DNA of 64,000 bases from Frondihabitans sp. 762G35 (lineage in GTDB: Bacteria > Actinomycetota > Actinomycetes > Actinomycetales > Microbacteriaceae). This document shows positions 1 through 64,000 of this stretch, piece by piece (the stretch's first letter is position 1; each line of letters begins with the position of its first letter). The translations under genes and the position numbers were made by a program. Location: contig NZ_CP014619.1 in NCBI RefSeq assembly GCF_002074055.1, forward strand, positions 62,001 to 126,000. Direction: 5' to 3'. A model generated the notes under the pieces. That model was given only the letters and a program-made list of their open reading frames with translations, was not told the origin of the DNA and did no database searches.

Positions 1-1
1 C

Positions 2-493
2 AGTGACAAAAACCCCGTCAAGACCGTCTATGCGTCCCTCTGGGCCGAAGTGCGCCTCATCAGCGAAGACCCCACCGCGTCCACCGTCGGACTCCAGAAC
101 GTTCTGCGGCGCATCATCGAGTCGTACTTCCAGATTCTCGGTGGTGTCGACACGGCAGACATCGTTGCCCAGTTCAGCGGACATGAGAAAGTGCTATGTC
201 GCAGCCTTGTCTCCTGGGTCAACGCCGGTTCGCATTCAGTCTTCGACGACTTGCACTACAGCGAAACCGCCAGCACCGTCGACGCCAATCTCGCAGTCTT
301 CGAGCAGATTTTCCGCATCATGCACCAGCACGGCCATTACCAAATGATGATGGGCGAGTCGTTCGTAGACGACCCCGTTGATCCAGAAGCAACGGCCGAG
401 GAACGGGGCGACTCGATGGCCAACTCCAGCGGCGCCCCTGCGGCGCAGCCAACCGTACAGACCAGCCCGTCTTCGCAATCGTCCACGGGCTGA
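2..493 (+). CDS. AAA family ATPase, AAA_13 type, C-terminal part only
   Basis: The frame is open from the first complete codon, so the window contains only the last ~163 codons. The visible part has a GSHSVFDD segment followed by a helix-rich stretch ending HYQMMMGE. This resembles the C-terminus of AAA_13 ATPases, the large coiled-coil group that includes PrrC/RloC-like proteins; the Walker motifs would lie upstream. The final ~40 residues are a low-complexity Ser/Ala/Gln tail. Family members are often found in defence or restriction islands as the ATP-driven partner of a nuclease, and a PD-(D/E)XK-like protein is encoded 530 nt downstream. Family placement rests on remembered family features, not a search. 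Confidence 0.65.
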   Translation, partial: SDKNPVKTVYASLWAEVRLISEDPTASTVGLQNVLRRIIESYFQILGGVDTADIVAQFSGHEKVLCRSLVSWVNAGSHSVFDDLHYSETASTVDANLAVFEQIFRIMHQHGHYQMMMGESFVDDPVDPEATAEERGDSMANSSGAPAAQPTVQTSPSSQSSTG

Positions 494-530
494 GTCCGGC
501 GCAACCTGCGGGAGTGCCCAGCAGGAAGCC

Positions 531-632
531 GTGAAGCAGGCCTCCAAGCACATCGCCGACGCTGCTCTCCAAGTCGGCCGCGGCAAAATCACACTCCGTC
601 AATGGGCAAGACGAAAGGTCACAACCCGGTGA
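531..632 (+). CDS. Possible very small protein coupled to the next gene
   Basis: A 33-codon frame begins at GTG and ends in a TGA that overlaps the GTG start of the next gene as GTGA, the usual form of translational coupling. The peptide (VKQASKHIADAALQVGRGKI, then a basic tail) looks like an amphipathic helix. An AGGAAG lies only 2 nt before the GTG, which is too close for an ideal ribosome site. The frame stays open upstream to about 378, so it could also be a decayed extension of something larger. No function can be assigned, and it may not be a gene. Confidence 0.25.
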   Translation: MKQASKHIADAALQVGRGKITLRQWARRKVTTR

Positions 633-1021
633 ATAAAAGCGACTACCCCGAGGTCATCGAACTGGTTCGCGACTTGGCACGCGAACACGGAGGCATCGAC
701 TTCGATGACGTGCTCGAGGACATCTCAGTCGGCGGTAAAGGAGAACTCCTCGACCTTCTACGACGGCTCCGCCAAGAAGTGTTCCTCCATTCGCGGGGCG
801 CCGTGGCCCTGGTGACCGGGAGATACGCTCGCGTTCTCGACATGCCGGTTCCTCCATACATCGACATTGTTCGAGACTCCGATCCACGAATTGCGCCCAC
901 CGGCCCAAATGGGGCGGCCGTGGAAGGTAGCGCAGCCGCCGACGTGGCCGTCGCCGAACTCGACGACCTCATTCACGCGCTCGACAACGACACCGGCGAC
1001 AGTGCGGAGATGACGGTCTAG
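629..1021 (+). CDS. Hypothetical protein in ATPase/nuclease-like cluster
   Basis: This is a 130-residue acidic protein. I chose the GTG at 629 over the ATG at 602 because it overlaps the preceding stop as GTGA and removes a basic, gene-unlike leader. The N-terminal half (residues 1-60) is helical, with a LLDLLRRLRQEVF amphipathic segment. The C-terminus is rich in Ala/Asp and ends in an acidic helix. It follows the AAA_13-type ATPase and stops 3 nt before the nuclease-like gene, so the three are probably one transcript. I recognise no family. A partner or adaptor role in the cluster is inference from position only. Confidence 0.6.
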   Translation: MNKSDYPEVIELVRDLAREHGGIDFDDVLEDISVGGKGELLDLLRRLRQEVFLHSRGAVALVTGRYARVLDMPVPPYIDIVRDSDPRIAPTGPNGAAVEGSAAADVAVAELDDLIHALDNDTGDSAEMTV

Positions 1022-1024
1022 CCC

Positions 1025-1690
1025 ATGCCAACGCCACAGAAAGCCAACGTCATCGTCACCATCCGCAAAGCGTTCGCCGCGATGGGGGCTGCGTCCGATC
1101 CTTTAAAAAAGACCGGACCGGGGAAGATCTACGAGGCGTGGACCCTCGTTAACATCCTGGAGAACCTAAAGACGCAGGAAGGTGTGACGGTTGCCGTCCA
1201 CGGGGGTTCAACAATGCGCTTCAGAGCGGGTCATGGCCCCATCGACAAGCGTTTCACCTGGCTCGAATGCCAGAGCCGAACCCAGTCCTTCGAGATCTGG
1301 ACAGACATCGAAGTCCTCTCACTTAGCCACAACCGACGACCAGGAGCACCGACAAGCCCTGTCGATGGTGACATGCACGAACTCGACATCGTCGCCGTCG
1401 CCTCGGGCACCACTGGACATCCCCGCCACGACCAGATCCTCTGGGGAATCGAGTGCAAGCACACGACTTTCAGCAAGGCATTTCACCGGTCGATGCTCGG
1501 CATGCGACGGGAACTGAGCTTGTTCCGGGGCAACCCCCAGCGGACCGCGTTCACCAGATACCCGGCGGCGGACGTCGAATCAGACCCGCCGTCCGTCCTC
1601 ACCGCATTTTCGACCGACCGCACCGTCACTCGATTCCAACCGGCCGGCGACGCCTGGGACATCATCTACACGCACCTGCCTATGCCCTAG
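1025..1690 (+). CDS. Putative PD-(D/E)XK-fold nuclease
   Basis: The protein has 221 residues. A core in the middle third reads FEIWTDIEVLSL, then HELDIVAV, a loop, then ILWGIECKHTTFSKAF. An acidic residue on one strand followed by E-x-K on the next, then a helix, is the arrangement of the PD-(D/E)XK restriction-endonuclease fold (candidate catalytic residues are the Asp of ELD and the Glu/Lys of ECK). ATG 1025 lies just after the previous stop. Being next to an AAA_13-type ATPase suggests a restriction or abortive defence role, but no such system was recognised by name. The fold call is from motif reading only. Confidence 0.5.
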   Translation: MPTPQKANVIVTIRKAFAAMGAASDPLKKTGPGKIYEAWTLVNILENLKTQEGVTVAVHGGSTMRFRAGHGPIDKRFTWLECQSRTQSFEIWTDIEVLSLSHNRRPGAPTSPVDGDMHELDIVAVASGTTGHPRHDQILWGIECKHTTFSKAFHRSMLGMRRELSLFRGNPQRTAFTRYPAADVESDPPSVLTAFSTDRTVTRFQPAGDAWDIIYTHLPMP

Positions 1691-1789
1691 GTTGCTGGCG
1701 TCAAGGCCACGGACAGTTACGCAGCGCCTCGTCGACGAGGTGCGACAATCGGTACCGTTCAGGTCGCTGTCGGAGAAAGGGACTGGGGA

Positions 1790-2155
1790 ATGTTGGAGAC
1801 ACAAAACGACGAGTTCGACCGTCCAGTCGGAGGGCACGGAGCCACAATTCCCGTCCCCATCGCCCTGACGGAAGGGGCGGCGAACTATCTCCGGCACACC
1901 GCCTGTCGAAACTTCTTCCGCGAGCAAAGGGACCGGTTCGACATTCTGGGCGCCGGGACTGCAGCGGACGACCCAGTTTTCGACCAAGGCACGATGATGT
2001 TCTGCGACAGCAATGCCGACGCCATCCTCCTGCACGCTTTCGAGGTCGGCAGCGGCCACACCGCGCGACTCATCTATGACAACGCGGAGGGCGACATGGG
2101 TGTCCTTAGCTCCCGGTGCTTCCTCTATAACGACCTCGACCACCTCAGGAAATAG
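1790..2155 (+). CDS. Hypothetical protein at end of accessory cluster
   Basis: This is a 121-residue soluble protein with no signal peptide, membrane segment or recognised motif. The start ATG has a purine-rich ribosome site (GGAGAAAGG) about 10 nt upstream. It lies 99 nt after the nuclease-like gene on the same strand and before the IS3 remnant, so it may be the last gene of the same cluster. The sequence has three cysteines (in HTACRNFF, MMFCDSN and SSRCFLYN) and a beta-rich C-terminal half. Base composition is less GC-rich than the genes to the right, in keeping with acquired DNA. Function is unknown. Confidence 0.55.
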   Translation: MLETQNDEFDRPVGGHGATIPVPIALTEGAANYLRHTACRNFFREQRDRFDILGAGTAADDPVFDQGTMMFCDSNADAILLHAFEVGSGHTARLIYDNAEGDMGVLSSRCFLYNDLDHLRK

Positions 2156-2289
2156 AGACCGAAGTCCTCCTGAGCCGGGCTGGGGGGCCCGTCATCCGGC
2201 CCGTAGCGACAAGGGAAGCCGCGCTGGTACGAGGTCGACGTCGGCGAGCAGCCGAGCGTGGCGTCGGACGTTCTCGAGTAAAACCGTCG

Positions 2290-2660
2290 ACCGAAGCGAA
2301 TGATGAGCAGTTGAAGCGGTCTAACGAGATATTGAAGTCCGCCCGCGTGTTTCTCACGGACGAGCCGGGCCGTCCTGCGACAAGTGATCCGCTTCATCGA
2401 TCAGCTGAGACGGTCCTCGGGTGAAGGACGTTTGTCGGGTACGACGCCCGGCATTTCGCGGGCTCCTCCCGCCCGCTACTGCTCGGCGGCGAAAGAACGC
2501 CCGGCATCAGCCTGGCGACTACGGGCTGGCCACTCCAGAAGTCGCCAGGCTTCGCATTGATGACTATGGCGTCAAAGGATGAAGAACATGCACGCTCTCG
2601 TCTGCCGTCCGGGCGGGACGGTCAGCTAGGGACCAGACCGGACAATAACCGACAGACCCC
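2290..2660 (+). pseudogene. Degraded IS3-family transposase remnant (orfA end and orfB start)
   Basis: Frame from 2299 reads NDEQLKRSNEILKSARVFL, the conserved end of IS3 OrfA. A second frame from GTG 2384 reads VIRFIDQLRR, then APPARYCSAAKERP, matching the usual OrfB start (an IRFIDEHR-like helix, then an APSTYY-like segment). Further on, pieces of the OrfB YGVxGxRKMHAL...RDQT region are visible at about 2565-2650 in shifted frames with internal stops. The catalytic DDE part and the rest of the element are missing, so it cannot move. It lies between the accessory cluster and the gene-free stretch to its right. Confidence 0.75.
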
Positions 2661-2999
2661 TACCAAGTGTCGTCAGCACATTGCCTGGCTCCATTTACCC
2701 GCGGGATAGCCGTTACCGGAGTGGTGTACGTGACTAATGGGGAAGGAGTGGCAACGGTTAGCCGAAAAAATCCCACGGAATAGCCTCAAAAGTAGGTTCA
2801 CAAGTGCACTGTGCCGGCATGAGCCGCAAACAGGGTGGATGGGAAGTCTCACAAGCCACTCCTCAGAGACATGAAATCCGCGTGACTGTAGGGATGGGAA
2901 ATCTCAGGCAAGATCGTGGGATTTGCCTCTGACACGGCTCGGCGAGATCCCAGCAATTCATTGGCCTGCCGGTCTTTCTGCCAACAACCCACCAGCTTC
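2661..2999. other. Gene-free, lower-GC stretch, possible island border
   Basis: No credible gene in either strand. The DNA is clearly less GC-rich than the flanking chromosome and has several runs of A. Two near-identical 15-mers, GGATGGGAARTCTCA, start at 2837 and 2892 (55 bp apart). I checked for tRNA, tmRNA and SRP RNA features and saw none that fold convincingly. The position, between an IS remnant and a strong hairpin, would suit a recombination border, but no attachment core could be shown. Confidence 0.4.
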
Positions 3000-3031
3000 G
3001 AAGAGCCCCGACCTCGCGGTCGGGGCTCTTC
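3000..3031. terminator. Strong 14-bp perfect hairpin
   Basis: AAGAGCCCCGACC is followed by a TCGC loop and the exact complement, extended by one G-C pair. There is no long U-tract on either strand, but the stem is typical of actinobacterial terminators. No intact gene or RNA lies immediately upstream on the + strand, so it may be the leftover terminator of a gene or RNA displaced by the island. Confidence 0.7.
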
Positions 3032-3073
3032 TGTGTCTGTGCTCTCCTGTGTCTGTGCTCTTCTGTGTCTGTG
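3026..3073. repeat. Three tandem copies of a 16-bp unit
   Basis: The unit CTCTTCTGTGTCTGTG occurs three times head to tail with a single change in the middle copy. The first copy overlaps the 3' arm of the preceding hairpin, so the array seems to have grown from the hairpin's edge by slippage. Confidence 0.85.
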
Positions 3074-3112
3074 CCGCTGTCGCTGCCCGCTTCGCTCCGC
3101 GCCGCGCTCCGC

Positions 3113-3165
3113 GAGACTCCACGACTCGCCACTCACTTTCGCCAGAACGCGCCAAACGTGGAGTC
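3113..3165 (+). repeat. Family A dispersed repeat, copy 1
   Basis: It starts GAGACTCCAC, ends GTGGAGTC, and has the asymmetric core GACTCGCCACTCACTTTCG after the left arm. The core defines the + orientation used here. It is 30 bp from copy 2. Confidence 0.9.
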
Positions 3166-3195
3166 CGGCGGCGGAACGTCGCCCGCCCGCCCGGT

Positions 3196-3248
3196 GAGAC
3201 TCCACGACTCGCCACTCACTTTCGCGAGAACGCGCAAAACGTGGAGTC
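3196..3248 (+). repeat. Family A dispersed repeat, copy 2
   Basis: Nearly identical to copy 1, with the same left arm and core. The right arm is ACGTGGAGTC. Confidence 0.9.
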
Positions 3249-3675
3249 ATAGGCCACTTCAGCTGCCAGGGGCGATCGATCATGCCCACGTGCGCCGGGC
3301 TCCTGCTCTCGGCGTGGTGCACGGCAACCAGCAAGGATCTGTGCCTCGCGGCGCCCGCGTCGCCCTCGAATCCGGAGGTGGCCGTAGGGCTGAGGCGCCT
3401 CGTTCCGTGGACCGATAGCCTGCATGATGGCCTGCCCAACCCGACGCACCTCGTGCGATCGGGCGCTCCGACTGAAGGTGACCTCCTCTTGGTCGACTAT
3501 CAGGATCGAGGTTTCGTCAACCGTGCCTGCCGGGGAAAGCGCGATGCCTCGTGGTAGATCGAGAAAACCAGACATCTTCGGCCGGAGGAGAGCAGGGGGT
3601 GCACTCGGCGACCTCGACTGAGTCGTCGGATGCTCCCGGGAACCGCGCCGGTCCGCGCGAAAGATCGGCAACGCG
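3249..3675. other. Gene-free stretch before the broken TPR gene
   Basis: Frames are open on both strands, as expected at high GC, but none has a ribosome site, recognisable motif or natural codon pattern. A short leftward segment near 3430-3570 (GFLDLPRGIALSPAG, reverse strand) reads like protein but is not continued, so it could be decayed coding sequence. Nothing else seen. Confidence 0.4.
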
Positions 3676-4761
3676 TCACGAGCGCGCGGCCAGAATGGTG
3701 CTCCACTCGTACCAGTGCTTCTCGGCCCTCTTCTGGAGACTCGTCAGGACGGCGACGGTGAGGAGAAGGCCCCAGATGAAGTCCAGGTGCGGACCGATGA
3801 AGGCTGAGGCCGCGATGACGACGACACTCCCGATCATGAGCCCGACGATCGTTCGGAATCCTGGAGCGTCGCGGAAGGCACCTCGGAGATACGCCCGGGC
3901 GCTCGGCCCGGCCGCTTTCCCGAAGAGAATGACATAGCCGACCAGGAGGGCGAGCGAGACGCCGCTTCCGATCGCCGACGTCAAAAAGAGGGCATTAGAG
4001 CCGATGACCGCCCCGGACAGGGCGAGGAGATTGGTGACGACGGCGACCAAGGTCCGGAGGAGCGTGGTCGCCATGGATATCTTGCGGAACGTCGTCAGAG
4101 CGCCGAGAACGCTGATGAGCAGGTTCTGCCGAAGACGCGCGGAGTTCGGAACCTCCCGGAGTAGCGCAGTGAAGGCCCGCACCTACGGAACCGCTCTTCT
4201 CCGACCGAGATCGAGCGAGGCGAGGTTGGTCCTCGCGACGATCGATTGCGGGTCGATCCGGAGGGCCTCGCCGTACGCGGCACGAGCCTCGTCGGGTCTC
4301 CCGTCGCGCCAGAGGAAGTTCCCGAGCGTGATGTGCGTGGACGGGGAGAACGGAGCCAGAGTCACCGCCATCGTCGCGGACTTGCTGACGCGAGGACCCG
4401 TGTCGCCGGCGGCCAAGCCGACGACGACTCGGGTGATGTGGGCGTCCGGATTCTGCGGCGCCCTCTCGAGAGCCAGATCGGCCGCGACGATCGCCTCGTC
4501 GTGGTCGTCGATGGCGCTGTGCGCCTTCGCTGCGAGTTGGAGCGCCGACACGTCGTCAGGGTTCACGGCAAGAAGCCGGTACGCGGCACGAAGCGCCTCA
4601 GAGGAGTCGCCGTCCCGAAGGTGCGTCGCCGCGAACAGCCGCAGGGCGTCGACATCGTCGGGCTCCATCGCGAGGACCTTCGACAGAAGGCTGAGTGCCT
4701 CGACGGGACGATTGGCGTCGATCAGAAGTCGGGCGCGGGCGAGGTCAGTATTTTCAGGCAT
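3676..4761 (-). pseudogene. TPR and membrane-helix protein interrupted by an in-frame TAG
   Basis: From ATG 4761 the frame encodes ~192 residues of tetratricopeptide-type helix pairs (for example ARLLIDANRPVEALSLL and RPDEARAAYGEALRIDPQS), then hits TAG at 4183-4185. The same frame continues at once (VRAFTALLREVPNSARLRQN) as another TPR-like helix and then three or four membrane helices to 3676. The whole would be 361 codons without the stop. The intact continuation suggests a single substitution, not two genes, although a GTG directly after the TAG could allow re-initiation. It starts 8 nt after the end of the AAA+ ATPase frame, so the two form one transcription unit. Confidence 0.65.
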
Positions 4762-4769
4762 GGGGCGAC

Positions 4770-6017
4770 CTAGAGGCGCTTGACTTTCTTCAGGTACGCG
4801 CGCAGCTCGGCGTGCGTGCCGTCGTCCTCGCCGAACGTGACGACGTTCCGGGCGCTGTCCCGCCAGGGCCCTGTCGATGGCCGCACGTGAGACAGTGCCG
4901 AGTCGAGATCCTGCATTCCGATCATGCGGACGGTGCCGGTTCGGACGCTGTCGGTCATGGCGCTCTCCGCCGCCAGTTCGCACACGTAGGCGATGTCCGC
5001 GCCCTATAGTCCTGCGGAGTTCTTGGCGAGCCGTTCCGCGTTGATCCCCTCGATCGGACGAGCCGCGAGATGCGTGCGGAAGATCGCGGCGCGGGCTTCG
5101 ACGTCGGGTGGCAGGACGAGGAGGGTCCGGTCGAAGCGCCCCGGACGTCGGAGCGCAGGCTCGACGTCCCAGGGCTGGTTCGTGGCCGCGAGGACGAAGA
5201 CGTCGTCGTTGGTGGTGCTGACGCCGTCGAGTTCCGTGAGCAACTGATTCACGGTGCCGCGGAGGGCCGAACTGCGAGTCTGGCTCCGTCGCTGCCCGGG
5301 AGCGTCGATCTCGTCGATGAACAGGACGCAGGGCGACTGCCTCCGGGCGAGCTGGAAGGCCTCGTGGACGTTCTTCTCGCTATTGCCGATGTAGGCGTCG
5401 AGGATGTCGGAGAGTCCGACGGAGAGAAAAGACGCGCCCAGTTCTCCGGCGAGAGCCTTCGCGATGTACGTCTTGCCGCATCCGAGCGGTCCGTACAGCA
5501 GGAGGCCACCCCGGAGGCTCTTCCCGTGGAGCCGGCGGAGCTCCGGGTTCTTCAGTGGCTCGAGGAACGACGCCCGGAGACGCTCCTTCACCGTCGCCAT
5601 TCCGCCGACGTCGTCGAGCGTGACGCTCGGTCTTTCGGTGAGGACGAGGGGCGATTCCGGTTAGGACGTATCGTCGGTCTCGACGAAGGCCGGCTGAAAA
5701 AGATTGGCGACCTGGTCTTCCGCGCTGCCCCAGTCGAACGGCGACTCCTCGATCGGAGTTTCGGGCACCGGATCGGGATCCGCCGAGGGAGCGCTCGGAC
5801 GGCTCGATGGCGGGGAGAGGAGCCGGAGCATGACGGACCGCGCTCGGACGTTCTCGGGCTCGGTCGCCACCACCGCGGCGATGACGCTCACGGCCTCGTC
5901 CCGTTCGCCGGCGGCCTCGAGCAGCTCGGCGAGGTGCACTCGGAGAGCGATGTCCGCGGGCGAGGCGGCGACGGCACGCCTCAGCGCGTCGAGGAGAGGA
6001 TCAGTCTTTTCCGAATG
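4770..6017 (-). pseudogene. AAA+ ATPase (Vps4/SpoVK-like) interrupted by in-frame stops
   Basis: One frame holds an N-terminal helical repeat region, a linker, and a complete AAA+ module: entry motif DDVGGM, Walker A GPLGCGKT, Walker B CVLFIDEIDA, sensor AATNQP and arginine finger RRPGRFDR, then GADIAYVCELAAESAM of the lid. TAA at 5661-5663 cuts the linker and TAG at 5004-5006 falls between AGL and GADI, where family members have Ser or another small residue. A third stop, TAG at 6018-6020, stands exactly where a start codon would be expected; GTG 5939 is the first usable start in frame. There is no frameshift over ~1.25 kb and the active-site motifs are intact. Decay is the simplest reading. 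Confidence 0.7.
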
Positions 6018-6111
6018 CTAACCGCGCGGTCGGGCCGCTTCACGTTCCTGTGGCTCGTGTGTCGTGTCGCGCGGTTGTCGGTCATCCGGTGCCGTCGCCC
6101 GCCAGCACCGC

Positions 6112-6166
6112 GAGACTCCACGACTCGCCGCTCACTTCCGCGAAAACGCCCCAAACGTGGAGTCTC
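6112..6166 (+). repeat. Family A dispersed repeat, copy 3
   Basis: GAGACTCCACGACTCGCCGC left part and CGTGGAGTCTC right end. It lies just upstream of the broken AAA+ ATPase gene. Confidence 0.9.
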
Positions 6167-6574
6167 GCCACACCCGCCAGCATTCGCCGTAGGCGCGTTC
6201 GCGCCGCCGCGCTTAGACGGAACGGTCGACCAGCGGCCAGCGAATTCCCTCCCGGACCGGGACCCCTCCATAACCTGTGACGTTGGACCCAGGGCCTCAC
6301 GCTCGGGCGAGCGGGGAGCCGATCCGGTTTCCCCGGAGGGTGCGTGCATCCTGCCGGCCATCCCTGCCCGGCACCACGAAAGCTCGCCAACTGACCCCGG
6401 TCTCGACGACGCAGTGGTCCTTCTCTCTCGAGGAGCCCTCATCCCGATCCGCCCGACTAACGGCCGGTGACTCGGCTTCTGCTCGGCAAGCAGCTGATGC
6501 CACCAGGTTTCCAGCACTCGACGCCAACTCACGTCTGTTCCCACCAATACGCCACAGTGACATACCATGTATCC

Positions 6575-6679
6575 ATGTTCGGAAACCTCAATGTCGTCAT
6601 CGCCCTGGTCATCGTCATAGCCGTTGTGGCGCTGATCTCGTGGGGCTTGCAGTCTTTTCGAGCTCGCCGCCGCCGCTGA
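6575..6679 (+). CDS. Possible single-span membrane peptide
   Basis: A 34-residue frame from ATG 6575 has a short polar start (MFGNLN), about 20 hydrophobic residues (VVIALVIVIAVVALISWGL) and a strongly basic tail (FRARRRR). This is the topology of a small inner-membrane peptide with its C-terminus inside. It stands alone between the broken AAA+ locus and the next secreted protein. There is no clear ribosome site, so the call rests on the unusual hydrophobic-basic pattern. Function is unknown; stress or toxin-type small membrane proteins look similar. Confidence 0.45.
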   Translation: MFGNLNVVIALVIVIAVVALISWGLQSFRARRRR

Positions 6680-6762
6680 TTTGATACCTCCCGCGGGCGG
6701 ATGGCAGGCTCCCTGAATCGTCACTGGAATTTCTCCTTTGACATTTCATGAGAGGGATTGCA

Positions 6763-7446
6763 ATGACGCATCATTCACGCGCTTCGCGCACGATCACCGC
6801 TGCCCTGGTCGGCTGCGGCCTCGTAGGGACCGCTCTACTTGGAGCTGTACCCGCTGGCGCCGCCGAGGTCCACGTGCTCAGTGCGAGCGAGGAAGCGGCC
6901 GTGCGCACCACGATGAACGACGTGAACATCACCGCGGATGTGCAGGACCGGCTCATCGCCAAGCTGAACGCGGGCCAGCCGCTCGACTCGCAGACCGATG
7001 CGGCGCCGGTCAGCACGTCCACAGACGTCGACCGTGACGGCCTCACGCGGACCGTCGAAACGTTCGCGGACGGATCCCAGCGGTGGATCGAGACGAATAT
7101 ATCGGCCGCCGAAGACACGCGCGGTCTCAACCCGTCGAAGACAGGCTGCAAGAGTGCCAGCGGCTGGTACACCGGCTGCAAGATCGGTATCGCCGATCTG
7201 GTGAGCAACGCTGGTTTCTCCGTGGACTACACGGCCAACAAGGTGCGCGACGTCCGCGGCAGGTACTGCAACAACTCGGTGGGCGGGGCCTCGTGCAGCG
7301 CCTCCGTCAAGCGCGCAACGGCCTCGTCTGCCGGACCTGCGTGGGCTGAGCTCACGTTCACCGCCGGTATCGGCCCGATCGGTAACGTCGCCTCCGGCGC
7401 GTTCGGGATCCGAGTGAGCGGCACCAGCGCCTCCCTGTACGGGTAA
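6763..7446 (+). CDS. Secreted protein of unknown function, four cysteines
   Basis: A Sec signal peptide covers about residues 1-34 (MTHHSRASRTI, hydrophobic core, then AGA). I prefer ATG 6763 to ATG 6748 because AGAGGG stands 7 nt before it. The mature part is ~190 residues. Its C-terminal half has GCKSASGWYTGCK and RYCNNSVGGASCSAS, four cysteines that could form two disulphides, and is rich in Gly/Ser/Ala beta-like sequence. There is no lipobox, anchor or catalytic motif. It appears to be a single-gene unit, convergent with the next gene. An exported antimicrobial or surface role is possible but unsupported. Confidence 0.75.
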   Translation: MTHHSRASRTITAALVGCGLVGTALLGAVPAGAAEVHVLSASEEAAVRTTMNDVNITADVQDRLIAKLNAGQPLDSQTDAAPVSTSTDVDRDGLTRTVETFADGSQRWIETNISAAEDTRGLNPSKTGCKSASGWYTGCKIGIADLVSNAGFSVDYTANKVRDVRGRYCNNSVGGASCSASVKRATASSAGPAWAELTFTAGIGPIGNVASGAFGIRVSGTSASLYG

Positions 7447-7530
7447 GCCACCCACTTGGCTAGAACAGCGTCGGCACACCGCACCGGGGCGCAGGAGCCG
7501 CGGACCGACGCGGGCCCGGGGCTCCTGCGC

Positions 7531-9420
7531 TCAGCGGCAGGAGTTGTCGTAGTCGAATCCGCCGGAGACGTACTGCGTCATCACGATGCTCCCGCGCGTC
7601 AGCGGGGCACCCGAGCAGGCCTTCTGGGCGGCGGCGAGCGTCGCCGGGCCGATCGGGATCCAGTTGGGGAGGGGGCTGAGGCTGCTCGTGGTCGGGACGG
7701 AGCCGACGATGGCCTGCCAGTCGCTCCGGAGCGCGTAGATGCCCACCCCGGCTCCGGCCTTCGTGAACGCCGCCGTCATGCCCTCGAGGTCGGCCCGGTT
7801 GGCCGCGGTGCTCGACTGCCAGGTGTTGATCGCCTCGACGTCGAGCCACCAGGTGAAGCTCGCCGGCGACGCCACGCCGCGGCTGTTGAGGTCGTCGTAG
7901 GCCCGGGCGTAGCCGTACATCCACGCGCAGGGGGTGGAGTTGGTGCCGGTGCAGGTGCCGTACGGGTTCGTGACGGGGGTACCGGACGGGTACTGGTTGC
8001 TCGTGGGCCAGCCGGAACTCGCGGGCCCGGGGTTGGCCGTGTTGACGTAGAGGGCGGCCTGGGGCTGGGCCGTGCCTCCTGCGGACCCCATCGCCCAGGC
8101 GATCTGGTCGGCGAGGCACGGGTTGGTGTTGTTGGCGAGGCCGTTGTTGACGCCGACGATGCCGAAGGCCTGGTCGGTCGGGTAGGCCTTGCCGCACTGG
8201 GGCCAGGAGATGTCGTTGCCGATCCCCGAGCCGGAGCTGCCGTCGAGGAAGTACCCCGACACGTCGAGGTAGAGCGTCGCGGATCCCGCGGAGACCCTCG
8301 CCTGAACCCCCTTGTTCGCGACCTTGGCGATCTGCAGGTTGGAGATGGTCTGGCGGGCCGAGAAGACCTGCGTGGCGACGCTCGCGTCGGTGCCGGCCGG
8401 GGTGATCCGGACGTAGCCGGCGGCCGTCGGGTTCTCGACCTCGGCGTTCGCCATCACGGCCGTGGCCGTGCCGGGGACGCCCGCGGTGCCGGCGAGGGGG
8501 ATGACGCGCGACGACGTCGTGACCGCGCCGGCGTAGGAGCGGGTGGTGTCGATCGGGACGAAGACCGACCCGGTGGAGGACGGCGAGTAGTAGCCGGCGA
8601 CGTCGAGGAAGACCGTGGCGGATCCGGCGGAGAGCTTCACCTGGACGGCCCCGCCGCTAAGCTTGGAGACGACCAGGTTGGAGATGGTCTGGCCGCGTCC
8701 GAACACCTGGGCGGCGACGGCCGGATCCTGACCGGCGGGCGTCACGCGGACGTAGCCGACCGACGTCGGCTTCGACACCTCGGCGTTGACGGCGACCGCC
8801 GTCGCATCGGACGGGATGCCGCCCACGCCGGCCACCGGGACGCGCACCGGCGCGGTGCCGACGGTGCTGCCGAAGAGGCGGAAGTTCGCCAGCGGCGAGT
8901 AGGTGGAGGCCGACGCGTCGTCGGAGTAGAAGCCCGCGACGTCGAGGAACACCGTGCCCGTTCCGGCGGAGAGCTTGACCTGGATCCTGCCGTTCACGAG
9001 CTTGACGGTCGCGAGGTTCGAGATCGTGCCGCCGCGGGTGAACTCCTGCGTCGCGACGGAGGCGTCGCGGCCGGCCGGAGTCACGCGGACGTAGCCGGTC
9101 GCGGTCGGCTTCGAGACCTCGACGTTGACGACCACGGCGGTCGCCTGCGCGGGGACCCCGGCCTTGCCGGCGATCGCGACGGTGACCGGCGACGTGCCGA
9201 CGGTCGCGCCGAACACGCGGGCCGTGTCGACGGGGGTGTAGCGGCCGGTGGACGGCGCCACGGCGGCCGACGCCGCCGGTGCCGCGGCGGCGGCGGACGG
9301 AGGGGCAGGAGACGCGGAAGCGGCGAGAGCGGGAGCCGCCCCGACCAGGAGAGCGGCGGCCAGGGCTCCTGCGAGAGCCCGCCCGATGGTTGTCGCCCTG
9401 CGGTGCGTGAGTCGTGACAT
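7531..9420 (-). CDS. Secreted three-repeat protein with glycoside-hydrolase-like C-terminal domain
   Basis: The 629-residue protein has a signal peptide (1-33), an Ala/Pro linker (35-58) and three ~110-residue beta-rich repeats starting near residues 61, 174 and 286. Each runs from a DTxRxFG/TRSYAG-type segment through GYVRxTPAG and QxxSNL to a LDVxGxY ending. Residues ~400-629 form a separate domain beginning NDISWPQCGKAYP, with a WLDVEAINTWQ segment. That domain resembles DUF1906/GH25-like glycoside-hydrolase folds of actinobacterial secreted proteins. A cell-wall-binding or wall-acting role outside the cell is likely; catalysis is unproven. Repeats differ in detail, so the duplication is old. 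Confidence 0.7.
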   Translation of the reverse strand: MSRLTHRRATTIGRALAGALAAALLVGAAPALAASASPAPPSAAAAAPAASAAVAPSTGRYTPVDTARVFGATVGTSPVTVAIAGKAGVPAQATAVVVNVEVSKPTATGYVRVTPAGRDASVATQEFTRGGTISNLATVKLVNGRIQVKLSAGTGTVFLDVAGFYSDDASASTYSPLANFRLFGSTVGTAPVRVPVAGVGGIPSDATAVAVNAEVSKPTSVGYVRVTPAGQDPAVAAQVFGRGQTISNLVVSKLSGGAVQVKLSAGSATVFLDVAGYYSPSSTGSVFVPIDTTRSYAGAVTTSSRVIPLAGTAGVPGTATAVMANAEVENPTAAGYVRITPAGTDASVATQVFSARQTISNLQIAKVANKGVQARVSAGSATLYLDVSGYFLDGSSGSGIGNDISWPQCGKAYPTDQAFGIVGVNNGLANNTNPCLADQIAWAMGSAGGTAQPQAALYVNTANPGPASSGWPTSNQYPSGTPVTNPYGTCTGTNSTPCAWMYGYARAYDDLNSRGVASPASFTWWLDVEAINTWQSSTAANRADLEGMTAAFTKAGAGVGIYALRSDWQAIVGSVPTTSSLSPLPNWIPIGPATLAAAQKACSGAPLTRGSIVMTQYVSGGFDYDNSCR

Positions 9421-9487
9421 CGTCCCCCGATTCGTCTTCGGCGGTGGTGAGCGCCGACGGACGCCCCATCGCGTCGTGTTCAGCAGT

Positions 9488-10954
9488 CTAGGTCGACGGC
9501 GTCAACGTCCGCGAGGCCTCGGCGTCGTTCAGGGCTCTCTCGGCGTCGGCCTTGTGGGCCGCGACCTGGCTGACGGTGGGCAGCAGGAACGTGGCCAACG
9601 CGGCGAGGATCAGCGCCGCGATGGGCACCCAGATGCCCGCGAGGAAGGCGTCGCGGAGCACGGTCGGGGTGAACGCGACCCCGACGATCCCGAAGAACAC
9701 GACCCCGACGACGGCGACCCCGAGGGCCGAGCCGACCTGCTGGAAGGTGCCCAGGACACCGGACGCGGCCCCCGCGTTGGCGATCGAGGTCTGGGCGAGC
9801 GCCACGTCGGTCAGGGGGACGACGAGGAGTGTCAGGCCGAGCCCCGCCAGAGTCATCGGCACGATCATGTCGGCCCCGACGAGGTCGTTCCCGCGCGCCG
9901 CGACGATCTCGCGGATCCAGAGGTAGCCGGCGACCTGGGCGAGCGCCCCGACCAGGATCAGGCTCTTCCCGAGTCGCGGGCCGAGGGGCACGGCGACACC
10001 GCTCCCGACCAGTGCGCCGATGCTGAACGGGAGCGTGGCGAGGGCCGCGTCGATGGCGGAGAACCCGAGGCCGATCTGCAGGTAGAGGACCAGGATCAGG
10101 AAGAAACCGCCGATGGAGGCGCTGAAGGAGAACTGCGTGATCACGCCGGCCGAGTAGCCCCGGCTCCGGAACAGCGACGGCGGCACGAGCGCCGAGCCCG
10201 ATTTCTCGTCGCGGGCCCTCTGATAGACCGTGAAGATCACGAGGAGGATCGGACTGGCCACGATCATGATCCAGATTCCGACGGGCCAGTCGAGCGCCCG
10301 CCCCTCGATCAGGCCGTAGACGAGCAGGAACAGCGCCGCCGTGACGAGGGCGACCCCCGGGACGTCCAGCCGGACGCGCTTCTCGGCCTTCGACTCCGGG
10401 ATGCACAGGCACGAGGCGACGAAGAGCAGGATGCCCACCGGAACGTTGATGATGAAGACGCTCCGCCAGCCGAGGTCGAACGCGTTCTGCGTCACGAGGA
10501 CGCCTCCGATCAGGGGTCCCGCGACAGCGGCCATTCCGGAGATGCCTCCCAGCGCACCGAAGACGCCCGCCCGCTCCTTCGGAGCGAAGAGCACCTGGAT
10601 GATCGAGAGCACCTGAGGGATCATGATCGCCCCGAAGCCGCCCTGGACGAGCCGCGAGACGACGAGCATGTCGCCGCTCGTCGCCGCCGCGCAGGACGCG
10701 GACGCGAGCGTGAAGCCGGCGACCCCGATGAGGAAGAGGCGCTTGCGGCCGAAGATGTCGCCGAGGCGACCGCCGGTGATCAGGACGACGGCGAACGACA
10801 GCACGTAGCCCGACACGATCCACTCGAGCTGCGCCGGCGTGGCTTCGAGGCTCTTCTCGATCGACGGCAGCGCGACGTTGACGATCGTCGTGTCGAGGAG
10901 GTCCATGAAGGAGGCGAACAGGAGGACGACGACGGCGAGCCAGCGAAGACGCAC
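9488..10954 (-). CDS. MFS drug/H+ antiporter, DHA2 family (14 TM)
   Basis: The 488-residue protein has ~14 hydrophobic segments. The first helix carries FMDLLDTTIVNVALPSI, the D1-type motif of the DHA2 (EmrB/QacA) family, and helix 2-3 has GGRLGDIFGRKRLF, the MFS motif A. It exports hydrophobic compounds using the proton gradient, in the cytoplasmic membrane. The gene stands between a secreted protein gene and family A copy 4, with no regulator beside it, so substrate and control are unknown. Confidence 0.88.
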   Translation of the reverse strand: MRLRWLAVVVLLFASFMDLLDTTIVNVALPSIEKSLEATPAQLEWIVSGYVLSFAVVLITGGRLGDIFGRKRLFLIGVAGFTLASASCAAATSGDMLVVSRLVQGGFGAIMIPQVLSIIQVLFAPKERAGVFGALGGISGMAAVAGPLIGGVLVTQNAFDLGWRSVFIINVPVGILLFVASCLCIPESKAEKRVRLDVPGVALVTAALFLLVYGLIEGRALDWPVGIWIMIVASPILLVIFTVYQRARDEKSGSALVPPSLFRSRGYSAGVITQFSFSASIGGFFLILVLYLQIGLGFSAIDAALATLPFSIGALVGSGVAVPLGPRLGKSLILVGALAQVAGYLWIREIVAARGNDLVGADMIVPMTLAGLGLTLLVVPLTDVALAQTSIANAGAASGVLGTFQQVGSALGVAVVGVVFFGIVGVAFTPTVLRDAFLAGIWVPIAALILAALATFLLPTVSQVAAHKADAERALNDAEASRTLTPST

Positions 10955-11059
10955 GGGGGGATCATTTCTCTCAGCGCGGCGATGGCCGGTGGCCGGATTC
11001 TACGGGGTGCGTGTTTCGGCTGCGTGTCGCGGATGCCAGGGCTGCCCGGGTGGCCCGGC

Positions 11060-11114
11060 GAGACTCCACGACTCGCCGCTCATGTTCACGCGGAGCAGGA
11101 AATCGTGGAGTCTC
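11060..11114 (+). repeat. Family A dispersed repeat, copy 4
   Basis: Conserved ends and left core (GACTCGCCGCTCA). The right inner part differs (AGCAGGAAATCGTGGAG). It lies 14 bp beyond the stop codon of the next gene, on that gene's 3' side. Confidence 0.9.
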
Positions 11115-11128
11115 GCGTCCGACGACGG

Positions 11129-11410
11129 TCAGTAGGTGGTCGTCGTGCTCAACTGCGCGGCGAGGCCCACGAAGACGATCACGATGACGATGCTGAGCAC
11201 GATCGAGACCGCCCCGATGATGATGCCGGCGAGGGCGAGACCGCGGCCCCGCTCCCCCGTCCGCTTGATCTGGGACAGGGCCACGATGCTCACGACGAGG
11301 CCGGCGATGTTGATGACGAACGCCAGGACGAATCCGACAATGGCCAGCGTGTTGTACTTCGACGTCGAGTAGCCGGTGCCGCCGTAGGGCTGAGGGGTGG
11401 GAGATGCCAT
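11129..11410 (-). CDS. DUF4190-like small membrane protein
   Basis: The protein is ~93 residues from ATG 11410 (an upstream ATG at 11449 would add an unlikely charged leader). A Pro/Gly/Tyr-rich N-terminus (SPTPQPYGGTGYS) precedes two membrane segments separated by SQIKRTGERGRGLAL. This two-helix pattern with a basic/Gly turn is that of DUF4190 proteins, common in actinobacteria and of unknown role. Single gene; its 3' end abuts family A copy 4. Confidence 0.8.
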   Translation of the reverse strand: MASPTPQPYGGTGYSTSKYNTLAIVGFVLAFVINIAGLVVSIVALSQIKRTGERGRGLALAGIIIGAVSIVLSIVIVIVFVGLAAQLSTTTTY

Positions 11411-11537
11411 GGTCGGATCCTTCGGGTCGTGTGATCGATGTGCGGCCACACGTTAGCGCGCGCGGAACACCGCGCGACAGCCCCCGGTCGGGGCCACCGG
11501 CGACCCGATGCGACCCCGTGCCGCGGGGCACGACGCC

Positions 11538-12749
11538 CTAGAAGACCACCGCGGCGCGGCCGAGGACGCGACCCGCCTGCTCCTGCGTGAGGACGACCGT
11601 GCGGCCGGAGACGAGACGCGGATCGAGGGTGCGAGTGAACAGCCCCGAGCGGCCCAGTTCGACGGTGATCGTGTTGCCGTCCGCGTCACGGAGCGGGGAG
11701 CCGGCGGAGTCGCGGAATCGCACGGTGGCACCGGGCTCGCCGCGACCCGTCAGCACGAGCTTCTTCGGCTTCGACGACTCGACGGAGGCGGTGAGCGGAA
11801 CGGGGATGACGGCCTGGGTGGCGGTCGTCCCGCCCACGGCGCCCGCGAGGAGCGTGACGACGCCGATGCGGTAGAGGCGGGTGTCGCCGGCGGGGAACGG
11901 CACGACGGCCTCCCACGAGCCGGAGCCCGCGTCGACCTCGCTGGAGCCCGTCGTCGTCTCGATCGGGACGCCGTGTGCGTCGCGCAGCGCGACCCGGGTG
12001 CCGACGGGGGCTCCGCCGCGCAGCGTGATCGTCGCGGAGTCGACGTCGACCGTCGTCGAGTCGACGCGCGCCGAGCCGTCGAGCAGGTAGACCTCGTCGA
12101 CGCCGCCGTTGAAGGACCCGTCGAAGTGCTGCTCGACCTCGACGTGATGCTGTCCGAACGACAGGCCCGTGAGGCGGTACGACCAGGAGGCGTCGGCGCC
12201 GGCCGTCGTCCGCCCGATCTCGTGCCCGTCGACGGAGACGATCATGCGGGCGCAGGCCCGGTTGGCGAGGCCCTCCAGTTCGATCGAGCGGCCCCAGCCG
12301 TCGACCCGCGCGAACATCGAGATGGTGGGGTAGATGAGCAGTTCGGGGGCGAGGGTGAGAGGAGCGGCGGCACCCGCAGGAGTCACGGTGACGGCGTTCA
12401 CGCCCGCTCGCCCCGACACGACGGCCCGCCAGGAGCCGTCGGCCCGGACGACGACGGAGGTGGGCGCCGCGAGGGTCTCGCCGGACACGGTGACGATCGT
12501 GCCCGCGCGACCGGTGCCCGCGAGCGTGATCCGGCCGAGGGCGTGCTGCAGGGCGGCGACGCGCGCGGTGAACGGCGCCCGGACTCCGGGTGCAGCGTCC
12601 GACGCGGACTCCGCGGCCGAGGCGCTCGATGCGGGAGTCGAAGCGGTGACCGTGGCCGCCGCCGCCGAGGCGGGAGGTGTCACCAGAAGGACGGACGAGG
12701 TCAGCGTGGACAGTGCTGCGAGGGCGGTGAGGGTGGTCAGGGGACGCAT
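11538..12749 (-). CDS. Secreted Ig-like/beta-sandwich protein
   Basis: The 403-residue protein has a signal peptide (about 1-29, ending PASA) and an Ala/Ser linker, then several ~85-residue beta-sandwich-like units. Two carry the GTGRAGTIVTV / GRGEPGATVRF pattern with a later DGSW or SGSWEA segment, as in bacterial Ig-like domains of actinobacterial exoproteins. There is no sortase signal or catalytic motif. It is likely a surface or extracellular binding protein. Divergent from the aldo/keto reductase. Confidence 0.7.
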   Translation of the reverse strand: MRPLTTLTALAALSTLTSSVLLVTPPASAAAATVTASTPASSASAAESASDAAPGVRAPFTARVAALQHALGRITLAGTGRAGTIVTVSGETLAAPTSVVVRADGSWRAVVSGRAGVNAVTVTPAGAAAPLTLAPELLIYPTISMFARVDGWGRSIELEGLANRACARMIVSVDGHEIGRTTAGADASWSYRLTGLSFGQHHVEVEQHFDGSFNGGVDEVYLLDGSARVDSTTVDVDSATITLRGGAPVGTRVALRDAHGVPIETTTGSSEVDAGSGSWEAVVPFPAGDTRLYRIGVVTLLAGAVGGTTATQAVIPVPLTASVESSKPKKLVLTGRGEPGATVRFRDSAGSPLRDADGNTITVELGRSGLFTRTLDPRLVSGRTVVLTQEQAGRVLGRAAVVF

Positions 12750-12925
12750 GGGGCTCCGGGGGACGAGGGACGGCGGTGTCGGTCACCTCACCCTACAAAC
12801 GACCAGGATGTTAAACAAGATGTGTGAAACATCTGCAGAGACGGATCGGACACGCGGGCGTTCTCGGGCGCGCCGTCGCAGAGTGGAGGGAGCGGAGCGC
12901 CTCCCCGCTCCCCGAAAGGACACCC

Positions 12926-13801
12926 ATGGCCACCACGACCCTCCCGGGCGGCGTCTTCACGCCGACTCCGGCCCCCGACCTCCACCTCACGCGCGTCGGC
13001 TACGGCGCGATGCAGCTCGCCGGCCCCCACGTGTTCGGGCCGCCCGCCGACCGCGACGAGGCGATCGCCGTCCTCCGCGAGGTCGTCGACCTCGGGATCA
13101 CGCACATCGACACGTCCGATTTCTACGGGCCGTTCGTGACGAACGAGATCATCCGCGAGGCGCTCCACCCCTACGGAGCCGACCTGCGCCTGGTCACGAA
13201 GGTCGGCTCCCTCCGCGATTCGGAGGGGAACTGGATCCCCTCGCTCGGACGCGACCAGCTGCGCAAGGCCGTCGATGACAACCTCGCCCGCCTGGGCGTC
13301 GACCGTCTCGACGGTGTGAACCTCCGTGTCGGCGGGATGGACCGTCCGACGCCCGGCTCGCTCGCCGAGCCGTTCACGGTCCTGGCCGAGCTGCAGCAGG
13401 AGGGCCTGATCGCGCACCTCGGCGTCAGCACCGTCGACGCCGCGCAGATCGCGGAGGCGCAGGCGATCGCGCCGGTCGCGTTCGTGCAGAACTTCTACAA
13501 CATCGCGAACCGCGAGGACGACGCTCTCGTGGAGTCCCTCGCCGAGCAGGGCATCGCCTACGTGCCGTACTTCCCGCTCGGCGGCTTCTCCCCGCTGCAG
13601 TCGGACGTGCTGGGCTCGGTGGCCGAGCGCCTCGGGGCGTCGCCGATGTCGGTCGCGCTGGCGTGGCTCCTGCAGCGCTCGCCGAACATCCTGCTCATCC
13701 CCGGCACCTCGTCGCGCGCCCACCTCCGCGAGAACGTCGCCGGGGCCGGCCTGGAACTGCCGGCCGACGCGGTCGCCGAGCTCGACGCGATCGCCGGCTG
13801 A
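12926..13801 (+). CDS. Aldo/keto reductase
   Basis: The 291-residue protein starts at ATG 12926, preceded by GAAAGGA. It has the (beta/alpha)8 layout of the family: RVGYGAMQL near the start, then ITHIDTSDFYGP containing the catalytic Asp/Tyr pair, VTKVGS with the catalytic Lys, and a C-terminal IPGTSSRAHLREN cofactor-binding segment. The usual His of the tetrad is replaced in the LDGVNLRVGG region, as in some actinobacterial subgroups. It reduces carbonyls with NADPH in the cytosol; substrate unknown. Convergent with the fusion protein gene, 28 bp apart. Confidence 0.88.
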   Translation: MATTTLPGGVFTPTPAPDLHLTRVGYGAMQLAGPHVFGPPADRDEAIAVLREVVDLGITHIDTSDFYGPFVTNEIIREALHPYGADLRLVTKVGSLRDSEGNWIPSLGRDQLRKAVDDNLARLGVDRLDGVNLRVGGMDRPTPGSLAEPFTVLAELQQEGLIAHLGVSTVDAAQIAEAQAIAPVAFVQNFYNIANREDDALVESLAEQGIAYVPYFPLGGFSPLQSDVLGSVAERLGASPMSVALAWLLQRSPNILLIPGTSSRAHLRENVAGAGLELPADAVAELDAIAG

Positions 13802-13829
13802 CGGCCCGCGCCGCTCAGCCCGAGCGGCA

Positions 13830-16196
13830 CTACCCCCGCGCCAGCGCCCGCCAGGCGAAGTCGTACATCAACGCGAACAGGCGGGCGCTGTGCGCGTTGT
13901 CGACCGCTCCGCCGTGACCGCCGTCGTCGTTCTCGTAGTAGAGGACGCCGGGGATCCCGAGCGTCTGCATCCTGGCCGCCATCTTGCGCCCCTGAACGGG
14001 CCCGACGCGATCGTCGCTCGTGGCGGCGTAGATGAGGGTGGCGGGGTAGTCGACGCCCTCCCGGAGCAGGTGGTACGGCGAGAACGTGCGGATGAACTCC
14101 CAGTCGGCGGGCACGTCGGGGTCGCCGTACTCGGCGATCCACGAGGCCCCGGCCGAGAGGTGCGTGTACCGCTGCATGTCGAGGAGGGGGACGCCGCAGA
14201 CGACGGCCCCGAACAGCTCCGGATAGGTCGTGAGCATGTTGCCGACGAGGAGGCCCCCGTTGCTCCGCCCCTCGCAGGCCAGGCGCGCCGGGACGGTCAC
14301 CCCGCGGGTCACGAGGTCGCGGGCGATGGCGGCGAAGTCCTCGTAGGCGCGGTGGCGGTTCTCGCGGAGCGCCGAGGTGTGCCACGCCGGTCCGAACTCG
14401 CCGCCGCCCCGGATGTTCGCCAGCACGAAGACGCCGCCGCGCTCGAGCCAGGCTCGGCCGATGACGCCGCTGTAGTCGGGGAGGCGCGACGCCTGGAATC
14501 CGCCGTAGCCGGAGAGGAGCGTCGGATGCGAGCCGTCCTCGACGAGATCGCCGCGGGCGACCTGGAAGTAGGGCACGCGCGTGCCATCGTCCGAGACCGC
14601 CCAGTGCTGCGAGACCTCGATGCCGGAGGCGTCGAAGAAGGCCGGCGACGTCTTCACGACCTCGAGCGGTTCGCTCCCGATCACCCCCCGCAGCACGGTC
14701 GCCGGGGTGGTGAACGAGGTCGCGTGCAGCCAGAGCTCGTTCGACTCGTCGGGGTCGGTGTCGAGCACGCGCACCGTGCTGAGGGGCGGGACCCCGTCGA
14801 GGGCGACCTCGTCCCAGCCGGCTTCGCCGAGGGGGAGGGCGAGCACCCGGATGCTCGACGCGACGTCCTCGAGGACGCTCAGGACGAGGTGGTCGCGGGT
14901 GAAGCTCCAGGACTCGAGGGCGCTCCGGGAGTCCGGGTGGAACAGGATGTCGTGGCTCCTGCCCCCCGCGACGAAGTCGTCGAAGCGAAAGGCGACGAGC
15001 GCACCGGTCGGGAGGGTCTCGCCGTCGACGGCCCAGTCCGAGCGGGGCTGGACGAGGAGCCACTCGCGGTGGAGGGTGACGTCGGCGTCCTCGGGGACGT
15101 CGACCCGCCGGAACGCGCCGTCGACGAGGACGAGGGTGCGACTGCGGTAGAAGTCGACGGCCTCGACGACGACGTCGCGCTCGAAGCCCTCGGTGTGGTC
15201 GTGCCAGGCGACCGCCTGCAGGTCGTCGGCCGACACCTCGTGGACGAGCTGCGACTCCTGCAGGGTCTCACCGCGCCGCAGGCGGCGCACCGTGCGCGGA
15301 TAGCTGGACGAGGTCATGCTGCCGGGGCCGGTGTCGGTGCCGACGTAGAGGGTGTCCAGGTCGATCCAGGAGGCGTTGGACTTCGCGGTGGGGATCACGA
15401 AGCCGCCCTCGACGAAGGCCCGGCGGGTGACGTCGAACTCGCGGATCGTCGTGGCGTCGCCGCCGTCGGGGGAGAGGGACAGCAGCGCGCGCGTGTGGTC
15501 GTGGGGCAGGAGCCGCGCCCCGGCGAAGACCCACTCCGTGCTCTCGTCGCGGCCGAGCGCGTCGACGTCGAGCAGGATCTCCCACTCGGGTCGCTCGTTG
15601 CGGTAACCGTCCAGAGTGGTTCGGCGCCACAGCCCACGGGGATGTTCGCGGTCCCGCCAGAGGTTGTAGTAGTGATCGCCGTGCTTCGAGACGAGCGGGA
15701 TGCGGTCGTCGGAATCGAGGACCTCCCGGAGCCGCCCCGCCAGCTCGTCGAACGCGGGCGACTCGAAAGCGGCCAGTGTGGCTCGCGACTGCTCGGCGGC
15801 CCAGGCGAGGGGGGCCTCGCCGTGGATGTCCTCGAGCCAGAGGTGCTCGTCGGGGGTGGCGGCAGGCTCCGTGCCGGTCGCGGTGTCGCCCGCCGACTCC
15901 GGCAGGATGCCCAGCTCCGCCGCCGCAGCCGAGACGGCGCGCGCCAGCCTCACGTCGCGGTCGCTCAGGCCGCCGACGTCGTGCGACGTGAGCCGCACGG
16001 TCACGCTCGGGTAGCGGAGATCGATGTCGGGGTGGTGGTCGGCCTCGTCGGCGAGACGGCCGATCTCGACCGCGAGCTCCACGCCCCGGGCGAAGGACCC
16101 GGTGGCGAAGGTCGCCGTCGCCGTGCCCCCCGCCGCACTCCACGCCCCGACACCGTCCGCCGCGAGGAACTCGTCCGCGCTGATCGTTCCGCTCAT
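13830..16196 (-). CDS. Fusion: pterin-4a-carbinolamine dehydratase-like domain + S9 prolyl oligopeptidase
   Basis: A 788-residue protein from ATG 16196. Residues ~1-95 match the PCD/DCoH family (EIGRLADEADHHPDIDLRY, VTVRLTSHDVGGLSDRD, with the paired active-site histidines). After a short Ala/Thr/Glu linker, EHLWLEDIHGEAPLAWA opens a full S9A peptidase: beta-propeller to about residue 515, then an alpha/beta-hydrolase with Ser645 (GRSNGGLL), Asp728/729 (SDDRVG) and His761 (GGHGGA). The frame is continuous with no internal start or stop between domains. PCD recycles oxidised pterin and S9 enzymes cut small peptides after Pro, so their joining is unexpected. No signal peptide, hence cytosolic. 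Divergent from the MFS gene. Confidence 0.82.
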   Translation of the reverse strand: MSGTISADEFLAADGVGAWSAAGGTATATFATGSFARGVELAVEIGRLADEADHHPDIDLRYPSVTVRLTSHDVGGLSDRDVRLARAVSAAAAELGILPESAGDTATGTEPAATPDEHLWLEDIHGEAPLAWAAEQSRATLAAFESPAFDELAGRLREVLDSDDRIPLVSKHGDHYYNLWRDREHPRGLWRRTTLDGYRNERPEWEILLDVDALGRDESTEWVFAGARLLPHDHTRALLSLSPDGGDATTIREFDVTRRAFVEGGFVIPTAKSNASWIDLDTLYVGTDTGPGSMTSSSYPRTVRRLRRGETLQESQLVHEVSADDLQAVAWHDHTEGFERDVVVEAVDFYRSRTLVLVDGAFRRVDVPEDADVTLHREWLLVQPRSDWAVDGETLPTGALVAFRFDDFVAGGRSHDILFHPDSRSALESWSFTRDHLVLSVLEDVASSIRVLALPLGEAGWDEVALDGVPPLSTVRVLDTDPDESNELWLHATSFTTPATVLRGVIGSEPLEVVKTSPAFFDASGIEVSQHWAVSDDGTRVPYFQVARGDLVEDGSHPTLLSGYGGFQASRLPDYSGVIGRAWLERGGVFVLANIRGGGEFGPAWHTSALRENRHRAYEDFAAIARDLVTRGVTVPARLACEGRSNGGLLVGNMLTTYPELFGAVVCGVPLLDMQRYTHLSAGASWIAEYGDPDVPADWEFIRTFSPYHLLREGVDYPATLIYAATSDDRVGPVQGRKMAARMQTLGIPGVLYYENDDGGHGGAVDNAHSARLFALMYDFAWRALARG

Positions 16197-16219
16197 GTCC
16201 CCAGTCTGCCCCGCGAGCC

Positions 16220-16260
16220 GGGAGACGTCCCGCACGGCCGGGGAGACGTCCCGCACGGCG
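16220..16260. repeat. Two 20-bp direct repeats in a divergent promoter region
   Basis: GGGAGACGTCCCGCACGGC is present at 16220 and 16241 (21-bp spacing, two turns of helix). Each contains the near-palindrome GGGAGACGTCCC. The placement between divergent genes suggests a paired operator, but no adjacent regulator is present. Confidence 0.6.
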
Positions 16261-16334
16261 CGCTCCGGCCCGCTGGGTGCGGCGGGCACCCGTCGACCGC
16301 CTACCGTGGAGGGAGGCGCGACCACGGGAGAAGC

Positions 16335-17546
16335 ATGACGACGCAGGAGGCACAGGCCACGACTCCGACCAGGGCGTGGGCGATGCTCGCGCTCGGCGTC
16401 CTCGCGCAGTCGTCCGGCACCGTCTTCGTCAGCGCGCCGGCGTTCCTCATCCCCCTCCTGCACGTGCAGCGCGGCCTTCCCCTCGCGCAGGCCGGCCTGC
16501 TCGCCGCCGCGCCGAGTGTCGGGATGGTGCTCACCCTCGTCGCCTGGGGCGCCCTGGCCGATCGGTTCGGGGAGCGGTGGGTCATCGCCGCGGGGCTCGC
16601 GCTGACGGGCGGCTTCGCGATCGCGGCGGCGCTCTCCCCGGGCTACGTCTGGCTCGCGGTCTTCCTCGTCCTCGGCGGCGCCTCGGCGGCGAGCACGAAC
16701 GCGGCGAGCGGCCGCGTCGTCGTCGGCTGGTTCCCTCGTCACCGGCGGGGCCTCGCCATGGGGATCCGGCAGATGTCGCAACCGCTCGGGGTCGCCGTCG
16801 CCGCGATCGCGATCCCGCCGCTGGCATCGGGGTCGGGCATCGCCGCCGCGCTCGTCCTCCCGATCGTGCTGAATCTCGCGCTCGCCGTGCTCTGCGCCGC
16901 GTTCATCGTCAATCCGCCGCGTCCCGCCGCGACCCCGGCGACGCAGGCCGCGCTGGGCGAGAACCCCTATCGGGCGGGGTCGTTCCTCTGGCGCGTCCAC
17001 GGCGTCTCGATCCTGCTCGTGCTCCCGCAGTTCACCCTCTCGACGTTCGGCCTCGTCTGGTTGATCAGCGAGTACCACTGGAACGAGGCCGCCGCCGGCC
17101 TCGTCATCGCGGCGTCCCAGTTCGTGGGTGCCCTGGGGCGCATCGTGATCGGGTCGCTCAGCGATCGCTTCGACAGCAGGATGGGGCTCCTGCGGATCGT
17201 CGGGATCGCCGGAGCCGTCGCGATGGGCCTCCTCGCAGCGCTCGCCCTCACCCCGTGGGGTGCGGCGGCCGCGGCGGTGTTCGTCGTCGCGACCACGATC
17301 AGCGTCGCCGACAACGGACTCGCGTTCACGTCGGTGGCCGAGGCCGCCGGGAACCGCTGGTCGGGCCGCGCCCTCGGGGTCCAGAACACGGGCCAGTTCG
17401 TCGCTGCGGCGGTGGTGGGCCCCGGTGTCGGCGCCCTCATCGCCCTCGTCGGCTATCCCGCGGCGTTCGCACTCGTCGCGCTGGCGCCGCTCGTCTCCGT
17501 GCCCGTGGTGCCCCCGCGCGACGTGACCCACGCCAGCGCGGCCTGA
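16335..17546 (+). CDS. MFS transporter
   Basis: 403 residues with 12 predicted membrane segments and a motif-A-like ALADRFGERW between helices 2 and 3; a second copy, GSLSDRFDSRMG, follows helix 8. It starts at ATG 16335 behind GGGAGAAGC. The overall pattern resembles CynX/OFA-type carriers, but the substrate cannot be read. It shares its upstream region, with the paired 20-bp repeats, with the PCD-peptidase gene. Its 3' side carries a GGGCGC/GCGCCC hairpin and family A copy 5. Confidence 0.85.
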   Translation: MTTQEAQATTPTRAWAMLALGVLAQSSGTVFVSAPAFLIPLLHVQRGLPLAQAGLLAAAPSVGMVLTLVAWGALADRFGERWVIAAGLALTGGFAIAAALSPGYVWLAVFLVLGGASAASTNAASGRVVVGWFPRHRRGLAMGIRQMSQPLGVAVAAIAIPPLASGSGIAAALVLPIVLNLALAVLCAAFIVNPPRPAATPATQAALGENPYRAGSFLWRVHGVSILLVLPQFTLSTFGLVWLISEYHWNEAAAGLVIAASQFVGALGRIVIGSLSDRFDSRMGLLRIVGIAGAVAMGLLAALALTPWGAAAAAVFVVATTISVADNGLAFTSVAEAAGNRWSGRALGVQNTGQFVAAAVVGPGVGALIALVGYPAAFALVALAPLVSVPVVPPRDVTHASAA

Positions 17547-17568
17547 CGGGCGCTGCGCCCGCCCTCGG

Positions 17569-17604
17569 CTCCGCCTCGCTCCGCCTCGCTCCGCCTCGCT
17601 CCGC
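17569..17604. repeat. CTCCGCCTCG decamer array
   Basis: Three perfect head-to-tail copies and a partial fourth of CTCCGCCTCG lie directly before family A copy 5, upstream of the reverse transcriptase gene. Confidence 0.85.
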
Positions 17605-17605
17605 C

Positions 17606-17660
17606 GAGACTCCACGACTCGCCACTCACTTTTCGCGCGAGGCGTCATTCGTGGAGTCTC
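17606..17660 (+). repeat. Family A dispersed repeat, copy 5
   Basis: Conserved ends and core; the right inner part is GGCGTCATTCGTGGAGTC, as in copy 6. It lies 72 bp upstream of the reverse transcriptase start, where retrons usually carry their msr-msd RNA. Confidence 0.9.
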
Positions 17661-17720
17661 GCGGCGCCTGCGCGCAGGATGCCCGACCGATGTGGCCTGT
17701 CGCGCAGCACGTGCGTGGGC

Positions 17721-17726
17721 TACCGT
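17721..17726 (+). promoter_or_regulatory. -10 element TACCGT of the reverse transcriptase gene
   Basis: TACCGT ends 6 nt before the GTG at 17733, placing transcription start at the start codon (leaderless mRNA). This decided the start chosen. Confidence 0.5.
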
Positions 17727-17732
17727 GGCGAC

Positions 17733-19247
17733 GTGCGACGACTTCCGGACGAGGCGGACGGCGCAGGCTCTGCGCCGTCCTCTCCGGGGCTACCCCGGGG
17801 CACGGAGAACGACCAGGAACACGCACCGCAGGAGCCAGACCGCGCGGAGCGCGGTCCAGCACCCGCACCGATGGACGAGTCGTCCGGAAGTCGTCGCTCG
17901 CACCTCGTGACCCGGCCGGGTCCGCCACCGGCCCCGGACGTCGCCACCGCGCTCGCCGGAGCATTCCTCGCGGCGGAGGAGTGGTCGGCGCCGAGTCTCC
18001 GTGAGGCGGCCGCGGCGTGTCTCGGATCGCGACGACGTTTCGTCGGACCGGTGGTCACGGCGGTTCTCACGGCGCATCTTCGGGCTCCCCGCGACGCGCC
18101 CCGGGAGCTGGCCGCCCTCATCCTGCGCGTCGACGGCTTCGAGGACACCGTCCGGCGGGCGTCGCGCCGACGCCCTGTGCGGATCGCGCAGCTCTCGCCG
18201 ACGACCACCGTCTCCCGCGTCGCGGACGAGCGCCGACCCCGCGTCGACACGGTGGCCGACCTCGCCCGGCTCCTGGGGACCGACGTCGGTCACCTCGACT
18301 GGTTCGCCGATACGAAGCTGTGGAATCGTCGTGCACCCGCCGGTCCGCTCCACCACTACCGCTACGAGTGGCGGCAGCGGCCGGGCCGTGTTCCCCGGCT
18401 CCTGGAGGTGCCGGGACTCCGGCTTCGTGAGATCCAGCGGACGGTCCTCGACGAGCTGCTCGCGCCCCTCCCGCTGCACGACGCCGCGCACGGGTTCGTC
18501 GCCGGGCGGGGCGCCCGCAGCGGAGCGGCCCTCCACACCGGCCGGGAGGTCGTGATCGCCCTCGACCTCGTGTCGTTCTTCGCCCGAGTGGACGGTCGTC
18601 GGATCTACTCCGTGCTGCGCCAGGCGGGCCTGCCGGAGCCGGTCGCGCACTCGGCGACGGGCCTCGTGACGCACGCCGTGCCTCCTGCTGTCCTCTCCGC
18701 GATGCCCCCGGGGGGCACGTCGGACGAGCGGTTCGCGCTTCGGCGGGCGCTGGCCGTCCCGCATCTGCCCCAGGGCGCCCCGACGTCGCCGATGCTCGCG
18801 AACCTGGCCGTCCGGAGGCTCGACTCCCGGCTCGGCGGATACGCGCGGGCCGCCGGAGCGACCTACACGCGCTACGCGGACGACCTCGCCTTCAGCGGCG
18901 ACGCGGCTCTCGCCGGCCGGGTCGACGCGTTCGTGCGCGGGGTCGGTCGGATCGTCTCGGACGAGGGGCACCGGCTGAATCACGCGAAGACGCGGGTTCG
19001 TCGGCGAGGGGTCCGGCAGACCGTCACCGGCATCGTCGTCAACGAGTCGACGACCATCGGACGGCGGGAGTACGACCGGCTGCGGGCGATCCTGCACAAC
19101 TGCGCGGCGTACGGACCGTCGTCGCAGAACCGGGCCGGGCACGCGGACTTCCGGGCTCACCTGCTCGGCCGCATCGGCTGGGTGGAGAGCCTCGACCCGG
19201 ATCGAGGGCGGCGGCTGAGAGCGGAGTTCGCGCGGATCGCCTGGTGA
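17733..19247 (+). CDS. Retron-like reverse transcriptase
   Basis: About 504 residues from GTG 17733 (ATG 17871 is the alternative). The RT core has AHGFVAGRG and the xAxxH-like GAALH seen in retron RTs, IALDLVSFF (first catalytic Asp), LPQGAPTSPMLANLAVRRLD, the active site YTRYADDLAFSG (near residue 381), and a VTGIVVNE motif typical of the retron thumb. The first ~230 residues are an extra helical region of unknown fold ending in a HYRYEW...R...R lead-in common to retron RTs. No intron or variable-repeat partner was seen. A retron role needs an msr-msd RNA, which is unproven here. It is convergent with an SRAP gene. Confidence 0.82.
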   Translation: MRRLPDEADGAGSAPSSPGLPRGTENDQEHAPQEPDRAERGPAPAPMDESSGSRRSHLVTRPGPPPAPDVATALAGAFLAAEEWSAPSLREAAAACLGSRRRFVGPVVTAVLTAHLRAPRDAPRELAALILRVDGFEDTVRRASRRRPVRIAQLSPTTTVSRVADERRPRVDTVADLARLLGTDVGHLDWFADTKLWNRRAPAGPLHHYRYEWRQRPGRVPRLLEVPGLRLREIQRTVLDELLAPLPLHDAAHGFVAGRGARSGAALHTGREVVIALDLVSFFARVDGRRIYSVLRQAGLPEPVAHSATGLVTHAVPPAVLSAMPPGGTSDERFALRRALAVPHLPQGAPTSPMLANLAVRRLDSRLGGYARAAGATYTRYADDLAFSGDAALAGRVDAFVRGVGRIVSDEGHRLNHAKTRVRRRGVRQTVTGIVVNESTTIGRREYDRLRAILHNCAAYGPSSQNRAGHADFRAHLLGRIGWVESLDPDRGRRLRAEFARIAW

Positions 19248-19272
19248 CGGTCGCGCGCCGAGACTCGAGCCG

Positions 19273-19956
19273 CTAGGGCAGCGGGTCGATCAGCTGCGGG
19301 CCGCGGTTGCGGACGCTGTTGACATCCTTCGACACCTCGAAGTGCGCCAGGCCGTGGGCCACCTCGAGCGACTCCTCGTCGAGGAGCGCGAGCGCGTCGT
19401 CGGGCACGAGGTCGCCGTCGAGCCAGGCGTCGTAGCCGGCGGGCGTCAGGCACGCGGGCATCCGGTCGTGGACCTCGCCCGGGGCGACGTGCGCGTCGCG
19501 GGTGATGATCGCGGTCGAGAGGATCCAGCGGTCGGGGTCGTCCTCCTCCTTCGCAGGATCGGGCCACGCCGTCACGATCCCGGCCATCGCCAGGGCGCCT
19601 CCGGGTTCGTGGATGAAGTGCGGCTGCTTCCCGTTCTCCGTCTCCGACCACTCGTAGTACCCCAGCGCGGGGATGACGCAGCGGCCGGAGGCGAACGCCT
19701 TCCGGAACATGCCGCTCGTCGCCACCGTCTCGATCCGGGCGTTGATGGGCTGCGGTCGTTTCTTCAGGTCGGGGTACCAGGGCGGGACGAAACCCCACCG
19801 GGGGGTGGCCAGCTCGCGCTCGCCGTGGCGCTCGCGGACGGCGGGGACGGGCGTCGTCGGGGCGACGTTGAAGTTGTCCGCGAGTTCCGGGAAGCCCTCG
19901 AGCAGGCTCGGCAGGAGATCGGACGTGGCCCGGGCAACGACGAAGCGACCGCACAT
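19273..19956 (-). CDS. SRAP domain protein (YedK/HMCES family)
   Basis: 227 residues from ATG 19956, chosen because it exposes Cys2 (MCGRF), the residue that forms the stable link to abasic sites in ssDNA. Other family marks are NVAPTTPVPAV, RWGFVPPWY, NARIET, CVIPALGYYEW and HDRMPACL with the active-site His. The protein shields abasic sites at replication forks in the cytosol. It lies tail to tail with the reverse transcriptase (25 bp apart), so the link is positional only. Confidence 0.93.
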   Translation of the reverse strand: MCGRFVVARATSDLLPSLLEGFPELADNFNVAPTTPVPAVRERHGERELATPRWGFVPPWYPDLKKRPQPINARIETVATSGMFRKAFASGRCVIPALGYYEWSETENGKQPHFIHEPGGALAMAGIVTAWPDPAKEEDDPDRWILSTAIITRDAHVAPGEVHDRMPACLTPAGYDAWLDGDLVPDDALALLDEESLEVAHGLAHFEVSKDVNSVRNRGPQLIDPLP

Positions 19957-20010
19957 GTCCCCATTGTGCTCGTCGGGCCGGGTGCGCGCGAGCGCCAGCA
20001 CGGCTCGCGC

Positions 20011-20065
20011 GAGACTCCACGACTCGCCACTCACTTTCGTCCGGAGGCGTCATTCGTGGAGTCTC
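20011..20065 (+). repeat. Family A dispersed repeat, copy 6
   Basis: Conserved ends and core with the GGCGTCATTCGTGG right part of copy 5. It is 28 bp from copy 7, which has the opposite orientation. Confidence 0.9.
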
Positions 20066-20093
20066 GCGCGTCGAAGGCCGCGCGGCTCGACGC

Positions 20094-20148
20094 GAGACTC
20101 CACGAAATGCAGGATGCCCGGAAGATGAGCGGCGTGTTGTGGAGTCTC
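20094..20148 (-). repeat. Family A dispersed repeat, copy 7 (inverted)
   Basis: The ends are GAGACTCCAC / GTGGAGTCTC and the core reads in reverse (GATGAGCGGCGTGTT). The left inner part is replaced by AAATGCAGGATGCCC, which contains the over-represented 9-mer. Confidence 0.85.
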
Positions 20149-20178
20149 GCCGGGGCGGGGCGGGCCGGCTACAGAGGC

Positions 20179-20859
20179 TCAGAGAGTTGTCGCGCCGCGG
20201 AGGCGGTGGCCCACGGCGATGGACTCGCCGGACGTCGACGCCAGCGGCGACACGAGGAACGCGACCAGGTCGGCGATCTGCGCGGGGCTCGACTCGCCGG
20301 GACGCCCGGCCGGGACCTCGACGGCCGGAGCCTCGCGGACGATCCCGGGGTTGACGGCGTTCACCGTGACTCCTGACCCCGCCAGCTCGTCGGCGAGGTT
20401 CTTCGCGATCAGGATGAGCGCCGCGTTGCGCACCGAGCCGGTGATGTTCCCCGTGATCAGCGCGTTCTGGCCGCTGATGCCGACGACGCGGCCGAAGCCG
20501 GCCTCGCGCATCGGCGCGATCGCGGCGAGAGCGACGCGCAGGAACGACAGCGCCTTCGCGTCGAACGCCTCCGCGATCTGCTCGGGGTCGGAGTTCTTCG
20601 CGGGGTCGAGCGTCTGCGCGCTGGGGGCCGCCGTCACGACGAGGCCGTCGATCCGGCCGTGCTCGTCGAGGATCCGGGCGATGCCGGCCGCGACGGACGC
20701 GTCGTCGCGCGCGTCGAGCACGAGGCCGTCGCCCTCGGCGTGGCGGGAGGCGACGATCACCGTCGCGCCCTCGTCGCGGAGGCGCGTCACGACCGCGTCG
20801 CCGATGAAGCCCGTCCCGCCGACGACGAGGACGACTCGGGTGTCGAGCTGAAGATCCAT
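20179..20859 (-). CDS. Short-chain dehydrogenase-like protein lacking the YxxxK motif
   Basis: 226 residues. The NAD(P)-binding turn GGTGFIGDAV and a Rossmann layout are clear, as are VTAAPS (in place of NNAG) and the serine segment GISGQN. Where SDR enzymes have YxxxK, this protein reads GSVRNAAL, so both the catalytic Tyr and Lys are missing; the later NPGIV turn is kept. It may bind a dinucleotide without classical SDR catalysis, or use different residues. Upstream of it, on the same strand, is the amidase gene 114 bp away. Confidence 0.8.
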   Translation of the reverse strand: MDLQLDTRVVLVVGGTGFIGDAVVTRLRDEGATVIVASRHAEGDGLVLDARDDASVAAGIARILDEHGRIDGLVVTAAPSAQTLDPAKNSDPEQIAEAFDAKALSFLRVALAAIAPMREAGFGRVVGISGQNALITGNITGSVRNAALILIAKNLADELAGSGVTVNAVNPGIVREAPAVEVPAGRPGESSPAQIADLVAFLVSPLASTSGESIAVGHRLRGATTL

Positions 20860-20973
20860 GGTGCGCCCTGGGTGTGGGGTCGAAGCGGGGTCCCGTTCGA
20901 CTGTAGCGACGCCGGGTCGGACCGGTCCGGCATCCTGCAGGACCCCGCATCCTGCCCCGGCCCCGCATCCGTC

Positions 20974-21897
20974 TCAGAGCAGGATGCCCTCGGGCAGCAC
21001 CGCGTGGACGCCCCAGGTCCGATTGGCCACCTGCGTGACGCGCAGGTCGACCACGGTCGAGGCCAGCGCCAGGGCAGTGGCCTTGTCGAGGTCGAAGAGC
21101 ACCGTCATCCAGCGGACCATGGCGTCGAGAGCGTCGCCCATCGCCACGTCGAGGTCGGGGTCGAAGCCGAAGGTGATCCTGCCGGCCGGGGTCTCCGCGT
21201 GGATGGTGTCGAGCGGCCGATCGCGGACGACGTCGAGCCTGGCGGTGGTCCGCATCGGGCACTCGATCGCCGTCCCGCCGACCTCGCCGTCGCCCTGCGC
21301 CGCGTGCCCGTCACCGAGGTAGAGGAGCGCGCCCGGCACCGCGACCGGAAGGTAGAGGGTCGACCCGGCGACGAGCTCGCGGCAGTCGATGTTGCCGCCG
21401 ACGCTCGCGCGCGGCGGGATCGTGGAGTGCTCGCCCTCTTCCGCAGGCGCCAGGCCCATGACGCCGAGGAACGGGGCGAGTCGCCGCGCGAAGCCACGGC
21501 TCTCGGTGGCCCGGCCGGAGTCGGTGTCGAGCTCCCAGAGGAGCCAGGAGCGCTCGCCGTCCGCGACGCCGAGCCGGGTGTTGACGTGGGTCTCGAGTCC
21601 GCCCGCGACGGTCCAGCCCCACTCGCCCGGCGTCACGTCGACGAGGTGCAGGGCCAGCATGTCGCCGACCTCCGCCCCCTCGACCCGGATCGGGCCGGTC
21701 AGCGCGTGCCCGCGCGGCTCGGCGAAGAGGGTGGGCTTCGTCTCGCCCGGCACCGTCTGGCGCTCCAGGTGCCCGGAGGCGTCGAGCGACGAGACGACGA
21801 CCGTGTCGCCCGGCGCGACGACGAGCCGCGGCGGGTGCGACCGGTCGTAGACGTCGGCGGTGGTGTCGGGCGAGGGGTCGAGACGGTGGAGGGCCAT
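20974..21897 (-). CDS. Acetamidase/formamidase family protein
   Basis: 307 residues from ATG 21897 (GTG 21906 would add three codons). Family features are VEGAEVGDMLALHLVDV, VGGNIDCREL with the metal-ligand region, LYLGDGHAAQGDGEV and the C-terminal RPLDTIHAETPAGRI. The enzyme hydrolyses short-chain amides to ammonia and acid in the cytosol, probably with zinc. It is divergent from the NmrA-like gene (66 bp). No urea or amide transporter is next to it. Confidence 0.9.
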   Translation of the reverse strand: MALHRLDPSPDTTADVYDRSHPPRLVVAPGDTVVVSSLDASGHLERQTVPGETKPTLFAEPRGHALTGPIRVEGAEVGDMLALHLVDVTPGEWGWTVAGGLETHVNTRLGVADGERSWLLWELDTDSGRATESRGFARRLAPFLGVMGLAPAEEGEHSTIPPRASVGGNIDCRELVAGSTLYLPVAVPGALLYLGDGHAAQGDGEVGGTAIECPMRTTARLDVVRDRPLDTIHAETPAGRITFGFDPDLDVAMGDALDAMVRWMTVLFDLDKATALALASTVVDLRVTQVANRTWGVHAVLPEGILL

Positions 21898-21963
21898 GCG
21901 TTTCACGCTACCCCGGCCGCGCGGGCCCTCGCGGAGACGGCCCGCGCGTGCTTGGCTTGCCGC

Positions 21964-22803
21964 ATGAGCGAATCACCGACCCTCGCGGTCACCGGAGCCA
22001 CGGGGTACGTCGGCGGGGCGGTGGCGGCGGCGCTCGCCGAGGCCGGTCTGCCTCAGCGGCTGGTGGTGCGGTCGGCGAAGCGCGCGCCGCGTCTGCCCGG
22101 GGCCGAGGTGGCCGAGGCGTCGTACGGGGAGCGCTCGGCGTCCGTCGACGCGCTGACGGGCATCCGGACCCTCTTCATGGTCTCCGCCGCGGAGGCCCCC
22201 GACCGCCTCCGTCAGCACCTCGACTTCGTGGACGCCGCCGTCGAGGCCGGGGTCGAGCACATCGTCTACACGTCGTTCATCGGGGCCGCGCCCGACGCGA
22301 TCTTCACCCTCGCGCGCGACCACCACGCCACCGAGCAGCGGATCCGCGATGCGGGCGTGCGCTTCACGCTGCTCCGCGACAGCTTCTACCTCGACTTCGT
22401 GGCCGAGCTCGTCGGGGAGGACGGCGTCATCCGCGGGCCGGCGGGCGACGGCCGGATGGCGGCGGTCGCGCGAGCGGACGTGGCCGCGGTCGCGGCGGCG
22501 GTCCTGCAGGATCCGGCGGCTCACGTCGGCGAGACCTACGAGCTCACCGGGCCCCGCGCCTTCACCCTCGCGGAGGCCGCCGCGACCGTCCAGGCGGCGA
22601 CCGGCCGCACCGTGACGTTCCACGACGAGACCCTCGAGGAGGCGTACGCCTCGCGCCGGAGGTGGAACCCGGAGCCGTGGCAGGCCGACGCGTGGGTCTC
22701 CACCTACACGTCGATCGCGGCCGGGGCGCTCTCGCGCGTCTCCGACGACGTCCGCCGGGTCACGGGGCGTCAGCCGCTGTCGCTCGCCGAACTGCTGGGC
22801 TGA
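21964..22803 (+). CDS. NmrA-like NAD(P)-binding protein
   Basis: 279 residues. GATGYVGGAVAAAL is the dinucleotide-binding turn, followed by the LVVRS segment that usually contacts the NADP phosphate, and IVYTSFIGAAPDAIF and RFTLLRDSFY as in NmrA/azoreductase-like (YtfG) proteins. These act as quinone oxidoreductases or redox sensors. A possible TetR-type regulator is not adjacent. It ends 93 bp before the end of the convergent MFS gene. Confidence 0.85.
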   Translation: MSESPTLAVTGATGYVGGAVAAALAEAGLPQRLVVRSAKRAPRLPGAEVAEASYGERSASVDALTGIRTLFMVSAAEAPDRLRQHLDFVDAAVEAGVEHIVYTSFIGAAPDAIFTLARDHHATEQRIRDAGVRFTLLRDSFYLDFVAELVGEDGVIRGPAGDGRMAAVARADVAAVAAAVLQDPAAHVGETYELTGPRAFTLAEAAATVQAATGRTVTFHDETLEEAYASRRRWNPEPWQADAWVSTYTSIAAGALSRVSDDVRRVTGRQPLSLAELLG

Positions 22804-22896
22804 GCCCGGGCATCCTGCGGGGCGTCGCTGCACCGGCTCCGGCCGAGAGGCGTCGGCGCACCCGACTCAGGCGCACCGCCGCCGGCCGACCGGGCC

Positions 22897-24150
22897 TCAG
22901 TGCACCCGACGGGCCGACAGCACGCCGCTGATCCCGAGGGTCAGCACCGACACCAGCACGACGGCCATCGGGAGGGTCCAGGCGCCGGTGGCGTCGTGGA
23001 CCGCACCGACGACGAGCGGCCCGAGCGAGGCGATCGCGTAGCCGCCGCCCTGCACGAGGGCCGACAGACGCCGGGCGTCGACGTCGCTCGTGACCATGCG
23101 GACGATCACGATGAAGATGATCGTGATGCCGCCGCCCTGCGCCGCCCCGCCGATGATCGACCAGACGAGCCAGAGCTGCGGGGCGACGAGGAGCCCGAGG
23201 GGCATCGCGATCCAGAGCAGCCCGACGAGCGCCACGATGTACACCGGTCGGAAGCGCAGCGCGAGGAATGGAACACCGAGCGCCCCCACGACCGCGAGGA
23301 TCTGGAACACCGACGAACTGGCTCCCGCCCCCTCGCGGCTGAGCCCGACCTCGTCGTGCAGCAGCGTCGGCATCCACGCCGTGAGGCCGTAGTAGGCGAA
23401 GGCCTGGCCGGCGAACGCCAGCGTCAGGCCCCAGGTCGAGAGCCGGCGGAACAGCGACGGCGCAGGATGCCCGACCGGGTCCCCGCCGTGCGTCGGGATG
23501 CTCGCCGTGATGACCTCCACCGGCCCGGTCACGAGCTCCCCGAAGCCGGTGCTGTCGTCCGCGACGAACGCCTTGCGGAGGCCGACCGCGAGGATCCAGA
23601 CCGCGCCGGCGATCACGGCGAACGCGCTCCAGGCGATGAGCGCGAGCGGCCACCCCGTGGCGGACGCGATCGGGGCGGTTCCGAGCGAGGTGATCATCGA
23701 CCCGACGTTGAGCGCTGACGTGTAGATGCCGGTGACGAACGGGGTCCGCTGGGCCGAGAAGTCGCGGCGGATGACGACCGGCACGACGACGTTGCCGATC
23801 GTGATGGACACGCCGATGATGACGGTCCCGACGATGAGCAGGGCCTGCGTCCCGCCGGAGCGGACGAGCGTGCCGGTGAGGACGCCCAGCAGGCTGAGGG
23901 TCACGGCGCGCTCGGGCCCGAGGCGGCCGATGAGGCCGGACGCGAGAGGGCTGGCGACCGCGAAGCAGAGCACCGGGATGCTCGTGAGGAGCCCCGCCAG
24001 GACGGCGCCGATCCCCAGGTCGGACTTCACGATGTCGAGGACCGGAGCCGTGGCGACGATCGGCCCGCGGAGATTCAGCGCGACGAGGACGATGGCGACG
24101 GTCAGGAGCCACGCGGCGGGGGAGCGCGCGATGGTTGCGGCGCGGTTCAT
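22897..24150 (-). CDS. CynX/NimT-type MFS transporter
   Basis: 417 residues, 12 membrane segments. The N-terminal LNLRGPIVATAPVLDIVKSD is the hallmark of the CynX/NimT (cyanate/nitroimidazole) MFS group. The start ATG overlaps the stop of the upstream HAD gene by ATGA, so the two are translated together. Substrate unknown. Confidence 0.88.
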   Translation of the reverse strand: MNRAATIARSPAAWLLTVAIVLVALNLRGPIVATAPVLDIVKSDLGIGAVLAGLLTSIPVLCFAVASPLASGLIGRLGPERAVTLSLLGVLTGTLVRSGGTQALLIVGTVIIGVSITIGNVVVPVVIRRDFSAQRTPFVTGIYTSALNVGSMITSLGTAPIASATGWPLALIAWSAFAVIAGAVWILAVGLRKAFVADDSTGFGELVTGPVEVITASIPTHGGDPVGHPAPSLFRRLSTWGLTLAFAGQAFAYYGLTAWMPTLLHDEVGLSREGAGASSSVFQILAVVGALGVPFLALRFRPVYIVALVGLLWIAMPLGLLVAPQLWLVWSIIGGAAQGGGITIIFIVIVRMVTSDVDARRLSALVQGGGYAIASLGPLVVGAVHDATGAWTLPMAVVLVSVLTLGISGVLSARRVH

Positions 24151-24848
24151 GTGGTCGCCGCGCGGGCGCCGCTCTCGGCGGGGAGGCCGAGCAGGTCGAG
24201 GAGGCCGTCGGTGTCGCGCGCGACAGCCACTGCTCCGGCCTGCTCCTCGACGCCGCCGTAGCCCCACTCGACGAAGATCGTCGGGACCCCGTGCGCCGTG
24301 GCGCCGTCGACGTCGTGGTGGCGATCGCCGACGAGGACCGGACGGGAGAGGTCCACCCCGCGGGCCGCGAGGCGGATCAGCGCCTCCTCCACGACGTCCT
24401 TCTTCGCACTCCGCACCTCGTCGTCGCTGGCGCCGGTGATGACGTCGAGATAGCGGGACAGTCCGAAGTGGTCGAGCATGTAGGTCGCCGGTCGCTCCGG
24501 CTTGGAGGTGGCGAGCGACGTCGGGATGCCCGCCTCGTGCACCAGGCGGAGCACCTCCTCCATCCCCGGGAAGACGCGGCTGTCGAGAGCTCCCCGCTCG
24601 AGGTAGCGGGCGCGATACACCTGCATCGCCTCGTCGAGGGCGGGCCCCGTGAGGCCGAGTTTCTCGGTGAAGCTCTCGGGGAGCGGCGGCCCGACCCATT
24701 CGAGGAGCCTCGCCGGTGCGGGCACCGGCAGGCCGAGCGTCTCGAGCGTGTAGGCGAGCGTCGACGTGATGCCCGGCGCGGAATCCGCGATCGTGCCGTC
24801 GAGGTCGAACAGAACGGCCGAGTAGGGGAGGGGGGCGTCGGAAATCAT
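24147..24848 (-). CDS. HAD-family hydrolase, Gph-like
   Basis: 233 residues with HAD motif I LFDLDGTIADS (nucleophile Asp and acid/base Asp), motif II LATSKP, motif III Lys in RSAKKDV, and motif IV VGDRHHDVDGA. The helical cap between residues ~20 and 85 is that of the phosphoglycolate phosphatase group. It removes phosphate from a small metabolite in the cytosol. First gene of a two-gene unit with the CynX-type transporter (4-nt overlap). Confidence 0.9.
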   Translation of the reverse strand: MISDAPLPYSAVLFDLDGTIADSAPGITSTLAYTLETLGLPVPAPARLLEWVGPPLPESFTEKLGLTGPALDEAMQVYRARYLERGALDSRVFPGMEEVLRLVHEAGIPTSLATSKPERPATYMLDHFGLSRYLDVITGASDDEVRSAKKDVVEEALIRLAARGVDLSRPVLVGDRHHDVDGATAHGVPTIFVEWGYGGVEEQAGAVAVARDTDGLLDLLGLPAESGARAATT

Positions 24849-24890
24849 CGCCTCCAGACTATCGACGCGGCGCTGTGGCGCGGTCGCGCC

Positions 24891-25364
24891 CTAGCGACGC
24901 GACGCGGCCCTGCCGTCGTCGTCGAGCATCTGCAGGATGAGGCGGGCCACCGTGCCGCCCATCTCGGCGACGATCTCGCGCTCGCTGTCGGTGAGACCGT
25001 CGGTGGACAGAGGGTTGCCGACGAGGCGCTCGATCGAGATCGCCTCGGTGGGCGGCTTGACGGGGGCAGGAGCCGGGGCGGCCGGGACGGGACGGGCCGT
25101 CGAGGCGCCCGGACGGTCGCGCCGCCCACCCGGCGGGGTGCTCACGGACGGAGCCGTGGCACGGGACGGGGTCGACGTGCGGGACGTGGTCGACGTGCGG
25201 GACGTGGCGGTGGCGCGGTCGATCCAGCGGGTGGCGGTGGTGATCGGGGTGAGCGGACGACCGGTCGACGGACGGATGGCGGCCACGAGCTGGTCGAAGA
25301 GGGGGTTGGCCGATCGGGCGTGCTGCGACTGGATCGGCATGGACGGGACGGGTCGTGTGTTCAC
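24891..25364 (-). CDS. Hypothetical protein with Ser/Thr/Pro-rich middle
   Basis: 157 residues from GTG 25364, which has GAAAGG 7 nt upstream. N-terminal ~45 residues and C-terminal ~45 (ISIERLVGNPLSTDG then an acidic amphipathic helix) look folded. The middle is a low-complexity, basic, Ser/Thr/Pro-rich linker with repeated TSRTSTT-like steps. No family recognised. The promoter region is strikingly AT-rich and shares a 16-bp pattern with that of the GntR-like gene at 41858. nucS lies upstream on the same strand. Confidence 0.6.
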   Translation of the reverse strand: MNTRPVPSMPIQSQHARSANPLFDQLVAAIRPSTGRPLTPITTATRWIDRATATSRTSTTSRTSTPSRATAPSVSTPPGGRRDRPGASTARPVPAAPAPAPVKPPTEAISIERLVGNPLSTDGLTDSEREIVAEMGGTVARLILQMLDDDGRAASRR

Positions 25365-25378
25365 GGGAGAACCTTTCG

Positions 25379-25394
25379 GATTGGTTATTTCACA
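25379..25394 (-). promoter_or_regulatory. TGTGAAATAACCAATC element
   Basis: Reverse-strand 16-mer in an AT-rich patch just before the start of the 157-residue protein. It matches 14 of 16 bases of TGTGAAATATTCAATC at 41797-41812. Confidence 0.4.
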
Positions 25395-25440
25395 TCCTAC
25401 GGAGATTCTCGGTCGAATCAATATGTATTTCAGATTGGAT

Positions 25441-26136
25441 CTAGAAGAGGCGGGAGTGCCCGTCGTCCATCCCGCGCATCGCGTCGTAGTCGAGGACGAC
25501 GCAGCGGATCCCGCGATCCTCGGCCAGCGTGCGGGCCTGCGGCTTGATCTCCTGCGCGGCGAAGACCCCGGCCACCGGTTTGAGGTGCGGGTCGCGGTTC
25601 ATGAGCTCGAGGTAGCGGGTGAGCTGCTCGACCCCGTCGATGTCGCCGCGCCTCTTGATCTCGACCGCCACCGCGGCTCCTGCGGAATCCCGGGCCAGGA
25701 TGTCGACGGGACCGATCGCCGTCATGTACTCGCGTCGGACCAGGGTGTGACCCTCGCCGAGCACCTCGATCTGCTCCGCCATGAGCTTCTGCAGGTGGGC
25801 CTCCACGCCGTCTTTCACGAGCCCCGGATCGACACCCAGCTCGTGGGCGGAATCGTGCAGGATCTCGTGGATCGACACCACGAGGATGTCGGCCGTCTTC
25901 GCCTGGGTCACCTTCCAGAGCTCCACCACGCCGGCCTCGCGCTGGTCGTCGTCCGGCTCGAGGGTCGAGAGGGTGCACGGGGGGCTCATCCAGTTGAGCG
26001 GCTTGTAGCTGCCGCCGTCGGAGTGGACGAGGAGGCTGCCGTCGCTCTTGACCATCAGCAGACGGGTCGCGAGCGGGAGGTGGGCGGAGAGGCGGCCGGC
26101 GTAGTCCACCGAACAGCGAGCAATGACGAGACGCAC
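25441..26136 (-). CDS. nucS: Mismatch-specific endonuclease NucS/EndoMS
   Basis: 231 residues from GTG 26136 ([20 protein letters not shown], the conserved start of actinobacterial NucS). The N-terminal DNA-binding domain leads to a RecB-like nuclease domain with GPVDILARD and AVEIKRRG (Asp and E-x-K of the active site) and a following [11 protein letters not shown] helix. The C-terminus ends in SRLF, like the sliding-clamp-binding tail known for this family. It cuts both strands at mismatches and replaces MutS/MutL in most actinobacteria. Likely its own transcription unit. Confidence 0.96.
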
Positions 26137-26165
26137 CCCCCAACGGTACCCGGCGGGTGGCTCGA

Positions 26166-26369
26166 CCCGGGCGCGCCGGCTGCGGCGTTGTCGTCGTCGG
26201 CGATGGCGCCGCCATCGCTCTCCTCCTCCGCCTTGCATCCGACGTCCCCGGGCCGCGCCTTCCCCGGCCCTGCCCGGGCGCGCCGGCTGCGGCGTTGTCG
26301 TCGTCGGCGATGGCGCCGCCATCGCTCTCCTCCTCCGCCTTGCATCCGACGTCCCCGTGCCGCGCCTTC
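26166..26369. repeat. Family B repeat, two tandem copies (107-bp period)
   Basis: Copies at ~26166-26262 and ~26273-26369 are almost identical. Each contains GGCTGCGGCGTTGTCGTCG, the near-perfect palindrome GCGATGGCGCCGCCATCGC and CCGCCTTGCATCCG. Two more copies are at 38867-39060. Not coding in a consistent frame. Confidence 0.9.
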
Positions 26370-26379
26370 CTCTCTGACC

Positions 26380-26434
26380 GAGACTCCACGTGTGGCCACG
26401 TTCGGGGAAAGTGAGCGGCGTGTTGTGGAGTCTG
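26380..26434 (-). repeat. Family A dispersed repeat, copy 8 (inverted)
   Basis: GAGACTCCACGTGTGGCCACG left end; the core reads in reverse (AAAGTGAGCGGCGTGTT). The last base of the right end is changed (TCTG). Confidence 0.9.
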
Positions 26435-26472
26435 GCGGGGTGGGAGTGCGGCGGGGCGGGGGTCGGCTGGGT

Positions 26473-26526
26473 GAGACTCCACGTTTGGCCACGTTCGGGG
26501 AAAGTGAGCGGCGAGTTGTGGAGTCT
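26473..26526 (-). repeat. Family A dispersed repeat, copy 9 (inverted)
   Basis: Near copy of the previous one, 38 bp away, same orientation. Both lie on the 3' side of the MFS gene. Confidence 0.9.
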
Positions 26527-26587
26527 CGGCGAAGCCGAGGCGGGGGGAGTGCGGCGGGGGAGCGGGCGGGAGCGGGGGCGGGGCGTG

Positions 26588-27823
26588 CTAGCGCCGCGAC
26601 GGCTCGCGCGCGGCACCGGAGGCGAGGCCCGCGGCCACGATGAGCACGAACACGGCGAAGAGCGCGTTGAGCAGGCCGAAGCGCTCGCCGAGGAAGCCGA
26701 TCAGCGGCGGGATCGCGAGGAACGCGACGTAGCCGATCGTGGCCACGGCGCTGACGCGGGCCGCGGCGTTGCGGGAGTCGTCCGCCGCCGCCGAGAGTCC
26801 GACGGGGAAGCCCAGCGCGGCACCGAAGCCCCAGAAGACGACGCCGACGACGGCGAGCCAGACGACCGGTGACAGGATCACGAGCAGCAGGCCCACGATC
26901 GCGGCGACGGCCGAGGCGCGGAGCATGAACACGCGGCCGTAACGGTCGATGAGCGGGGTCCCGGCGACGCGGGCGATGGTCATCGCGGTGACGAAGACGA
27001 AGAAGATCGAGGTGCCGGCGGCGTTCGAGACGCCGTGCCCGTCGACCATGGCCAGGGCGAGCCAGTCGTTGGCCGAGCCCTCGGTGGTCGCCATGCCGAG
27101 CACGACGAGGCCGATCAGCAGGGTGCCGGGCGTGGTCCAGATCGCGAGACGCGAGCGCCAGGAGCTCTCGCGGGGAGCCTCGTCGTCCGTGGCTCCGGCG
27201 TGTCCGAGCTCCTCCGACTGGAAGCGTCGCGTGAAGACGACGGCGGACACGGCGACGATGACGGCGAGCAGGGCGACGTGGGTCGCGACGGGGACGCGCA
27301 GGAGCTCGGCTCCTGCGCTGACGAGGGCCCCCACCATGGTGCCGAGGCTGAACGACGCATGGAACAGCGGCATGACCGTCCGCCCGAGAACCCGCTCGGC
27401 AGCCGCCCCGGAGACGTTCATCGCGACGTCGAGCGTGCCGTTGCCGAAGCCGAAGACGGCCATGCCGATGAGGATCGCCCAGAATCCGGCGCCCAGCGAG
27501 GCGCTCAGGCCGGCGACGACGAGGCCCACCGAGAGGACGCCGAGCATCGTCAGAGCCGTGCGGCGCGCGCCGACCGAGGCGATGATGTGGCTCGACAGGG
27601 TGATGCCGATGATCGAGCCCACGCTTATCCCGCCCGCGAGGAATCCCATCTCGAGCGTCGTGGCGTGCAGGATGTCGCGGATCGACGGCAGCCGGCCGAG
27701 CCACGTCGAGACGGCGAGCCCCGAGAGGCCGAAGACCACGAAGAGGGCGTTGCGCCACCGGACCACGTCTCGTCGGGTGAGCCCGCCGTCGTAGGTGCGG
27801 GTGTCGAGAGAGGAGGTCGCCAT
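26588..27823 (-). CDS. MFS transporter controlled by adjacent LacI regulator
   Basis: 411 residues from ATG 27823, 12 membrane segments. [15 protein letters not shown] follows the first helix, and [14 protein letters not shown] holds a motif-A-like turn in the second half. It resembles MFS proteins of the fucose-permease/YbjJ type. It is divergent from a LacI-family gene, and two identical 14-bp palindromes lie in the 144-bp gap, so the regulator probably represses both. A sugar or glycoside substrate is an inference from the LacI partner. Confidence 0.85.
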
Positions 27824-27870
27824 CGGTCTTCTTCTGCTGGGAGTGCGGGAGGGGAGTCGGCGAAGCAGGA

Positions 27871-27884
27871 TCGAATCGATTCGA
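27871..27884. promoter_or_regulatory. LacI-type operator, perfect palindrome
   Basis: TCGAATCGATTCGA, a perfect 14-bp palindrome with the central CG of LacI-family operators, on the MFS side of the divergent region. Confidence 0.75.
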
Positions 27885-27938
27885 CCGGCGCCGTCCGACC
27901 ACCGTAGCAAGCCCTCCGGCACCCGGACAAGGGCATCG

Positions 27939-27952
27939 TCGAATCGATTCGA
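27939..27952. promoter_or_regulatory. LacI-type operator, second identical palindrome
   Basis: The same TCGAATCGATTCGA sequence, 68 bp from the first and directly upstream of the regulator's own -10 box, placed for autorepression. Confidence 0.75.
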
Positions 27953-27953
27953 C

Positions 27954-27959
27954 TAGGCT
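27954..27959 (+). promoter_or_regulatory. -10 element TAGGCT of the lacI-type gene
   Basis: Ends 8 nt before ATG 27968, so the mRNA is probably leaderless or nearly so. Confidence 0.55.
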
Positions 27960-27967
27960 CCGGTGGC

Positions 27968-29032
27968 ATGGCAGGATCCGAGCAGACGACGCCCGTGCGT
28001 CCGACCCTCGCCGCGGTGGCGCGCCTGGCCGGCGTCTCCCCGTCCACGGCGTCGCTGGCCCTCAACGACTCCGGCCCCGTGGCCGACGCCACGCGCGAGC
28101 GGGTCCTGCGGGCGGCGGCCGACCTCGGCTACGCCGGCCCCGACCCGCGGGCCCGGTCGCTGCGTCGCGGCCGCTCCGGCATCGTCGGCGTCGTGCTCGA
28201 GGACACTCTCCGCGACGCCTTCCGCGACCCGATGAACGTGCTCATGCTCGACGGGATCGCCGACGTGACGGGGGCGGCCGGATCCTCGCTCCTGCTGCTC
28301 ACCGAGACGCTCGGCCGGCCGTCCGCCCTCGTCGACGCGCCCGTCGACGCCGTGGTGCTCTTCGGCTGCAGCACGCGCGTCGACGAGTCGGTCGCGATCG
28401 TGCGGCGGCGCGGGATCCCCGTGGTGGCGATCGAGGGACGCCCCGTGCCCGGCGTGCTCGACATCGCCCTCGACAACCGGGAGGCGACCGCCACCCTGGC
28501 GAGGCACCTGCGCGACCTGGGGCACTCCCGGGTGGCGCTCGTGACGCTCGAGCTCGACCGGGAGCCCGTCGCCGGACCGCTGACCGAGGCCCGGATCGAG
28601 GCGGCCGCGTCGTTCACGGCCCTGGAGCGGATCCGCGGCGCGCAGGACGTCTTCCCCGGGGTCGGCGGCCGCTCGACCCTCGGCAGCAGCATCGAGGAGG
28701 GGCGCCTCGCGGGGCTCGAGCTCCTCGCCGACCCCGAAGGCAGGCCGACCGCCGTCATCGCGCAGAGCGACCTCCTCGCGGCGGGCGTCGTCCGGGCCGC
28801 GACCGAACTCGGGCTCGGCGTTCCGGGTGATCTCAGCGTGGTCGGCTTCGACGGCGTCCGCATCGACGACCCGGTGGCCGACGATCTCACGACGATGGTC
28901 CAGCCCGCCATCGCCAAGGGCCAGGCGGCAGGCCGCGGCGTCCTCGCTCTGCTCACAGGAGCCGCGCCCGAGCGGGTCGCATTCGTCTCGCAGTTCCGGC
29001 GCGGCTCCACGACGGCGCCCCCGCCGGCCTGA
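27968..29032 (+). CDS. LacI-family transcriptional regulator
   Basis: 354 residues. The N-terminal helix-turn-helix with hinge helix (LAAVARLAGVSPSTASLALN) is standard, and the rest is a periplasmic-binding-like sensor fold (GIVGVVLED, ALVTLELDRE, TAVIAQSDLLAAGV, VPGDLSVVGFDG). It should bind the two TCGAATCGATTCGA operators and control itself and the divergent MFS gene in response to a small effector, probably a sugar. No catabolic enzyme gene is directly linked downstream; the next genes are convergent. Confidence 0.93.
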   Translation: MAGSEQTTPVRPTLAAVARLAGVSPSTASLALNDSGPVADATRERVLRAAADLGYAGPDPRARSLRRGRSGIVGVVLEDTLRDAFRDPMNVLMLDGIADVTGAAGSSLLLLTETLGRPSALVDAPVDAVVLFGCSTRVDESVAIVRRRGIPVVAIEGRPVPGVLDIALDNREATATLARHLRDLGHSRVALVTLELDREPVAGPLTEARIEAAASFTALERIRGAQDVFPGVGGRSTLGSSIEEGRLAGLELLADPEGRPTAVIAQSDLLAAGVVRAATELGLGVPGDLSVVGFDGVRIDDPVADDLTTMVQPAIAKGQAAGRGVLALLTGAAPERVAFVSQFRRGSTTAPPPA

Positions 29033-29053
29033 CCGGACGGGGGCCGCGGTCTC

Positions 29054-30601
29054 TCAGGCGCTCGCGGCGATCCGCTCGGCGGTGCGCAGCGAAAGCGCCA
29101 TGATCGTGAGCGCCGGGTTCGCGATGACGGAGCTCGGGAACGTCGAGTTGTCGCTGACCCAGAGGTTCGGCACGTCGTGGCTCCGACCGTCGGGGTCGAC
29201 GACGGCCCGGGCGGGGTCCGTCCCCATGCGGGCGGTGCCGATGGTGTGAGCGGTGCGGTTGAGGACCATCGTCTCCGTGGCTCCTGCCGCTTCGACGATG
29301 CCGGTCATCGTGCGGATGGCGTGCTGCTCCAGCCGCTGCTCGTTCTCACCGGCCGTGTACGCGATGTGCGCCTTGGGCATCCCGTGGGCGTCGAGCTCGT
29401 CGGAGAGCGTGAGCCGGTTCCGTTCGTCGGGCAGGCACTCGGCGTTGATGCCGACGCCGGCGAGGTGGCGGTACGACAGCAGGGCGGACACGAGCTCCTG
29501 CCCCCAGAGGCCGGCGCTCCGCGCCATCGTCGTCGCGAGGGTGAGCGGCATCGCCCCGAGGCTCTGGATGAGGTAGCCGCCCACGAAGTCGGCGTCGTCG
29601 GGGCGGACGAAATCCTCCGTGATGATCGACGACGGGTAGCCGCGGTAGCTCCGCATCTCCTCCTCGAAGCGACCCCAGACCTGCGTCGCGCCGTGGACCA
29701 TGAAGTTCCGGCCGACCTGGTCGCTGCTGTTGGCGATCCCGGCGTGCAGCAGGAGTCGGGGCGTCTCGATGCCGCCCGCGGACAGGACGACGGTCCGGCA
29801 GCGCTGACGTCGCTCGACCCCGTCGCGGAGGTAGAGGACCGCGGTGACGCGACCCGACGCGTCCTGCTCGAAGCCGTGCACGCGCGAGCCGGGGCGGATC
29901 TCCGCACCCGAGGCGATGGCCAGGGGCAGGTAGGTGGTGTCCATGCTGACCTTGGCGCCGCTCCGGCAGCCCTGGTGGCAGCTGCCGCAGTTGGCGCAGG
30001 CGGGGCGGGTGCCGACGTGGTCCTGGTGCCGGTCGCGCGTGAGCACCGCGGCTGGTGCGTCGGTCGCGCGGATGCCCCGGGCTTCGCAGCCGCGGATCAT
30101 CATGTCGGACGACGCGTTGCGGGCGGGCGGAGGCATCTCGTAGGAGCGCGCGGGATCCCAGGGGTAGTCGGCCGGCCCCGAGACCCCGACGAACCGCTCG
30201 ACGCGCTCGAGGTAGCGGGTCAGCTCGTCGTGCTCGATCGGCCAGTCCTCGCCCGCGCCCTGCGTGGAGCGGAGGCGGAGGTCACGCGGATCGGGCCTCG
30301 GGGTGAAGGCGCCCCAGTGCAGCATCGAGCCGCCGACGCCCTGCCCGCTGTTGTTCGCACCGAACGCCGTCGGGTCGGCGCCGTCGCTGAGGCGCTCCTC
30401 CAGCCAGATGATCTCGGTGGCTTCGGTCTCGTCCTGCGTGAACGCCTGGGGATCGAAGTTCCGGCCCGCCTCCAGCGCCACGACGCGGAAGCCGCGCCCG
30501 GCGAGGTCGGCCAGGAGCGGTGCGCCACCGGCTCCGGTGCCGATCACGACGACGTCGACGACGTCGTCGTCTCCGAAGGACCGCATCGAGTCGAGGTTCA
30601 T
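29054..30601 (-). CDS. GMC-type FAD oxidoreductase
   Basis: 515 residues. The FAD-binding turn VVVIGTGAGGAPLLADLAGR follows a short start. Later come GVGGSMLHWGAFTPR, ACANCGSCHQGCRSGAK (a Cys-rich insert seen in gluconate-2-dehydrogenase-like large subunits) and the C-terminal HTIGTARMGTD...VSDNSTFPSS with the active-site His/Asn region. It oxidises a sugar-like or alcohol substrate with FAD. It overlaps by 4 nt (ATGA) the upstream gene, whose C-terminus resembles the small subunit of the same enzyme class, so the two products likely form a complex. Confidence 0.88.
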   Translation of the reverse strand: MNLDSMRSFGDDDVVDVVVIGTGAGGAPLLADLAGRGFRVVALEAGRNFDPQAFTQDETEATEIIWLEERLSDGADPTAFGANNSGQGVGGSMLHWGAFTPRPDPRDLRLRSTQGAGEDWPIEHDELTRYLERVERFVGVSGPADYPWDPARSYEMPPPARNASSDMMIRGCEARGIRATDAPAAVLTRDRHQDHVGTRPACANCGSCHQGCRSGAKVSMDTTYLPLAIASGAEIRPGSRVHGFEQDASGRVTAVLYLRDGVERRQRCRTVVLSAGGIETPRLLLHAGIANSSDQVGRNFMVHGATQVWGRFEEEMRSYRGYPSSIITEDFVRPDDADFVGGYLIQSLGAMPLTLATTMARSAGLWGQELVSALLSYRHLAGVGINAECLPDERNRLTLSDELDAHGMPKAHIAYTAGENEQRLEQHAIRTMTGIVEAAGATETMVLNRTAHTIGTARMGTDPARAVVDPDGRSHDVPNLWVSDNSTFPSSVIANPALTIMALSLRTAERIAASA

Positions 30602-31971
30602 CGTGTGCTTCCCATCCGCGGTTCCCAGCTCTCTTTCTCGTCGGCGCCCAGCCTCAGGAAGCCCTGGATCCGCACGAGGTCCCCGCCGTTCGCGAAGCCG
30701 TCGAAGCCGATCAGGGCCTGGGTCGCAGGATGCGCGAGCCAGAGCCGCACGAGATCGACCCGGCAGTCCTCGAACCACAGGGCGAGCTGGGCCGCGGTGA
30801 GCGTGGCGGTCGGCGGCTCGAACGTCTCGTCGACGACGGCCGCGAGCCGGGCATCCTGCGCGTCGGGGTCGAGGCTCGGGAAGTCGGCGAGGGCGTCGAG
30901 GGCGAGTCGGTAGGCCTCGACGTCGGTCGGCAGGGCTACGTTCCGCCAGCCGTCGGTCGCGCCGTCGGCCAGTCCGGTGTCGAGGCGGGCGGCGAGATCG
31001 ATCGATTCGCCCGGCTGAGGCACGGTGCGGTCGGCGACGGCGCGGAGCGTCGCGAGCTGAACGTCGTCGAGGACGCGCGGCCGGTACGCCGGGTCGTCGG
31101 CGAGAGCTCGTCCGGCCAGGATGCCGCGGGTCCGCGAGGAGGTGCGGCCGGAGGCCATCGTGCGCGCGACGTCGGCGGGGACGACCGGGCCGGTGCCCGC
31201 GGTGTCGTGCCAGAACCGGCGGATGGCCTCGGCGACCTCGTCGGTCCGTTCCAGCATGAGGAGGTGCCCCGCTCCGTCGAGGGTGAGGAACTCCGCCCGC
31301 GGATAGACCGGGCCGTTGAGCGAGCGCTGCGCCTCCAGGCCGAGGTCGCCGTCGGAGCCGCCCGCGACGATCAACGCGGGCACGGGCAGGATGCCGACGT
31401 CACCGGAGCGGTCCTCGCGGCTGCCGCGCTCGAGCCACGCGGTCCAGGCCTCGGGGGAGGAGCGGCGGACGTCGGCGACGACGAGCGCGTCGGCCTCGGC
31501 GTCGAGGGGAGCGCCGACGTTGCCGTCGACGAACGTCCGAGCGGCCTCTGCGTCGAGCGGCCCGTCGGCGGCCCAGGAGATCATCTCGGCGCGGCGGTCG
31601 TCGTCCATGGGCTCGGGGGTCGGAGGCGATCCCGCGAGCAGGACGACGCCCGCGAGGCCGAACACGCCGCGCTCGCCGGCCAGCGCACGCGCCGCCACGA
31701 GGGTGGCCATCTTCCCGCCCATGCTGTGCCCGACGAGGATCCAGTGGGTCGGAGCGTGGCGACGGATGGCCCGGATCACGTGCCCGACCATGTCGTCGAC
31801 GGAGGTGCCCGACGATGCCGGGGCGTCGCCGAAGCCGGGCAGGTCGAGCGCGACCGTGTCGAAGGTGTCGCCGAGGGCGTCTCCGAGTCGGTCGAAGGCC
31901 CGGGCGCTCAGGCCGAGGCCGGGCAGGAGGAACACCGCGGGGCGTTCGGAATCGGTCACCAGGGTGTTCAC
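30598..31971 (-). CDS. Fusion: alpha/beta-hydrolase + gluconate 2-dehydrogenase small-subunit-like domain
   Basis: 457 residues from GTG 31971 (GGAG upstream). Residues 1-~250 are an alpha/beta-hydrolase: FLLPGLGLSARAF oxyanion loop, nucleophile Ser83 in VGHSMGGKMA, and a His in GAGHLLMLER. From ~residue 290 the protein changes to a helical domain (LRAVADRTVPQPGESIDLAA, then WFEDCRVDLVRLWLAHP), like the gamma subunit of membrane gluconate 2-dehydrogenases. That domain normally pairs with the GMC flavoprotein, which is the next gene, translationally coupled. The hydrolase may release the substrate, for example by opening a lactone or ester. That is inference. Confidence 0.78.
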   Translation of the reverse strand: MNTLVTDSERPAVFLLPGLGLSARAFDRLGDALGDTFDTVALDLPGFGDAPASSGTSVDDMVGHVIRAIRRHAPTHWILVGHSMGGKMATLVAARALAGERGVFGLAGVVLLAGSPPTPEPMDDDRRAEMISWAADGPLDAEAARTFVDGNVGAPLDAEADALVVADVRRSSPEAWTAWLERGSREDRSGDVGILPVPALIVAGGSDGDLGLEAQRSLNGPVYPRAEFLTLDGAGHLLMLERTDEVAEAIRRFWHDTAGTGPVVPADVARTMASGRTSSRTRGILAGRALADDPAYRPRVLDDVQLATLRAVADRTVPQPGESIDLAARLDTGLADGATDGWRNVALPTDVEAYRLALDALADFPSLDPDAQDARLAAVVDETFEPPTATLTAAQLALWFEDCRVDLVRLWLAHPATQALIGFDGFANGGDLVRIQGFLRLGADEKESWEPRMGSTR

Positions 31972-32121
31972 ACAGCTCCTCCGTCGCGGGACCTCCCCGA
32001 CAGTACGCGTGCATCCTCCGGGGGGAAACGCTCGGCCGACCAGCGATGTACCCCGTCGAAGGTTCTGACGTATCGTCTGCGATCGACCATTCGGGATTCA
32101 CGAGTAAATAAAAGAAATACC

Positions 32122-32140
32122 GATCCGCTGCTCTCGGATC
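32122..32140 (+). promoter_or_regulatory. Hairpin directly before the AAA ATPase start codon
   Basis: GATCCG (7-nt loop) CGGATC abuts ATG 32141 and replaces a ribosome site. An AT-rich stretch (AGTAAATAAAAGAAATACC) precedes it. It may control translation; not tested. Confidence 0.4.
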
Positions 32141-33355
32141 ATGACGACGCGAGCCCTCACCGAACCTAGTCCGTTCAGCCCCGGCTACGGTCGACGGCCG
32201 CTCGTCTTCGGAGGTCACGACGACGAGTTGTCGGAGCTGTCGGAGGTCTTCGCGTCGCTCGATTTCGGCGAGAGCCAGTCGGTTCTCATCTCGGGACTCC
32301 GTGGCTCGGGCAAGACCTCGATGCTCGCGCGTCTCCAGGACGCCGCGCGAGACGAAGGCTGGCTCGTGATCAGCGACGATGCGAGTGCGGGCCTGATGGA
32401 GCGCGTGATGGAGACGACGATTCCGGCTCTGCTCGGCGGGCTCTCGCCGGACTCGCGGGCGCGCCTGACGGGTCTCGGCATCTGGAAACTCGATGCACAG
32501 TGGGAGTACGTCGACCGCCATCGGGAGATCAGGCCGCTCCTGCGTAGAGATCTCGTCGCGCTGTCCGAGATCCTGGCCGAGGAACGTCGACCCGCGGGAA
32601 TCCTGATCACCATCGACGAGGTGTCCTCGGGCAAGGTCCGCCTCCGCGAGCTGTCTCGATTCGCCCTCGAGATCTCACACGCGATCGGCGAAGGAGCGAA
32701 CATCATGGTGGCCTTCGCCGGTATCAAGATCGACCTCGACGCCCTGGTCGAGCAGGAGCACACCACGTTCCTCCGGCGCTCGCGCGAGCTGGACTTCCGT
32801 CGGCTCAGCCCGACCCAGACCCGGCACGTCCTGTCGGAGTCGATCCGGATCGGGGGCAAGACCATCGACGAGGCCGCCCTCGATCTTCTCGTCTCGGTGT
32901 CGCAGGGTTATCCGTATCTCGTCCAGCTCGCCGGCGACTATGCCTGGCGCAGCAGCGGGACCAATGCGGTGATCTCCGTCCACGATGCGGAGAGCGCGCA
33001 CATCCGAGCCGTCGCCGCCGTCGAGCGGAGAGTCATCAGTCGCGTCTACCAGGATCTTTCGGAGAAGGATCAGGAATTCGTCGCCGCGATGGCCGTCGAC
33101 GAGGGCCGGAGTCGGATCGCCGACATCGTGGATCGAATGGGCGTGTCTGCGCAGTACGTCCAGGTCTACAAGAAGCGCCTGATCGGAAGCGGATACGTCC
33201 AGTCGGACGGTCACGGTCACGTGATCTTCTCCCTGCCTTATCTCCGCGACTACATCCGATCGATGTCTCGCGAACGTGTCGACAGCCCCGTTTCCGACGA
33301 CTTGGAGAACTACCCCCCGCGCCCTGTCACTGCCGACGACGGTCGCGAGGCCTAG
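32141..33355 (+). CDS. AAA ATPase with C-terminal winged helix
   Basis: 404 residues. Walker A is ISGLRGSGKTSML (near residue 55), Walker B-like ILITIDEVSSG (near 155), and the C-terminal ~100 residues form a winged-helix (LSEKDQEFVAAMAVDEG, IVDRMGVSAQYVQVYKKRLI). This is the layout of ORC/Cdc6-like and AAA_16 ATP-binding proteins, which may bind DNA. It is less GC-rich than its neighbours, stands alone with an AT-rich leader, and ends on a CTAG shared with the convergent MATE gene's stop. Possibly acquired; function unknown. Confidence 0.8.
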   Translation: MTTRALTEPSPFSPGYGRRPLVFGGHDDELSELSEVFASLDFGESQSVLISGLRGSGKTSMLARLQDAARDEGWLVISDDASAGLMERVMETTIPALLGGLSPDSRARLTGLGIWKLDAQWEYVDRHREIRPLLRRDLVALSEILAEERRPAGILITIDEVSSGKVRLRELSRFALEISHAIGEGANIMVAFAGIKIDLDALVEQEHTTFLRRSRELDFRRLSPTQTRHVLSESIRIGGKTIDEAALDLLVSVSQGYPYLVQLAGDYAWRSSGTNAVISVHDAESAHIRAVAAVERRVISRVYQDLSEKDQEFVAAMAVDEGRSRIADIVDRMGVSAQYVQVYKKRLIGSGYVQSDGHGHVIFSLPYLRDYIRSMSRERVDSPVSDDLENYPPRPVTADDGREA

Positions 33356-34671
33356 CGCGCGCCCGTCACGACCCAGCGCGATCCCGCGGCCCGCAGACCG
33401 AGCGTCACCGCCCGCGCGCCGATGTAGCCCAGGCCGAAGGCGAACCAGAGTGCGACCGGGGCGCCGTCGCCCCTCGCGCCGAGCGACCACGCGAGCAGCG
33501 GCAGGTAGACCGCCACGTTGACGAGGCCGGTGAGCCCGAGATACCGGGCATCCCCGGCCCCGAGCAGCACCCCGTCGAGCACGAACACGAAGCCGGCCAC
33601 GGGGATCCCGGCGCTCATCGCCAGGAGCAGCCCGGGCAGGAGCCGCGCCACCTCGGCGTCGGTCGTGAAGACGGGCGCGAGCACCCCCGAGACGGCGGCC
33701 AGCAGGAGGCCCAGCACCGCGCCTCCCGCGACCCCCCAGAGCAGCAGCCGGCGTGTCACGCGCCGCACGCGCTCGCGGTCGCCCGCCCCCAGCGCGTGCC
33801 CGACGAGCGCCTGACCCGCGATGGCCAGGGCGTCCAGGGCGAAGGCGAGCGCCGAGAAGAGCGTCAACGCGATCTGCACGGCGGCGAGGCCGCGGACGCC
33901 GAGGGTCGCCGCGGCCGAGACGGTCGCGAGCATGGCCGCCCGGAGGCAGGCGTTCCGCAGCAGGAGCCACGCGCCCGACGAGGCCGTGCGTCCGACGCCG
34001 TCGAGCCCCGGCCGGAGGGGGACGCCCGCCGCCCGGGCGGCGCGCACCGCGATGACCGCGTAGACCGCGGCCATGCCGGCCTGCGCGGTGACGGTGCCCC
34101 ACGCGGATCCTGCGATGCCCCAGCCGAAGCCGTAGAGGAACACCGCGTTGAGCAGCGCGTTCGCCGCGAAGCCGACGGTCGCGACGACGAGCGGCGTCCG
34201 GGTGTCCTGGAGGCCGCGCAGGAGCCCCGTCGCCGCGATGACGACGAGCATGGCGGGAAGGCCGAGCACCGAGATCGTCAGGTACGTCGTGGCGGCGTCG
34301 GCGACTCTTCGGGACGTGTCGAAGGCGTCGACGAGCGGCCGCGCCGTCGCGAGGCCGACGCCCGCCAGGACGACGCCGACGCCGAGCGCGAACCAGAGGC
34401 CGTCGATGCCGGCCCGCAGCGCGCCCGGCCGGTCGCCCGCTCCGAGCCGCCGCGCGACCGTCGGTGTCGTCGCGTAGGCCAGGAAGATCAGGAGCCCCAC
34501 GGCCGTCTGCAGGATGACGCTCGCCACGCCCAGCCCCGCGAGGGGAGCGGCCCCGAGGTGGCCGACGAGGGCGGTGTCGGTGAGGAGGAAGAGCGGCTCG
34601 GCGATCAGCGCGCCGAGCGCCGGTACGGCGAGGCGAGCGATGTCGCGATCGAGCGCTCGCGTGGCGCTCAG
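33352..34671 (-). CDS. MATE-family efflux transporter
   Basis: About 439 residues, 12 membrane segments, with the family pattern: RLAVPALGALIAEPLFLLTDTALVGHLG near the start and two homologous halves. No ATG/GTG/TTG fits: the only start giving full length is CTG at 34671, which overlaps the uracil permease stop as CTGA, so translation is probably coupled. It exports cationic compounds with Na+ or H+. Its stop shares CTAG with the convergent AAA ATPase gene. Confidence 0.85.
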   Translation of the reverse strand: MSATRALDRDIARLAVPALGALIAEPLFLLTDTALVGHLGAAPLAGLGVASVILQTAVGLLIFLAYATTPTVARRLGAGDRPGALRAGIDGLWFALGVGVVLAGVGLATARPLVDAFDTSRRVADAATTYLTISVLGLPAMLVVIAATGLLRGLQDTRTPLVVATVGFAANALLNAVFLYGFGWGIAGSAWGTVTAQAGMAAVYAVIAVRAARAAGVPLRPGLDGVGRTASSGAWLLLRNACLRAAMLATVSAAATLGVRGLAAVQIALTLFSALAFALDALAIAGQALVGHALGAGDRERVRRVTRRLLLWGVAGGAVLGLLLAAVSGVLAPVFTTDAEVARLLPGLLLAMSAGIPVAGFVFVLDGVLLGAGDARYLGLTGLVNVAVYLPLLAWSLGARGDGAPVALWFAFGLGYIGARAVTLGLRAAGSRWVVTGAR

Positions 34672-35933
34672 GCGGTTCCCCGGGCGCGGCCGATGACGTT
34701 CATCGCGTGGTAGACGACGATGGCGGCCACCGTGCCGAGGATGATGCCGCTGAAGGTCGCCCCGCCCAGCACGACGGTGAAGTTCGCGATGCCGAAGACG
34801 AGCGCGACCGCGGCCGTGAGCTGGTTCTTGGGCTTGGAGAAGTCGACGCGGTTCTCGACCCAGATCCGGACCCCGATGATGCCGATCAGGCCGTAGAGCG
34901 CCGTCGTCACGCCGCCGAGCACGCCCGGCGGGACGGTGAAGATGATCGCCCCGATCTTGGGCGACAGGCCCAGCAGGATCGCCAGGATCCCCGCGACCCA
35001 GTACGCAGCGGTCGAGAAGACCCGGGTGGCCGCCATCACGCCGATGTTCTCGCCGTACGTCGTCGTCGCGGAGCCGCCGCCGAGGCCCGCGAGGAGGGTG
35101 CTGAGCCCGTCGGCCAGGAGCGCGCGACCCGTCAGCGGGTCGAGGTTGCGGTCGGTGAGCTGGCCGACGCCCTTGACGTGGCCGACGTTCTCCGCGATCA
35201 GGGCGAGGACGACCGGGAGGAAGCCCAGGTAGATCGCCAGGTACGAGGCATCGAAGGCCGGGGCCGTGAAGGTCGGCCAGCCCAGCCACGAGGCCTTCCC
35301 CACCGCTGCGAAGTCGACCTGGCCGAACAGGACCGCCGCCACGTAGCCGACGACGACGCCGACGAAGATCGACAGGCGCCCGAGCATCCCGCGGAAGACC
35401 ACCGCGCTCAGGATCACGGCGGCCAGCGTGATCAGGGCGACCACGGGCCCCTTCGCGAAGTTGTCGCGGGCCGACGGCGCGAGGTTGAAGCCGATCAGCG
35501 CGACGATCGCGCCGCTGACGACGGGCGGTAGCAGGGCGTCGATCCACCGGGTGCCGACCACGATCACGAGCAGCCCGACCAGGGCGAGCATCGCGCCGAC
35601 GACGATGATGCCGCTGAGCGCGAGCGGGATGCCGCCGACCTTCGTGGCCGCCCCGATCGGCGCCAGGAAGGCGAACGACGAACCCAGGTAGCTGGGCAGG
35701 CGGTTCCTCGTGATCAGGAGGAAGAGGAGAGTGCCGACGCCGGAGAAGAACAGCGTGGTCGACGGCGGGAATCCGGTGATGAGCGGCACGAGGAACGTCG
35801 CGCCGAACATCGCGACGACGTGCTGAGCGCCGAAGCCGATCGTGCGGAGCCACGAGAGCCGCTCCTCCGGCAGGACGATCGAGGAGGCGTCGACCGAGCG
35901 TCCGTCGCCGTGAAGCTTCCAGGGGAGGGCCAT
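34668..35933 (-). CDS. Uracil/xanthine permease (NCS2 family)
   Basis: 421 residues, ~14 hydrophobic segments. FGAQHVVAMFGATFLVPLITG near residue 35 and PSYLGSSFAFLAPI match UraA-type permeases. ENVGHVKGVGQLTDRNLDP and GGSATTTYGENIGVMA carry the substrate-binding Glu/Asn segments. It imports uracil (or a related base) with protons through the cytoplasmic membrane. First gene of a two-gene unit with the MATE transporter. Divergent from the M13 peptidase gene. Confidence 0.92.
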   Translation of the reverse strand: MALPWKLHGDGRSVDASSIVLPEERLSWLRTIGFGAQHVVAMFGATFLVPLITGFPPSTTLFFSGVGTLLFLLITRNRLPSYLGSSFAFLAPIGAATKVGGIPLALSGIIVVGAMLALVGLLVIVVGTRWIDALLPPVVSGAIVALIGFNLAPSARDNFAKGPVVALITLAAVILSAVVFRGMLGRLSIFVGVVVGYVAAVLFGQVDFAAVGKASWLGWPTFTAPAFDASYLAIYLGFLPVVLALIAENVGHVKGVGQLTDRNLDPLTGRALLADGLSTLLAGLGGGSATTTYGENIGVMAATRVFSTAAYWVAGILAILLGLSPKIGAIIFTVPPGVLGGVTTALYGLIGIIGVRIWVENRVDFSKPKNQLTAAVALVFGIANFTVVLGGATFSGIILGTVAAIVVYHAMNVIGRARGTA

Positions 35934-35959
35934 GCGTCGACTCTACTGAGAGGCGCGCC

Positions 35960-35965
35960 TAGGCT
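35960..35965 (+). promoter_or_regulatory. -10 element TAGGCT of the M13 peptidase gene
   Basis: Ends 6 nt before ATG 35972; leaderless arrangement. Confidence 0.6.
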
Positions 35966-35971
35966 TGATCC

Positions 35972-37936
35972 ATGACCGACACTGCCGCTGACTCCGGAAT
36001 CCTCACCGACGAGCTCGACGAGGCGGTGCGACCGCAGGACGACCTCTTCCGCCACGTCAACGGTTCGTGGATGGCCCGCACCGAGATCCCCGATGACAAG
36101 GCCCGCTGGGGCTCCTTCTACGTGCTGGCCGAGGCCGCCGAGACCGCCGTCCGGGAGATCATCGACGAGTCGCGGGAGGCCGAAGAGGGCACCGAGGCCC
36201 GCAAGGTCGGCGACCTCTTCGCCAGCTTCCTCGACGAGGAGCGCGTCGAGGAGCTCGGCGCCGAGCCGATCCGCGAACTGCTCGGCACCGTCGACGACGT
36301 CTCCGACGTCGACGCCCTCCTCCGGGCCGTGGGCCGGTTCGAGCTCCAGGGCGTCTCCGGGTTCCTGCAGCTCTTCGTCGACAACGACCCGGGCCAGCCC
36401 GAGCGCTACGTCGTCTTCGTCGAGCAGGCCGGCCTCGGCCTCCCCGACGAGTCGTACTACCGCGACGAGAAGTTCGCCCCCGTCAAGGCCGCCTACGAGA
36501 CCTTCGTCGGCACCATGCTGGGCCTCGCAGGAGCCGACGACGCGGCCGGGCGTGCCGCTCGCGTCGTGGCCCTCGAGACCGCGATCGCCGCCCAGCACTG
36601 GGACAACGTGGCGACGCGCGAGAGCGAGAAGACCTACAACCTCCTGCCCTGGGCCGAGGCGAAGGCGCTCGCGGAGGGCGTCGATCTCGACGTGTGGCGC
36701 GACGCCGTCGGAGCTCCGGCCGGAGTCTTCGACGAGGTCGTCGTGCGCCAGCCCTCCTTCGTCTCCGGCCTCGCGACGCTCCTCGTCGACGACCGCCTCG
36801 ACGCCTGGCGCGACTGGCTGCGCTGGCAGATCGTCCGCTCGTTCGCGGCCTACCTCTCGAGCGACTTCGTGAAGGCGAACTTCGACTTCTACGGCAAGAC
36901 CCTCACCGGGACCCCGGTCCAGCGCGCCCGGTGGAAGCGCGGCGTCTCCCTCGTCGAGGGCGCAATGGGCGAGGCCGTCGGCCGCATCTACGTCGAGCGC
37001 CACTTCGCCCCCGAGGCGAAGGAGACGATGGACGTCCTCGTCGCGAACCTCGTCGAGGCCTACCGCCAGAGCATCACCGCCCTCGACTGGATGACCGACG
37101 CCACGCGCGGCCGCGCCCTCGAGAAGCTCGACAGGTTCACCCCGAAGATCGGCTACCCGGTGAAGTGGCGCGACTACTCCCCGCTCCGGATCGACGCGGG
37201 CGACCTCGTCGGCAACGTCCGGGCCACCGCGGTCTTCGGCTTCGACCGCGAACTCGGCAAGATCGGCAAGCCGATCGATCGCGACGAGTGGTTCATGACC
37301 CCGCAGACGATCAACGCGTACTACAACCCCGGTTTCAACGAGATCGTCTTCCCCGCCGCCATCCTGCAGTTCCCGTTCTTCGACGCCTCCCGCGACGCCG
37401 CCGCCAACTACGGCGCCATCGGGGCGGTCATCGGCCACGAGATCGGCCACGGCTTCGACGACCAGGGCTCGAAGTACGACGGCGACGGCCGCCTCACCGA
37501 CTGGTGGACCGCCGCCGACAGGGAGGCGTTCGAGAAGCTCACCTCGTCGCTCATCGCCCAGTACGACGCCCTCGAGCCCGCGCAGACGCCGGGTCACCAC
37601 GTCAACGGCGCCCTCACGATCGGCGAGAACATCGGCGACCTCGGCGGGCTCTCCATCGCCTGGAAGGCCTACCTGATCTCGCTCGACGGCGCCGAGCCCC
37701 CGGTGATCGACGGCCTCACGGGCGTGCAGCGCTTCTTCCTCAGCTGGGCGCAGGCGTGGCAGATGAAGCTGCGCGACGAGGAGGCCGTCCGCCTCCTCTC
37801 CATCGACCCGCACTCGCCGAACGAGTTCCGCTGCAACCAGATCGTGCGCAACATCGACGAGTTCTACGCCGCCTTCGGCGTGACACCCGACGACGCCCTG
37901 TGGCTTCCCGAGGAGGAGCGCGTCACGATTTGGTAG
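35972..37936 (+). CDS. M13-family zinc metallopeptidase (neprilysin-like)
   Basis: 654 residues, full length for bacterial M13. The zinc site is VIGHEIGHGFDDQGSKYDG (near residue 487) with the third ligand in TIGENIGDLGGL (near 551), followed by the conserved C-terminal LRDEEAVRLLSIDPHSPNEFRxN-type segment. There is no signal peptide; the start MTDTAADSGIL leads straight to LDEAVRPQDDLFRHVNG, as in the cytosolic actinobacterial members. It cuts short peptides. The beta-lactamase-like gene follows within ~35 bp and is likely cotranscribed. Confidence 0.95.
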   Translation: MTDTAADSGILTDELDEAVRPQDDLFRHVNGSWMARTEIPDDKARWGSFYVLAEAAETAVREIIDESREAEEGTEARKVGDLFASFLDEERVEELGAEPIRELLGTVDDVSDVDALLRAVGRFELQGVSGFLQLFVDNDPGQPERYVVFVEQAGLGLPDESYYRDEKFAPVKAAYETFVGTMLGLAGADDAAGRAARVVALETAIAAQHWDNVATRESEKTYNLLPWAEAKALAEGVDLDVWRDAVGAPAGVFDEVVVRQPSFVSGLATLLVDDRLDAWRDWLRWQIVRSFAAYLSSDFVKANFDFYGKTLTGTPVQRARWKRGVSLVEGAMGEAVGRIYVERHFAPEAKETMDVLVANLVEAYRQSITALDWMTDATRGRALEKLDRFTPKIGYPVKWRDYSPLRIDAGDLVGNVRATAVFGFDRELGKIGKPIDRDEWFMTPQTINAYYNPGFNEIVFPAAILQFPFFDASRDAAANYGAIGAVIGHEIGHGFDDQGSKYDGDGRLTDWWTAADREAFEKLTSSLIAQYDALEPAQTPGHHVNGALTIGENIGDLGGLSIAWKAYLISLDGAEPPVIDGLTGVQRFFLSWAQAWQMKLRDEEAVRLLSIDPHSPNEFRCNQIVRNIDEFYAAFGVTPDDALWLPEEERVTIW

Positions 37937-37971
37937 CGGAACCGGCGGCGGAGACACGACGCGAGCGCAGG

Positions 37972-38856
37972 ATGCGCGACCACGGTCGCCACCTGGGCCC
38001 GCGCGTCGACGAGCCGTTCGAGCGCAGCTTCCGGGCGCTCGGCTCCCTCGCCTACGAGAACGCGCGCGTCTCGGCCTCGGCCGCCGACCTCGACACCGGC
38101 GACGTCGTCCTCGCCATCGACGAGAGCGTGTCGCTCCCCACCGCCGAGGTCGGATCCCTGCTGCTCCTCATCGAGGTGGCGGTGCGGCTCGGCGACGGAC
38201 GCCTGTCGCCCGTCGCCGACGTCGCGCGCGAGGCGCCCGACGACGACGGCACGCGGGTGGACGACCCGCGCGTCGGAGGGCTGTGGCCGTCGCTCCTGCT
38301 GCCCAAGCTCTGCGTGCTCGACGCCGCCACCCTCGTCGGTGCCGTCCGCGACCCCGTCGCGACCAACGCGCTCGCCCGGACGGTCGGGCTCGACGCCATC
38401 CACGCCCGCGGGGAGTCCCTCGGCCTGACCCGCACGGCGCTGCTCGACTTCGCCCGCGCCAGCCGCGGCCCGGACGACGCCCCGCAGGTCTCCGTGGGGT
38501 CCGCCCTCGAACTGCAGCGACTCCTCGGCGACCTCGTCGCCGGACGCACCCTCGACACGCCGGTGAGCAACCGGGTCCTGGGTTGGCTGTCGACCGGAAC
38601 CGACCTCTCGCTGGTCGCGTCCGCCTTCGGCCTCGACCCGGTGGCCCACCGGGCCCGCGACCACGACCTCCAACTCGTCAACCTCACCGGGGCGACGGCC
38701 GGGGTGCGGTCCGAGGTGGGAGCGCTCCGCGGTCCGCGCCGCGGAATCGCCTACGCGGTCACCGTCGCATTCGACGACGTCGACCTGGCGGCGCGGTTGC
38801 GGGTGCTCGACGTGATGCACACCGTAGGCCTAGACCTCCTCGAATTCTGCTCCTGA
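37972..38856 (+). CDS. Beta-lactamase-like protein without catalytic motifs
   Basis: 294 residues from ATG 37972; a TTG at 37930 overlapping the upstream stop is the alternative. The sequence follows actinobacterial class-A-like serine hydrolases (ALGSLAYENARVSASAADLDTG start, LLLIEVAVRLG helix, ATNALARTVGLDAI, TAGVRSEVGALRG end), but SxxK is EVGS (Glu59, Ser62), SDN is RDP (126-128) and KTG is LTG (Leu238). It therefore cannot act as a serine beta-lactamase. The open, undamaged frame argues for a kept non-enzymatic role, perhaps binding peptides or cell-wall precursors. It follows the M13 peptidase gene. Confidence 0.72.
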   Translation: MRDHGRHLGPRVDEPFERSFRALGSLAYENARVSASAADLDTGDVVLAIDESVSLPTAEVGSLLLLIEVAVRLGDGRLSPVADVAREAPDDDGTRVDDPRVGGLWPSLLLPKLCVLDAATLVGAVRDPVATNALARTVGLDAIHARGESLGLTRTALLDFARASRGPDDAPQVSVGSALELQRLLGDLVAGRTLDTPVSNRVLGWLSTGTDLSLVASAFGLDPVAHRARDHDLQLVNLTGATAGVRSEVGALRGPRRGIAYAVTVAFDDVDLAARLRVLDVMHTVGLDLLEFCS

Positions 38857-38866
38857 GCGCGGCTCG

Positions 38867-39060
38867 GACGGGGCGCCTGCGGCGTTGTCGCCCGACCCGA
38901 TAGCTCCCGCCATCGGGACGGCCTCCGCCTTGCATCCGCCCTGCCCGAGCCGCGCTCCGCGGCGGTCGGACGGGGCGGCTGCGGCGTTGTCGTCGTCGGC
39001 GATAGCGCCGCTATCGCTCTCCTCCGCCTTGCATCCGCCCTGCCCGACCGCCGCTCCGCG
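38867..39060. repeat. Family B repeat, two further copies
   Basis: Copies at ~38867-38955 (diverged centre) and ~38969-39060 share GGCTGCGGCGTTGTCGTCG, an internal palindrome (here GCGATAGCGCCGCTATCGC) and CCGCCTTGCATCCGCCC with the pair at 26.2 kb. In the second copy the palindrome differs from the 26-kb copies by paired changes that keep the stem. Confidence 0.85.
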
Positions 39061-39108
39061 CCGCTAGCAGCGAGTGGCTGCGGCGTCGTCGTGACGGAGT
39101 CCGCCGGG

Positions 39109-39687
39109 TCAGCCGAGCGTGGCCGCCGCGCGACGGAGTTCTTCGAGCGTCGCCACCGCGTGCGGAGCCAGTCCGTCGTCGTCGGATCGATCGCCCTCGG
39201 ACCATCTCGCGTAGCCCTGTTTGAACGCGAGCACGCCCATCTCGCTGGCGAGACGCGCCCCGATCGCGGGGACCCCGCGCGCCTCGAGCGCGGCGGTCAT
39301 CGCCGCCGCCATCCCGACGCTCTTCAGGGCGTCCCGCTCCTGGAGCTCGTTGCTGGCGGCCACGGCGGCGCGGATCCGGGGGCCCAGGTCGCGATTGCGG
39401 GGACCCATCGCGGACGACGCGCGCTCGAGCCCGGCGGCGACCGCCTCGAGCGGCGAGGCTCCGGCAGGAGCAGACGCGATCCCCTCCGCGAGAAGAGAGC
39501 TGAGGGTCTCCTGGCCGGCCACCAGCAGCTCGCGCTTGTCGGGGAAGTGCCGGAAGAAGGTGCTCTTCGTGACTCCGGCACGCTCGCTGATCTGGGCCAC
39601 GGTGGTGTCGTCGTAGCCCTGGTCGACGAAGAGATCGACGGCGGCGACGACGAGCCGCTCGCGTGCCCCGGGTTCCCATCTCGCCAT
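39109..39687 (-). CDS. TetR-family repressor
   Basis: 192 residues. The N-terminal helix-turn-helix (DLFVDQGYDDTTVAQISERAG, VTKSTFFRHFPDKRELL) is typical; the ligand-binding part is unlike any group I can name. It is divergent from an SDR gene, with two GGGAC/GTCCC palindromes between them that are the likely operators for both genes. The inducer is unknown. Confidence 0.93.
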   Translation of the reverse strand: MARWEPGARERLVVAAVDLFVDQGYDDTTVAQISERAGVTKSTFFRHFPDKRELLVAGQETLSSLLAEGIASAPAGASPLEAVAAGLERASSAMGPRNRDLGPRIRAAVAASNELQERDALKSVGMAAAMTAALEARGVPAIGARLASEMGVLAFKQGYARWSEGDRSDDDGLAPHAVATLEELRRAAATLG

Positions 39688-39704
39688 GGGGCCATCCTAG
39701 CGAC

Positions 39705-39718
39705 GGGACAAGTGTCCC
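39705..39718. promoter_or_regulatory. TetR operator, palindrome 1
   Basis: GGGACAAGTGTCCC: perfect 6-bp arms, 18 bp upstream of the repressor start. Confidence 0.75.
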
Positions 39719-39735
39719 ATCGCGGTGATACGGTG

Positions 39736-39753
39736 ATGGGACAGTGGTCCCAT
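39736..39753. promoter_or_regulatory. TetR operator, palindrome 2
   Basis: ATGGGACAGTGGTCCCAT: 7-bp arms around a 4-bp centre, 33 bp before the SDR start, overlapping its likely promoter. Confidence 0.75.
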
Positions 39754-39785
39754 CAGTGGACCACCCCCAGATCAGAGGAGTACTC

Positions 39786-40667
39786 ATGCACGTCTTCGTC
39801 ACGGGAGGGACAGGAACCATCGGCGGTCCCGTCATCGCGGAGCTCTTGGCCCACGGCCACACCGTCCTCGGGCTGGCCCGCTCGGCCGGGTCGGCGTCGT
39901 CCCTGCGTGACGCGGGGGCGACCGTCATCGAGGGTGGGCTCGCCGACCTCGACATCCTCCGCGCGGGGTCCGAGCAGGCCGACGGCGTGATCAGCCTGGC
40001 CTTCGGCAGCGACTACAGCACGGCCGAGGCGCTGACCGCCAGCATCGCGGAGGAGAGCGCCGCCATGAGGACCCTCGGTGAGACCCTCGTCGGGACCGGC
40101 AAGCCGTTCGTCGTCGTCTCGGGCACACCGTGGACGGCCGGCCGACCGTCCACGGAATCGGACCCTCTCCCGAAGGACGGCCCGGTCGCCGGCCGGGCGC
40201 TCTCGGTCGAGGCCGCGCTCGCGCTGTCGTCTCGAGGCGTGCGTGCCTCAGCGGTGCGGATGCCCCGCACGGTCCATGAGAACGGCGACGGCGGGTTCGC
40301 GGGTCTCCTCGCCCAGGCGGCTCGTCGGTCAGGCGTCGCCGGCTATCCGGGGGACGGTACTCAGCGCTGGCCGGCCGTCCACGCGCGCGACGCCGCCTCG
40401 CTGTTCCGGCTGGCACTCGAGAAGGCACCCGCCGGGAGCGCGTGGCACGCCGTCGCCGACGAGGGCGACGCGGTGATCGACATCGCCGCGGTCGTGGGCC
40501 GTCGCCTGGGGCTGCCGGTGGCGTCCGTTCCCGACGTCACCTTCGGACCGTTCGGGCCGATCTTCGCGACCGACCAGCCATCGTCGAGCGCGTTCACGCG
40601 CAAGACGTTGGGATGGGAGCCCCGGCACCCGAGCCTGCTCGCCGACCTCGAGAACATCCGCCCCTGA
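39786..40667 (+). CDS. NAD(P)-dependent epimerase/dehydratase-like SDR
   Basis: 293 residues from ATG 39786 with a good ribosome site (AGAGGAG, 5-nt spacing). MHVFVTGGTGTIGGPVIAEL is the nucleotide-binding turn. It belongs to the extended/atypical SDRs that act on sugars or quinones; the YxxxK pair is not obvious, as in many members of this group. It is divergently paired with TetR and probably repressed by it, which suggests a detoxification or redox role. Confidence 0.85.
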   Translation: MHVFVTGGTGTIGGPVIAELLAHGHTVLGLARSAGSASSLRDAGATVIEGGLADLDILRAGSEQADGVISLAFGSDYSTAEALTASIAEESAAMRTLGETLVGTGKPFVVVSGTPWTAGRPSTESDPLPKDGPVAGRALSVEAALALSSRGVRASAVRMPRTVHENGDGGFAGLLAQAARRSGVAGYPGDGTQRWPAVHARDAASLFRLALEKAPAGSAWHAVADEGDAVIDIAAVVGRRLGLPVASVPDVTFGPFGPIFATDQPSSSAFTRKTLGWEPRHPSLLADLENIRP

Positions 40668-40670
40668 GGG

Positions 40671-41306
40671 CTACTGGAGGGCGCCGACGGTCAGAAGGGA
40701 AACCGACGATGAAGCGCAGGCGGCGACGCCGGCGTCCTTGACGAAGAGGGACGCCGTCTGCCCGGGGGGATACACCCGGAAGCCGTCGGCCGTGGTCGGC
40801 TTGCACTCGGTGGCGTCGTAGACGCCGGCCTGGACGATGCGGAGCTGAGCGCTCGCCGTCTTGCCCGGTGCGAGCGTGACGGTGGGGTGGGCGGACGTCC
40901 GGTCGAACGCCGCCGCCTTGCCGATCTGCGACCCGTTGCCGTTGCCGACGAAGGAGACGCCCGGCCAGCCCTGGAGCGTGCAGGAGGCGCTCCCGGCGTT
41001 CGTGAGGACGATCTTGACGTACACGCTTCCGGCCGCGCCGTCGTTGGGGCCGGCCGTCGCCCGGAGGTTCGTCGTGGTGCAGGCGGCGGTGGAACCGCTC
41101 GTCCCCGTGCCGGTTCCCGTCCCCGTGCTCGTGGTCGGCATCGGGGAGGTTCCGTCCGTCGCCGGCGTGCTGGGCGCCGTGGAGGCGGGCGCGCTGGCGG
41201 TGACGGGCGTCTCCGCCGGCGCGGTGGAGGTGCCCGAGCATCCTGCGAGCCCGAGACCCGCGAGGGAGACGAGCGCGACGACGGCGAAGCGGGTGCGTGT
41301 ACTCAT
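40671..41306 (-). CDS. DUF4232-like lipoprotein
   Basis: 211 residues. The signal peptide ends in the lipobox LAGCSG (Cys23), so the protein is anchored to the outer face of the membrane. A Thr/Ser/Gly-rich linker (TSTGTGTGTGT) leads to a ~130-residue beta domain with CTTTNLRAT, VLTNAGSASCTLQGWPGVSF and ECKPTTADGFRVYPPG, the DUF4232 pattern common in actinobacterial envelopes. Function unknown. It stops 3 bp after the convergent SDR gene. Confidence 0.88.
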   Translation of the reverse strand: MSTRTRFAVVALVSLAGLGLAGCSGTSTAPAETPVTASAPASTAPSTPATDGTSPMPTTSTGTGTGTGTSGSTAACTTTNLRATAGPNDGAAGSVYVKIVLTNAGSASCTLQGWPGVSFVGNGNGSQIGKAAAFDRTSAHPTVTLAPGKTASAQLRIVQAGVYDATECKPTTADGFRVYPPGQTASLFVKDAGVAACASSSVSLLTVGALQ

Positions 41307-41340
41307 GTGTCCACCCTGCCACGCGGGCGGGGGAGCGGGG

Positions 41341-41739
41341 TCAATCGATGAGATCGCGCGCGTACATCTCTCGGAGGGTTTTCACGCCGGCCGGCGGGCA
41401 GCGGTGGGCGTCGCGCGTCGTCACCCAGGTCAGGGATCCGACCTCGGCGGCCGGCTGCGGCTCGTCGGGAGAGCTCGCGGCGAAGAGCGTCATGGCGACC
41501 AGGCGTCCCTCGGGTTCACCGTGGGCCTGCTCGGTCACGGTGAAGAGCTCGTGGACGCTCCCCGGATCGAGGCGCAGCGACACCTCCTCCAGGGCCTCGC
41601 GGACCATGGCGTCGCGCGCCGACTCCCCGGGCTCCACCTTGCCGCCCGGCAGGTAGAGGACGTCTCGGCCGCGCGCCGTGACCATCAGCAGACACCGGTC
41701 GCGGACGAGGGCGAGAGCGCTGACGACGATCGGGTCCAT
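41341..41739 (-). CDS. Nudix hydrolase
   Basis: 132 residues from ATG 41739 (ATG 41757 is possible). The Nudix box is complete: GGKVEPGESARDAMVREALEEV, read in two parts as GGKVEPGES and REALEEV, with all metal-binding Glu residues. It hydrolyses a nucleoside diphosphate-linked compound, perhaps oxidised dGTP, in the cytosol. Divergent from the GntR-like gene. Confidence 0.9.
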   Translation of the reverse strand: MDPIVVSALALVRDRCLLMVTARGRDVLYLPGGKVEPGESARDAMVREALEEVSLRLDPGSVHELFTVTEQAHGEPEGRLVAMTLFAASSPDEPQPAAEVGSLTWVTTRDAHRCPPAGVKTLREMYARDLID

Positions 41740-41778
41740 GCCTCCATGCTCGCGCATCCGGAGCGTCGAGTCCGCCTC

Positions 41779-41807
41779 TTGACACGAACATATCTCTGTG
41801 AAATATT
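41779..41807 (+). promoter_or_regulatory. Sigma-70-type promoter of the GntR-like gene
   Basis: A consensus -35 TTGACA at 41779-41784 and, after 17 bp, AATATT at 41802-41807. Unusually AT-rich for this genome. Confidence 0.55.
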
Positions 41808-41812
41808 CAATC
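41797..41812 (+). promoter_or_regulatory. TGTGAAATATTCAATC element
   Basis: Overlaps the -10 region. Shared (14 of 16) with the reverse-strand element at 25379-25394. Possible site of a common regulator. Confidence 0.4.
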
Positions 41813-41857
41813 TCAGATGCGCGACGACCCGGTCGCCCCGACAGATTGCAGGATCCC

Positions 41858-42505
41858 ATGCTCGCCGAGACCAGCGCTCCCCTCCGCACCACCCTCGTCG
41901 TCGACCCGGTCGACTACCTCCTCGCCGACGTCGCCCTCGGTCGGCACCTGCCCGGCGAACCCGTCCACGCCGCCCAACTGGCCGAGGAGCACGGGATCAC
42001 CGGGGCCGAGGCCGTCGAGGCCGTCGAGACGGCGTGGTTCCTCGGGGTGCTCACCCGGGGCCACTCGATCGCCGAGGGCCGTGTCGCCTGGACTCCCGCG
42101 GGCACCGAGGCGCAGGTGCACCGCCTGGCGCGCGCCATGGTGGCGATGGTCCGCCGTCCGGTCTCGACGCGCGAGACGGCGTGTTCCGTCATCGACGGCG
42201 AAGACCTCCGCCAGGGCGCCGCGGAGCTGTTCGACCTGCGGACCCCGGCCGACCTCGTCGTCTTCCTGGAGCTGGCCCGCGCCCTCCTCGGCCGCTCGGA
42301 CCGCCTGCTGGTCGACGACCTCGTCGCTCCGGTCGCCATCCTCTTCTCCGAGGTCTCGCAGGAGACGCACGGCATCGAGTTCGCCGCCCCGGCCGCCGTG
42401 CGCGACGACCTGGTCCGCGCGCTGGTGCGCGCCCTCATCGACGGACGCGTCGACGACTTCGCCGACCTGGTCGACGACTACCTGCTGGCGCTGTCCGTGG
42501 GCTGA
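41858..42505 (+). CDS. GntR-like regulator
   Basis: 215 residues from ATG 41858. The first 75 residues resemble a GntR winged helix in degenerate form (VDYLLADVALGRHLPGEPVHAAQLAEEHGITGAEAVEAV), and the rest is all-helical as in FCD-type sensor domains. It has a strong AT-rich promoter. The family call is weaker than for the three regulators further right. Its last 28 bp overlap the 3' end of the convergent acetyltransferase gene. Confidence 0.6.
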   Translation: MLAETSAPLRTTLVVDPVDYLLADVALGRHLPGEPVHAAQLAEEHGITGAEAVEAVETAWFLGVLTRGHSIAEGRVAWTPAGTEAQVHRLARAMVAMVRRPVSTRETACSVIDGEDLRQGAAELFDLRTPADLVVFLELARALLGRSDRLLVDDLVAPVAILFSEVSQETHGIEFAAPAAVRDDLVRALVRALIDGRVDDFADLVDDYLLALSVG

Positions 42506-43089
42506 CCGGCGGCTCCGTGCGCGTCGCCGAGGCGGGCCCGCCATTCCGCCTCGAGGATCGCGTACACGCCCGTGTCGGCCCACTCCCCCTTGAAGAAGAG
42601 GTCCTCCACGAAGTGCGCCTCCTCGCGCATCCCGAGCCGGCGGCAGAGCGCCACCGACGCGGCGTTGCGAGGATCGAGCCGCGCGTGGACCCGGTGGCTC
42701 CCCAGGTCCTCGAAGCAGAGCTGCAGGATCCGGGAGGCCGCCTCGAAGGCGTAGCCACGGCCCTGGAACTCGGGCGCGACGATCCAGCCCACCTCCGCCT
42801 GCCTGTCGGCGACGCTCGTCAGGCTCACGTTGACCTCGCCGATGACGCAACCCGGCGACTCCTGCGTCTCGACGGCCAGGACGAGCCCGTCGCCGTCGTG
42901 CGCCAGGCGCACCAGGTCGACGCGCCGCTCCAGGTGCTCGCGCGCCGCCGCGCGATCGCGGGCGGGCCAGAGCATGTAGCGCAGAACCTCGGGGTCGGAC
43001 TGGTAGACGAGGACGTCGTCGAGGTCGTCGATCGTCAGCGGGCGCAGCAGGAGGCGCTCCGTAAGGATCGCGGACGCCTCGACGAGCAT
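42478..43089 (-). CDS. GNAT acetyltransferase, RimJ/RimL-like
   Basis: 203 residues. TERLLLRPLTIDDLDDVLVYQSDPEVLRYM is the usual RimJ/RimL start, the CoA-binding loop is APEFQGRGYAFEA, and HRVHARLDPRNAASVALCRRLGM completes the GNAT fold. It acetylates an amino group (protein N-terminus, antibiotic or small amine). Its ATG shares one base with the hemA stop (TGATG), so it is translated with hemA. Confidence 0.9.
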   Translation of the reverse strand: MLVEASAILTERLLLRPLTIDDLDDVLVYQSDPEVLRYMLWPARDRAAAREHLERRVDLVRLAHDGDGLVLAVETQESPGCVIGEVNVSLTSVADRQAEVGWIVAPEFQGRGYAFEAASRILQLCFEDLGSHRVHARLDPRNAASVALCRRLGMREEAHFVEDLFFKGEWADTGVYAILEAEWRARLGDAHGAAGQPTDSASR

Positions 43090-44375
43090 CAGACGGCTTC
43101 GGCCTCGTCGCCGCGTGCGGCGGGACGGAGCGGCGTCGCAGCCCGGGCGGCGCGCGTGTCGGTCAGGCCGAAGAGCGCCTCGAGGCCGTCGCGGAACTCC
43201 TCGCCGCGGCCCTCGCGAGCGAGCTCGCGGGCCCGGACCGAGGGGGTGTGGAGGAGGACTCCGGCGAGGTGCCGGAGCGCCTGCTCCGTCTTCTCGGAGG
43301 AGTCGCCGCGCGAGCGGGCGCGTTCGATCTCCGCGTCGAGGAGATCGAAGACGTGTCGGCGCAGCGCGACGACGGCGGGCGTGAGCGACTGCTCCGCGGC
43401 GACGGCGTGGAACTCCGCGGCGGCCTCGCCCACCAGGGCCCGGGCGTCGTCGGCGGCGTTCAGCTCGGAGAGCGGCGCGTGGAGGCTGATGGTCTCGAGG
43501 TCGAGGAGTTCGACACCGTCGACGTCGACGACGAGCGGGTCGACGTTGCGCGGGAGACCGAGGTCGATGATGAGGCGGCGCTGGCCGCTTGTCACGGTCG
43601 CCGGGGTGACGACGGGTGTCGGAGACGACGTGCAGGTGATGACGACGTCGCTCCAGGCGACGGCCTCGGCGAGGTCGCTCCAGGCGGTGAGCTCGTGCTT
43701 GCCGGCGAAGCGCTCGGCGCGGCCCGAGCCCGAGTAGACGCCGATGTCGGCGGCCCCGCGGTCGCGGAGCGCGACGACGGTGGTGGCCGCGTACTGGCCG
43801 GTGCCGACGAGCAGGATGCGGGCCTGACCCCAGTCGGTCACGCGGCTCTGGGCCAGCTCGAGGGCGAGGCGCACGAGCGAGCGGCCCGCGCCGCCGAGGG
43901 CGGTGCGGTTCTTGACGCCGCGCGAGGTGTGCGAGGCCTTCTGGAAGAGGCGCTCGAGGTCGGAGGACGTGGTGCCGTCGGTGCGGGCCCGCTCGAGCGC
44001 GCGCCGGACCTGCCCGGAGATCTCGTCCTCGCCGACGACGACCGACTCGAGGCCGGCGCTGACGGCGAAGAGGTGCTCGACGACACCGTCGCCCGTGATC
44101 ACGGTGACGCTGTCGCGGAGGTCGTCCGCGTCGACGTGGCTCGCCTCGCTCATCGTGGCGATGGTCGCCTCGACGGCGACGGCACCCGCCGCGGTCAGGG
44201 GCTCCTCGATGTCGAGGTACGCCTCGAACCGGTTGCACGTCGCGAGCACGACGGCTCCCGACACGAAATCGCTGGATTCGATGAGGGTGGTGGCTGCCGT
44301 GGGTGCGCCGACGCTCAACTTCTCGAGGAGGTCGAAACTGGCGTTCTGATGAGACGCCGTCAGGCAGATAAGCAC
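43089..44375 (-). CDS. hemA: Glutamyl-tRNA reductase
   Basis: 428 residues. It reduces glutamyl-tRNA with NADPH to glutamate-1-semialdehyde, the first committed step of haem synthesis. The catalytic Cys47 is in [57 protein letters not shown] (NADPH) and [12 protein letters not shown] follow in order. The start GTG 44375 gives the family's [14 protein letters not shown] beginning and stands 7 nt after a TACCAT -10 box. It points away from the main haem cluster and is cotranscribed with an acetyltransferase. Confidence 0.97.
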
Positions 44376-44382
44376 GTCCAGT

Positions 44383-44388
44383 ATGGTA
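44383..44388 (-). promoter_or_regulatory. -10 element TACCAT of hemA
   Basis: Reverse strand, 7 nt before GTG 44375; leaderless arrangement. Confidence 0.55.
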
Positions 44389-44480
44389 ACCCCGCCCACC
44401 TGGAGCCGCTCCGAGTGTTCTCGACACCGAGAGAGTGCTTTCGCGTGAGTCCTCGATCATCCCGACGATCATCCCGTCGC

Positions 44481-44486
44481 TATCGT
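44481..44486 (+). promoter_or_regulatory. -10 element TATCGT of the GNAT gene
   Basis: Ends 6 nt before GTG 44493; leaderless arrangement. Confidence 0.5.
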
Positions 44487-44492
44487 CGGAGC

Positions 44493-45014
44493 GTGCTCTT
44501 CTTCCGACCCGCCGGCCTGTCCGACTCCGACGCGATCGTGGCGCTCGTCACCTCGGCCTATCGGGGCGACGCCAGCCGCGCCGGCTGGACGACCGAGGCG
44601 GACCTGCTCGACGGGCCGCGGATCGACGCGGGCCTCCTCGCCGACGACCTCGCGAATCCTGCGGGCCGGGTCGTCGTGGGGCTCGACGGCGACGAGATCG
44701 TCGCCTGCTGCAACGTGGTGCGGCGGGCCGACGGCCTCGCCTACTTCGGCATGTTCGCCGTCTCGCCGTCGCGTCAGGGGGCGGGGCTCGGCAAGGAGGT
44801 GCTGGCCGAGGCGGAGCGCATCGCCGCCGAGGAGTGGGAGCTCCCCGCGATCGAGATGACGGTGCTGGAGCAACGGCCGGAACTCCTGGCCTTTTACGAG
44901 CGGCGCGGCTACGAGCGGACCGGTGCTTTCGCTCCGTTCCCCTACGGCGAGGAGCGCTTCGGGCTGCCGCGCCGGGACGACCTCCGGATGGTCGTGCTGC
45001 GCAAGCGGTTCTGA
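44493..45014 (+). CDS. GNAT acetyltransferase
   Basis: 173 residues from GTG 44493. The acetyl-CoA loop is VSPSRQGAGLGKEVLAEAE, and MTVLEQRPELLAFYERRGYERTG is the C-terminal GNAT segment. The substrate is unknown. Divergent from hemA and probably leaderless. It ends 34 bp before the oxidoreductase gene, which has its own -10 box. Confidence 0.9.
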   Translation: MLFFRPAGLSDSDAIVALVTSAYRGDASRAGWTTEADLLDGPRIDAGLLADDLANPAGRVVVGLDGDEIVACCNVVRRADGLAYFGMFAVSPSRQGAGLGKEVLAEAERIAAEEWELPAIEMTVLEQRPELLAFYERRGYERTGAFAPFPYGEERFGLPRRDDLRMVVLRKRF

Positions 45015-45036
45015 GGGTCCGCTCACCGGGCGGCCC

Positions 45037-45042
45037 TAGGGT
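45037..45042 (+). promoter_or_regulatory. -10 element TAGGGT of the MDR oxidoreductase gene
   Basis: Ends 6 nt before ATG 45049, although CGGAGG also lies there and could act as a ribosome site. Confidence 0.45.
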
Positions 45043-45048
45043 CGGAGG

Positions 45049-46062
45049 ATGAGCACCGACAGCACCAGCATCCAGTGGCACCTCGTGAAGCGCCCCCACG
45101 GAGAGCCCACGACCGACGACGTGGCGCGCCGTGAGGTCGCCCTCCCCGACCTGGCCGCGGGCGAGGTCCGCGTCCGCAACGAGTTCCTCTCCGTCGACCC
45201 GTACATGCGCGGTCGGATGAACGACGTCCCCTCCTACATCCCGCCGTTCGGGCTCGACGAGGCGATGACCGGCGGCGCCGTCGGCCGTGTCGTCGAGTCC
45301 CGCGCGGACGACCTCCCCGTGGGTTCCGCGGTCACGCACAACTTCGGCTGGCGTGACGTCGCGCAGGGCCCCGCCGCGCAGTTCCAGCGCATCGACGAGA
45401 CACCCGGCGTCTCGCTCGCGTCGCACCTCGGCGCCCTGGGCCTCACCGGCCTGACCGCCTACACGGGCCTCGTCCGCATCGCCGCGATGAAGGAGGGCGA
45501 CACGGTCTTCGTGTCGGCCGCCGCCGGAGCGGTGGGCTCGATGGTCGGTCAGATCGCCCGCCTCAAGGGTGCCGCGCGAGTCATCGGCAGCGCAGGATCC
45601 GACGAGAAGGTCACGCTCCTCACCGAGAAGTACGGCTTCGACGCGGCGTTCAACTACAAGGACGGCGACGTCCTCACCCAGCTGCGCGGTGCTGCCCCCG
45701 ACGGCATCGACGTCTACTTCGACAACGTCGGCGGCGACCACCTCTCCGCCGCGCTCGCCACGCTGAACCGCTTCGGCCGGGTCGCCGTCTGCGGCGCGAT
45801 CGGTGCCTACAACACCACGGGCGCCGACCGCGGCGTCACCGGCATGACCAACATCGTGACCCGCAGCCTCCGGCTCGAGGGCTTCACCATGGGCGATCAC
45901 TGGGACCTCGCCGGCCCGTTCCGCGAGGAGCTCACCCCGTGGCTGGCCGCCGGCGAGATCGTCTTCGACGAGACCGTGGTGGACGGCGTCGACGCGACCT
46001 TCGACGCCTTCCTGGGGCTCCTGCGCGGCGAGAACGTCGGCAAGATGGTCGTCCGCGTCTAG
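45049..46062 (+). CDS. NADP-dependent MDR oxidoreductase (CurA/LTB4-dehydrogenase-like)
   Basis: 337 residues. [16 protein letters not shown] near residue 45, [34 protein letters not shown] (cofactor turn, here quoted only by its ends GLTGLTAY and AAAGAVGS) and [13 protein letters not shown] are marks of the zinc-free MDR group that reduces enones with NADPH. Cytosolic. Stand-alone gene ended by a strong hairpin at 46069. Confidence 0.92.
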
Positions 46063-46068
46063 CGCCCT

Positions 46069-46102
46069 CGGCCGGCCGCCGTCCTTCCGACGGGGCCGGC
46101 CG
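46069..46102 (+). terminator. Hairpin after the MDR oxidoreductase gene
   Basis: CGGCCGGCC pairs with GGCCGGCCG around an inner CCGTC/GACGG stem with a CTTCC loop. It lies 6 bp after the stop codon; no U-tract, as is common in actinobacteria. It separates this gene from hemE. Confidence 0.75.
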
Positions 46103-46129
46103 GGGCACCCCCAGGCGCGGAGTGCGAGA

Positions 46130-47212
46130 ATGCCCGACGTGAACACGCCGACCGCGACCGCCCTGCCCCCCGCGCACCCTCTCGCCTCGGGCCTCACCTC
46201 GGGGTCGCCGCTGGTGCGCGCGCTGCGCGGCGACCGGCCCGAGCGCCTGCCGGTCTGGTTCATGCGCCAGGCCGGGCGCTCGCTCCCGGAGTACCGCGAG
46301 CTCCGCGTGGGCACGAAGATGCTCGACGCCTGCCTCACCCCCGAGCTGTCGAGCGAGATCACGCTCCAGCCGGTGCGCCGGCACGGCGTGGACGCCGGAA
46401 TCTTCTTCAGCGACATCGTCGTTCCGATCAAGCTGGCGGGGGTCGCCGTCGACATCGTGCCCGGCCGTGGTCCGGTGCTCGAGTCGCCCATCCGCACGGC
46501 CGACGACGTCGCTCGGCTCGAGCCCCTCGATCCTGCGAGCCTCGCCCCCATCTCCGAGGGGGTGGCGCGCACGGTCGCCGAACTGGGTGAGACGCCCCTG
46601 ATCGGTTTCGCCGGCGCGCCGTTCACGCTCGCGGCGTATCTCGTCGAGGGCGGCCCGTCGAAGGACCACATCCGCGCCCGCACGCTGATGCACTCGGACC
46701 CCGAGACGTGGGAGGCGCTGCTCACCTGGGCGGCCGACGTCACGGGGGCGTTCCTGCGCGCGCAGGTGCTCGCCGGCGCGAGTGCCGCACAGCTGTTCGA
46801 CTCCTGGGTCGGCTCCCTCTCCCTCGCCGACTACACGTCGCGCGTCGCCCCGTTCTCGGCGCGGGCGCTGGCCCACGTGGCCGATCTCGGCGTCCCGCGC
46901 ATCCACTTCGGAGTCGGATCCGGCGAGGTCCTCGCCGCCATGCGCGACGTCGGGACCGACGCCGTGGGCGTCGACTGGCGCATCCCGCTCGACGAGGCGT
47001 CGCGGCGGCTCGGCGGGGCCACGCCGGTGCAAGGCAACATCGATCCTGCGCTCCTGCAGGCGCCCTGGCCCGTCCTCGAGGCGCACGTCCGCGACGTCGC
47101 TCGGCGCGGTCGGACCGCACCGGCCCACGTCCTGAACCTGGGCCACGGCGTCAACCCCGACACCGACCCGGCCGTTCTGACCCGCATCGTCGACCTGGCG
47201 CACTCGCTGTGA
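46130..47212 (+). CDS. hemE: Uroporphyrinogen decarboxylase
   Basis: 360 residues. It converts uroporphyrinogen III to coproporphyrinogen III by removing four carboxyl groups, without a cofactor. [19 protein letters not shown] is the family N-terminal signature with the catalytic-site Arg residues; [30 protein letters not shown] and the C-terminal [14 protein letters not shown] also match. Its stop overlaps the hemY GTG by 4 nt (GTGA), starting the rightward haem operon. Confidence 0.97.
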
Positions 47213-48549
47213 CCACGTCGCCCGCACCCGCCTTCGACGCCGTCGTGATCGGCGGCGGGATCGCCGGTCTCGTCGTGGCGCGCGACCTCGGCAGGGCGGG
47301 GAGGCGCGTCGTCCTCCTGGAAGCGGGCGACCGTCTCGGCGGCGAGGTCAGCCGCCACACCGTCGCGGGCGTCGACCTGGACGCCGGAGCCGAGAGCTTC
47401 GCCACCCGCGGCGACATCGTCGCGACGCTCGCGACGCAGCTCGGCCTCGGCAACGAGCTCGTGGCACCCGATCCGCGCGGGGCGTGGGTGATCGAATCCG
47501 ACGGCGGGGCGTTCCCGCTCCCGGCCACGGGCATCCTGGGCATCCCCGGCACCGCGATGGCGCGGGACGTCATCGACGTCATCGGCACCAGGGCCGCCCT
47601 CCGCGCCGAGATGGACAGCCTCCTGCCCGGGCCCGTCGGCGCCAAGGAGCAGAAGCTCGGGCCCCTCGTGCGGCGCCGGATGGGCAGCGCCGTCCTCGAC
47701 CGACTCGTCACCCCGGTCGTCATGGGTGTCCACTCGGCACACCCCGACGACCTCGACGTCGACCGCGTGGCGCCGGGGCTCCGCCAGCAGCTCCTGCACC
47801 AGAACTCCCTCGCCCGCGCCGTGCGCGAGCTCCGCTCGCTCTCGAAGGCAGGATCCGCGGTGGGCGGGATCCGCGGCGGCATCGTCCGCCTCGTCGACGA
47901 GCTCGCCGCCGACCTCGAGACCTTCGGGGTCGACGTCCGGCTCGGCTCGCGCGCCCGCTCCTACGACTCGTCGTCCGTGACGACCGACTCGGGGGAGCGC
48001 CTGACGGCGTCGCACGTCGTGGTGGCGCTCGGCGCCCGCGACGCGGCGGCTCTCGACGGCCGGGCGGCTCCGGCGACCGGCCTCATCACGCTCGCGACGC
48101 TCGTGGTCCGCGCCCCCGAGCTCGACGCGGCGCCGCGCGGGACGGGCGTCCTCGTCGCTCCCGGGCAGCCGAGCATCCGAGCCAAGGCGCTCACCCACGC
48201 CAGCGTGAAATGGGCCTGGGTCGCCGAGCGCGCCGAGGGCCGGCACGTGCTCCGCCTCAGCTACGACGCGCCCGTCGTCACCCGAGCGACCGCGGACGTC
48301 GAGCTGCGGGCCCTGGCGCTCGCCGACGCGCAGGCCATCCTCGGGACCCCCCTCGACGACTCCCGGGTCGACGGCGTCGGCCGGATCGAGTGGACCCCGC
48401 CGCTCCGGGCCCCGTCGGGCGGCTCGGTCGTCGAAGAACGGGGCGACGTCCTCCGCGTGGGCGGTGCGGTCGCGGGTCGGGGCCTCGCGGGCGTGATCGC
48501 CGGTGCGCGCACGGCCGCCGCCGGGATCGTCGACGAGCCCGTCGACTGA
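47209..48549 (+). CDS. hemY: Coproporphyrinogen III oxidase, HemY/HemG type (CgoX)
   Basis: 446 residues from GTG 47209. The FAD turn is [17 protein letters not shown], followed by [10 protein letters not shown] and the C-terminal [18 protein letters not shown], which contacts FAD. In actinobacteria with HemQ this oxygen-dependent enzyme oxidises coproporphyrinogen III to coproporphyrin III, before iron insertion; the presence of hemQ here supports that reading over protoporphyrinogen oxidation. It acts at the inner face of the membrane. Translationally coupled to hemE. Confidence 0.95.
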
Positions 48550-48632
48550 GGCGGTTGGGAAAAGGGGGCCGCGACCGGACTACCCTGGGTGAGACCGGCC
48601 GTTCGGTCGAGTGAAACGTCTGTGGAGGCTTC

Positions 48633-48908
48633 ATGCAGGGCAAACTGATCTTCGTCGCGGGAGCAGCCATCGGGTACGTGCTCGGGTCGCGCGCCGGCCA
48701 CCAGCGCTACAAGCAGATCTCGGCCGGAGCCTCGAAGTTCTGGCACTCGCGCCCGATCCAGAAGCAGGTCGACAAGGCCTCGGCCGCCGCGGGCGACATC
48801 GTCCCCGGCATCGTCGTCGGGCTCTTCAACCTCACGGTCTGGCTCGTCAAGAAGATCCTCGGCATCCAGACGAAGCCGCGCTCGACGACGGCTCGCGCCG
48901 GTCGCTGA
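48633..48908 (+). CDS. Small conserved membrane-associated protein (YtxH-like)
   Basis: 91 residues with a TGGAGG ribosome site. The N-terminus KLIFVAGAAIGYVLGSRAGHQRY is a short hydrophobic segment with the GYVLGSRAG step of YtxH-like proteins. A helix with a basic face and a second hydrophobic stretch (GIVVGLFNLTVWLVKKI) follow. This gene with a Holin-X and a DUF3618 gene is a common trio in actinobacteria. Function unknown, likely envelope stress or membrane shape. Confidence 0.8.
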   Translation: MQGKLIFVAGAAIGYVLGSRAGHQRYKQISAGASKFWHSRPIQKQVDKASAAAGDIVPGIVVGLFNLTVWLVKKILGIQTKPRSTTARAGR

Positions 48909-49002
48909 CCGCGCGACGTACCCCGACCCATCCCGCCCACCGCGAGCCCGGCATCGCCCGCCCACCTCGTTCGTCCACCACGTTCGCCCTGAGAGGGAGT
49001 CC

Positions 49003-49455
49003 ATGACCCAGTCGACACAAGCCGACAGCATCCACCACGCGCGGAAACCGCGCTCGCTCTTCGGGCTGCTCGGCGACATCCCCACGCTGGTCACCGACCT
49101 CGTCAAGGGCGAGATCGCACTCCTCAAGCAGGAGCTGCTGGCCAAGGCGAAGGTGTTCGGCATCGGGGCGGGTCTCGTCGTCGGTGCGCTGCTGTTCCTG
49201 TTCCTCATGCTGCTGTGCCTCATCGGCGCCGGCATCGCGGCCCTGTCGCTCGTGATGCCGCTGTGGCTCGCGGCGCTCCTCGTCGCGGCCCTGTTCCTCG
49301 TGATCGCGGCGCTGCTCGGGTTCGTGGGCTACCTGCAGATCAAGAAGGGTCTGCCGCCGCTGCCGAAGAAGACCATCGACAGCGTCAAGAACGACATCAA
49401 GGCGGTCAAGGGCGTGGGCCGGATCCCGCGCTCCGACGTGGGAGGACGATTCTGA
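49003..49455 (+). CDS. Actinobacterial Holin-X family membrane protein
   Basis: 150 residues. SLFGLLGDIPTLVTDLVKGEIALLKQEL is an amphipathic lead-in, two hydrophobic segments follow (from about residue 50 and 80), and the tail is basic. This is the PF07332 pattern, named after phage holins, but it is a normal chromosomal protein in most actinobacteria and not evidence of a prophage. Its stop overlaps the next start (TGATG). Confidence 0.88.
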   Translation: MTQSTQADSIHHARKPRSLFGLLGDIPTLVTDLVKGEIALLKQELLAKAKVFGIGAGLVVGALLFLFLMLLCLIGAGIAALSLVMPLWLAALLVAALFLVIAALLGFVGYLQIKKGLPPLPKKTIDSVKNDIKAVKGVGRIPRSDVGGRF

Positions 49456-49682
49456 TGAGCAGCGCCGACGAGATCCAGGCACGGGTCGACCGCACGAGGG
49501 CCGACCTCGCCGCGACGCTGAACGAGCTGGAGGACAAGCTCAACATCCCCAAGCAGCTCGGCATCCAGGGCCACCGCGCCAAGGCGTCTTTCGACCGCGA
49601 CCCGAAGCCGTGGCTGGTCGCCGCCGTCTCGGTGGCCGCCGTCGTCGGCGGCATCGCGCTGGTGGCGCTGCGTCGTCGCTGA
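49455..49682 (+). CDS. DUF3618 protein
   Basis: 75 residues. The N-terminal EIQARVDRTRADLAATLNEL is the DUF3618 helix (Arg-x-x-Leu-x-x-Thr-x-x-x-Leu pattern). One membrane segment near the C-terminus ends in RRR. Coupled to the Holin-X gene by a 1-base overlap; the two proteins probably act together at the membrane. Confidence 0.9.
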   Translation: MSSADEIQARVDRTRADLAATLNELEDKLNIPKQLGIQGHRAKASFDRDPKPWLVAAVSVAAVVGGIALVALRRR

Positions 49683-49757
49683 GCCATCTCGAATGGACCG
49701 GGGCGGCCCGGCCCGTCCCGCCCGATCGGTCCGCGGCTCCTGCCAGGGCCGACTCAC

Positions 49758-49763
49758 TAGTCT
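49758..49763 (+). promoter_or_regulatory. -10 element TAGTCT of the PEBP gene
   Basis: Ends 6 nt before ATG 49770; leaderless arrangement. Confidence 0.55.
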
Positions 49764-49769
49764 GACCCC

Positions 49770-50339
49770 ATGGCCTCGACCCTCCCGCTGACCCTCCTCG
49801 GCGGCGCCCTGCGCTGGCGCCGCGCCGGGGAGCGCTGGAGCGTCGCCAACACCCGTCAGCTCCAGGCGCCCGAGACCCTCCGCGTGACGAGTCCCTCGTT
49901 CGGCCCGGGCGACACCATCCCCCTGGCGCACGCGGGCGACGGCGTGGGCGCGAACACCTCCCCGGCCCTCGAGGTGACGGGGCTCCCCGCGGCGACGGCG
50001 CAGCTCCTGCTGGTCGTCGAGGACATCGACGTGCCGCTGCCGCGTCCCCTGATCCACACGATCGCCCTGCTCGACACGGCGTTGGCGATCCTCGGCGAGG
50101 GCAAGCTGGACGCCCGCACGCCCGGTGTCCGCTTCGTCCCCGCCGCTTTCGGGCGGAGCGGCTATCAGGGTCCGCGCGCTCTCCCCGGCCACGGCGCCCA
50201 CCGCTACGGGTTCCACGTGTACGCGCTCGACCGGGCCATCCCGCGCGACGCCGCGCTGACGGACTTCGTCGGGCTGCTGCCCTGGGTCGACGGCCAGATC
50301 CTCGCCCGGGGCGTCCTCGTCGGGACGCAGCGCCGGTAG
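49770..50339 (+). CDS. PEBP / YbhB-YbcL family protein
   Basis: 189 residues. The family marks are TSPSFGPGDTIPLAHAGDG near residue 39, SPALEVTGLPA, VVEDIDVPLP (the anion pocket's DxDxP-like step) and GYQGPRALPGHGAHRYGFHVYAL. Family proteins bind small anions or phospholipid head groups; role in bacteria is unclear. It has its own promoter inside the haem region and is not required for that pathway as known. Confidence 0.9.
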   Translation: MASTLPLTLLGGALRWRRAGERWSVANTRQLQAPETLRVTSPSFGPGDTIPLAHAGDGVGANTSPALEVTGLPAATAQLLLVVEDIDVPLPRPLIHTIALLDTALAILGEGKLDARTPGVRFVPAAFGRSGYQGPRALPGHGAHRYGFHVYALDRAIPRDAALTDFVGLLPWVDGQILARGVLVGTQRR

Positions 50340-50449
50340 CCGACCCCGCGGTCCACCCCGTCGGGGCCGGACGAGGGATTCGTTCGAGATGAAGCGAACC
50401 TGGAAGCACCCGACGGACGCACTCAGCCGGACAAGGGATGATAGGGGCT

Positions 50450-51190
50450 ATGAATTCCAGCGCCGATGCGCACCCGCACGCCACTGACGCCCCCGCATCC
50501 GCCCCGCACGACTTCTCGCCGGAGGGGGAGACCCTCGGGTACACCCTCTGGGCGGTCCTCCGCCGCGACCCGGGTCGGCCCTACGTCGCCGAGGCCCTCG
50601 ACGTCGACGAGATCGACGGGGTGGTCGAAGCGGCCGCCGAGGCAGGAGTCACGGTGCGCGGCTTCTACGACGTGAGCGGTCTCAAGGCCGACAGCGACCT
50701 GATGATCTGGCTGCACGGCACCGCGCCGGAAGGCCTCCAGTCGGTGTACCGCAAGCTCCTCCGAAGCAACCTCCTGCGCGGGCTCCTGCCCACCTGGAAC
50801 GCCATGGGGATGCACCGCGAGGCGGAGTTCTCGAAAGACCACAGCCCCGCCTTCATGCGCGGCAAGGAGCCGGAGACCTGGCTGACCGTCTACCCCTTCG
50901 TCCGCAGCTACGAGTGGTACCTCCTGCCCGACGCCGAGCGTCGCGAGATGCTGCGCGACCACGGCATCAAGGGGTCGGTGCACCGCGAGGTGCTCACCAA
51001 CACGGTGGCGAGCTTCAGCCTGGGCGACTACGAATGGATCCTGGCGCTCGAGGCCCCCGAGCTGGTCCAGCTCGTCGACCTCATGCGCGACCTGCGCTAC
51101 ACCGAGGCACGGCGGCACGTCCGCGAAGAGGTCCCGTTCTACACGGGCCGGAGAATTCCCACGAACGAGATCGGCGAGGTCCTCTCATGA
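50450..51190 (+). CDS. hemQ: Coproheme decarboxylase
   Basis: 246 residues. It converts iron-coproporphyrin III to haem b using peroxide, the last step of the coproporphyrin-dependent path (also named chdC). The chlorite-dismutase fold is seen in TLWAVLRRD, FYDVSGLKADSDLMIWLHG, FSKDHSPAFMRGK and YPFVRSYEWYLLP (reactive Tyr region), with a conserved His in KGSVHREVLTN. ATG 50450 chosen over 50438 because it lies 7 nt after a GATGAT -10-like box. Its stop overlaps hemH (ATGA). Confidence 0.95.
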   Translation: MNSSADAHPHATDAPASAPHDFSPEGETLGYTLWAVLRRDPGRPYVAEALDVDEIDGVVEAAAEAGVTVRGFYDVSGLKADSDLMIWLHGTAPEGLQSVYRKLLRSNLLRGLLPTWNAMGMHREAEFSKDHSPAFMRGKEPETWLTVYPFVRSYEWYLLPDAERREMLRDHGIKGSVHREVLTNTVASFSLGDYEWILALEAPELVQLVDLMRDLRYTEARRHVREEVPFYTGRRIPTNEIGEVLS

Positions 51191-52389
51191 GCAACATCAC
51201 CAACGGTCAGCTCGTCCGCAACGCCACCCCGGCCGCGGCTCAGGGTCCCGAGTGGGTCAGCGAGCCCACCGATTACGACGCCATCCTCCTCGCGGGCTTC
51301 GGCGGGCCGGAGGGGCAGGACGACGTCATCCCCTTCCTCCGCAACGTCACGCGCGGGCGCGGCATCCCCGAGGAGCGCCTCGAAGAGGTCGCCCACCACT
51401 ACCGCCACTTCGGCGGCGTCAGCCCGATCAACCAGCACAACCGCGAGCTCAAGGCCGCGCTCGAGGAGGAGCTCGCCCGGCGCGAGATCGACCTCCCCGT
51501 GCTCTGGGGCAACCGCAACTGGGACCCCTACCTCACCGACGCCGTCCGCGAGGCCGCCGACCGCGGTTTCACGAAGCTGATCGCCATCGCGACCAGCGCC
51601 TACAGCTCGTACTCCTCGTGCCGCCAGTACCGCGAGGACTTCGCGATGGCCCTCGACGACACCGAGCTCGCCGACCGCGTCCAGATCGACAAGGTCCGGC
51701 AGTTCTTCGACCACCCCGGCTTCGTGCAGCCGTTCATCGACGGCGTGCGCGACGGGCTCCTCAAGGCCCGCGCCGAGATCGACTCGCTCGACCTCGGTAC
51801 CGAGGTCCAGGTGCTCTTCTCGACGCACTCGATCCCGTCCTCCGACGCCTCGAAGAGCGGCCCGGAGGCCCGCGGCTTCGACGACGAGGGCGCCTACGCG
51901 GCACAGCACCGCGCCGTCGCCGAGGTCGTCATGGCCGCCGCCGAGGCCGCGCTCGAACTGGACTCCGAGACGAGCGTCCCTTGGCAGCTCGTCTTCCAGT
52001 CGCGCTCCGGCCCGCCGTCCATGCCGTGGCTCGAACCCGACATCAACGACGCGATCCACGCCCTGGCCGGAACACCGACCAAGGCCGTCGTCATCGTGCC
52101 GCTCGGCTTCGTGAGCGACCACATGGAGGTCATGTGGGATCTCGACAACGAGGCCCTCGAGTCCGCGGCGGAGGAGGGCTTCTGGGCGACGCGCACGCCG
52201 ACCCCCGGCATCGACCCCGTCTACGTGACCGGTCTCGTCGACCTGGTCCTGGAGCGCCGCGACGGCGTCCCGGCCGCCGACCGCCCGCACCTGACCGACC
52301 TCGGCCCCTGGTACGACGTGTGTCGCCCCGGGTGCTGCGAGAATGTCCGTCTCGGCTTCAAAACGGCCGTCTCCGGCTTGATCCCCTAA
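51187..52389 (+). CDS. hemH: Coproporphyrin III ferrochelatase
   Basis: 400 residues. It inserts Fe(II) into coproporphyrin III (also named cpfC). AILLAGFGGPEGQDDVIPFL is the family start, VLFSTHSIPSSDA holds the catalytic His, and FVSDHMEVMWDLDNEA the acidic face. The C-terminal CRPGCCENVR and a Cys in YSSCRQY could provide ligands for the [2Fe-2S] cluster known in actinobacterial ferrochelatases. It overlaps hemQ by 4 nt and is 7 nt before hemC. Confidence 0.96.
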   Translation: MSNITNGQLVRNATPAAAQGPEWVSEPTDYDAILLAGFGGPEGQDDVIPFLRNVTRGRGIPEERLEEVAHHYRHFGGVSPINQHNRELKAALEEELARREIDLPVLWGNRNWDPYLTDAVREAADRGFTKLIAIATSAYSSYSSCRQYREDFAMALDDTELADRVQIDKVRQFFDHPGFVQPFIDGVRDGLLKARAEIDSLDLGTEVQVLFSTHSIPSSDASKSGPEARGFDDEGAYAAQHRAVAEVVMAAAEAALELDSETSVPWQLVFQSRSGPPSMPWLEPDINDAIHALAGTPTKAVVIVPLGFVSDHMEVMWDLDNEALESAAEEGFWATRTPTPGIDPVYVTGLVDLVLERRDGVPAADRPHLTDLGPWYDVCRPGCCENVRLGFKTAVSGLIP

Positions 52390-52396
52390 GGCATCT

Positions 52397-53344
52397 GTGA
52401 CAGCACTTCGCATCGGAACCCGCGGCTCCGCCCTGGCGGTCGCTCAGTCGACCCTCGTGAAGGATCGCCTCGCCCAGGCCACCGGCCAGGAGGTCGAGCT
52501 GGTGACGGTCACGAGCGAGGGCGATCGCTCGACCGAGTCGTTGGCGACCCTCGGGGGCACGGGCGTCTTCGCCAGTGCGCTCCGCGAGGCGCTGCTCCGC
52601 GACGAGTGCGACCTCCTCGTCCACTCGCTGAAAGACCTTCCGACCGCCGCCCACCCGGGGTTGGAGCTCGGGGCGATCCCCGCCCGAGCCGACGCCCGCG
52701 ACGCGATCTGCGCGCGTGACGGCCTGACTCTCGACCAGCTCCCCGACGGGGCGCGAGTGGGCACGGGATCACCGCGACGTGTCGCGCAGCTCCGGGCCCG
52801 ACGGCAGGATCTCGACGTGGTCGACATCCGAGGCAACGTCGACACGCGGCTCCGGCGCGTCGGAGACGACCTCGACGCGGTCCTGCTCTCGGCCGCCGGT
52901 CTCGGCCGCCTGGGTCGCCTCGACGCGGCCACCGAACTCCTCGGCCTCGGCTTCTGGCCGAGCGCGCCGGGCCAGGGCGCCCTCGCTCTCGAGACGCGGG
53001 AGGACGCCTCCGACCCCGCTCTCCTCAGGGGCCTGCGCGCCCTCGACCACCGCGAGACGCGCCTCGTCGTGACGGCCGAGCGCGAGGTCCTCGCCGGCCT
53101 CGAGGCAGGATGCGCGGCTCCCATCGGTGCCACCGCCGTCGTCGACGCGGGCCTCCTGCTCCTCAGCGCGACCGTCTACAGCCCCGACGGCACGGCGCGG
53201 CTCACGGCCTCGCACGGTGTCACCCTCGAGCAGGGTTCCCTCGCCTCCCAGCTCTCCGACGTCCACGACGTCGCGTCGCGCGTCGTCGCCGAGCTCCTGG
53301 CCACCGGGGCGGCCGAGTTGGCGCCGCTGGGCGGCACGGAGTGA
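52397..53344 (+). CDS. hemC: Porphobilinogen deaminase (hydroxymethylbilane synthase)
   Basis: 315 residues from GTG 52397. It joins four porphobilinogens into hydroxymethylbilane. [40 protein letters not shown] and [10 protein letters not shown] line the active site, and Cys239 in [12 protein letters not shown] carries the dipyrromethane cofactor. Its stop overlaps hemD (GTGA). Confidence 0.97.
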
Positions 53345-54171
53345 GCGACGTCCGCGCGACCTCGGAGAAGCCGCTCAAGGGCGTCGGCGTCCTCGTGCCG
53401 CGCGGCGGCAAGTGGGGCGACTCGGTCGCGGCCACCCTTCGCGGCTACGGCGCGCAGCCGGTCATCGCTCCGCTCATCAACTTCGCGCCGAGCGAGAACG
53501 CCCACGACCTCATGGTGGCGCTGCTCCGTCTCGAGGCGGGCGACTACGACTGGCTCGTCGTGACGAGCGCCACGACCGTCGACGTCCTCATGGGCAACAG
53601 CATCCGGCCCGCCCCCACGACGCGCGTCGCGGCCGTCGGCGAGACCACGGCGGCGGCCCTCGGCCTGGCCGGGATCCGCGTCGACTTCGTCCCCGAGAAC
53701 GACAACTCGGCGAGGGGTCTGCTCAAGGAGTGGCCGCTCGACCAGGTGCAGGGCCGCATCCTGGTGCCCCAGTCCGACATCGCCGAGCCGACCCTCGTAG
53801 CGGGGCTCGCCGAGCGCGGACTCGACGCCGAGTTCGTCGCCGCCTACCGGACCGTGGGCGTCGCCGTCGACGACCGGGTCAGGAGCGACCTCCAGGACGG
53901 CTCCATCGGCGTCGTCCTGATCACCTCCGGCAGCGTCGCACGGCAGATCGCCGCGCAGCTCGCCCCCCTGCCCGACGGCGTCGTCGTCGCCTGCATCGGT
54001 CCGCGAACCGCCTTCGACGCCCGCGCGGCCGGACTCCCCGTCCACCTGATCGCCGAGACGCGGTCCGCGGCCGGCCTGGTCGCCGCCGTGGTCGAGCACG
54101 CCTCGAGCATCGGATCCCCCCTGACAGACCCGACGCGCGACGCCGGGTCGACGTCCCCCGAGAGCCTGTGA
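53341..54171 (+). CDS. hemD: Uroporphyrinogen-III synthase
   Basis: 276 residues from GTG 53341. It closes and flips ring D of hydroxymethylbilane to give uroporphyrinogen III. The family is weakly conserved; [53 protein letters not shown] and [13 protein letters not shown] fit the two-lobed fold. Position between hemC and hemB, with GTGA and TGATG overlaps, supports the call. Confidence 0.95.
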
Positions 54172-55184
54172 TGTCCTCCTTCCCCGCCGTCCGCGGCCGG
54201 CGCCTGCGCGCCACCCCCGCCCTCCGCCGCCTCGTGGCCGAGACCCGTCTGCATCCGGCCGACCTCATCCTGCCGATGTTCGTGCGCGAGGGGATCACCG
54301 AGCCCCAGGCCATCTCCTCGATGCCCGGGGTCGTCCACCACTCGCTCGAGAGCCTCCGACCGGCCCTCGCCGAGGCGGCCGAGGCCGGCATCGGCGGCGT
54401 CATGCTCTTCGGAGTGCCCCTCGACGAGAAGAAGGACGCGGAGGGCTCGGGCGCGACCGACCCCGACGGCATCCTCAACGTGGCGACGCGCGTGGCAGCG
54501 CAGGAGGCGGGCGACGCCCTCGTCGTCCAGACGGACCTCTGCCTCGACGAGTTCACCGACCACGGCCACTGCGGGGTCCTCGACGCCGACGGCGTGGTCG
54601 ACAACGACGCGACGCTCGAGCGGTACCGCGACATGGCCGTGATGCAGGCCGAGGCCGGCTCCCGCATCATCGCCCCGAGCGGCATGATGGACGGCCAGGT
54701 CGCCGCCATCCGCGACGCGCTCGACAGCCACGGCTACGCCGACCGGGCGATCCTCGCCTACGCCGCGAAGTACGCCAGCGCGTTCTACGGCCCGTTCCGC
54801 GAGGCCGTCCAGTCGTCGCTCTCCGGCGACCGCCGCACCTACCAGATGGACAACGGCAACCGTCGCGAGGGCGCCCGCGAGGTCGGTCTCGACCTCGACG
54901 AGGGTGCCGACATCGTGATGGTGAAGCCGGCCATGAGCTACCTCGACGTCCTCGCGGACACCGCCGCAACCAGCGACGTCCCCGTCTGGGCGTACCAGAT
55001 CTCGGGCGAGTACTCGATGATGCAGGCCGCCGCCGAGCGCGGTTGGATCGACCTCGACGCCGCCAGCTACGAGAGCGTCCTCGGCATCAAGCGCGCCGGA
55101 GCCGACGCGATCCTCACCTACTGGGCCGTCGACCTGGCCCAGCGACTTCGAGGCCTGGGCGATCCCGCCCGGGCGATCCGCTAG
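54171..55184 (+). CDS. hemB: Porphobilinogen synthase (ALA dehydratase)
   Basis: 337 residues. It condenses two 5-aminolevulinates. [20 protein letters not shown], the Schiff-base lysines in [11 protein letters not shown] and [10 protein letters not shown] are present. In the metal loop, [15 protein letters not shown] keeps only part of the three-Cys zinc site (the second Cys is Asp), which points to a magnesium-dependent form. It overlaps hemD by one base and is 9 nt before hemL. Confidence 0.97.
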
Positions 55185-55193
55185 GAGCGACAC

Positions 55194-56540
55194 GTGACCG
55201 TCACCCAGACCGCGAACGACCGGGCCTTCGCGCGCGCGAAGGTCTCCATCCCCGGCGGCGTGAACTCGCCCGTCCGCGCCTACGGATCCGTCGGGGGCAC
55301 TCCCCGCTTCCTCGTGGGGGCCAAGGGCGCCTACGTGACCGATGCCGAGGGGCGCGAGTACGTCGACCTGGTGGCGTCGTGGGGGCCCGCGATCCTCGGG
55401 CACGCGCATCCTGCGGTCGTCCAGGCCGTTCAGGAGGCGGCGGCGCGCGGGCTGACGTTCGGCGCGTCGACCCCCGGCGAGACCGAGCTGGCCGAGCTCG
55501 TGCGCGAGCGCGTCAGCCACGGAGACCAGCGCCCGCTCGGCAAGATCCGTATGGTGTCGACGGGCACCGAGGCGACCATGACCGCGATCCGCCTGGCACG
55601 CGGGTACACCGGGCGCGACCTGCTCGTGAAGTTCGCCGGGCACTACCACGGGCACTCCGACTCCCTGCTCGCCGAGGCCGGGTCAGGTCTCGCGACGCTC
55701 TCGCTGCCCGGCTCGGCCGGCATCACCGCGGAGACCGCCGCGCAGACCATCGTCCTGCCCTACAACGACCTCGAGGCGGTCCGCCGTGTCTTCGACGAGA
55801 ACTCCGAGCGCATCGCCGCCGTGATCGTCGAGGCGGCGGCCGCGAACATGGGCGTCCTCGCGCCGTCGCGGGGCTTCAACCGCTCGCTGTCCGAGATCAC
55901 GCGCCGCAACGGAGCCCTGCTCATCGTCGACGAGGTGCTCACGGGGTTCCGCGTCGGCCGCGCCGGCTGGTGGGGCCTCGAGGCGTCGCGGGTCGTGCCC
56001 GACGGTGCGGGCTGGGAGCCCGACCTCATCACGTTCGGCAAGGTCATCGGCGGGGGCATGCCCCTGGCCGCCCTCGGCGGGCGGGCCGAGGTCATGGACT
56101 ACCTCGCGCCCCTCGGCCCCGTCTACCAGGCCGGAACGCTCAGCGGCAACCCCGTCGCCGTGGCCGCGGGGATCGCGACCCTCCGCCTCGCGGAGCCGTG
56201 GGTCTACGAGAAGATCGACGAGGTCGCCGACCTCGTCGCGCGGGAGACGAGCGCCGCCCTCTCCCGCGAGGGTGTCGCCCACACCGTCCAGCGCGCCGGA
56301 TCGCTCTTCTCGTTCGCGTTCCTCGACACGCCGCCCACGAACTACGACGACGTCCGGGCGCAGGAGGCGTGGCGATACCCGCCGTTCTTCCACGCGATGC
56401 TCGACGCGGGCGTGAACCTGCCGCCGTCGGTGTTCGAGGCGTGGTTCCTGACGGCCGCGCACGACGACCGCGCGCTGTCGCGCATCGTGGAGGCGCTGCC
56501 CCGGGCGGCCAAGGCCGCTGCGGCTGCGGTCGCGCCCTAG
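55194..56540 (+). CDS. hemL: Glutamate-1-semialdehyde 2,1-aminomutase
   Basis: 448 residues from GTG 55194 with AGGAG upstream. It turns glutamate-1-semialdehyde into 5-aminolevulinate with [49 protein letters not shown] and the PLP lysine Lys283 in [13 protein letters not shown] are the family signatures. Last gene of the haem operon, ending at a cluster of three family A repeats. Confidence 0.97.
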
Positions 56541-56589
56541 GCGCTCGCGCGCGGCGCGTTCGCCCCCCGTGCGGCGCGGCGCCGCGCAC

Positions 56590-56642
56590 GACTCCACGTT
56601 TGGCCACGTTTCCCGAAGGTGAGCGGCGTGTCGTGGAGTCTC
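56590..56642 (-). repeat. Family A dispersed repeat, copy 10 (inverted)
   Basis: GACTCCACGTTTGGCCACG left part, core in reverse (GGTGAGCGGCGTG), right end GTGGAGTCTC. The first of three copies at the end of the haem operon; the left end is two or three bases short. Confidence 0.9.
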
Positions 56643-56697
56643 GGCGGAGCCGGAGCCGGAGCCCGAGCCGGGGTGGACCGGGCGTCCTCGGGCGCGC

Positions 56698-56752
56698 GAG
56701 ACTCCACGTTTGGCCACGTTTTCCGAAGGTGAGCGGCGTGTTGTGGAGTCTC
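56698..56752 (-). repeat. Family A dispersed repeat, copy 11 (inverted)
   Basis: Nearly identical to copies 10 and 12. Separated from them by GGAGCC-rich hexamer arrays (CGGAGCCGGAGCCGGAGC). Confidence 0.9.
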
Positions 56753-56805
56753 GGCGGAGCCGGAGCCGGAGCCGGAGCCGGGGCGGACCGGGCGATCGCG
56801 CGCGC

Positions 56806-56860
56806 GAGACTCCGCGTTTGGCCACGTTTCCCGAAGGTGAGCGGCGTGTTGTGGAGTCTC
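56806..56860 (-). repeat. Family A dispersed repeat, copy 12 (inverted)
   Basis: As copy 11, with one change in the left end (ACTCCGCG). Followed by GGC and GGAC runs up to the end of the convergent GntR gene. Confidence 0.9.
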
Positions 56861-56911
56861 GGCGGCGGCGGCGGCGGACGGACGGACGGACGCGCAGCGG
56901 CGGCGACGGAC

Positions 56912-57604
56912 CTACTGCGGCGGGTAGATGCCCAGCGCGCGGACCTCGTCGTAGTAGGCGTCGAAGCGGTCGGGCTGCGTGTCGACGAGGCGCCACGCCT
57001 CGTCGGCGTCGTTCTTCTTGACGGCCTCGGCCAGCTTGGCCGAGAACTCCGCGCCCGGTTCGTACGGGAAGACGCCGTTGGCGCCGGCGCGCCGAAAGAC
57101 GAACAGCGTCATCGGCCCGGTGGAGCCCCAGATCCGGGTGAGGGTCGGGCTGGCCGCGGCCTCGAGGAGGCGGTCGTTCACGGCGACGAGATTCGCCAGG
57201 TCCTCCGGGCGCTTGGCCGCGAAGTCGGCGGCGCGCTTCTCGAGCCCCTTGACGACGAAGGCTCGGTCGGAGTCGGAGAGGAGGGGCACGCCGCGCTTCA
57301 CGAAGAGGGCCCAGACTGAGTAACCGCTCCGGACGGTGTCGAGGAAGTTCTCGAACGACGGCTTGACGATGCGGGTGTACCGGTTCGCCTCGATGTCGAC
57401 GAGACCCTGCTCGCCGAGCTTGGCGATGGCTTCGCGCACGGGGGTCCGGGAGACGCCGAGCCAGCGGACGAGTTCGTCGTCGTTGAGGCGTTCGCCGAGC
57501 TCGAGAGTCCCGTCGAGGATGGCCTCGTACATCTTGTCGTAGACGACGTCGCGCAGGAGCCGCCGGGGTGCGGGGGCTTCGTCGGAGGGGCGGGGTACTG
57601 GCAT
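56912..57604 (-). CDS. GntR-family regulator (paralogue 1)
   Basis: 230 residues from ATG 57604 (GGGAG upstream). The winged helix is MYEAILDGTLELGERLNDDELVRWLGVSRTPVREAI, quoted here by its landmarks ILDGTL, GERLNDDEL and WLGVSRTPVREAI, followed by NRYTRIVKP and a helical FCD-like sensor domain. It closely resembles the two GntR proteins at 62036 and 62707. A 22-bp inverted repeat at 57750-57771 in its AT-rich upstream region may be its own operator. Confidence 0.9.
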   Translation of the reverse strand: MPVPRPSDEAPAPRRLLRDVVYDKMYEAILDGTLELGERLNDDELVRWLGVSRTPVREAIAKLGEQGLVDIEANRYTRIVKPSFENFLDTVRSGYSVWALFVKRGVPLLSDSDRAFVVKGLEKRAADFAAKRPEDLANLVAVNDRLLEAAASPTLTRIWGSTGPMTLFVFRRAGANGVFPYEPGAEFSAKLAEAVKKNDADEAWRLVDTQPDRFDAYYDEVRALGIYPPQ

Positions 57605-57749
57605 GGGAACTCCCTGTGTTCTGTGCCTATCGGGCGGGAAGCCGGGCGACTTCCGCGTCTCCCTCGGATGCTGACGGCGGAGGAACCGACGCGGCACGCC
57701 CTACGACGGGGCCGCGAATGCCTCACCTTCCATGCGGGAGAATGTATCG

Positions 57750-57771
57750 GGTATGCAGACTTTAGAATACC
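57750..57771. promoter_or_regulatory. Inverted repeat GGTAT-N12-ATACC
   Basis: 5-bp arms around a 12-bp centre in an AT-rich patch between two leftward genes, upstream of GntR paralogue 1. Candidate autoregulatory operator or promoter. Confidence 0.4.
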
Positions 57772-57795
57772 TCGACCCGGTTTGTCGAGGCCGAG

Positions 57796-58776
57796 TCACG
57801 CGCTGACGTCGACGACCGTCCGCCCGCGGATCCTGCCCGCCAGGATCTCGTCGCCGAGCCCGATCACGTCGGTGAGCGTCGTCTCCGTGGTCAGCGAGTC
57901 GAGCAGCTCGAGGTCGAGGTCGGTGGCCAGCCGCGCCCAGGCCTCCTCACGGAGGGCGAGCGGCGCGTCGACCGAGTTCACCCCGGCCAGGGTGACGTTC
58001 CGCAGGATGAACGGCAGCACCGTCGTGGGGAGATCGCTGCCCTGCGCCAGACCGCACGCCGTGACGGTTCCGCCCCAGCGGGTCTGCGCGAGGACGTTCG
58101 CCAGGGTGTGGCTGCCGACGGAGTCGACGGCTCCTGCCCACCGCGTCTTCTGCATCGGGCGCCCGGCCTCCGAGAGCGTCGCGCGATCGATCACGTCGGC
58201 CGCGCCGAGCGAGCGCAGGTAGTCGGTCTGCTCGGGCCGACCGGTCGAGGCCGTGACCTCGTAGCCGAGACCCGCGAGGAGGGCGATGGCGATGGATCCG
58301 ACGCCGCCCGCCGAGCCGGTGACGAGCACGGGTCCGTCGCCGGGGGCGACGTCGCGCTCGAGGCGCAGGATGCTCAGCATCGCGGTGAACCCGGCGGTCC
58401 CGATCGCGGCCGCCCGCCTCGCGTCGATGCCGGCCGGGAGCGCGACGAGGCTGCCCTCCGGCACGAAGGCGCGCTCGGCGAAACCGCCGTGGCGCGTCTC
58501 GCCGATGCCCGATCCGTTCAGGACGACGGCGGTGCCGGGCGCGAAGCGCGATCCCGTCGCCACGGTGCCGACGAGGTCGATGCCGGGGACGAGCGGGCTG
58601 ACGCGCGCGACGCCGGGGTCGTGCGCCAGCGCCATGCCGTCCTTGAAGTTCAGCCCGGAGTGCGTGACCTCGACCCGCACGTCGGCGGCGTCGGGGGACG
58701 CGCCCCGGAGGAACTCGTCGTCGACCTCCCGGAGAGCGGCGGGCGTGTTCTCGGTGACGACGATGGCGCGAGGCAT
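57796..58776 (-). CDS. AcuI/YhdH-type NADPH oxidoreductase
   Basis: 326 residues. VEVTHSGLNFKDGMALAHD, GIDLVGTV, VLVTGSAGGVGSIAIALLAGLG (cofactor turn GSAGGVGS) and the final GRIRGRTVVDVSA match the acrylyl-CoA reductase/quinone oxidoreductase branch of zinc-free MDR enzymes. It probably reduces an acrylyl-CoA-like or quinone substrate in the cytosol. Confidence 0.9.
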   Translation of the reverse strand: MPRAIVVTENTPAALREVDDEFLRGASPDAADVRVEVTHSGLNFKDGMALAHDPGVARVSPLVPGIDLVGTVATGSRFAPGTAVVLNGSGIGETRHGGFAERAFVPEGSLVALPAGIDARRAAAIGTAGFTAMLSILRLERDVAPGDGPVLVTGSAGGVGSIAIALLAGLGYEVTASTGRPEQTDYLRSLGAADVIDRATLSEAGRPMQKTRWAGAVDSVGSHTLANVLAQTRWGGTVTACGLAQGSDLPTTVLPFILRNVTLAGVNSVDAPLALREEAWARLATDLDLELLDSLTTETTLTDVIGLGDEILAGRIRGRTVVDVSA

Positions 58777-58822
58777 GCCCCGACGCTACGCCCGACCACC
58801 GAGCGTCGCGTCCACCGTCGTC

Positions 58823-59848
58823 TCAGCCGAACAGGATCGCGGCCTCGTCGTAGCGATCCTGGGGGACCACCTTGAGCGACCCGAGGGCCTCCTCGAACGA
58901 GACGTGGACGATGTCGGTCCCGCGCAGCGCGACCATCCGGCCCCAGCGCCCCTCGTCCACGGCATCGCTCGCCGCCATGCCGAGGCGCGTCGCGAGCACG
59001 CGGTCGTAGGCGGACGGGGTCCCGCCGCGCTGGATGTGACCGAGGGTCGTGGCGCGCGTCTCGATGCCGGTCATCTCCTCGATCATCGGGGCGAGCCGCT
59101 CGCCGATCCCGCCGAGGCGGGGTCGGCCGAAGGCGTCGAGGCCGCGCTCCGAGTGCGCGTCGTTCTCGTGGTCGGGTACGAAGCCCTCCGCCACGACGAC
59201 GAGCGGGGCACGCCCGCGGTCGTAGGCGGACTGCACCCACTCGGCGAGCTGCTCGACGCTCGTCTTCTGCTCGGGGATCAGGATCGCGTGCGCCCCCGCG
59301 GCCATGCCGGAGTGGAGGGCGATCCAGCCGACGTGGCGCCCCATGACCTCGGCGACCATGCAGCGGCTGTGCGAGTCGCCGGTCGTGCGGAGGCGGTCCA
59401 TCGCGTCGACGGCGATCTGGACGGCCGTGTCGAAACCGAAGGTGTAGTCGGTCGCGCCGAGGTCGTTGTCGACCGTCTTGGGCACGCCGACGATCTTCAG
59501 ACCCGCGTCGGTCAGGCGCTTGGCGGCGGCCAGCGTGCCCTCGCCGCCGATCGCGATGATGGCGTCGATGCCGCGGCGCGCGAGGTTCTCGCTGATGCGG
59601 TCGACACCGCCGTTGCCCTCGAACGGGTTCGTGCGGCTCGTGCCGAGGATCGTGCCGCCCTGCTTCGAGATGCCCTGGATGTCTTTCCGGGCGAGCGTGA
59701 CGACGTCGTCCTCGACGACACCGCGCCAGCCGTCGCGGAACCCGACGAACTCCTGCCCGTGGATCTGGATGCCCTTCAGCACCGCTCCGCGGATGACCGC
59801 GTTCAGGCCGGGGCAGTCGCCGCCACTGGTGAGGATTCCGATTCGCAT
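58823..59848 (-). CDS. pfkA: 6-phosphofructokinase
   Basis: 341 residues from ATG 59848. It phosphorylates fructose 6-phosphate. MRIGILTSGGDCPGLNAVIRG starts the fold; IGGEGTLAAAKRL has Gly at the position that favours ATP, while VPKTVDNDL has the Lys seen in group III actinobacterial enzymes. This Gly/Lys pair is that of Streptomyces-type ATP-dependent PfkA. GFDTAVQIAVDAMDRLR and the RGGTPSAYDR substrate loop complete it. Confidence 0.95.
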   Translation of the reverse strand: MRIGILTSGGDCPGLNAVIRGAVLKGIQIHGQEFVGFRDGWRGVVEDDVVTLARKDIQGISKQGGTILGTSRTNPFEGNGGVDRISENLARRGIDAIIAIGGEGTLAAAKRLTDAGLKIVGVPKTVDNDLGATDYTFGFDTAVQIAVDAMDRLRTTGDSHSRCMVAEVMGRHVGWIALHSGMAAGAHAILIPEQKTSVEQLAEWVQSAYDRGRAPLVVVAEGFVPDHENDAHSERGLDAFGRPRLGGIGERLAPMIEEMTGIETRATTLGHIQRGGTPSAYDRVLATRLGMAASDAVDEGRWGRMVALRGTDIVHVSFEEALGSLKVVPQDRYDEAAILFG

Positions 59849-59939
59849 GCTGAGGTTCTCCAAGGGGTACTTCGTCGTAGCGCAGGGGAGACCGCTCGGG
59901 ACGGGGCGGCCATTCGACCATCATGGCTCACGGACGTAT

Positions 59940-59945
59940 TAGGGT
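59940..59945 (+). promoter_or_regulatory. -10 element TAGGGT of the membrane protein gene
   Basis: Ends 7 nt before ATG 59953; leaderless arrangement. Confidence 0.55.
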
Positions 59946-59952
59946 CGAGTCG

Positions 59953-60555
59953 ATGTCGAGCCCTGTGGAGAACGATCCGACGCTCGCCCGCTTCCGGCGC
60001 GGCGCGCGGCCTCCCGCGGGTCCGCCCGGCCCGCCGCCCGTGGTGCCGGAGTACGCCGCCGCCGCTCCGGAGCCGCTTCCTTCCGCACCGCTTCCGCCCG
60101 CACCGCTCCCGCTGGCCGGCGAGCCGTCGCCCTGGGCGCCGCGCGACGTCGGCGTGGCCGGAACGCCGGTCGAGGGGCGCGGCTGGGCCGAGGATCCTGC
60201 GCGCCCGCTTTTCGGCGAACTCGTCGCCGACCGCGACGACGAGTTCGATCCGCCCTGGACCGCCGTCGACGACGATCCGGGGCGCTCCCTCGGCATCACG
60301 GCCGTGGCCATCGGCCTCTTCGTCGGCGTGGTCGGCGTCTTCGTCGGCATCGCCTCGGTGCGTCGCTCCCGCCTCGCCGGGCTCGCAGGAGTCACGGGGT
60401 ACGTCGGGATCGCCGTCTCCGTGCTCAGCATCGTCGTCTTCTCGGCGATCGGGCTCTCGTGGCTCCGCTACGAGATCTCCCTGGCGCAGCAGTGCAGCCT
60501 CGTCGGCCCGGGGCAGTACCTCACCCAGGCGGGCCAGCAGGTCAGCTGCGGCTGA
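59953..60555 (+). CDS. Pro-rich two-helix membrane protein
   Basis: 200 residues. The first ~110 are cytosolic, rich in Pro, Ala and acidic residues (PAGPPGPPPVVPEY, PLPSAPLPPAPLP). Two membrane segments follow, with SVRRSRLAGLAGVTG between them, as in DUF4190-like proteins, and a ~30-residue tail with two cysteines (QQCSLVG, QVSCG). Single gene, divergent from pfkA. Function unknown. Confidence 0.75.
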   Translation: MSSPVENDPTLARFRRGARPPAGPPGPPPVVPEYAAAAPEPLPSAPLPPAPLPLAGEPSPWAPRDVGVAGTPVEGRGWAEDPARPLFGELVADRDDEFDPPWTAVDDDPGRSLGITAVAIGLFVGVVGVFVGIASVRRSRLAGLAGVTGYVGIAVSVLSIVVFSAIGLSWLRYEISLAQQCSLVGPGQYLTQAGQQVSCG

Positions 60556-60581
60556 CCCGCCGGCGCCGCCGGGGAGTGGTG

Positions 60582-61070
60582 TCAGAGCGAGATCGTCTGG
60601 TTGTCGCCGACGTTCGTCGGGTGACCGCCGGTCACGGCGGCCTTGGCGTACTTCAGGAGCGTCACGGCCTTCGGCTCGGTGCTCGTCCACGACTCGATCG
60701 AGTGCGCGTCGACCTCGAGCAGGGCGACGGCCGGGTCGTCTCTGCCCTGGTCGAACCAGGCCTCGGCACCGGTGTTCCAGAGCGCGTCGATCTTCGCCGC
60801 GTCCGTCGTGATCGAGGCGGTCCCGGAGATCGACAGCCAGCCCTTGCCGGTGTCGACCCCGACGTTGACCTCGGGGTTGGCGTCGATGTCGTGCACCTTG
60901 TGGCTGTCCTTGTCCACGAAGAAGTAGACGGAGCCGTCGAAGTCGCGGTCGACGAGGGCGAGCGGGCGGCAGACCAGGCGTCCGTGCTCGTCGAGGGTGG
61001 TCAGGAGGCCGATGCGCGCCTTGTCGAGCACGTCGGCGACGGTGGAGATCTCTTCTGCTGTCGCGTTCAT
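60582..61070 (-). CDS. Pyridoxamine 5'-phosphate oxidase-like general stress protein
   Basis: 162 residues. VLDKARIGLLTTLDEHGRLVCRPLAL and SVYFFVDKDSHKVHDI are the flavin-binding split-barrel marks of the general-stress-protein 26 group; GWLSISGTASI and the Trp-rich middle (ALWNTGAEAWFDQG) also fit. It likely binds FMN, FAD or F420. It precedes nothing obvious on its strand; TrhO is upstream, 10 bp away, and may be in one unit. Confidence 0.9.
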   Translation of the reverse strand: MNATAEEISTVADVLDKARIGLLTTLDEHGRLVCRPLALVDRDFDGSVYFFVDKDSHKVHDIDANPEVNVGVDTGKGWLSISGTASITTDAAKIDALWNTGAEAWFDQGRDDPAVALLEVDAHSIESWTSTEPKAVTLLKYAKAAVTGGHPTNVGDNQTISL

Positions 61071-61080
61071 GCCCGGGACG

Positions 61081-61956
61081 CTACGCCGCGGCGCGGTGCT
61101 CCGCGCACAGGGGAGCCGCAGGGGCGCACTCCGGGCAGACCACGAGCTGCTCGCGGCACTGGACGTCCGCGCAGTTCCGCATGGCGCTCGTGGCCGCGGA
61201 GCAGCGCACGCAGGAGCCGAGGACGGCTGCGTGATCGCTGAAGGTCACCGAGCCGCGCCGGTCGAAGACGTAGAGCGATCCGTCCCAGAGGCCGTCGTCG
61301 CCGAAGCGCTCGCCGTAGCGGACGATGCCGCCGTCGAGCTGGTACACCTCCTGGAACCCGCGGTCGATCATCAGCGAGGTGAGGACCTCGCAGCGGATCC
61401 CGCCCGTGCAGTACGTCACGACCGGCTGGTCCTTGAGATGGTCGTAGCGCCCGGAGTCGAGCTCGGCGACGAAGTCGCGCGTGGTGGCGACGTCGGGGAC
61501 GACGGCGTCGCGGAAGCGGCCGATGCGGGCCTCGAACTCGTTCCGACCGTCGAAAAAGGTGAGGTCGCGCTCCGCCGCGAGGGCGTGCAGCTGATCGGGG
61601 TCGAGCTTCGTGCCCCCACCCACGACGCCGGATCCGTCGACCCGGAGCTCGCCGGGCGCACCGAAGCTCACGAGTTCGTCCCGCACCTTCACGCTCCACC
61701 GCGGGAAGTCGTCGCCCGTGCCGTCGCTCCACTTCACGTCGAGGTCGTGGAACGGCGCGTACTCGCGCGTCTTGCGGAGGTAGCGCTTCACGTCGTCCAG
61801 CTCGCCCCCGACGGTGGCGTTGATCCCCTGGTGCGACAGCCGGATGCGACCCCGCAGCCCGAGCGACTCGCCGAGGTCGCGCTGCCACAGCCGCAGCGCC
61901 TCGGGGTCGGCGAGCGGTGTGAAGACGTAGAACAGCAGGATCTTGGGGACGGCCAC
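61081..61956 (-). CDS. trhO: tRNA uridine hydroxylase TrhO (rhodanese family)
   Basis: 291 residues. [20 protein letters not shown] and [18 protein letters not shown] are the N-terminal TrhO/YceA domain; the rhodanese loop is [18 protein letters not shown] with the catalytic Cys near residue 183. The C-terminal 45 residues carry eight cysteines in CxxC-like pairs, a probable zinc site found in many members. It hydroxylates uridine 34 of some tRNAs. Confidence 0.93.
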
Positions 61957-62035
61957 CCGCAGATTCTAAGCGGCGCCTTGTCATTCTCACGATATGCGAT
62001 ATGTTTATATTCGACAACGACGACGAGGGGGAGAG

Positions 62036-62710
62036 ATGCCGATTCCGGTAGCGAGAGAGTCCGGCCTGAGACGTCGTCTCCGCAAGGAGGAGGTGTTCGA
62101 GCGGATGCTGGAGGCCATCCTCGACGGCACCCTCGCCCCGGGCGAGCGGCTCCGCGACACCGACCTGCAGGAGTGGCTGGGCGTGTCCCGCACGCCGATC
62201 CGGCTCGCCATCGTCCGGCTCGAGCAGATGAGGCTCATCGAGTCCTCGCCGAACCGGTTCACCCGGGTGTCCCGCTCGACGCCGGAGCGGATCCCGCAGC
62301 TCCTCGACGTCCTCTCGGCCATCTGGGCGCTCGCCGCCCGGGAGGCCGCGGTGCGCATGAGCGCCTCCGAGCACGTCGAGCTCCTCGGTCGCCTCGCCGT
62401 CGCGGCGTCGGCCTGTCGCCGCGCAGACGGGGGCGCGTCGTCGGCTGCGGCGATCGAGGCGACGCGCGTCGCCCTCTTCCACCTGAGTCGGCTCTCGGGC
62501 AACACCCTCCTGGCCGATCTCGTGGTCGCCTTCGGCACGTCGCTCGGCTACCAGCTGACGCTGCAGGGAGCGCGAGTCGACCTCGTCCTCCTGGCGCGGC
62601 TCCTGACGGCCCTCGAGGTCGCCCTGCACGGCCGCGACGGCGAGGCGGCGGCCGAGGTCCTCGACCGGCTCCGCGGGTGCTCCCTCGTGCGCGCCGAGGT
62701 CGCGGCGTGA
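62036..62710 (+). CDS. GntR-family regulator (paralogue 2)
   Basis: 224 residues from ATG 62036 behind GGGGGAGAG. The winged helix has ILDGTLAPGERLRD, LQEWLGVSRTPIRLAI and NRFTRVS; the helical C-terminal part is more diverged. An AT-rich patch (GATATGCGATATGTTTATATTC) lies before it, with its centre near 62005. Its stop overlaps the next regulator's GTG (GTGA), so the two are made together and may form a heteromer. Confidence 0.9.
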   Translation: MPIPVARESGLRRRLRKEEVFERMLEAILDGTLAPGERLRDTDLQEWLGVSRTPIRLAIVRLEQMRLIESSPNRFTRVSRSTPERIPQLLDVLSAIWALAAREAAVRMSASEHVELLGRLAVAASACRRADGGASSAAAIEATRVALFHLSRLSGNTLLADLVVAFGTSLGYQLTLQGARVDLVLLARLLTALEVALHGRDGEAAAEVLDRLRGCSLVRAEVAA

Positions 62711-63411
62711 GCCCTGTCCCCCGCGGGGCCCGGACGACTCAGGACCGCGGTCTGCTCAGCGAGAGCGTCCGGCGGCACCTCCTCGAGTCGATCCTTGACG
62801 GCACCCTCGTGGCGGGGGAGCGGCTCCACGACGACCAGCTGACCGAGTGGCTCGGAGTCTCGCGCACCCCGATCCGCACGGCCCTGGAGAGGCTCGCCGA
62901 CGCGGGCCTCGTCGAGATGGAGCCGAATCGCTTCACCCGCGTCGTCCGGCCCGACCCGTCGCTCCTGCGGGAGGCGCTCGCCGTCTACGGCGCGCTCCAC
63001 GCGGCGGCGGCGGAGGCCGTCGTCCCCGACCTCGACGACGCCGAGGTCGACGAGCTCCGGTGCGTCGCCGCGACCGCCCTCGACGGGGTCGCCCGCGCGG
63101 CCGAGACCCGCGACCATGCCGCGGCCCTCGAGGCGCTCGGCCCCGTCTTCGACTTCGTCGTCGGCCGAACGCGCAATCCCGTGCTCGTCGCGGCCCTCGG
63201 CGGGCTGGAGACCCGGCTGCTCTTCTTCGTCCGGAGTCTCCGCGTGGTCGTCACGGAGGCGGAGGCGGCGGCGTTCGCCGGAGAGGTCGTGCGGGCCGCG
63301 GAGGCCCGCGACGGCCGCGCCGCCGCCGCCGCGATGGCGGCGTTCCTCGCCCGGCAGGCGGGAGGCGCCCGAGGCGGCCGCTCAGGCGGCGGGGTCGGAG
63401 GCGCGGCTTAG
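62707..63411 (+). CDS. GntR-family regulator (paralogue 3)
   Basis: 234 residues from GTG 62707. ILDGTLVAGERLHDDQL, EWLGVSRTPIRTALERL and NRFTRVVRP show the same family as the two other GntR paralogues; the C-terminal domain is helical (FCD-like). The sensor half keeps few of the usual metal-binding His residues. Coupled to paralogue 2. Its stop codon TAG forms part of the -10 box of the next gene. Confidence 0.9.
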   Translation: MSPVPRGARTTQDRGLLSESVRRHLLESILDGTLVAGERLHDDQLTEWLGVSRTPIRTALERLADAGLVEMEPNRFTRVVRPDPSLLREALAVYGALHAAAAEAVVPDLDDAEVDELRCVAATALDGVARAAETRDHAAALEALGPVFDFVVGRTRNPVLVAALGGLETRLLFFVRSLRVVVTEAEAAAFAGEVVRAAEARDGRAAAAAMAAFLARQAGGARGGRSGGGVGGAA

Positions 63412-63414
63412 CAT
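63409..63414 (+). promoter_or_regulatory. -10 element TAGCAT of the glycosylase gene
   Basis: Includes the stop codon of GntR paralogue 3 and ends 6 nt before ATG 63421; leaderless arrangement. Confidence 0.55.
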
Positions 63415-63420
63415 GGCTGC

Positions 63421-64000
63421 ATGTCTCCGGGTCCGGTCGTCGCCTCCGCGCACGACGGCGCTGCGCCGGAGGCGCCTCCCCTCACGACGGTCTACCGGCC
63501 GAGCGAGCCGGTCGACCTGCGACAGACGCTCCGTCCCCTGCAGCGCGGCGGCGGGGATCCTGCGTTCCGCTCCGTCGGGAGCGAGATCTGGCGCGCCGTC
63601 CGCACGCCCCTCGGCCCGGGCACCCTGCGGCTCCGGCCGGTCGCGGGCGGCGTCGATGCCACCGCGTGGGGCGCGGGAGCCGAGTGGCTCATCGAGGGCG
63701 TGCCGGAGCTCCTGGGCCGCGGCGACGACTGGTCGACCCTCGACGTCTCGGGCAACGCCTTCCTCAGCGACGCACGTCGCCGTCAGCCGGGGCTCCGCCT
63801 GACCCGCACCAACGAGGTCGTCCAGATGCTCGTCCCCGCCGTGCTCGAGCAGAAGGTCACCAGCGTCGAGGCCTGGCGCGGCTTCCGCCAACTGGTGCGC
63901 GCGCACGGCGAGAAGGCTCCGGGTCCGGCCCCCGAGGGGCTCACCGTGCCGCCCGACGCATCGACCTGGAAGCGGATCCCCAGCTGGGAGTGGCACCGCG
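63421..64000 (+). CDS. DNA-3-methyladenine glycosylase II-like protein, 3' end beyond window
   Basis: 193 codons are visible and the frame runs off the window. TTVYRPSEPVDLRQTLRPLQRG opens the N-terminal beta domain of AlkA-like proteins, and VVQMLVPAVLEQKVTSVEAWRGFRQLV is the start of the helical HhH-GPD domain; the catalytic Asp would be further right. It removes alkylated bases from DNA. Start ATG 63421 follows a leaderless promoter. Confidence 0.82.
   Translation, partial: MSPGPVVASAHDGAAPEAPPLTTVYRPSEPVDLRQTLRPLQRGGGDPAFRSVGSEIWRAVRTPLGPGTLRLRPVAGGVDATAWGAGAEWLIEGVPELLGRGDDWSTLDVSGNAFLSDARRRQPGLRLTRTNEVVQMLVPAVLEQKVTSVEAWRGFRQLVRAHGEKAPGPAPEGLTVPPDASTWKRIPSWEWHR

What the first reader, a model, noticed from the sequence alone, without database searches (positions are those of the whole stretch)
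17547..19247. Retron-like reverse transcriptase with a long N-terminal extension and a family A repeat where the ncRNA should be
The RT has the retron landmarks (HGFV.G, xAxxH, QG...SP, YADD, VTG). The ~190 bp upstream hold a decamer array, one family A hairpin and a leaderless promoter, but no obvious classical msr-msd. An RT next to a dispersed palindrome raises the idea that the repeats are templates or products of this enzyme, or that copy 5 is part of its ncRNA. The ~230-residue N-terminal extension has no recognised domain.
Basis: partly seen in the sequence, partly recalled or inferred. Interest (0 to 1): 0.68.

Follow-up and report, generated by a model that had tools for sequence, protein, structure and literature searches.

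The report
Retron with a translated template RNA
This is a real retron, a bacterial reverse transcriptase with its own RNA template.

Summary
The reverse transcriptase (RT) is real and is a retron RT. A classical msr-msd lies at 17730-17901: 21-nt a1/a2 arms, 127 nt apart, around two msr hairpins and one msd hairpin. It sits inside the first 76 codons of the called ORF. Homologues keep it with massive covariation (33 of 48 pairs compensated; 481 double-change cells against 120 in shuffles). In 398 genomes of the family it occurs in exactly the 46 that carry the close RT. It is found next to 74 of 80 RTs from many phyla. Rfam has no match. The true N-terminal extension is ~103 residues, with no fold match. 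No neighbouring gene is conserved, so no separate effector was found. Family A is confined to this genome (170 hits, against 0-3 elsewhere), although 45 other genomes carry the RT. The unexpected part: in actinobacteria the transcript apparently starts at a1 with an ATG/GTG codon, and that frame is open through the msr-msd. It then runs in frame into the RT, as here, or ends in an RTGA overlap with the RT start. So the "non-coding" template appears to be translated; this is inferred, not shown.

The parts
17721..17726 (+). -10 promoter element TACCGT, 6 nt upstream of the GTG at 17733; TANNNT at this place in nearly all homologues
   Evidence: TANNNT (mostly TAGCGT/TAGGGT) immediately upstream of a1 in nearly all loci across phyla
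17730..17901 (+). retron ncRNA (a1 - msr - msd - a2)
   Evidence: model R1 match 163 bits, E 3e-34; z -4.5 on its own; R1 found next to 74 of 80 distant RTs; the window locus was one of the 11 sequences used to build R1
17732..17752 (+). a1 arm
   Evidence: 21 nt, 95% complementary to 17880-17900, 127 nt between arms; 127-nt spacing also in most homologues where a scan found the arms
17753..17753 (+). candidate branching (priming) guanosine: first unpaired base after a1, an invariant G in the first 11 homologues
   Evidence: alignment A1; assignment by analogy with known retrons, inferred
17756..17780 (+). msr stem-loop 1
   Evidence: helices 2-4: 8 of 9 pairs with changes on both sides
17782..17800 (+). 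msr stem-loop 2 (CUCCGGGG-CUA-CCCCGGGG), nearly invariant in sequence
   Evidence: helix 5
17801..17879 (+). msd region, predicted template of an RT-DNA of roughly 75 nt, with its hairpin at 17828-17866
   Evidence: helices 6 and 7; extent of the RT-DNA inferred
17880..17900 (+). a2 arm
17733..19247 (+). leaderless ORF starting at the GTG in a1, open through the whole msr-msd and in frame with the RT (504 aa)
   Evidence: same arrangement in 21 of 102 loci, RTGA-overlap arrangement in 26
17907..19247 (+). RT gene from the alternative internal GTG just after a2 (446 aa)
   Evidence: sequence; PADLOC RT_outgroup profile aligns from residue 86 of the 522-aa call, about 17934 onward
17931..18170 (+). 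N-terminal helical domain (five helices), the true extension
   Evidence: AlphaFold2 models, pLDDT 90 and 86; no Foldseek match with E <= 0.001
18219..19244 (+). retron RT core; YADD at 18873-18884, VTG at 19023-19031
   Evidence: Z 25.9 to the Ec86 RT, model residues 96-445
17605..17661 (.). family A hairpin: neighbouring genomic repeat, NOT part of the retron

Best explanation
The locus is a compact retron: one structured RNA (17730-17901, a1-msr-msd-a2) and one RT with a ~103-residue helical N-terminal domain. By analogy with known retrons, the RT recognises the msr hairpins and primes from a guanosine just after a1. It would then copy the msd into a branched RT-DNA of roughly 75 nt. No conserved separate effector gene was found; if there is an effector, the N-terminal domain is the best candidate. 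In the actinobacterial branch, including this genome, the template RNA is also the 5' end of a leaderless mRNA. Transcription starts at a1, the first codon is the ATG/GTG in a1, and ribosomes read through msr-msd. They then continue in frame into the RT (this genome, Curtobacterium) or terminate on an RTGA that is also the RT start codon (translational coupling). A single RNA molecule would therefore serve as RT message or as template but not easily as both, which gives built-in negative feedback. Shown by sequence: the RNA structure, its strict co-occurrence with the RT, the retron fold, the open leader frame and the stop/start overlaps. Inferred: the transcription start, actual translation, RT-DNA synthesis, feedback, and a role in phage defence. 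Confidence is about 0.93 for the retron and its ncRNA, about 0.6 for translation through it.
For: Inverted repeat and fold. Covariation: 29 of 48 pairs compensated in 11 sequences; in 54 sequences 95.9% of cells paired, 481 double-change cells against 120 +/- 11.5 shuffled and 74-117 with slid partners. Co-occurrence: RNA in 46 of 398 family genomes, exactly the 46 with the close RT (Fisher p 2e-61); only one further match in 385 phylum genomes. RNA upstream of 74 of 80 RTs from Actinomycetota, Acidobacteria, Planctomycetota, Proteobacteria and Myxococcota. Retron fold: the top 14 structures by VIA-align are retron RTs, Z 25.9. Leader ORF, in 47 non-redundant loci with TANNNT-N4-8-RTG: stop-free 39 in frame 0 against 24 and 18 in the other frames; 4-nt RTGA overlap with the RT start 21 against 2 and 0, at 18 different distances from a2 (-3 to +115). 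Several loci (L003, L006, L011, L013, L014, L015, L017, L019, L020, L022) have no ATG/GTG/TTG between the RNA and the conserved N-terminal domain. Natural control: in genus g45 six of seven genomes carry the RNA inverted; the five examined have lost the RTG, and four of these have a GGAGG-like sequence upstream of the RT start.
Against: No RNA, ribosome-profiling or msDNA data. Base-paired G+C-rich RNA raises stop-free chance: without the RTG, 11-13 of 18 loci are stop-free in any frame. No third-position excess of variation in the leader frame, so the encoded peptide itself shows no sign of selection. One same-genus locus (L004) has a stop early in the leader ORF, and 17 loci with an RTG fit neither arrangement. 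Loci share ancestry, so the p-values are too small. In the window an internal GTG (17907) could serve as an ordinary start. Non-actinobacterial relatives mostly lack the RTG and start the RT just after a2, usually without a clear Shine-Dalgarno.
Confidence: 0.82

Rival explanations
1. Same retron, but the msr-msd is never translated: the RT starts at its own internal codon (GTG 17907 here), and the open leader frame and overlaps are by-products of G+C-rich sequence and compact gene spacing.
For: In the window an in-frame GTG directly follows a2. No codon periodicity in the leader frame. Loci without the RTG are also often stop-free. Proteobacterial relatives start the RT just after a2.
Against: Frame 0 alone is enriched for openness, and RTGA overlaps (21 against 2 and 0) track the RT start at 18 spacings. 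Several loci have no other start codon before the conserved domain. The RTG is lost where the RNA is inverted.
Confidence: 0.25
2. The conserved RNA is only a cis-regulatory mRNA leader of the RT (attenuator or autoregulatory site), not a reverse-transcription template.
For: It lies directly upstream of the RT and in cis in most genomes.
Against: In six genomes of genus g45 it is on the opposite strand (shared palindromic -10 seen in the five examined), yet keeps the structure, so it acts as an RNA of its own. Its a1/a2 arms, msr hairpins and msd hairpin are the retron plan, and the RT is a retron RT.
Confidence: 0.06
3. One reading: the family A palindrome is part of the ncRNA, or the genome's family A copies are templates or products of this RT.
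For: One family A copy lies 70 nt upstream of a1; about 170 copies in the genome.
Against: Family A is at background in all 45 other family genomes with the close RT and in the rest of the genus. The R1 model shows the RNA boundaries exclude it. The copy lies upstream of the -10 element.
Confidence: 0.02
4. The N-terminal helical domain is a built-in effector, making this a single-gene defence retron like the RT-Toprim, RT-TIR or RT-protease fusions (compatible with the best explanation).
For: No conserved neighbour gene in 101 loci. Aligned N-terminal domain among relatives, one Trp invariant; confident helical fold.
Against: No fold or Pfam match and no recognisable catalytic motif. It may simply bind the RNA.
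Confidence: 0.3

Closest known systems
Retron-Eco1 (Ec86) RT-msDNA complex, PDB 7v9x / 7v9u
   Same: RT fold (Z 25.9 over 302 residues); a1/a2 arms around msr and msd just upstream of the RT; VTG and xAxxH motifs
   Different: Ec86 has a separate effector gene and no 103-residue N-terminal domain; here no conserved effector gene, and in actinobacteria the template RNA appears to be translated
PADLOC RT_other (PDLC02949) and RT_outgroup (PDLC03740), retron RTs outside the numbered types; next RT_XIII (PDLC02956)
   Same: RT_other and RT_outgroup are by far the best protein matches (588 and 552 bits; RT_XIII 270 bits)
   Different: These models describe only the protein; I found no held paper describing this clade's ncRNA. 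The paper that, to my knowledge, defines the 13 types (10.1093/nar/gkaa1149) is not in the library
Retron-Bth1 (PMC12548924)
   Same: a lone retron RT with an ncRNA and no obvious effector, unclassified, shown to make RT-DNA
   Different: from Bacillus thuringiensis, on an extrachromosomal element, RT interrupted by a group II intron; relation to this clade not tested
Leader-peptide and overlapping-gene translational coupling (reinitiation at leader genes, e.g. PMC4833913)
   Same: short upstream ORF whose stop overlaps the next start
   Different: here the upstream ORF is the structured retron template itself

Membership tests
retron | retron-type RT (fold, YADD, VTG region Y, region X) | tested here: met
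   region X reads G-A-x-x-H, not N-A-x-x-H, with invariant A and H (N is kept in only 62% of retron RTs per PMC4244168)
retron | ncRNA with complementary a1/a2 ends enclosing msr hairpins and an msd hairpin, next to the RT | tested here: met
retron | priming guanosine directly after a1 | tested here: inconclusive
   an invariant unpaired G follows a1 (G17753), but its 2' priming cannot be shown from sequence
retron | production of branched RT-DNA (msDNA) | not testable with these tools
   needs cells
retron | associated effector gene or fused effector domain | tested here: inconclusive
   no conserved neighbour in 101 loci; window neighbours are housekeeping (MFS, SRAP, SDR and others); N-terminal domain of unknown fold
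retron | phage defence | not testable with these tools
   needs cells and phages
numbered retron types I-XIII | best match to a numbered-type RT model plus that type's effector | tested here: not met
   RT_other and RT_outgroup score about twice the best numbered type, XIII; no type effector alongside
Rfam retron RNA families | match to an Rfam covariance model | tested here: not met
   no match at gathering score in the window and no meaningful match at E <= 5 in four diverse loci
REP/RAYT repeats (for family A) | a Y1_Tnp (RAYT) transposase in the genome | tested here: not met
   PF01797 absent from all 7 genomes of the genus

The most novel reading that the evidence does not exclude
A retron template RNA that is itself an open reading frame: in Actinomycetota the msr-msd is a leaderless, translated leader (fused or stop/start-coupled to the RT), so that translating the RNA and reverse-transcribing it compete. 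This would be a self-limiting switch not described for any retron that I could find.
Probability: 0.6. Interest if true: 0.75.

Novelty: new variant of a known kind. Interest (0 to 1): 0.62.

Why it matters
It gives a precise ncRNA for a large, multi-phylum group of retron RTs (hundreds of relatives) that carry no numbered type, no known effector and no Rfam entry; these are ready candidates for RT-DNA tests and for retron editors in actinobacteria. If the template is translated, as the frame evidence suggests, then "non-coding RNA" is the wrong word for this branch, and RT dosage would be set by a contest between ribosome and RT on one molecule, which simple stop-codon mutants can test. It also warns annotators: the msr-msd sits inside the predicted protein.

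Tried and rejected
Family A as template or ncRNA: rejected. Leaderless ATG at 17679: rejected, upstream of the promoter. RAYT as mover of family A: none found, so family A's mover stays unknown. Rfam: nothing. A conserved neighbour as effector: none among 101 loci by all-against-all blastp. N-terminal domain alone against PDB: no Foldseek match with E <= 0.001. Functional leader peptide: no codon-position signal, so only the act of translation, not the peptide, is proposed. The literature library lacks the type-defining paper, so earlier description of this clade's ncRNA cannot be excluded. One start-codon listing (the 'starts' columns) was computed out of frame and is not used.

Full report
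1. Observation. The window lies in a 3.41-Mb, single-contig genome whose only RVT_1 match is this gene. The 522-aa ORF 17679-19247 holds a retron-type RT. Upstream are a decamer array (17568-17605) and a family A hairpin (17605-17661). It closes a fold of -109 kcal/mol (mean of shuffles -88, z -4.5) with two hairpins and a third, longer one: the a1-msr-msd-a2 plan of retrons. It lies inside the first 76 codons of the called ORF, so much of the apparent N-terminal extension of ~230 residues is template RNA read as protein, and part of the rest belongs to the RT core. The RT core starts near residue 104 of the 445-residue form.

2. The RNA is real. Homologous RTs were fetched from the same family. 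In eight of the other 29 loci scanned, a blind search found arms of different sequence with exactly 127 nt between them as the best repeat, and a few more had the same spacing or 126 nt (one of them with the RNA on the other strand). The alignment of 11 gave 29 of 48 pairs with compensated changes. A covariance model, R1, then found the RNA at 29 of 30 loci (the exception is cut by a contig end). On 54 sequences 95.9% of cells pair, 481 cells carry double changes (shuffles 120 +/- 11.5; slid partners 74-117) and the covariation score is 0.528 against 0.143. That alignment was fitted to the model, which leans towards the structure; the blind scan and A1 were not fitted to it.

3. The RNA and the RT belong together. 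Over 398 family genomes the close RT (E < 1e-80) is in 46 (four further genomes have only a distant RT at about 1e-23 to 1e-28) and R1 matches exactly those 46. In 385 other genomes of the phylum there was one more match. A search of GTDB genomes with the RT alignment gave 80 loci out of at least 580 relatives; R1 matched upstream of the RT on the same strand in 74, across Actinomycetota, Acidobacteria, Planctomycetota, Proteobacteria and Myxococcota. Rfam has no match.

4. The protein. AlphaFold2 gives pLDDT 90. The best PDB matches are all retron RTs (Foldseek ranks 1-18; VIA-align Z 25.9 to Ec86 over 302 residues). PADLOC's unnumbered retron classes RT_other and RT_outgroup score 588 and 552 bits, against 270 for type XIII. 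The first ~103 residues form a helical domain; folded alone (pLDDT 86) it has no Foldseek match with E <= 0.001. Among 101 loci no other gene is conserved next to the RT; the window neighbours are an MFS transporter, an SRAP protein, a short-chain dehydrogenase and the like. So this is RNA plus RT, without a recognisable effector.

5. Family A is a bystander. The 20-mer core has 170 hits (up to 3 mismatches) in this genome and 0-3 in each of 397 others, like the reversed control. The six other genomes of the genus have 0-1 (up to 2 mismatches), though five carry the RT. No RAYT gene exists in the genus.

6. The template as an open reading frame. Nearly every locus has a TANNNT box right before a1, and in most actinobacteria an ATG or GTG follows it by 6-7 nt, within a1. 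Among 47 non-redundant loci with this arrangement the frame from that codon is stop-free to the end of the RNA in 39, against 24 and 18 for the other frames. With G+C >= 0.66 the counts are 33, 23 and 16 of 38, while 18 loci without the codon show 11, 12 and 13. The frame then does one of two things: it is in phase with the RT (11 of 47; this window, Curtobacterium, and others), or it ends in a TGA that overlaps the RT start as RTGA (21 of 47, against 2 and 0 for the other frames). The overlaps occur at 18 different distances from a2, so the stop moves with the RT start. Several in-phase loci have no ATG/GTG/TTG between the RNA and the conserved N-terminal domain. In genus g45, six of seven genomes carry the RNA inverted. 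In the five I read, the RNA lacks the start codon, it shares a palindromic -10 (AGCCTAGGCT) with the divergent RT, and in four of them the RT start has a GGAGG-like sequence before it. The seventh, with the RNA farther upstream in cis, also lacks the codon. There is no codon-position signal: the act of translation, not the peptide, would be what is kept.

7. Mechanism proposed. One transcript, 5' end at a1. If ribosomes load at the terminal start codon they unfold msr-msd and make RT; when RT binds the msr the same molecule becomes a template and is lost as a message. This predicts negative feedback. Steps shown by sequence: structure, co-occurrence, retron RT, open frame, overlaps, loss on inversion. 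Steps inferred: transcription start, translation, RT-DNA, feedback, defence.

8. Known or new. It is a retron by RT and RNA architecture; RT-DNA is untested. It is not a member of a numbered type by the tests here. Lone retron RTs without effector have been seen (Retron-Bth1, PMC12548924). I found no held paper on translated retron templates, but the library lacks key papers.

Noticed in passing
window 17605-17661, 11062-11112, 20013-20063 and about 170 places in the genome: Family A: a dispersed palindrome (GACTCCACGACTCGCCACTC...TCGTGGAGTC), often in short tandem or head-to-head groups with spacings of about 82-103 nt, confined to this one species among 398 family genomes; no RAYT gene in the genome. 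Mover and age unknown.
   Followed up: partly
L030, L132, L133, L134, L135 (genus g45): The retron RNA is inverted relative to the RT; both are divergently transcribed across a shared palindromic -10 element (CAGCCTAGGCTG), with a GGAGG-like sequence before the RT start in four of the five.
   Followed up: yes
L004 (same genus): The leader ORF is broken by an early stop (at -134 from the end of the RNA) while the RT is intact: a natural exception worth checking.
   Followed up: no
window 19276-20034 (-): An SRAP (HMCES/YedK-type) gene, whose family acts on abasic sites in single-stranded DNA, lies directly downstream of and convergent with the retron; not conserved next to other copies.
   Followed up: partly
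L096, L097, L104, L108, L109, L121, L127, L128 (Burkholderiales and relatives): The RT starts 10-15 nt after a2 with ATG and no recognisable Shine-Dalgarno, so how it is translated there is also unclear.
   Followed up: no
window 17568-17605: Tandem decamer GCTCCGCCTC repeats between the MFS gene and the family A copy; origin unknown.
   Followed up: no
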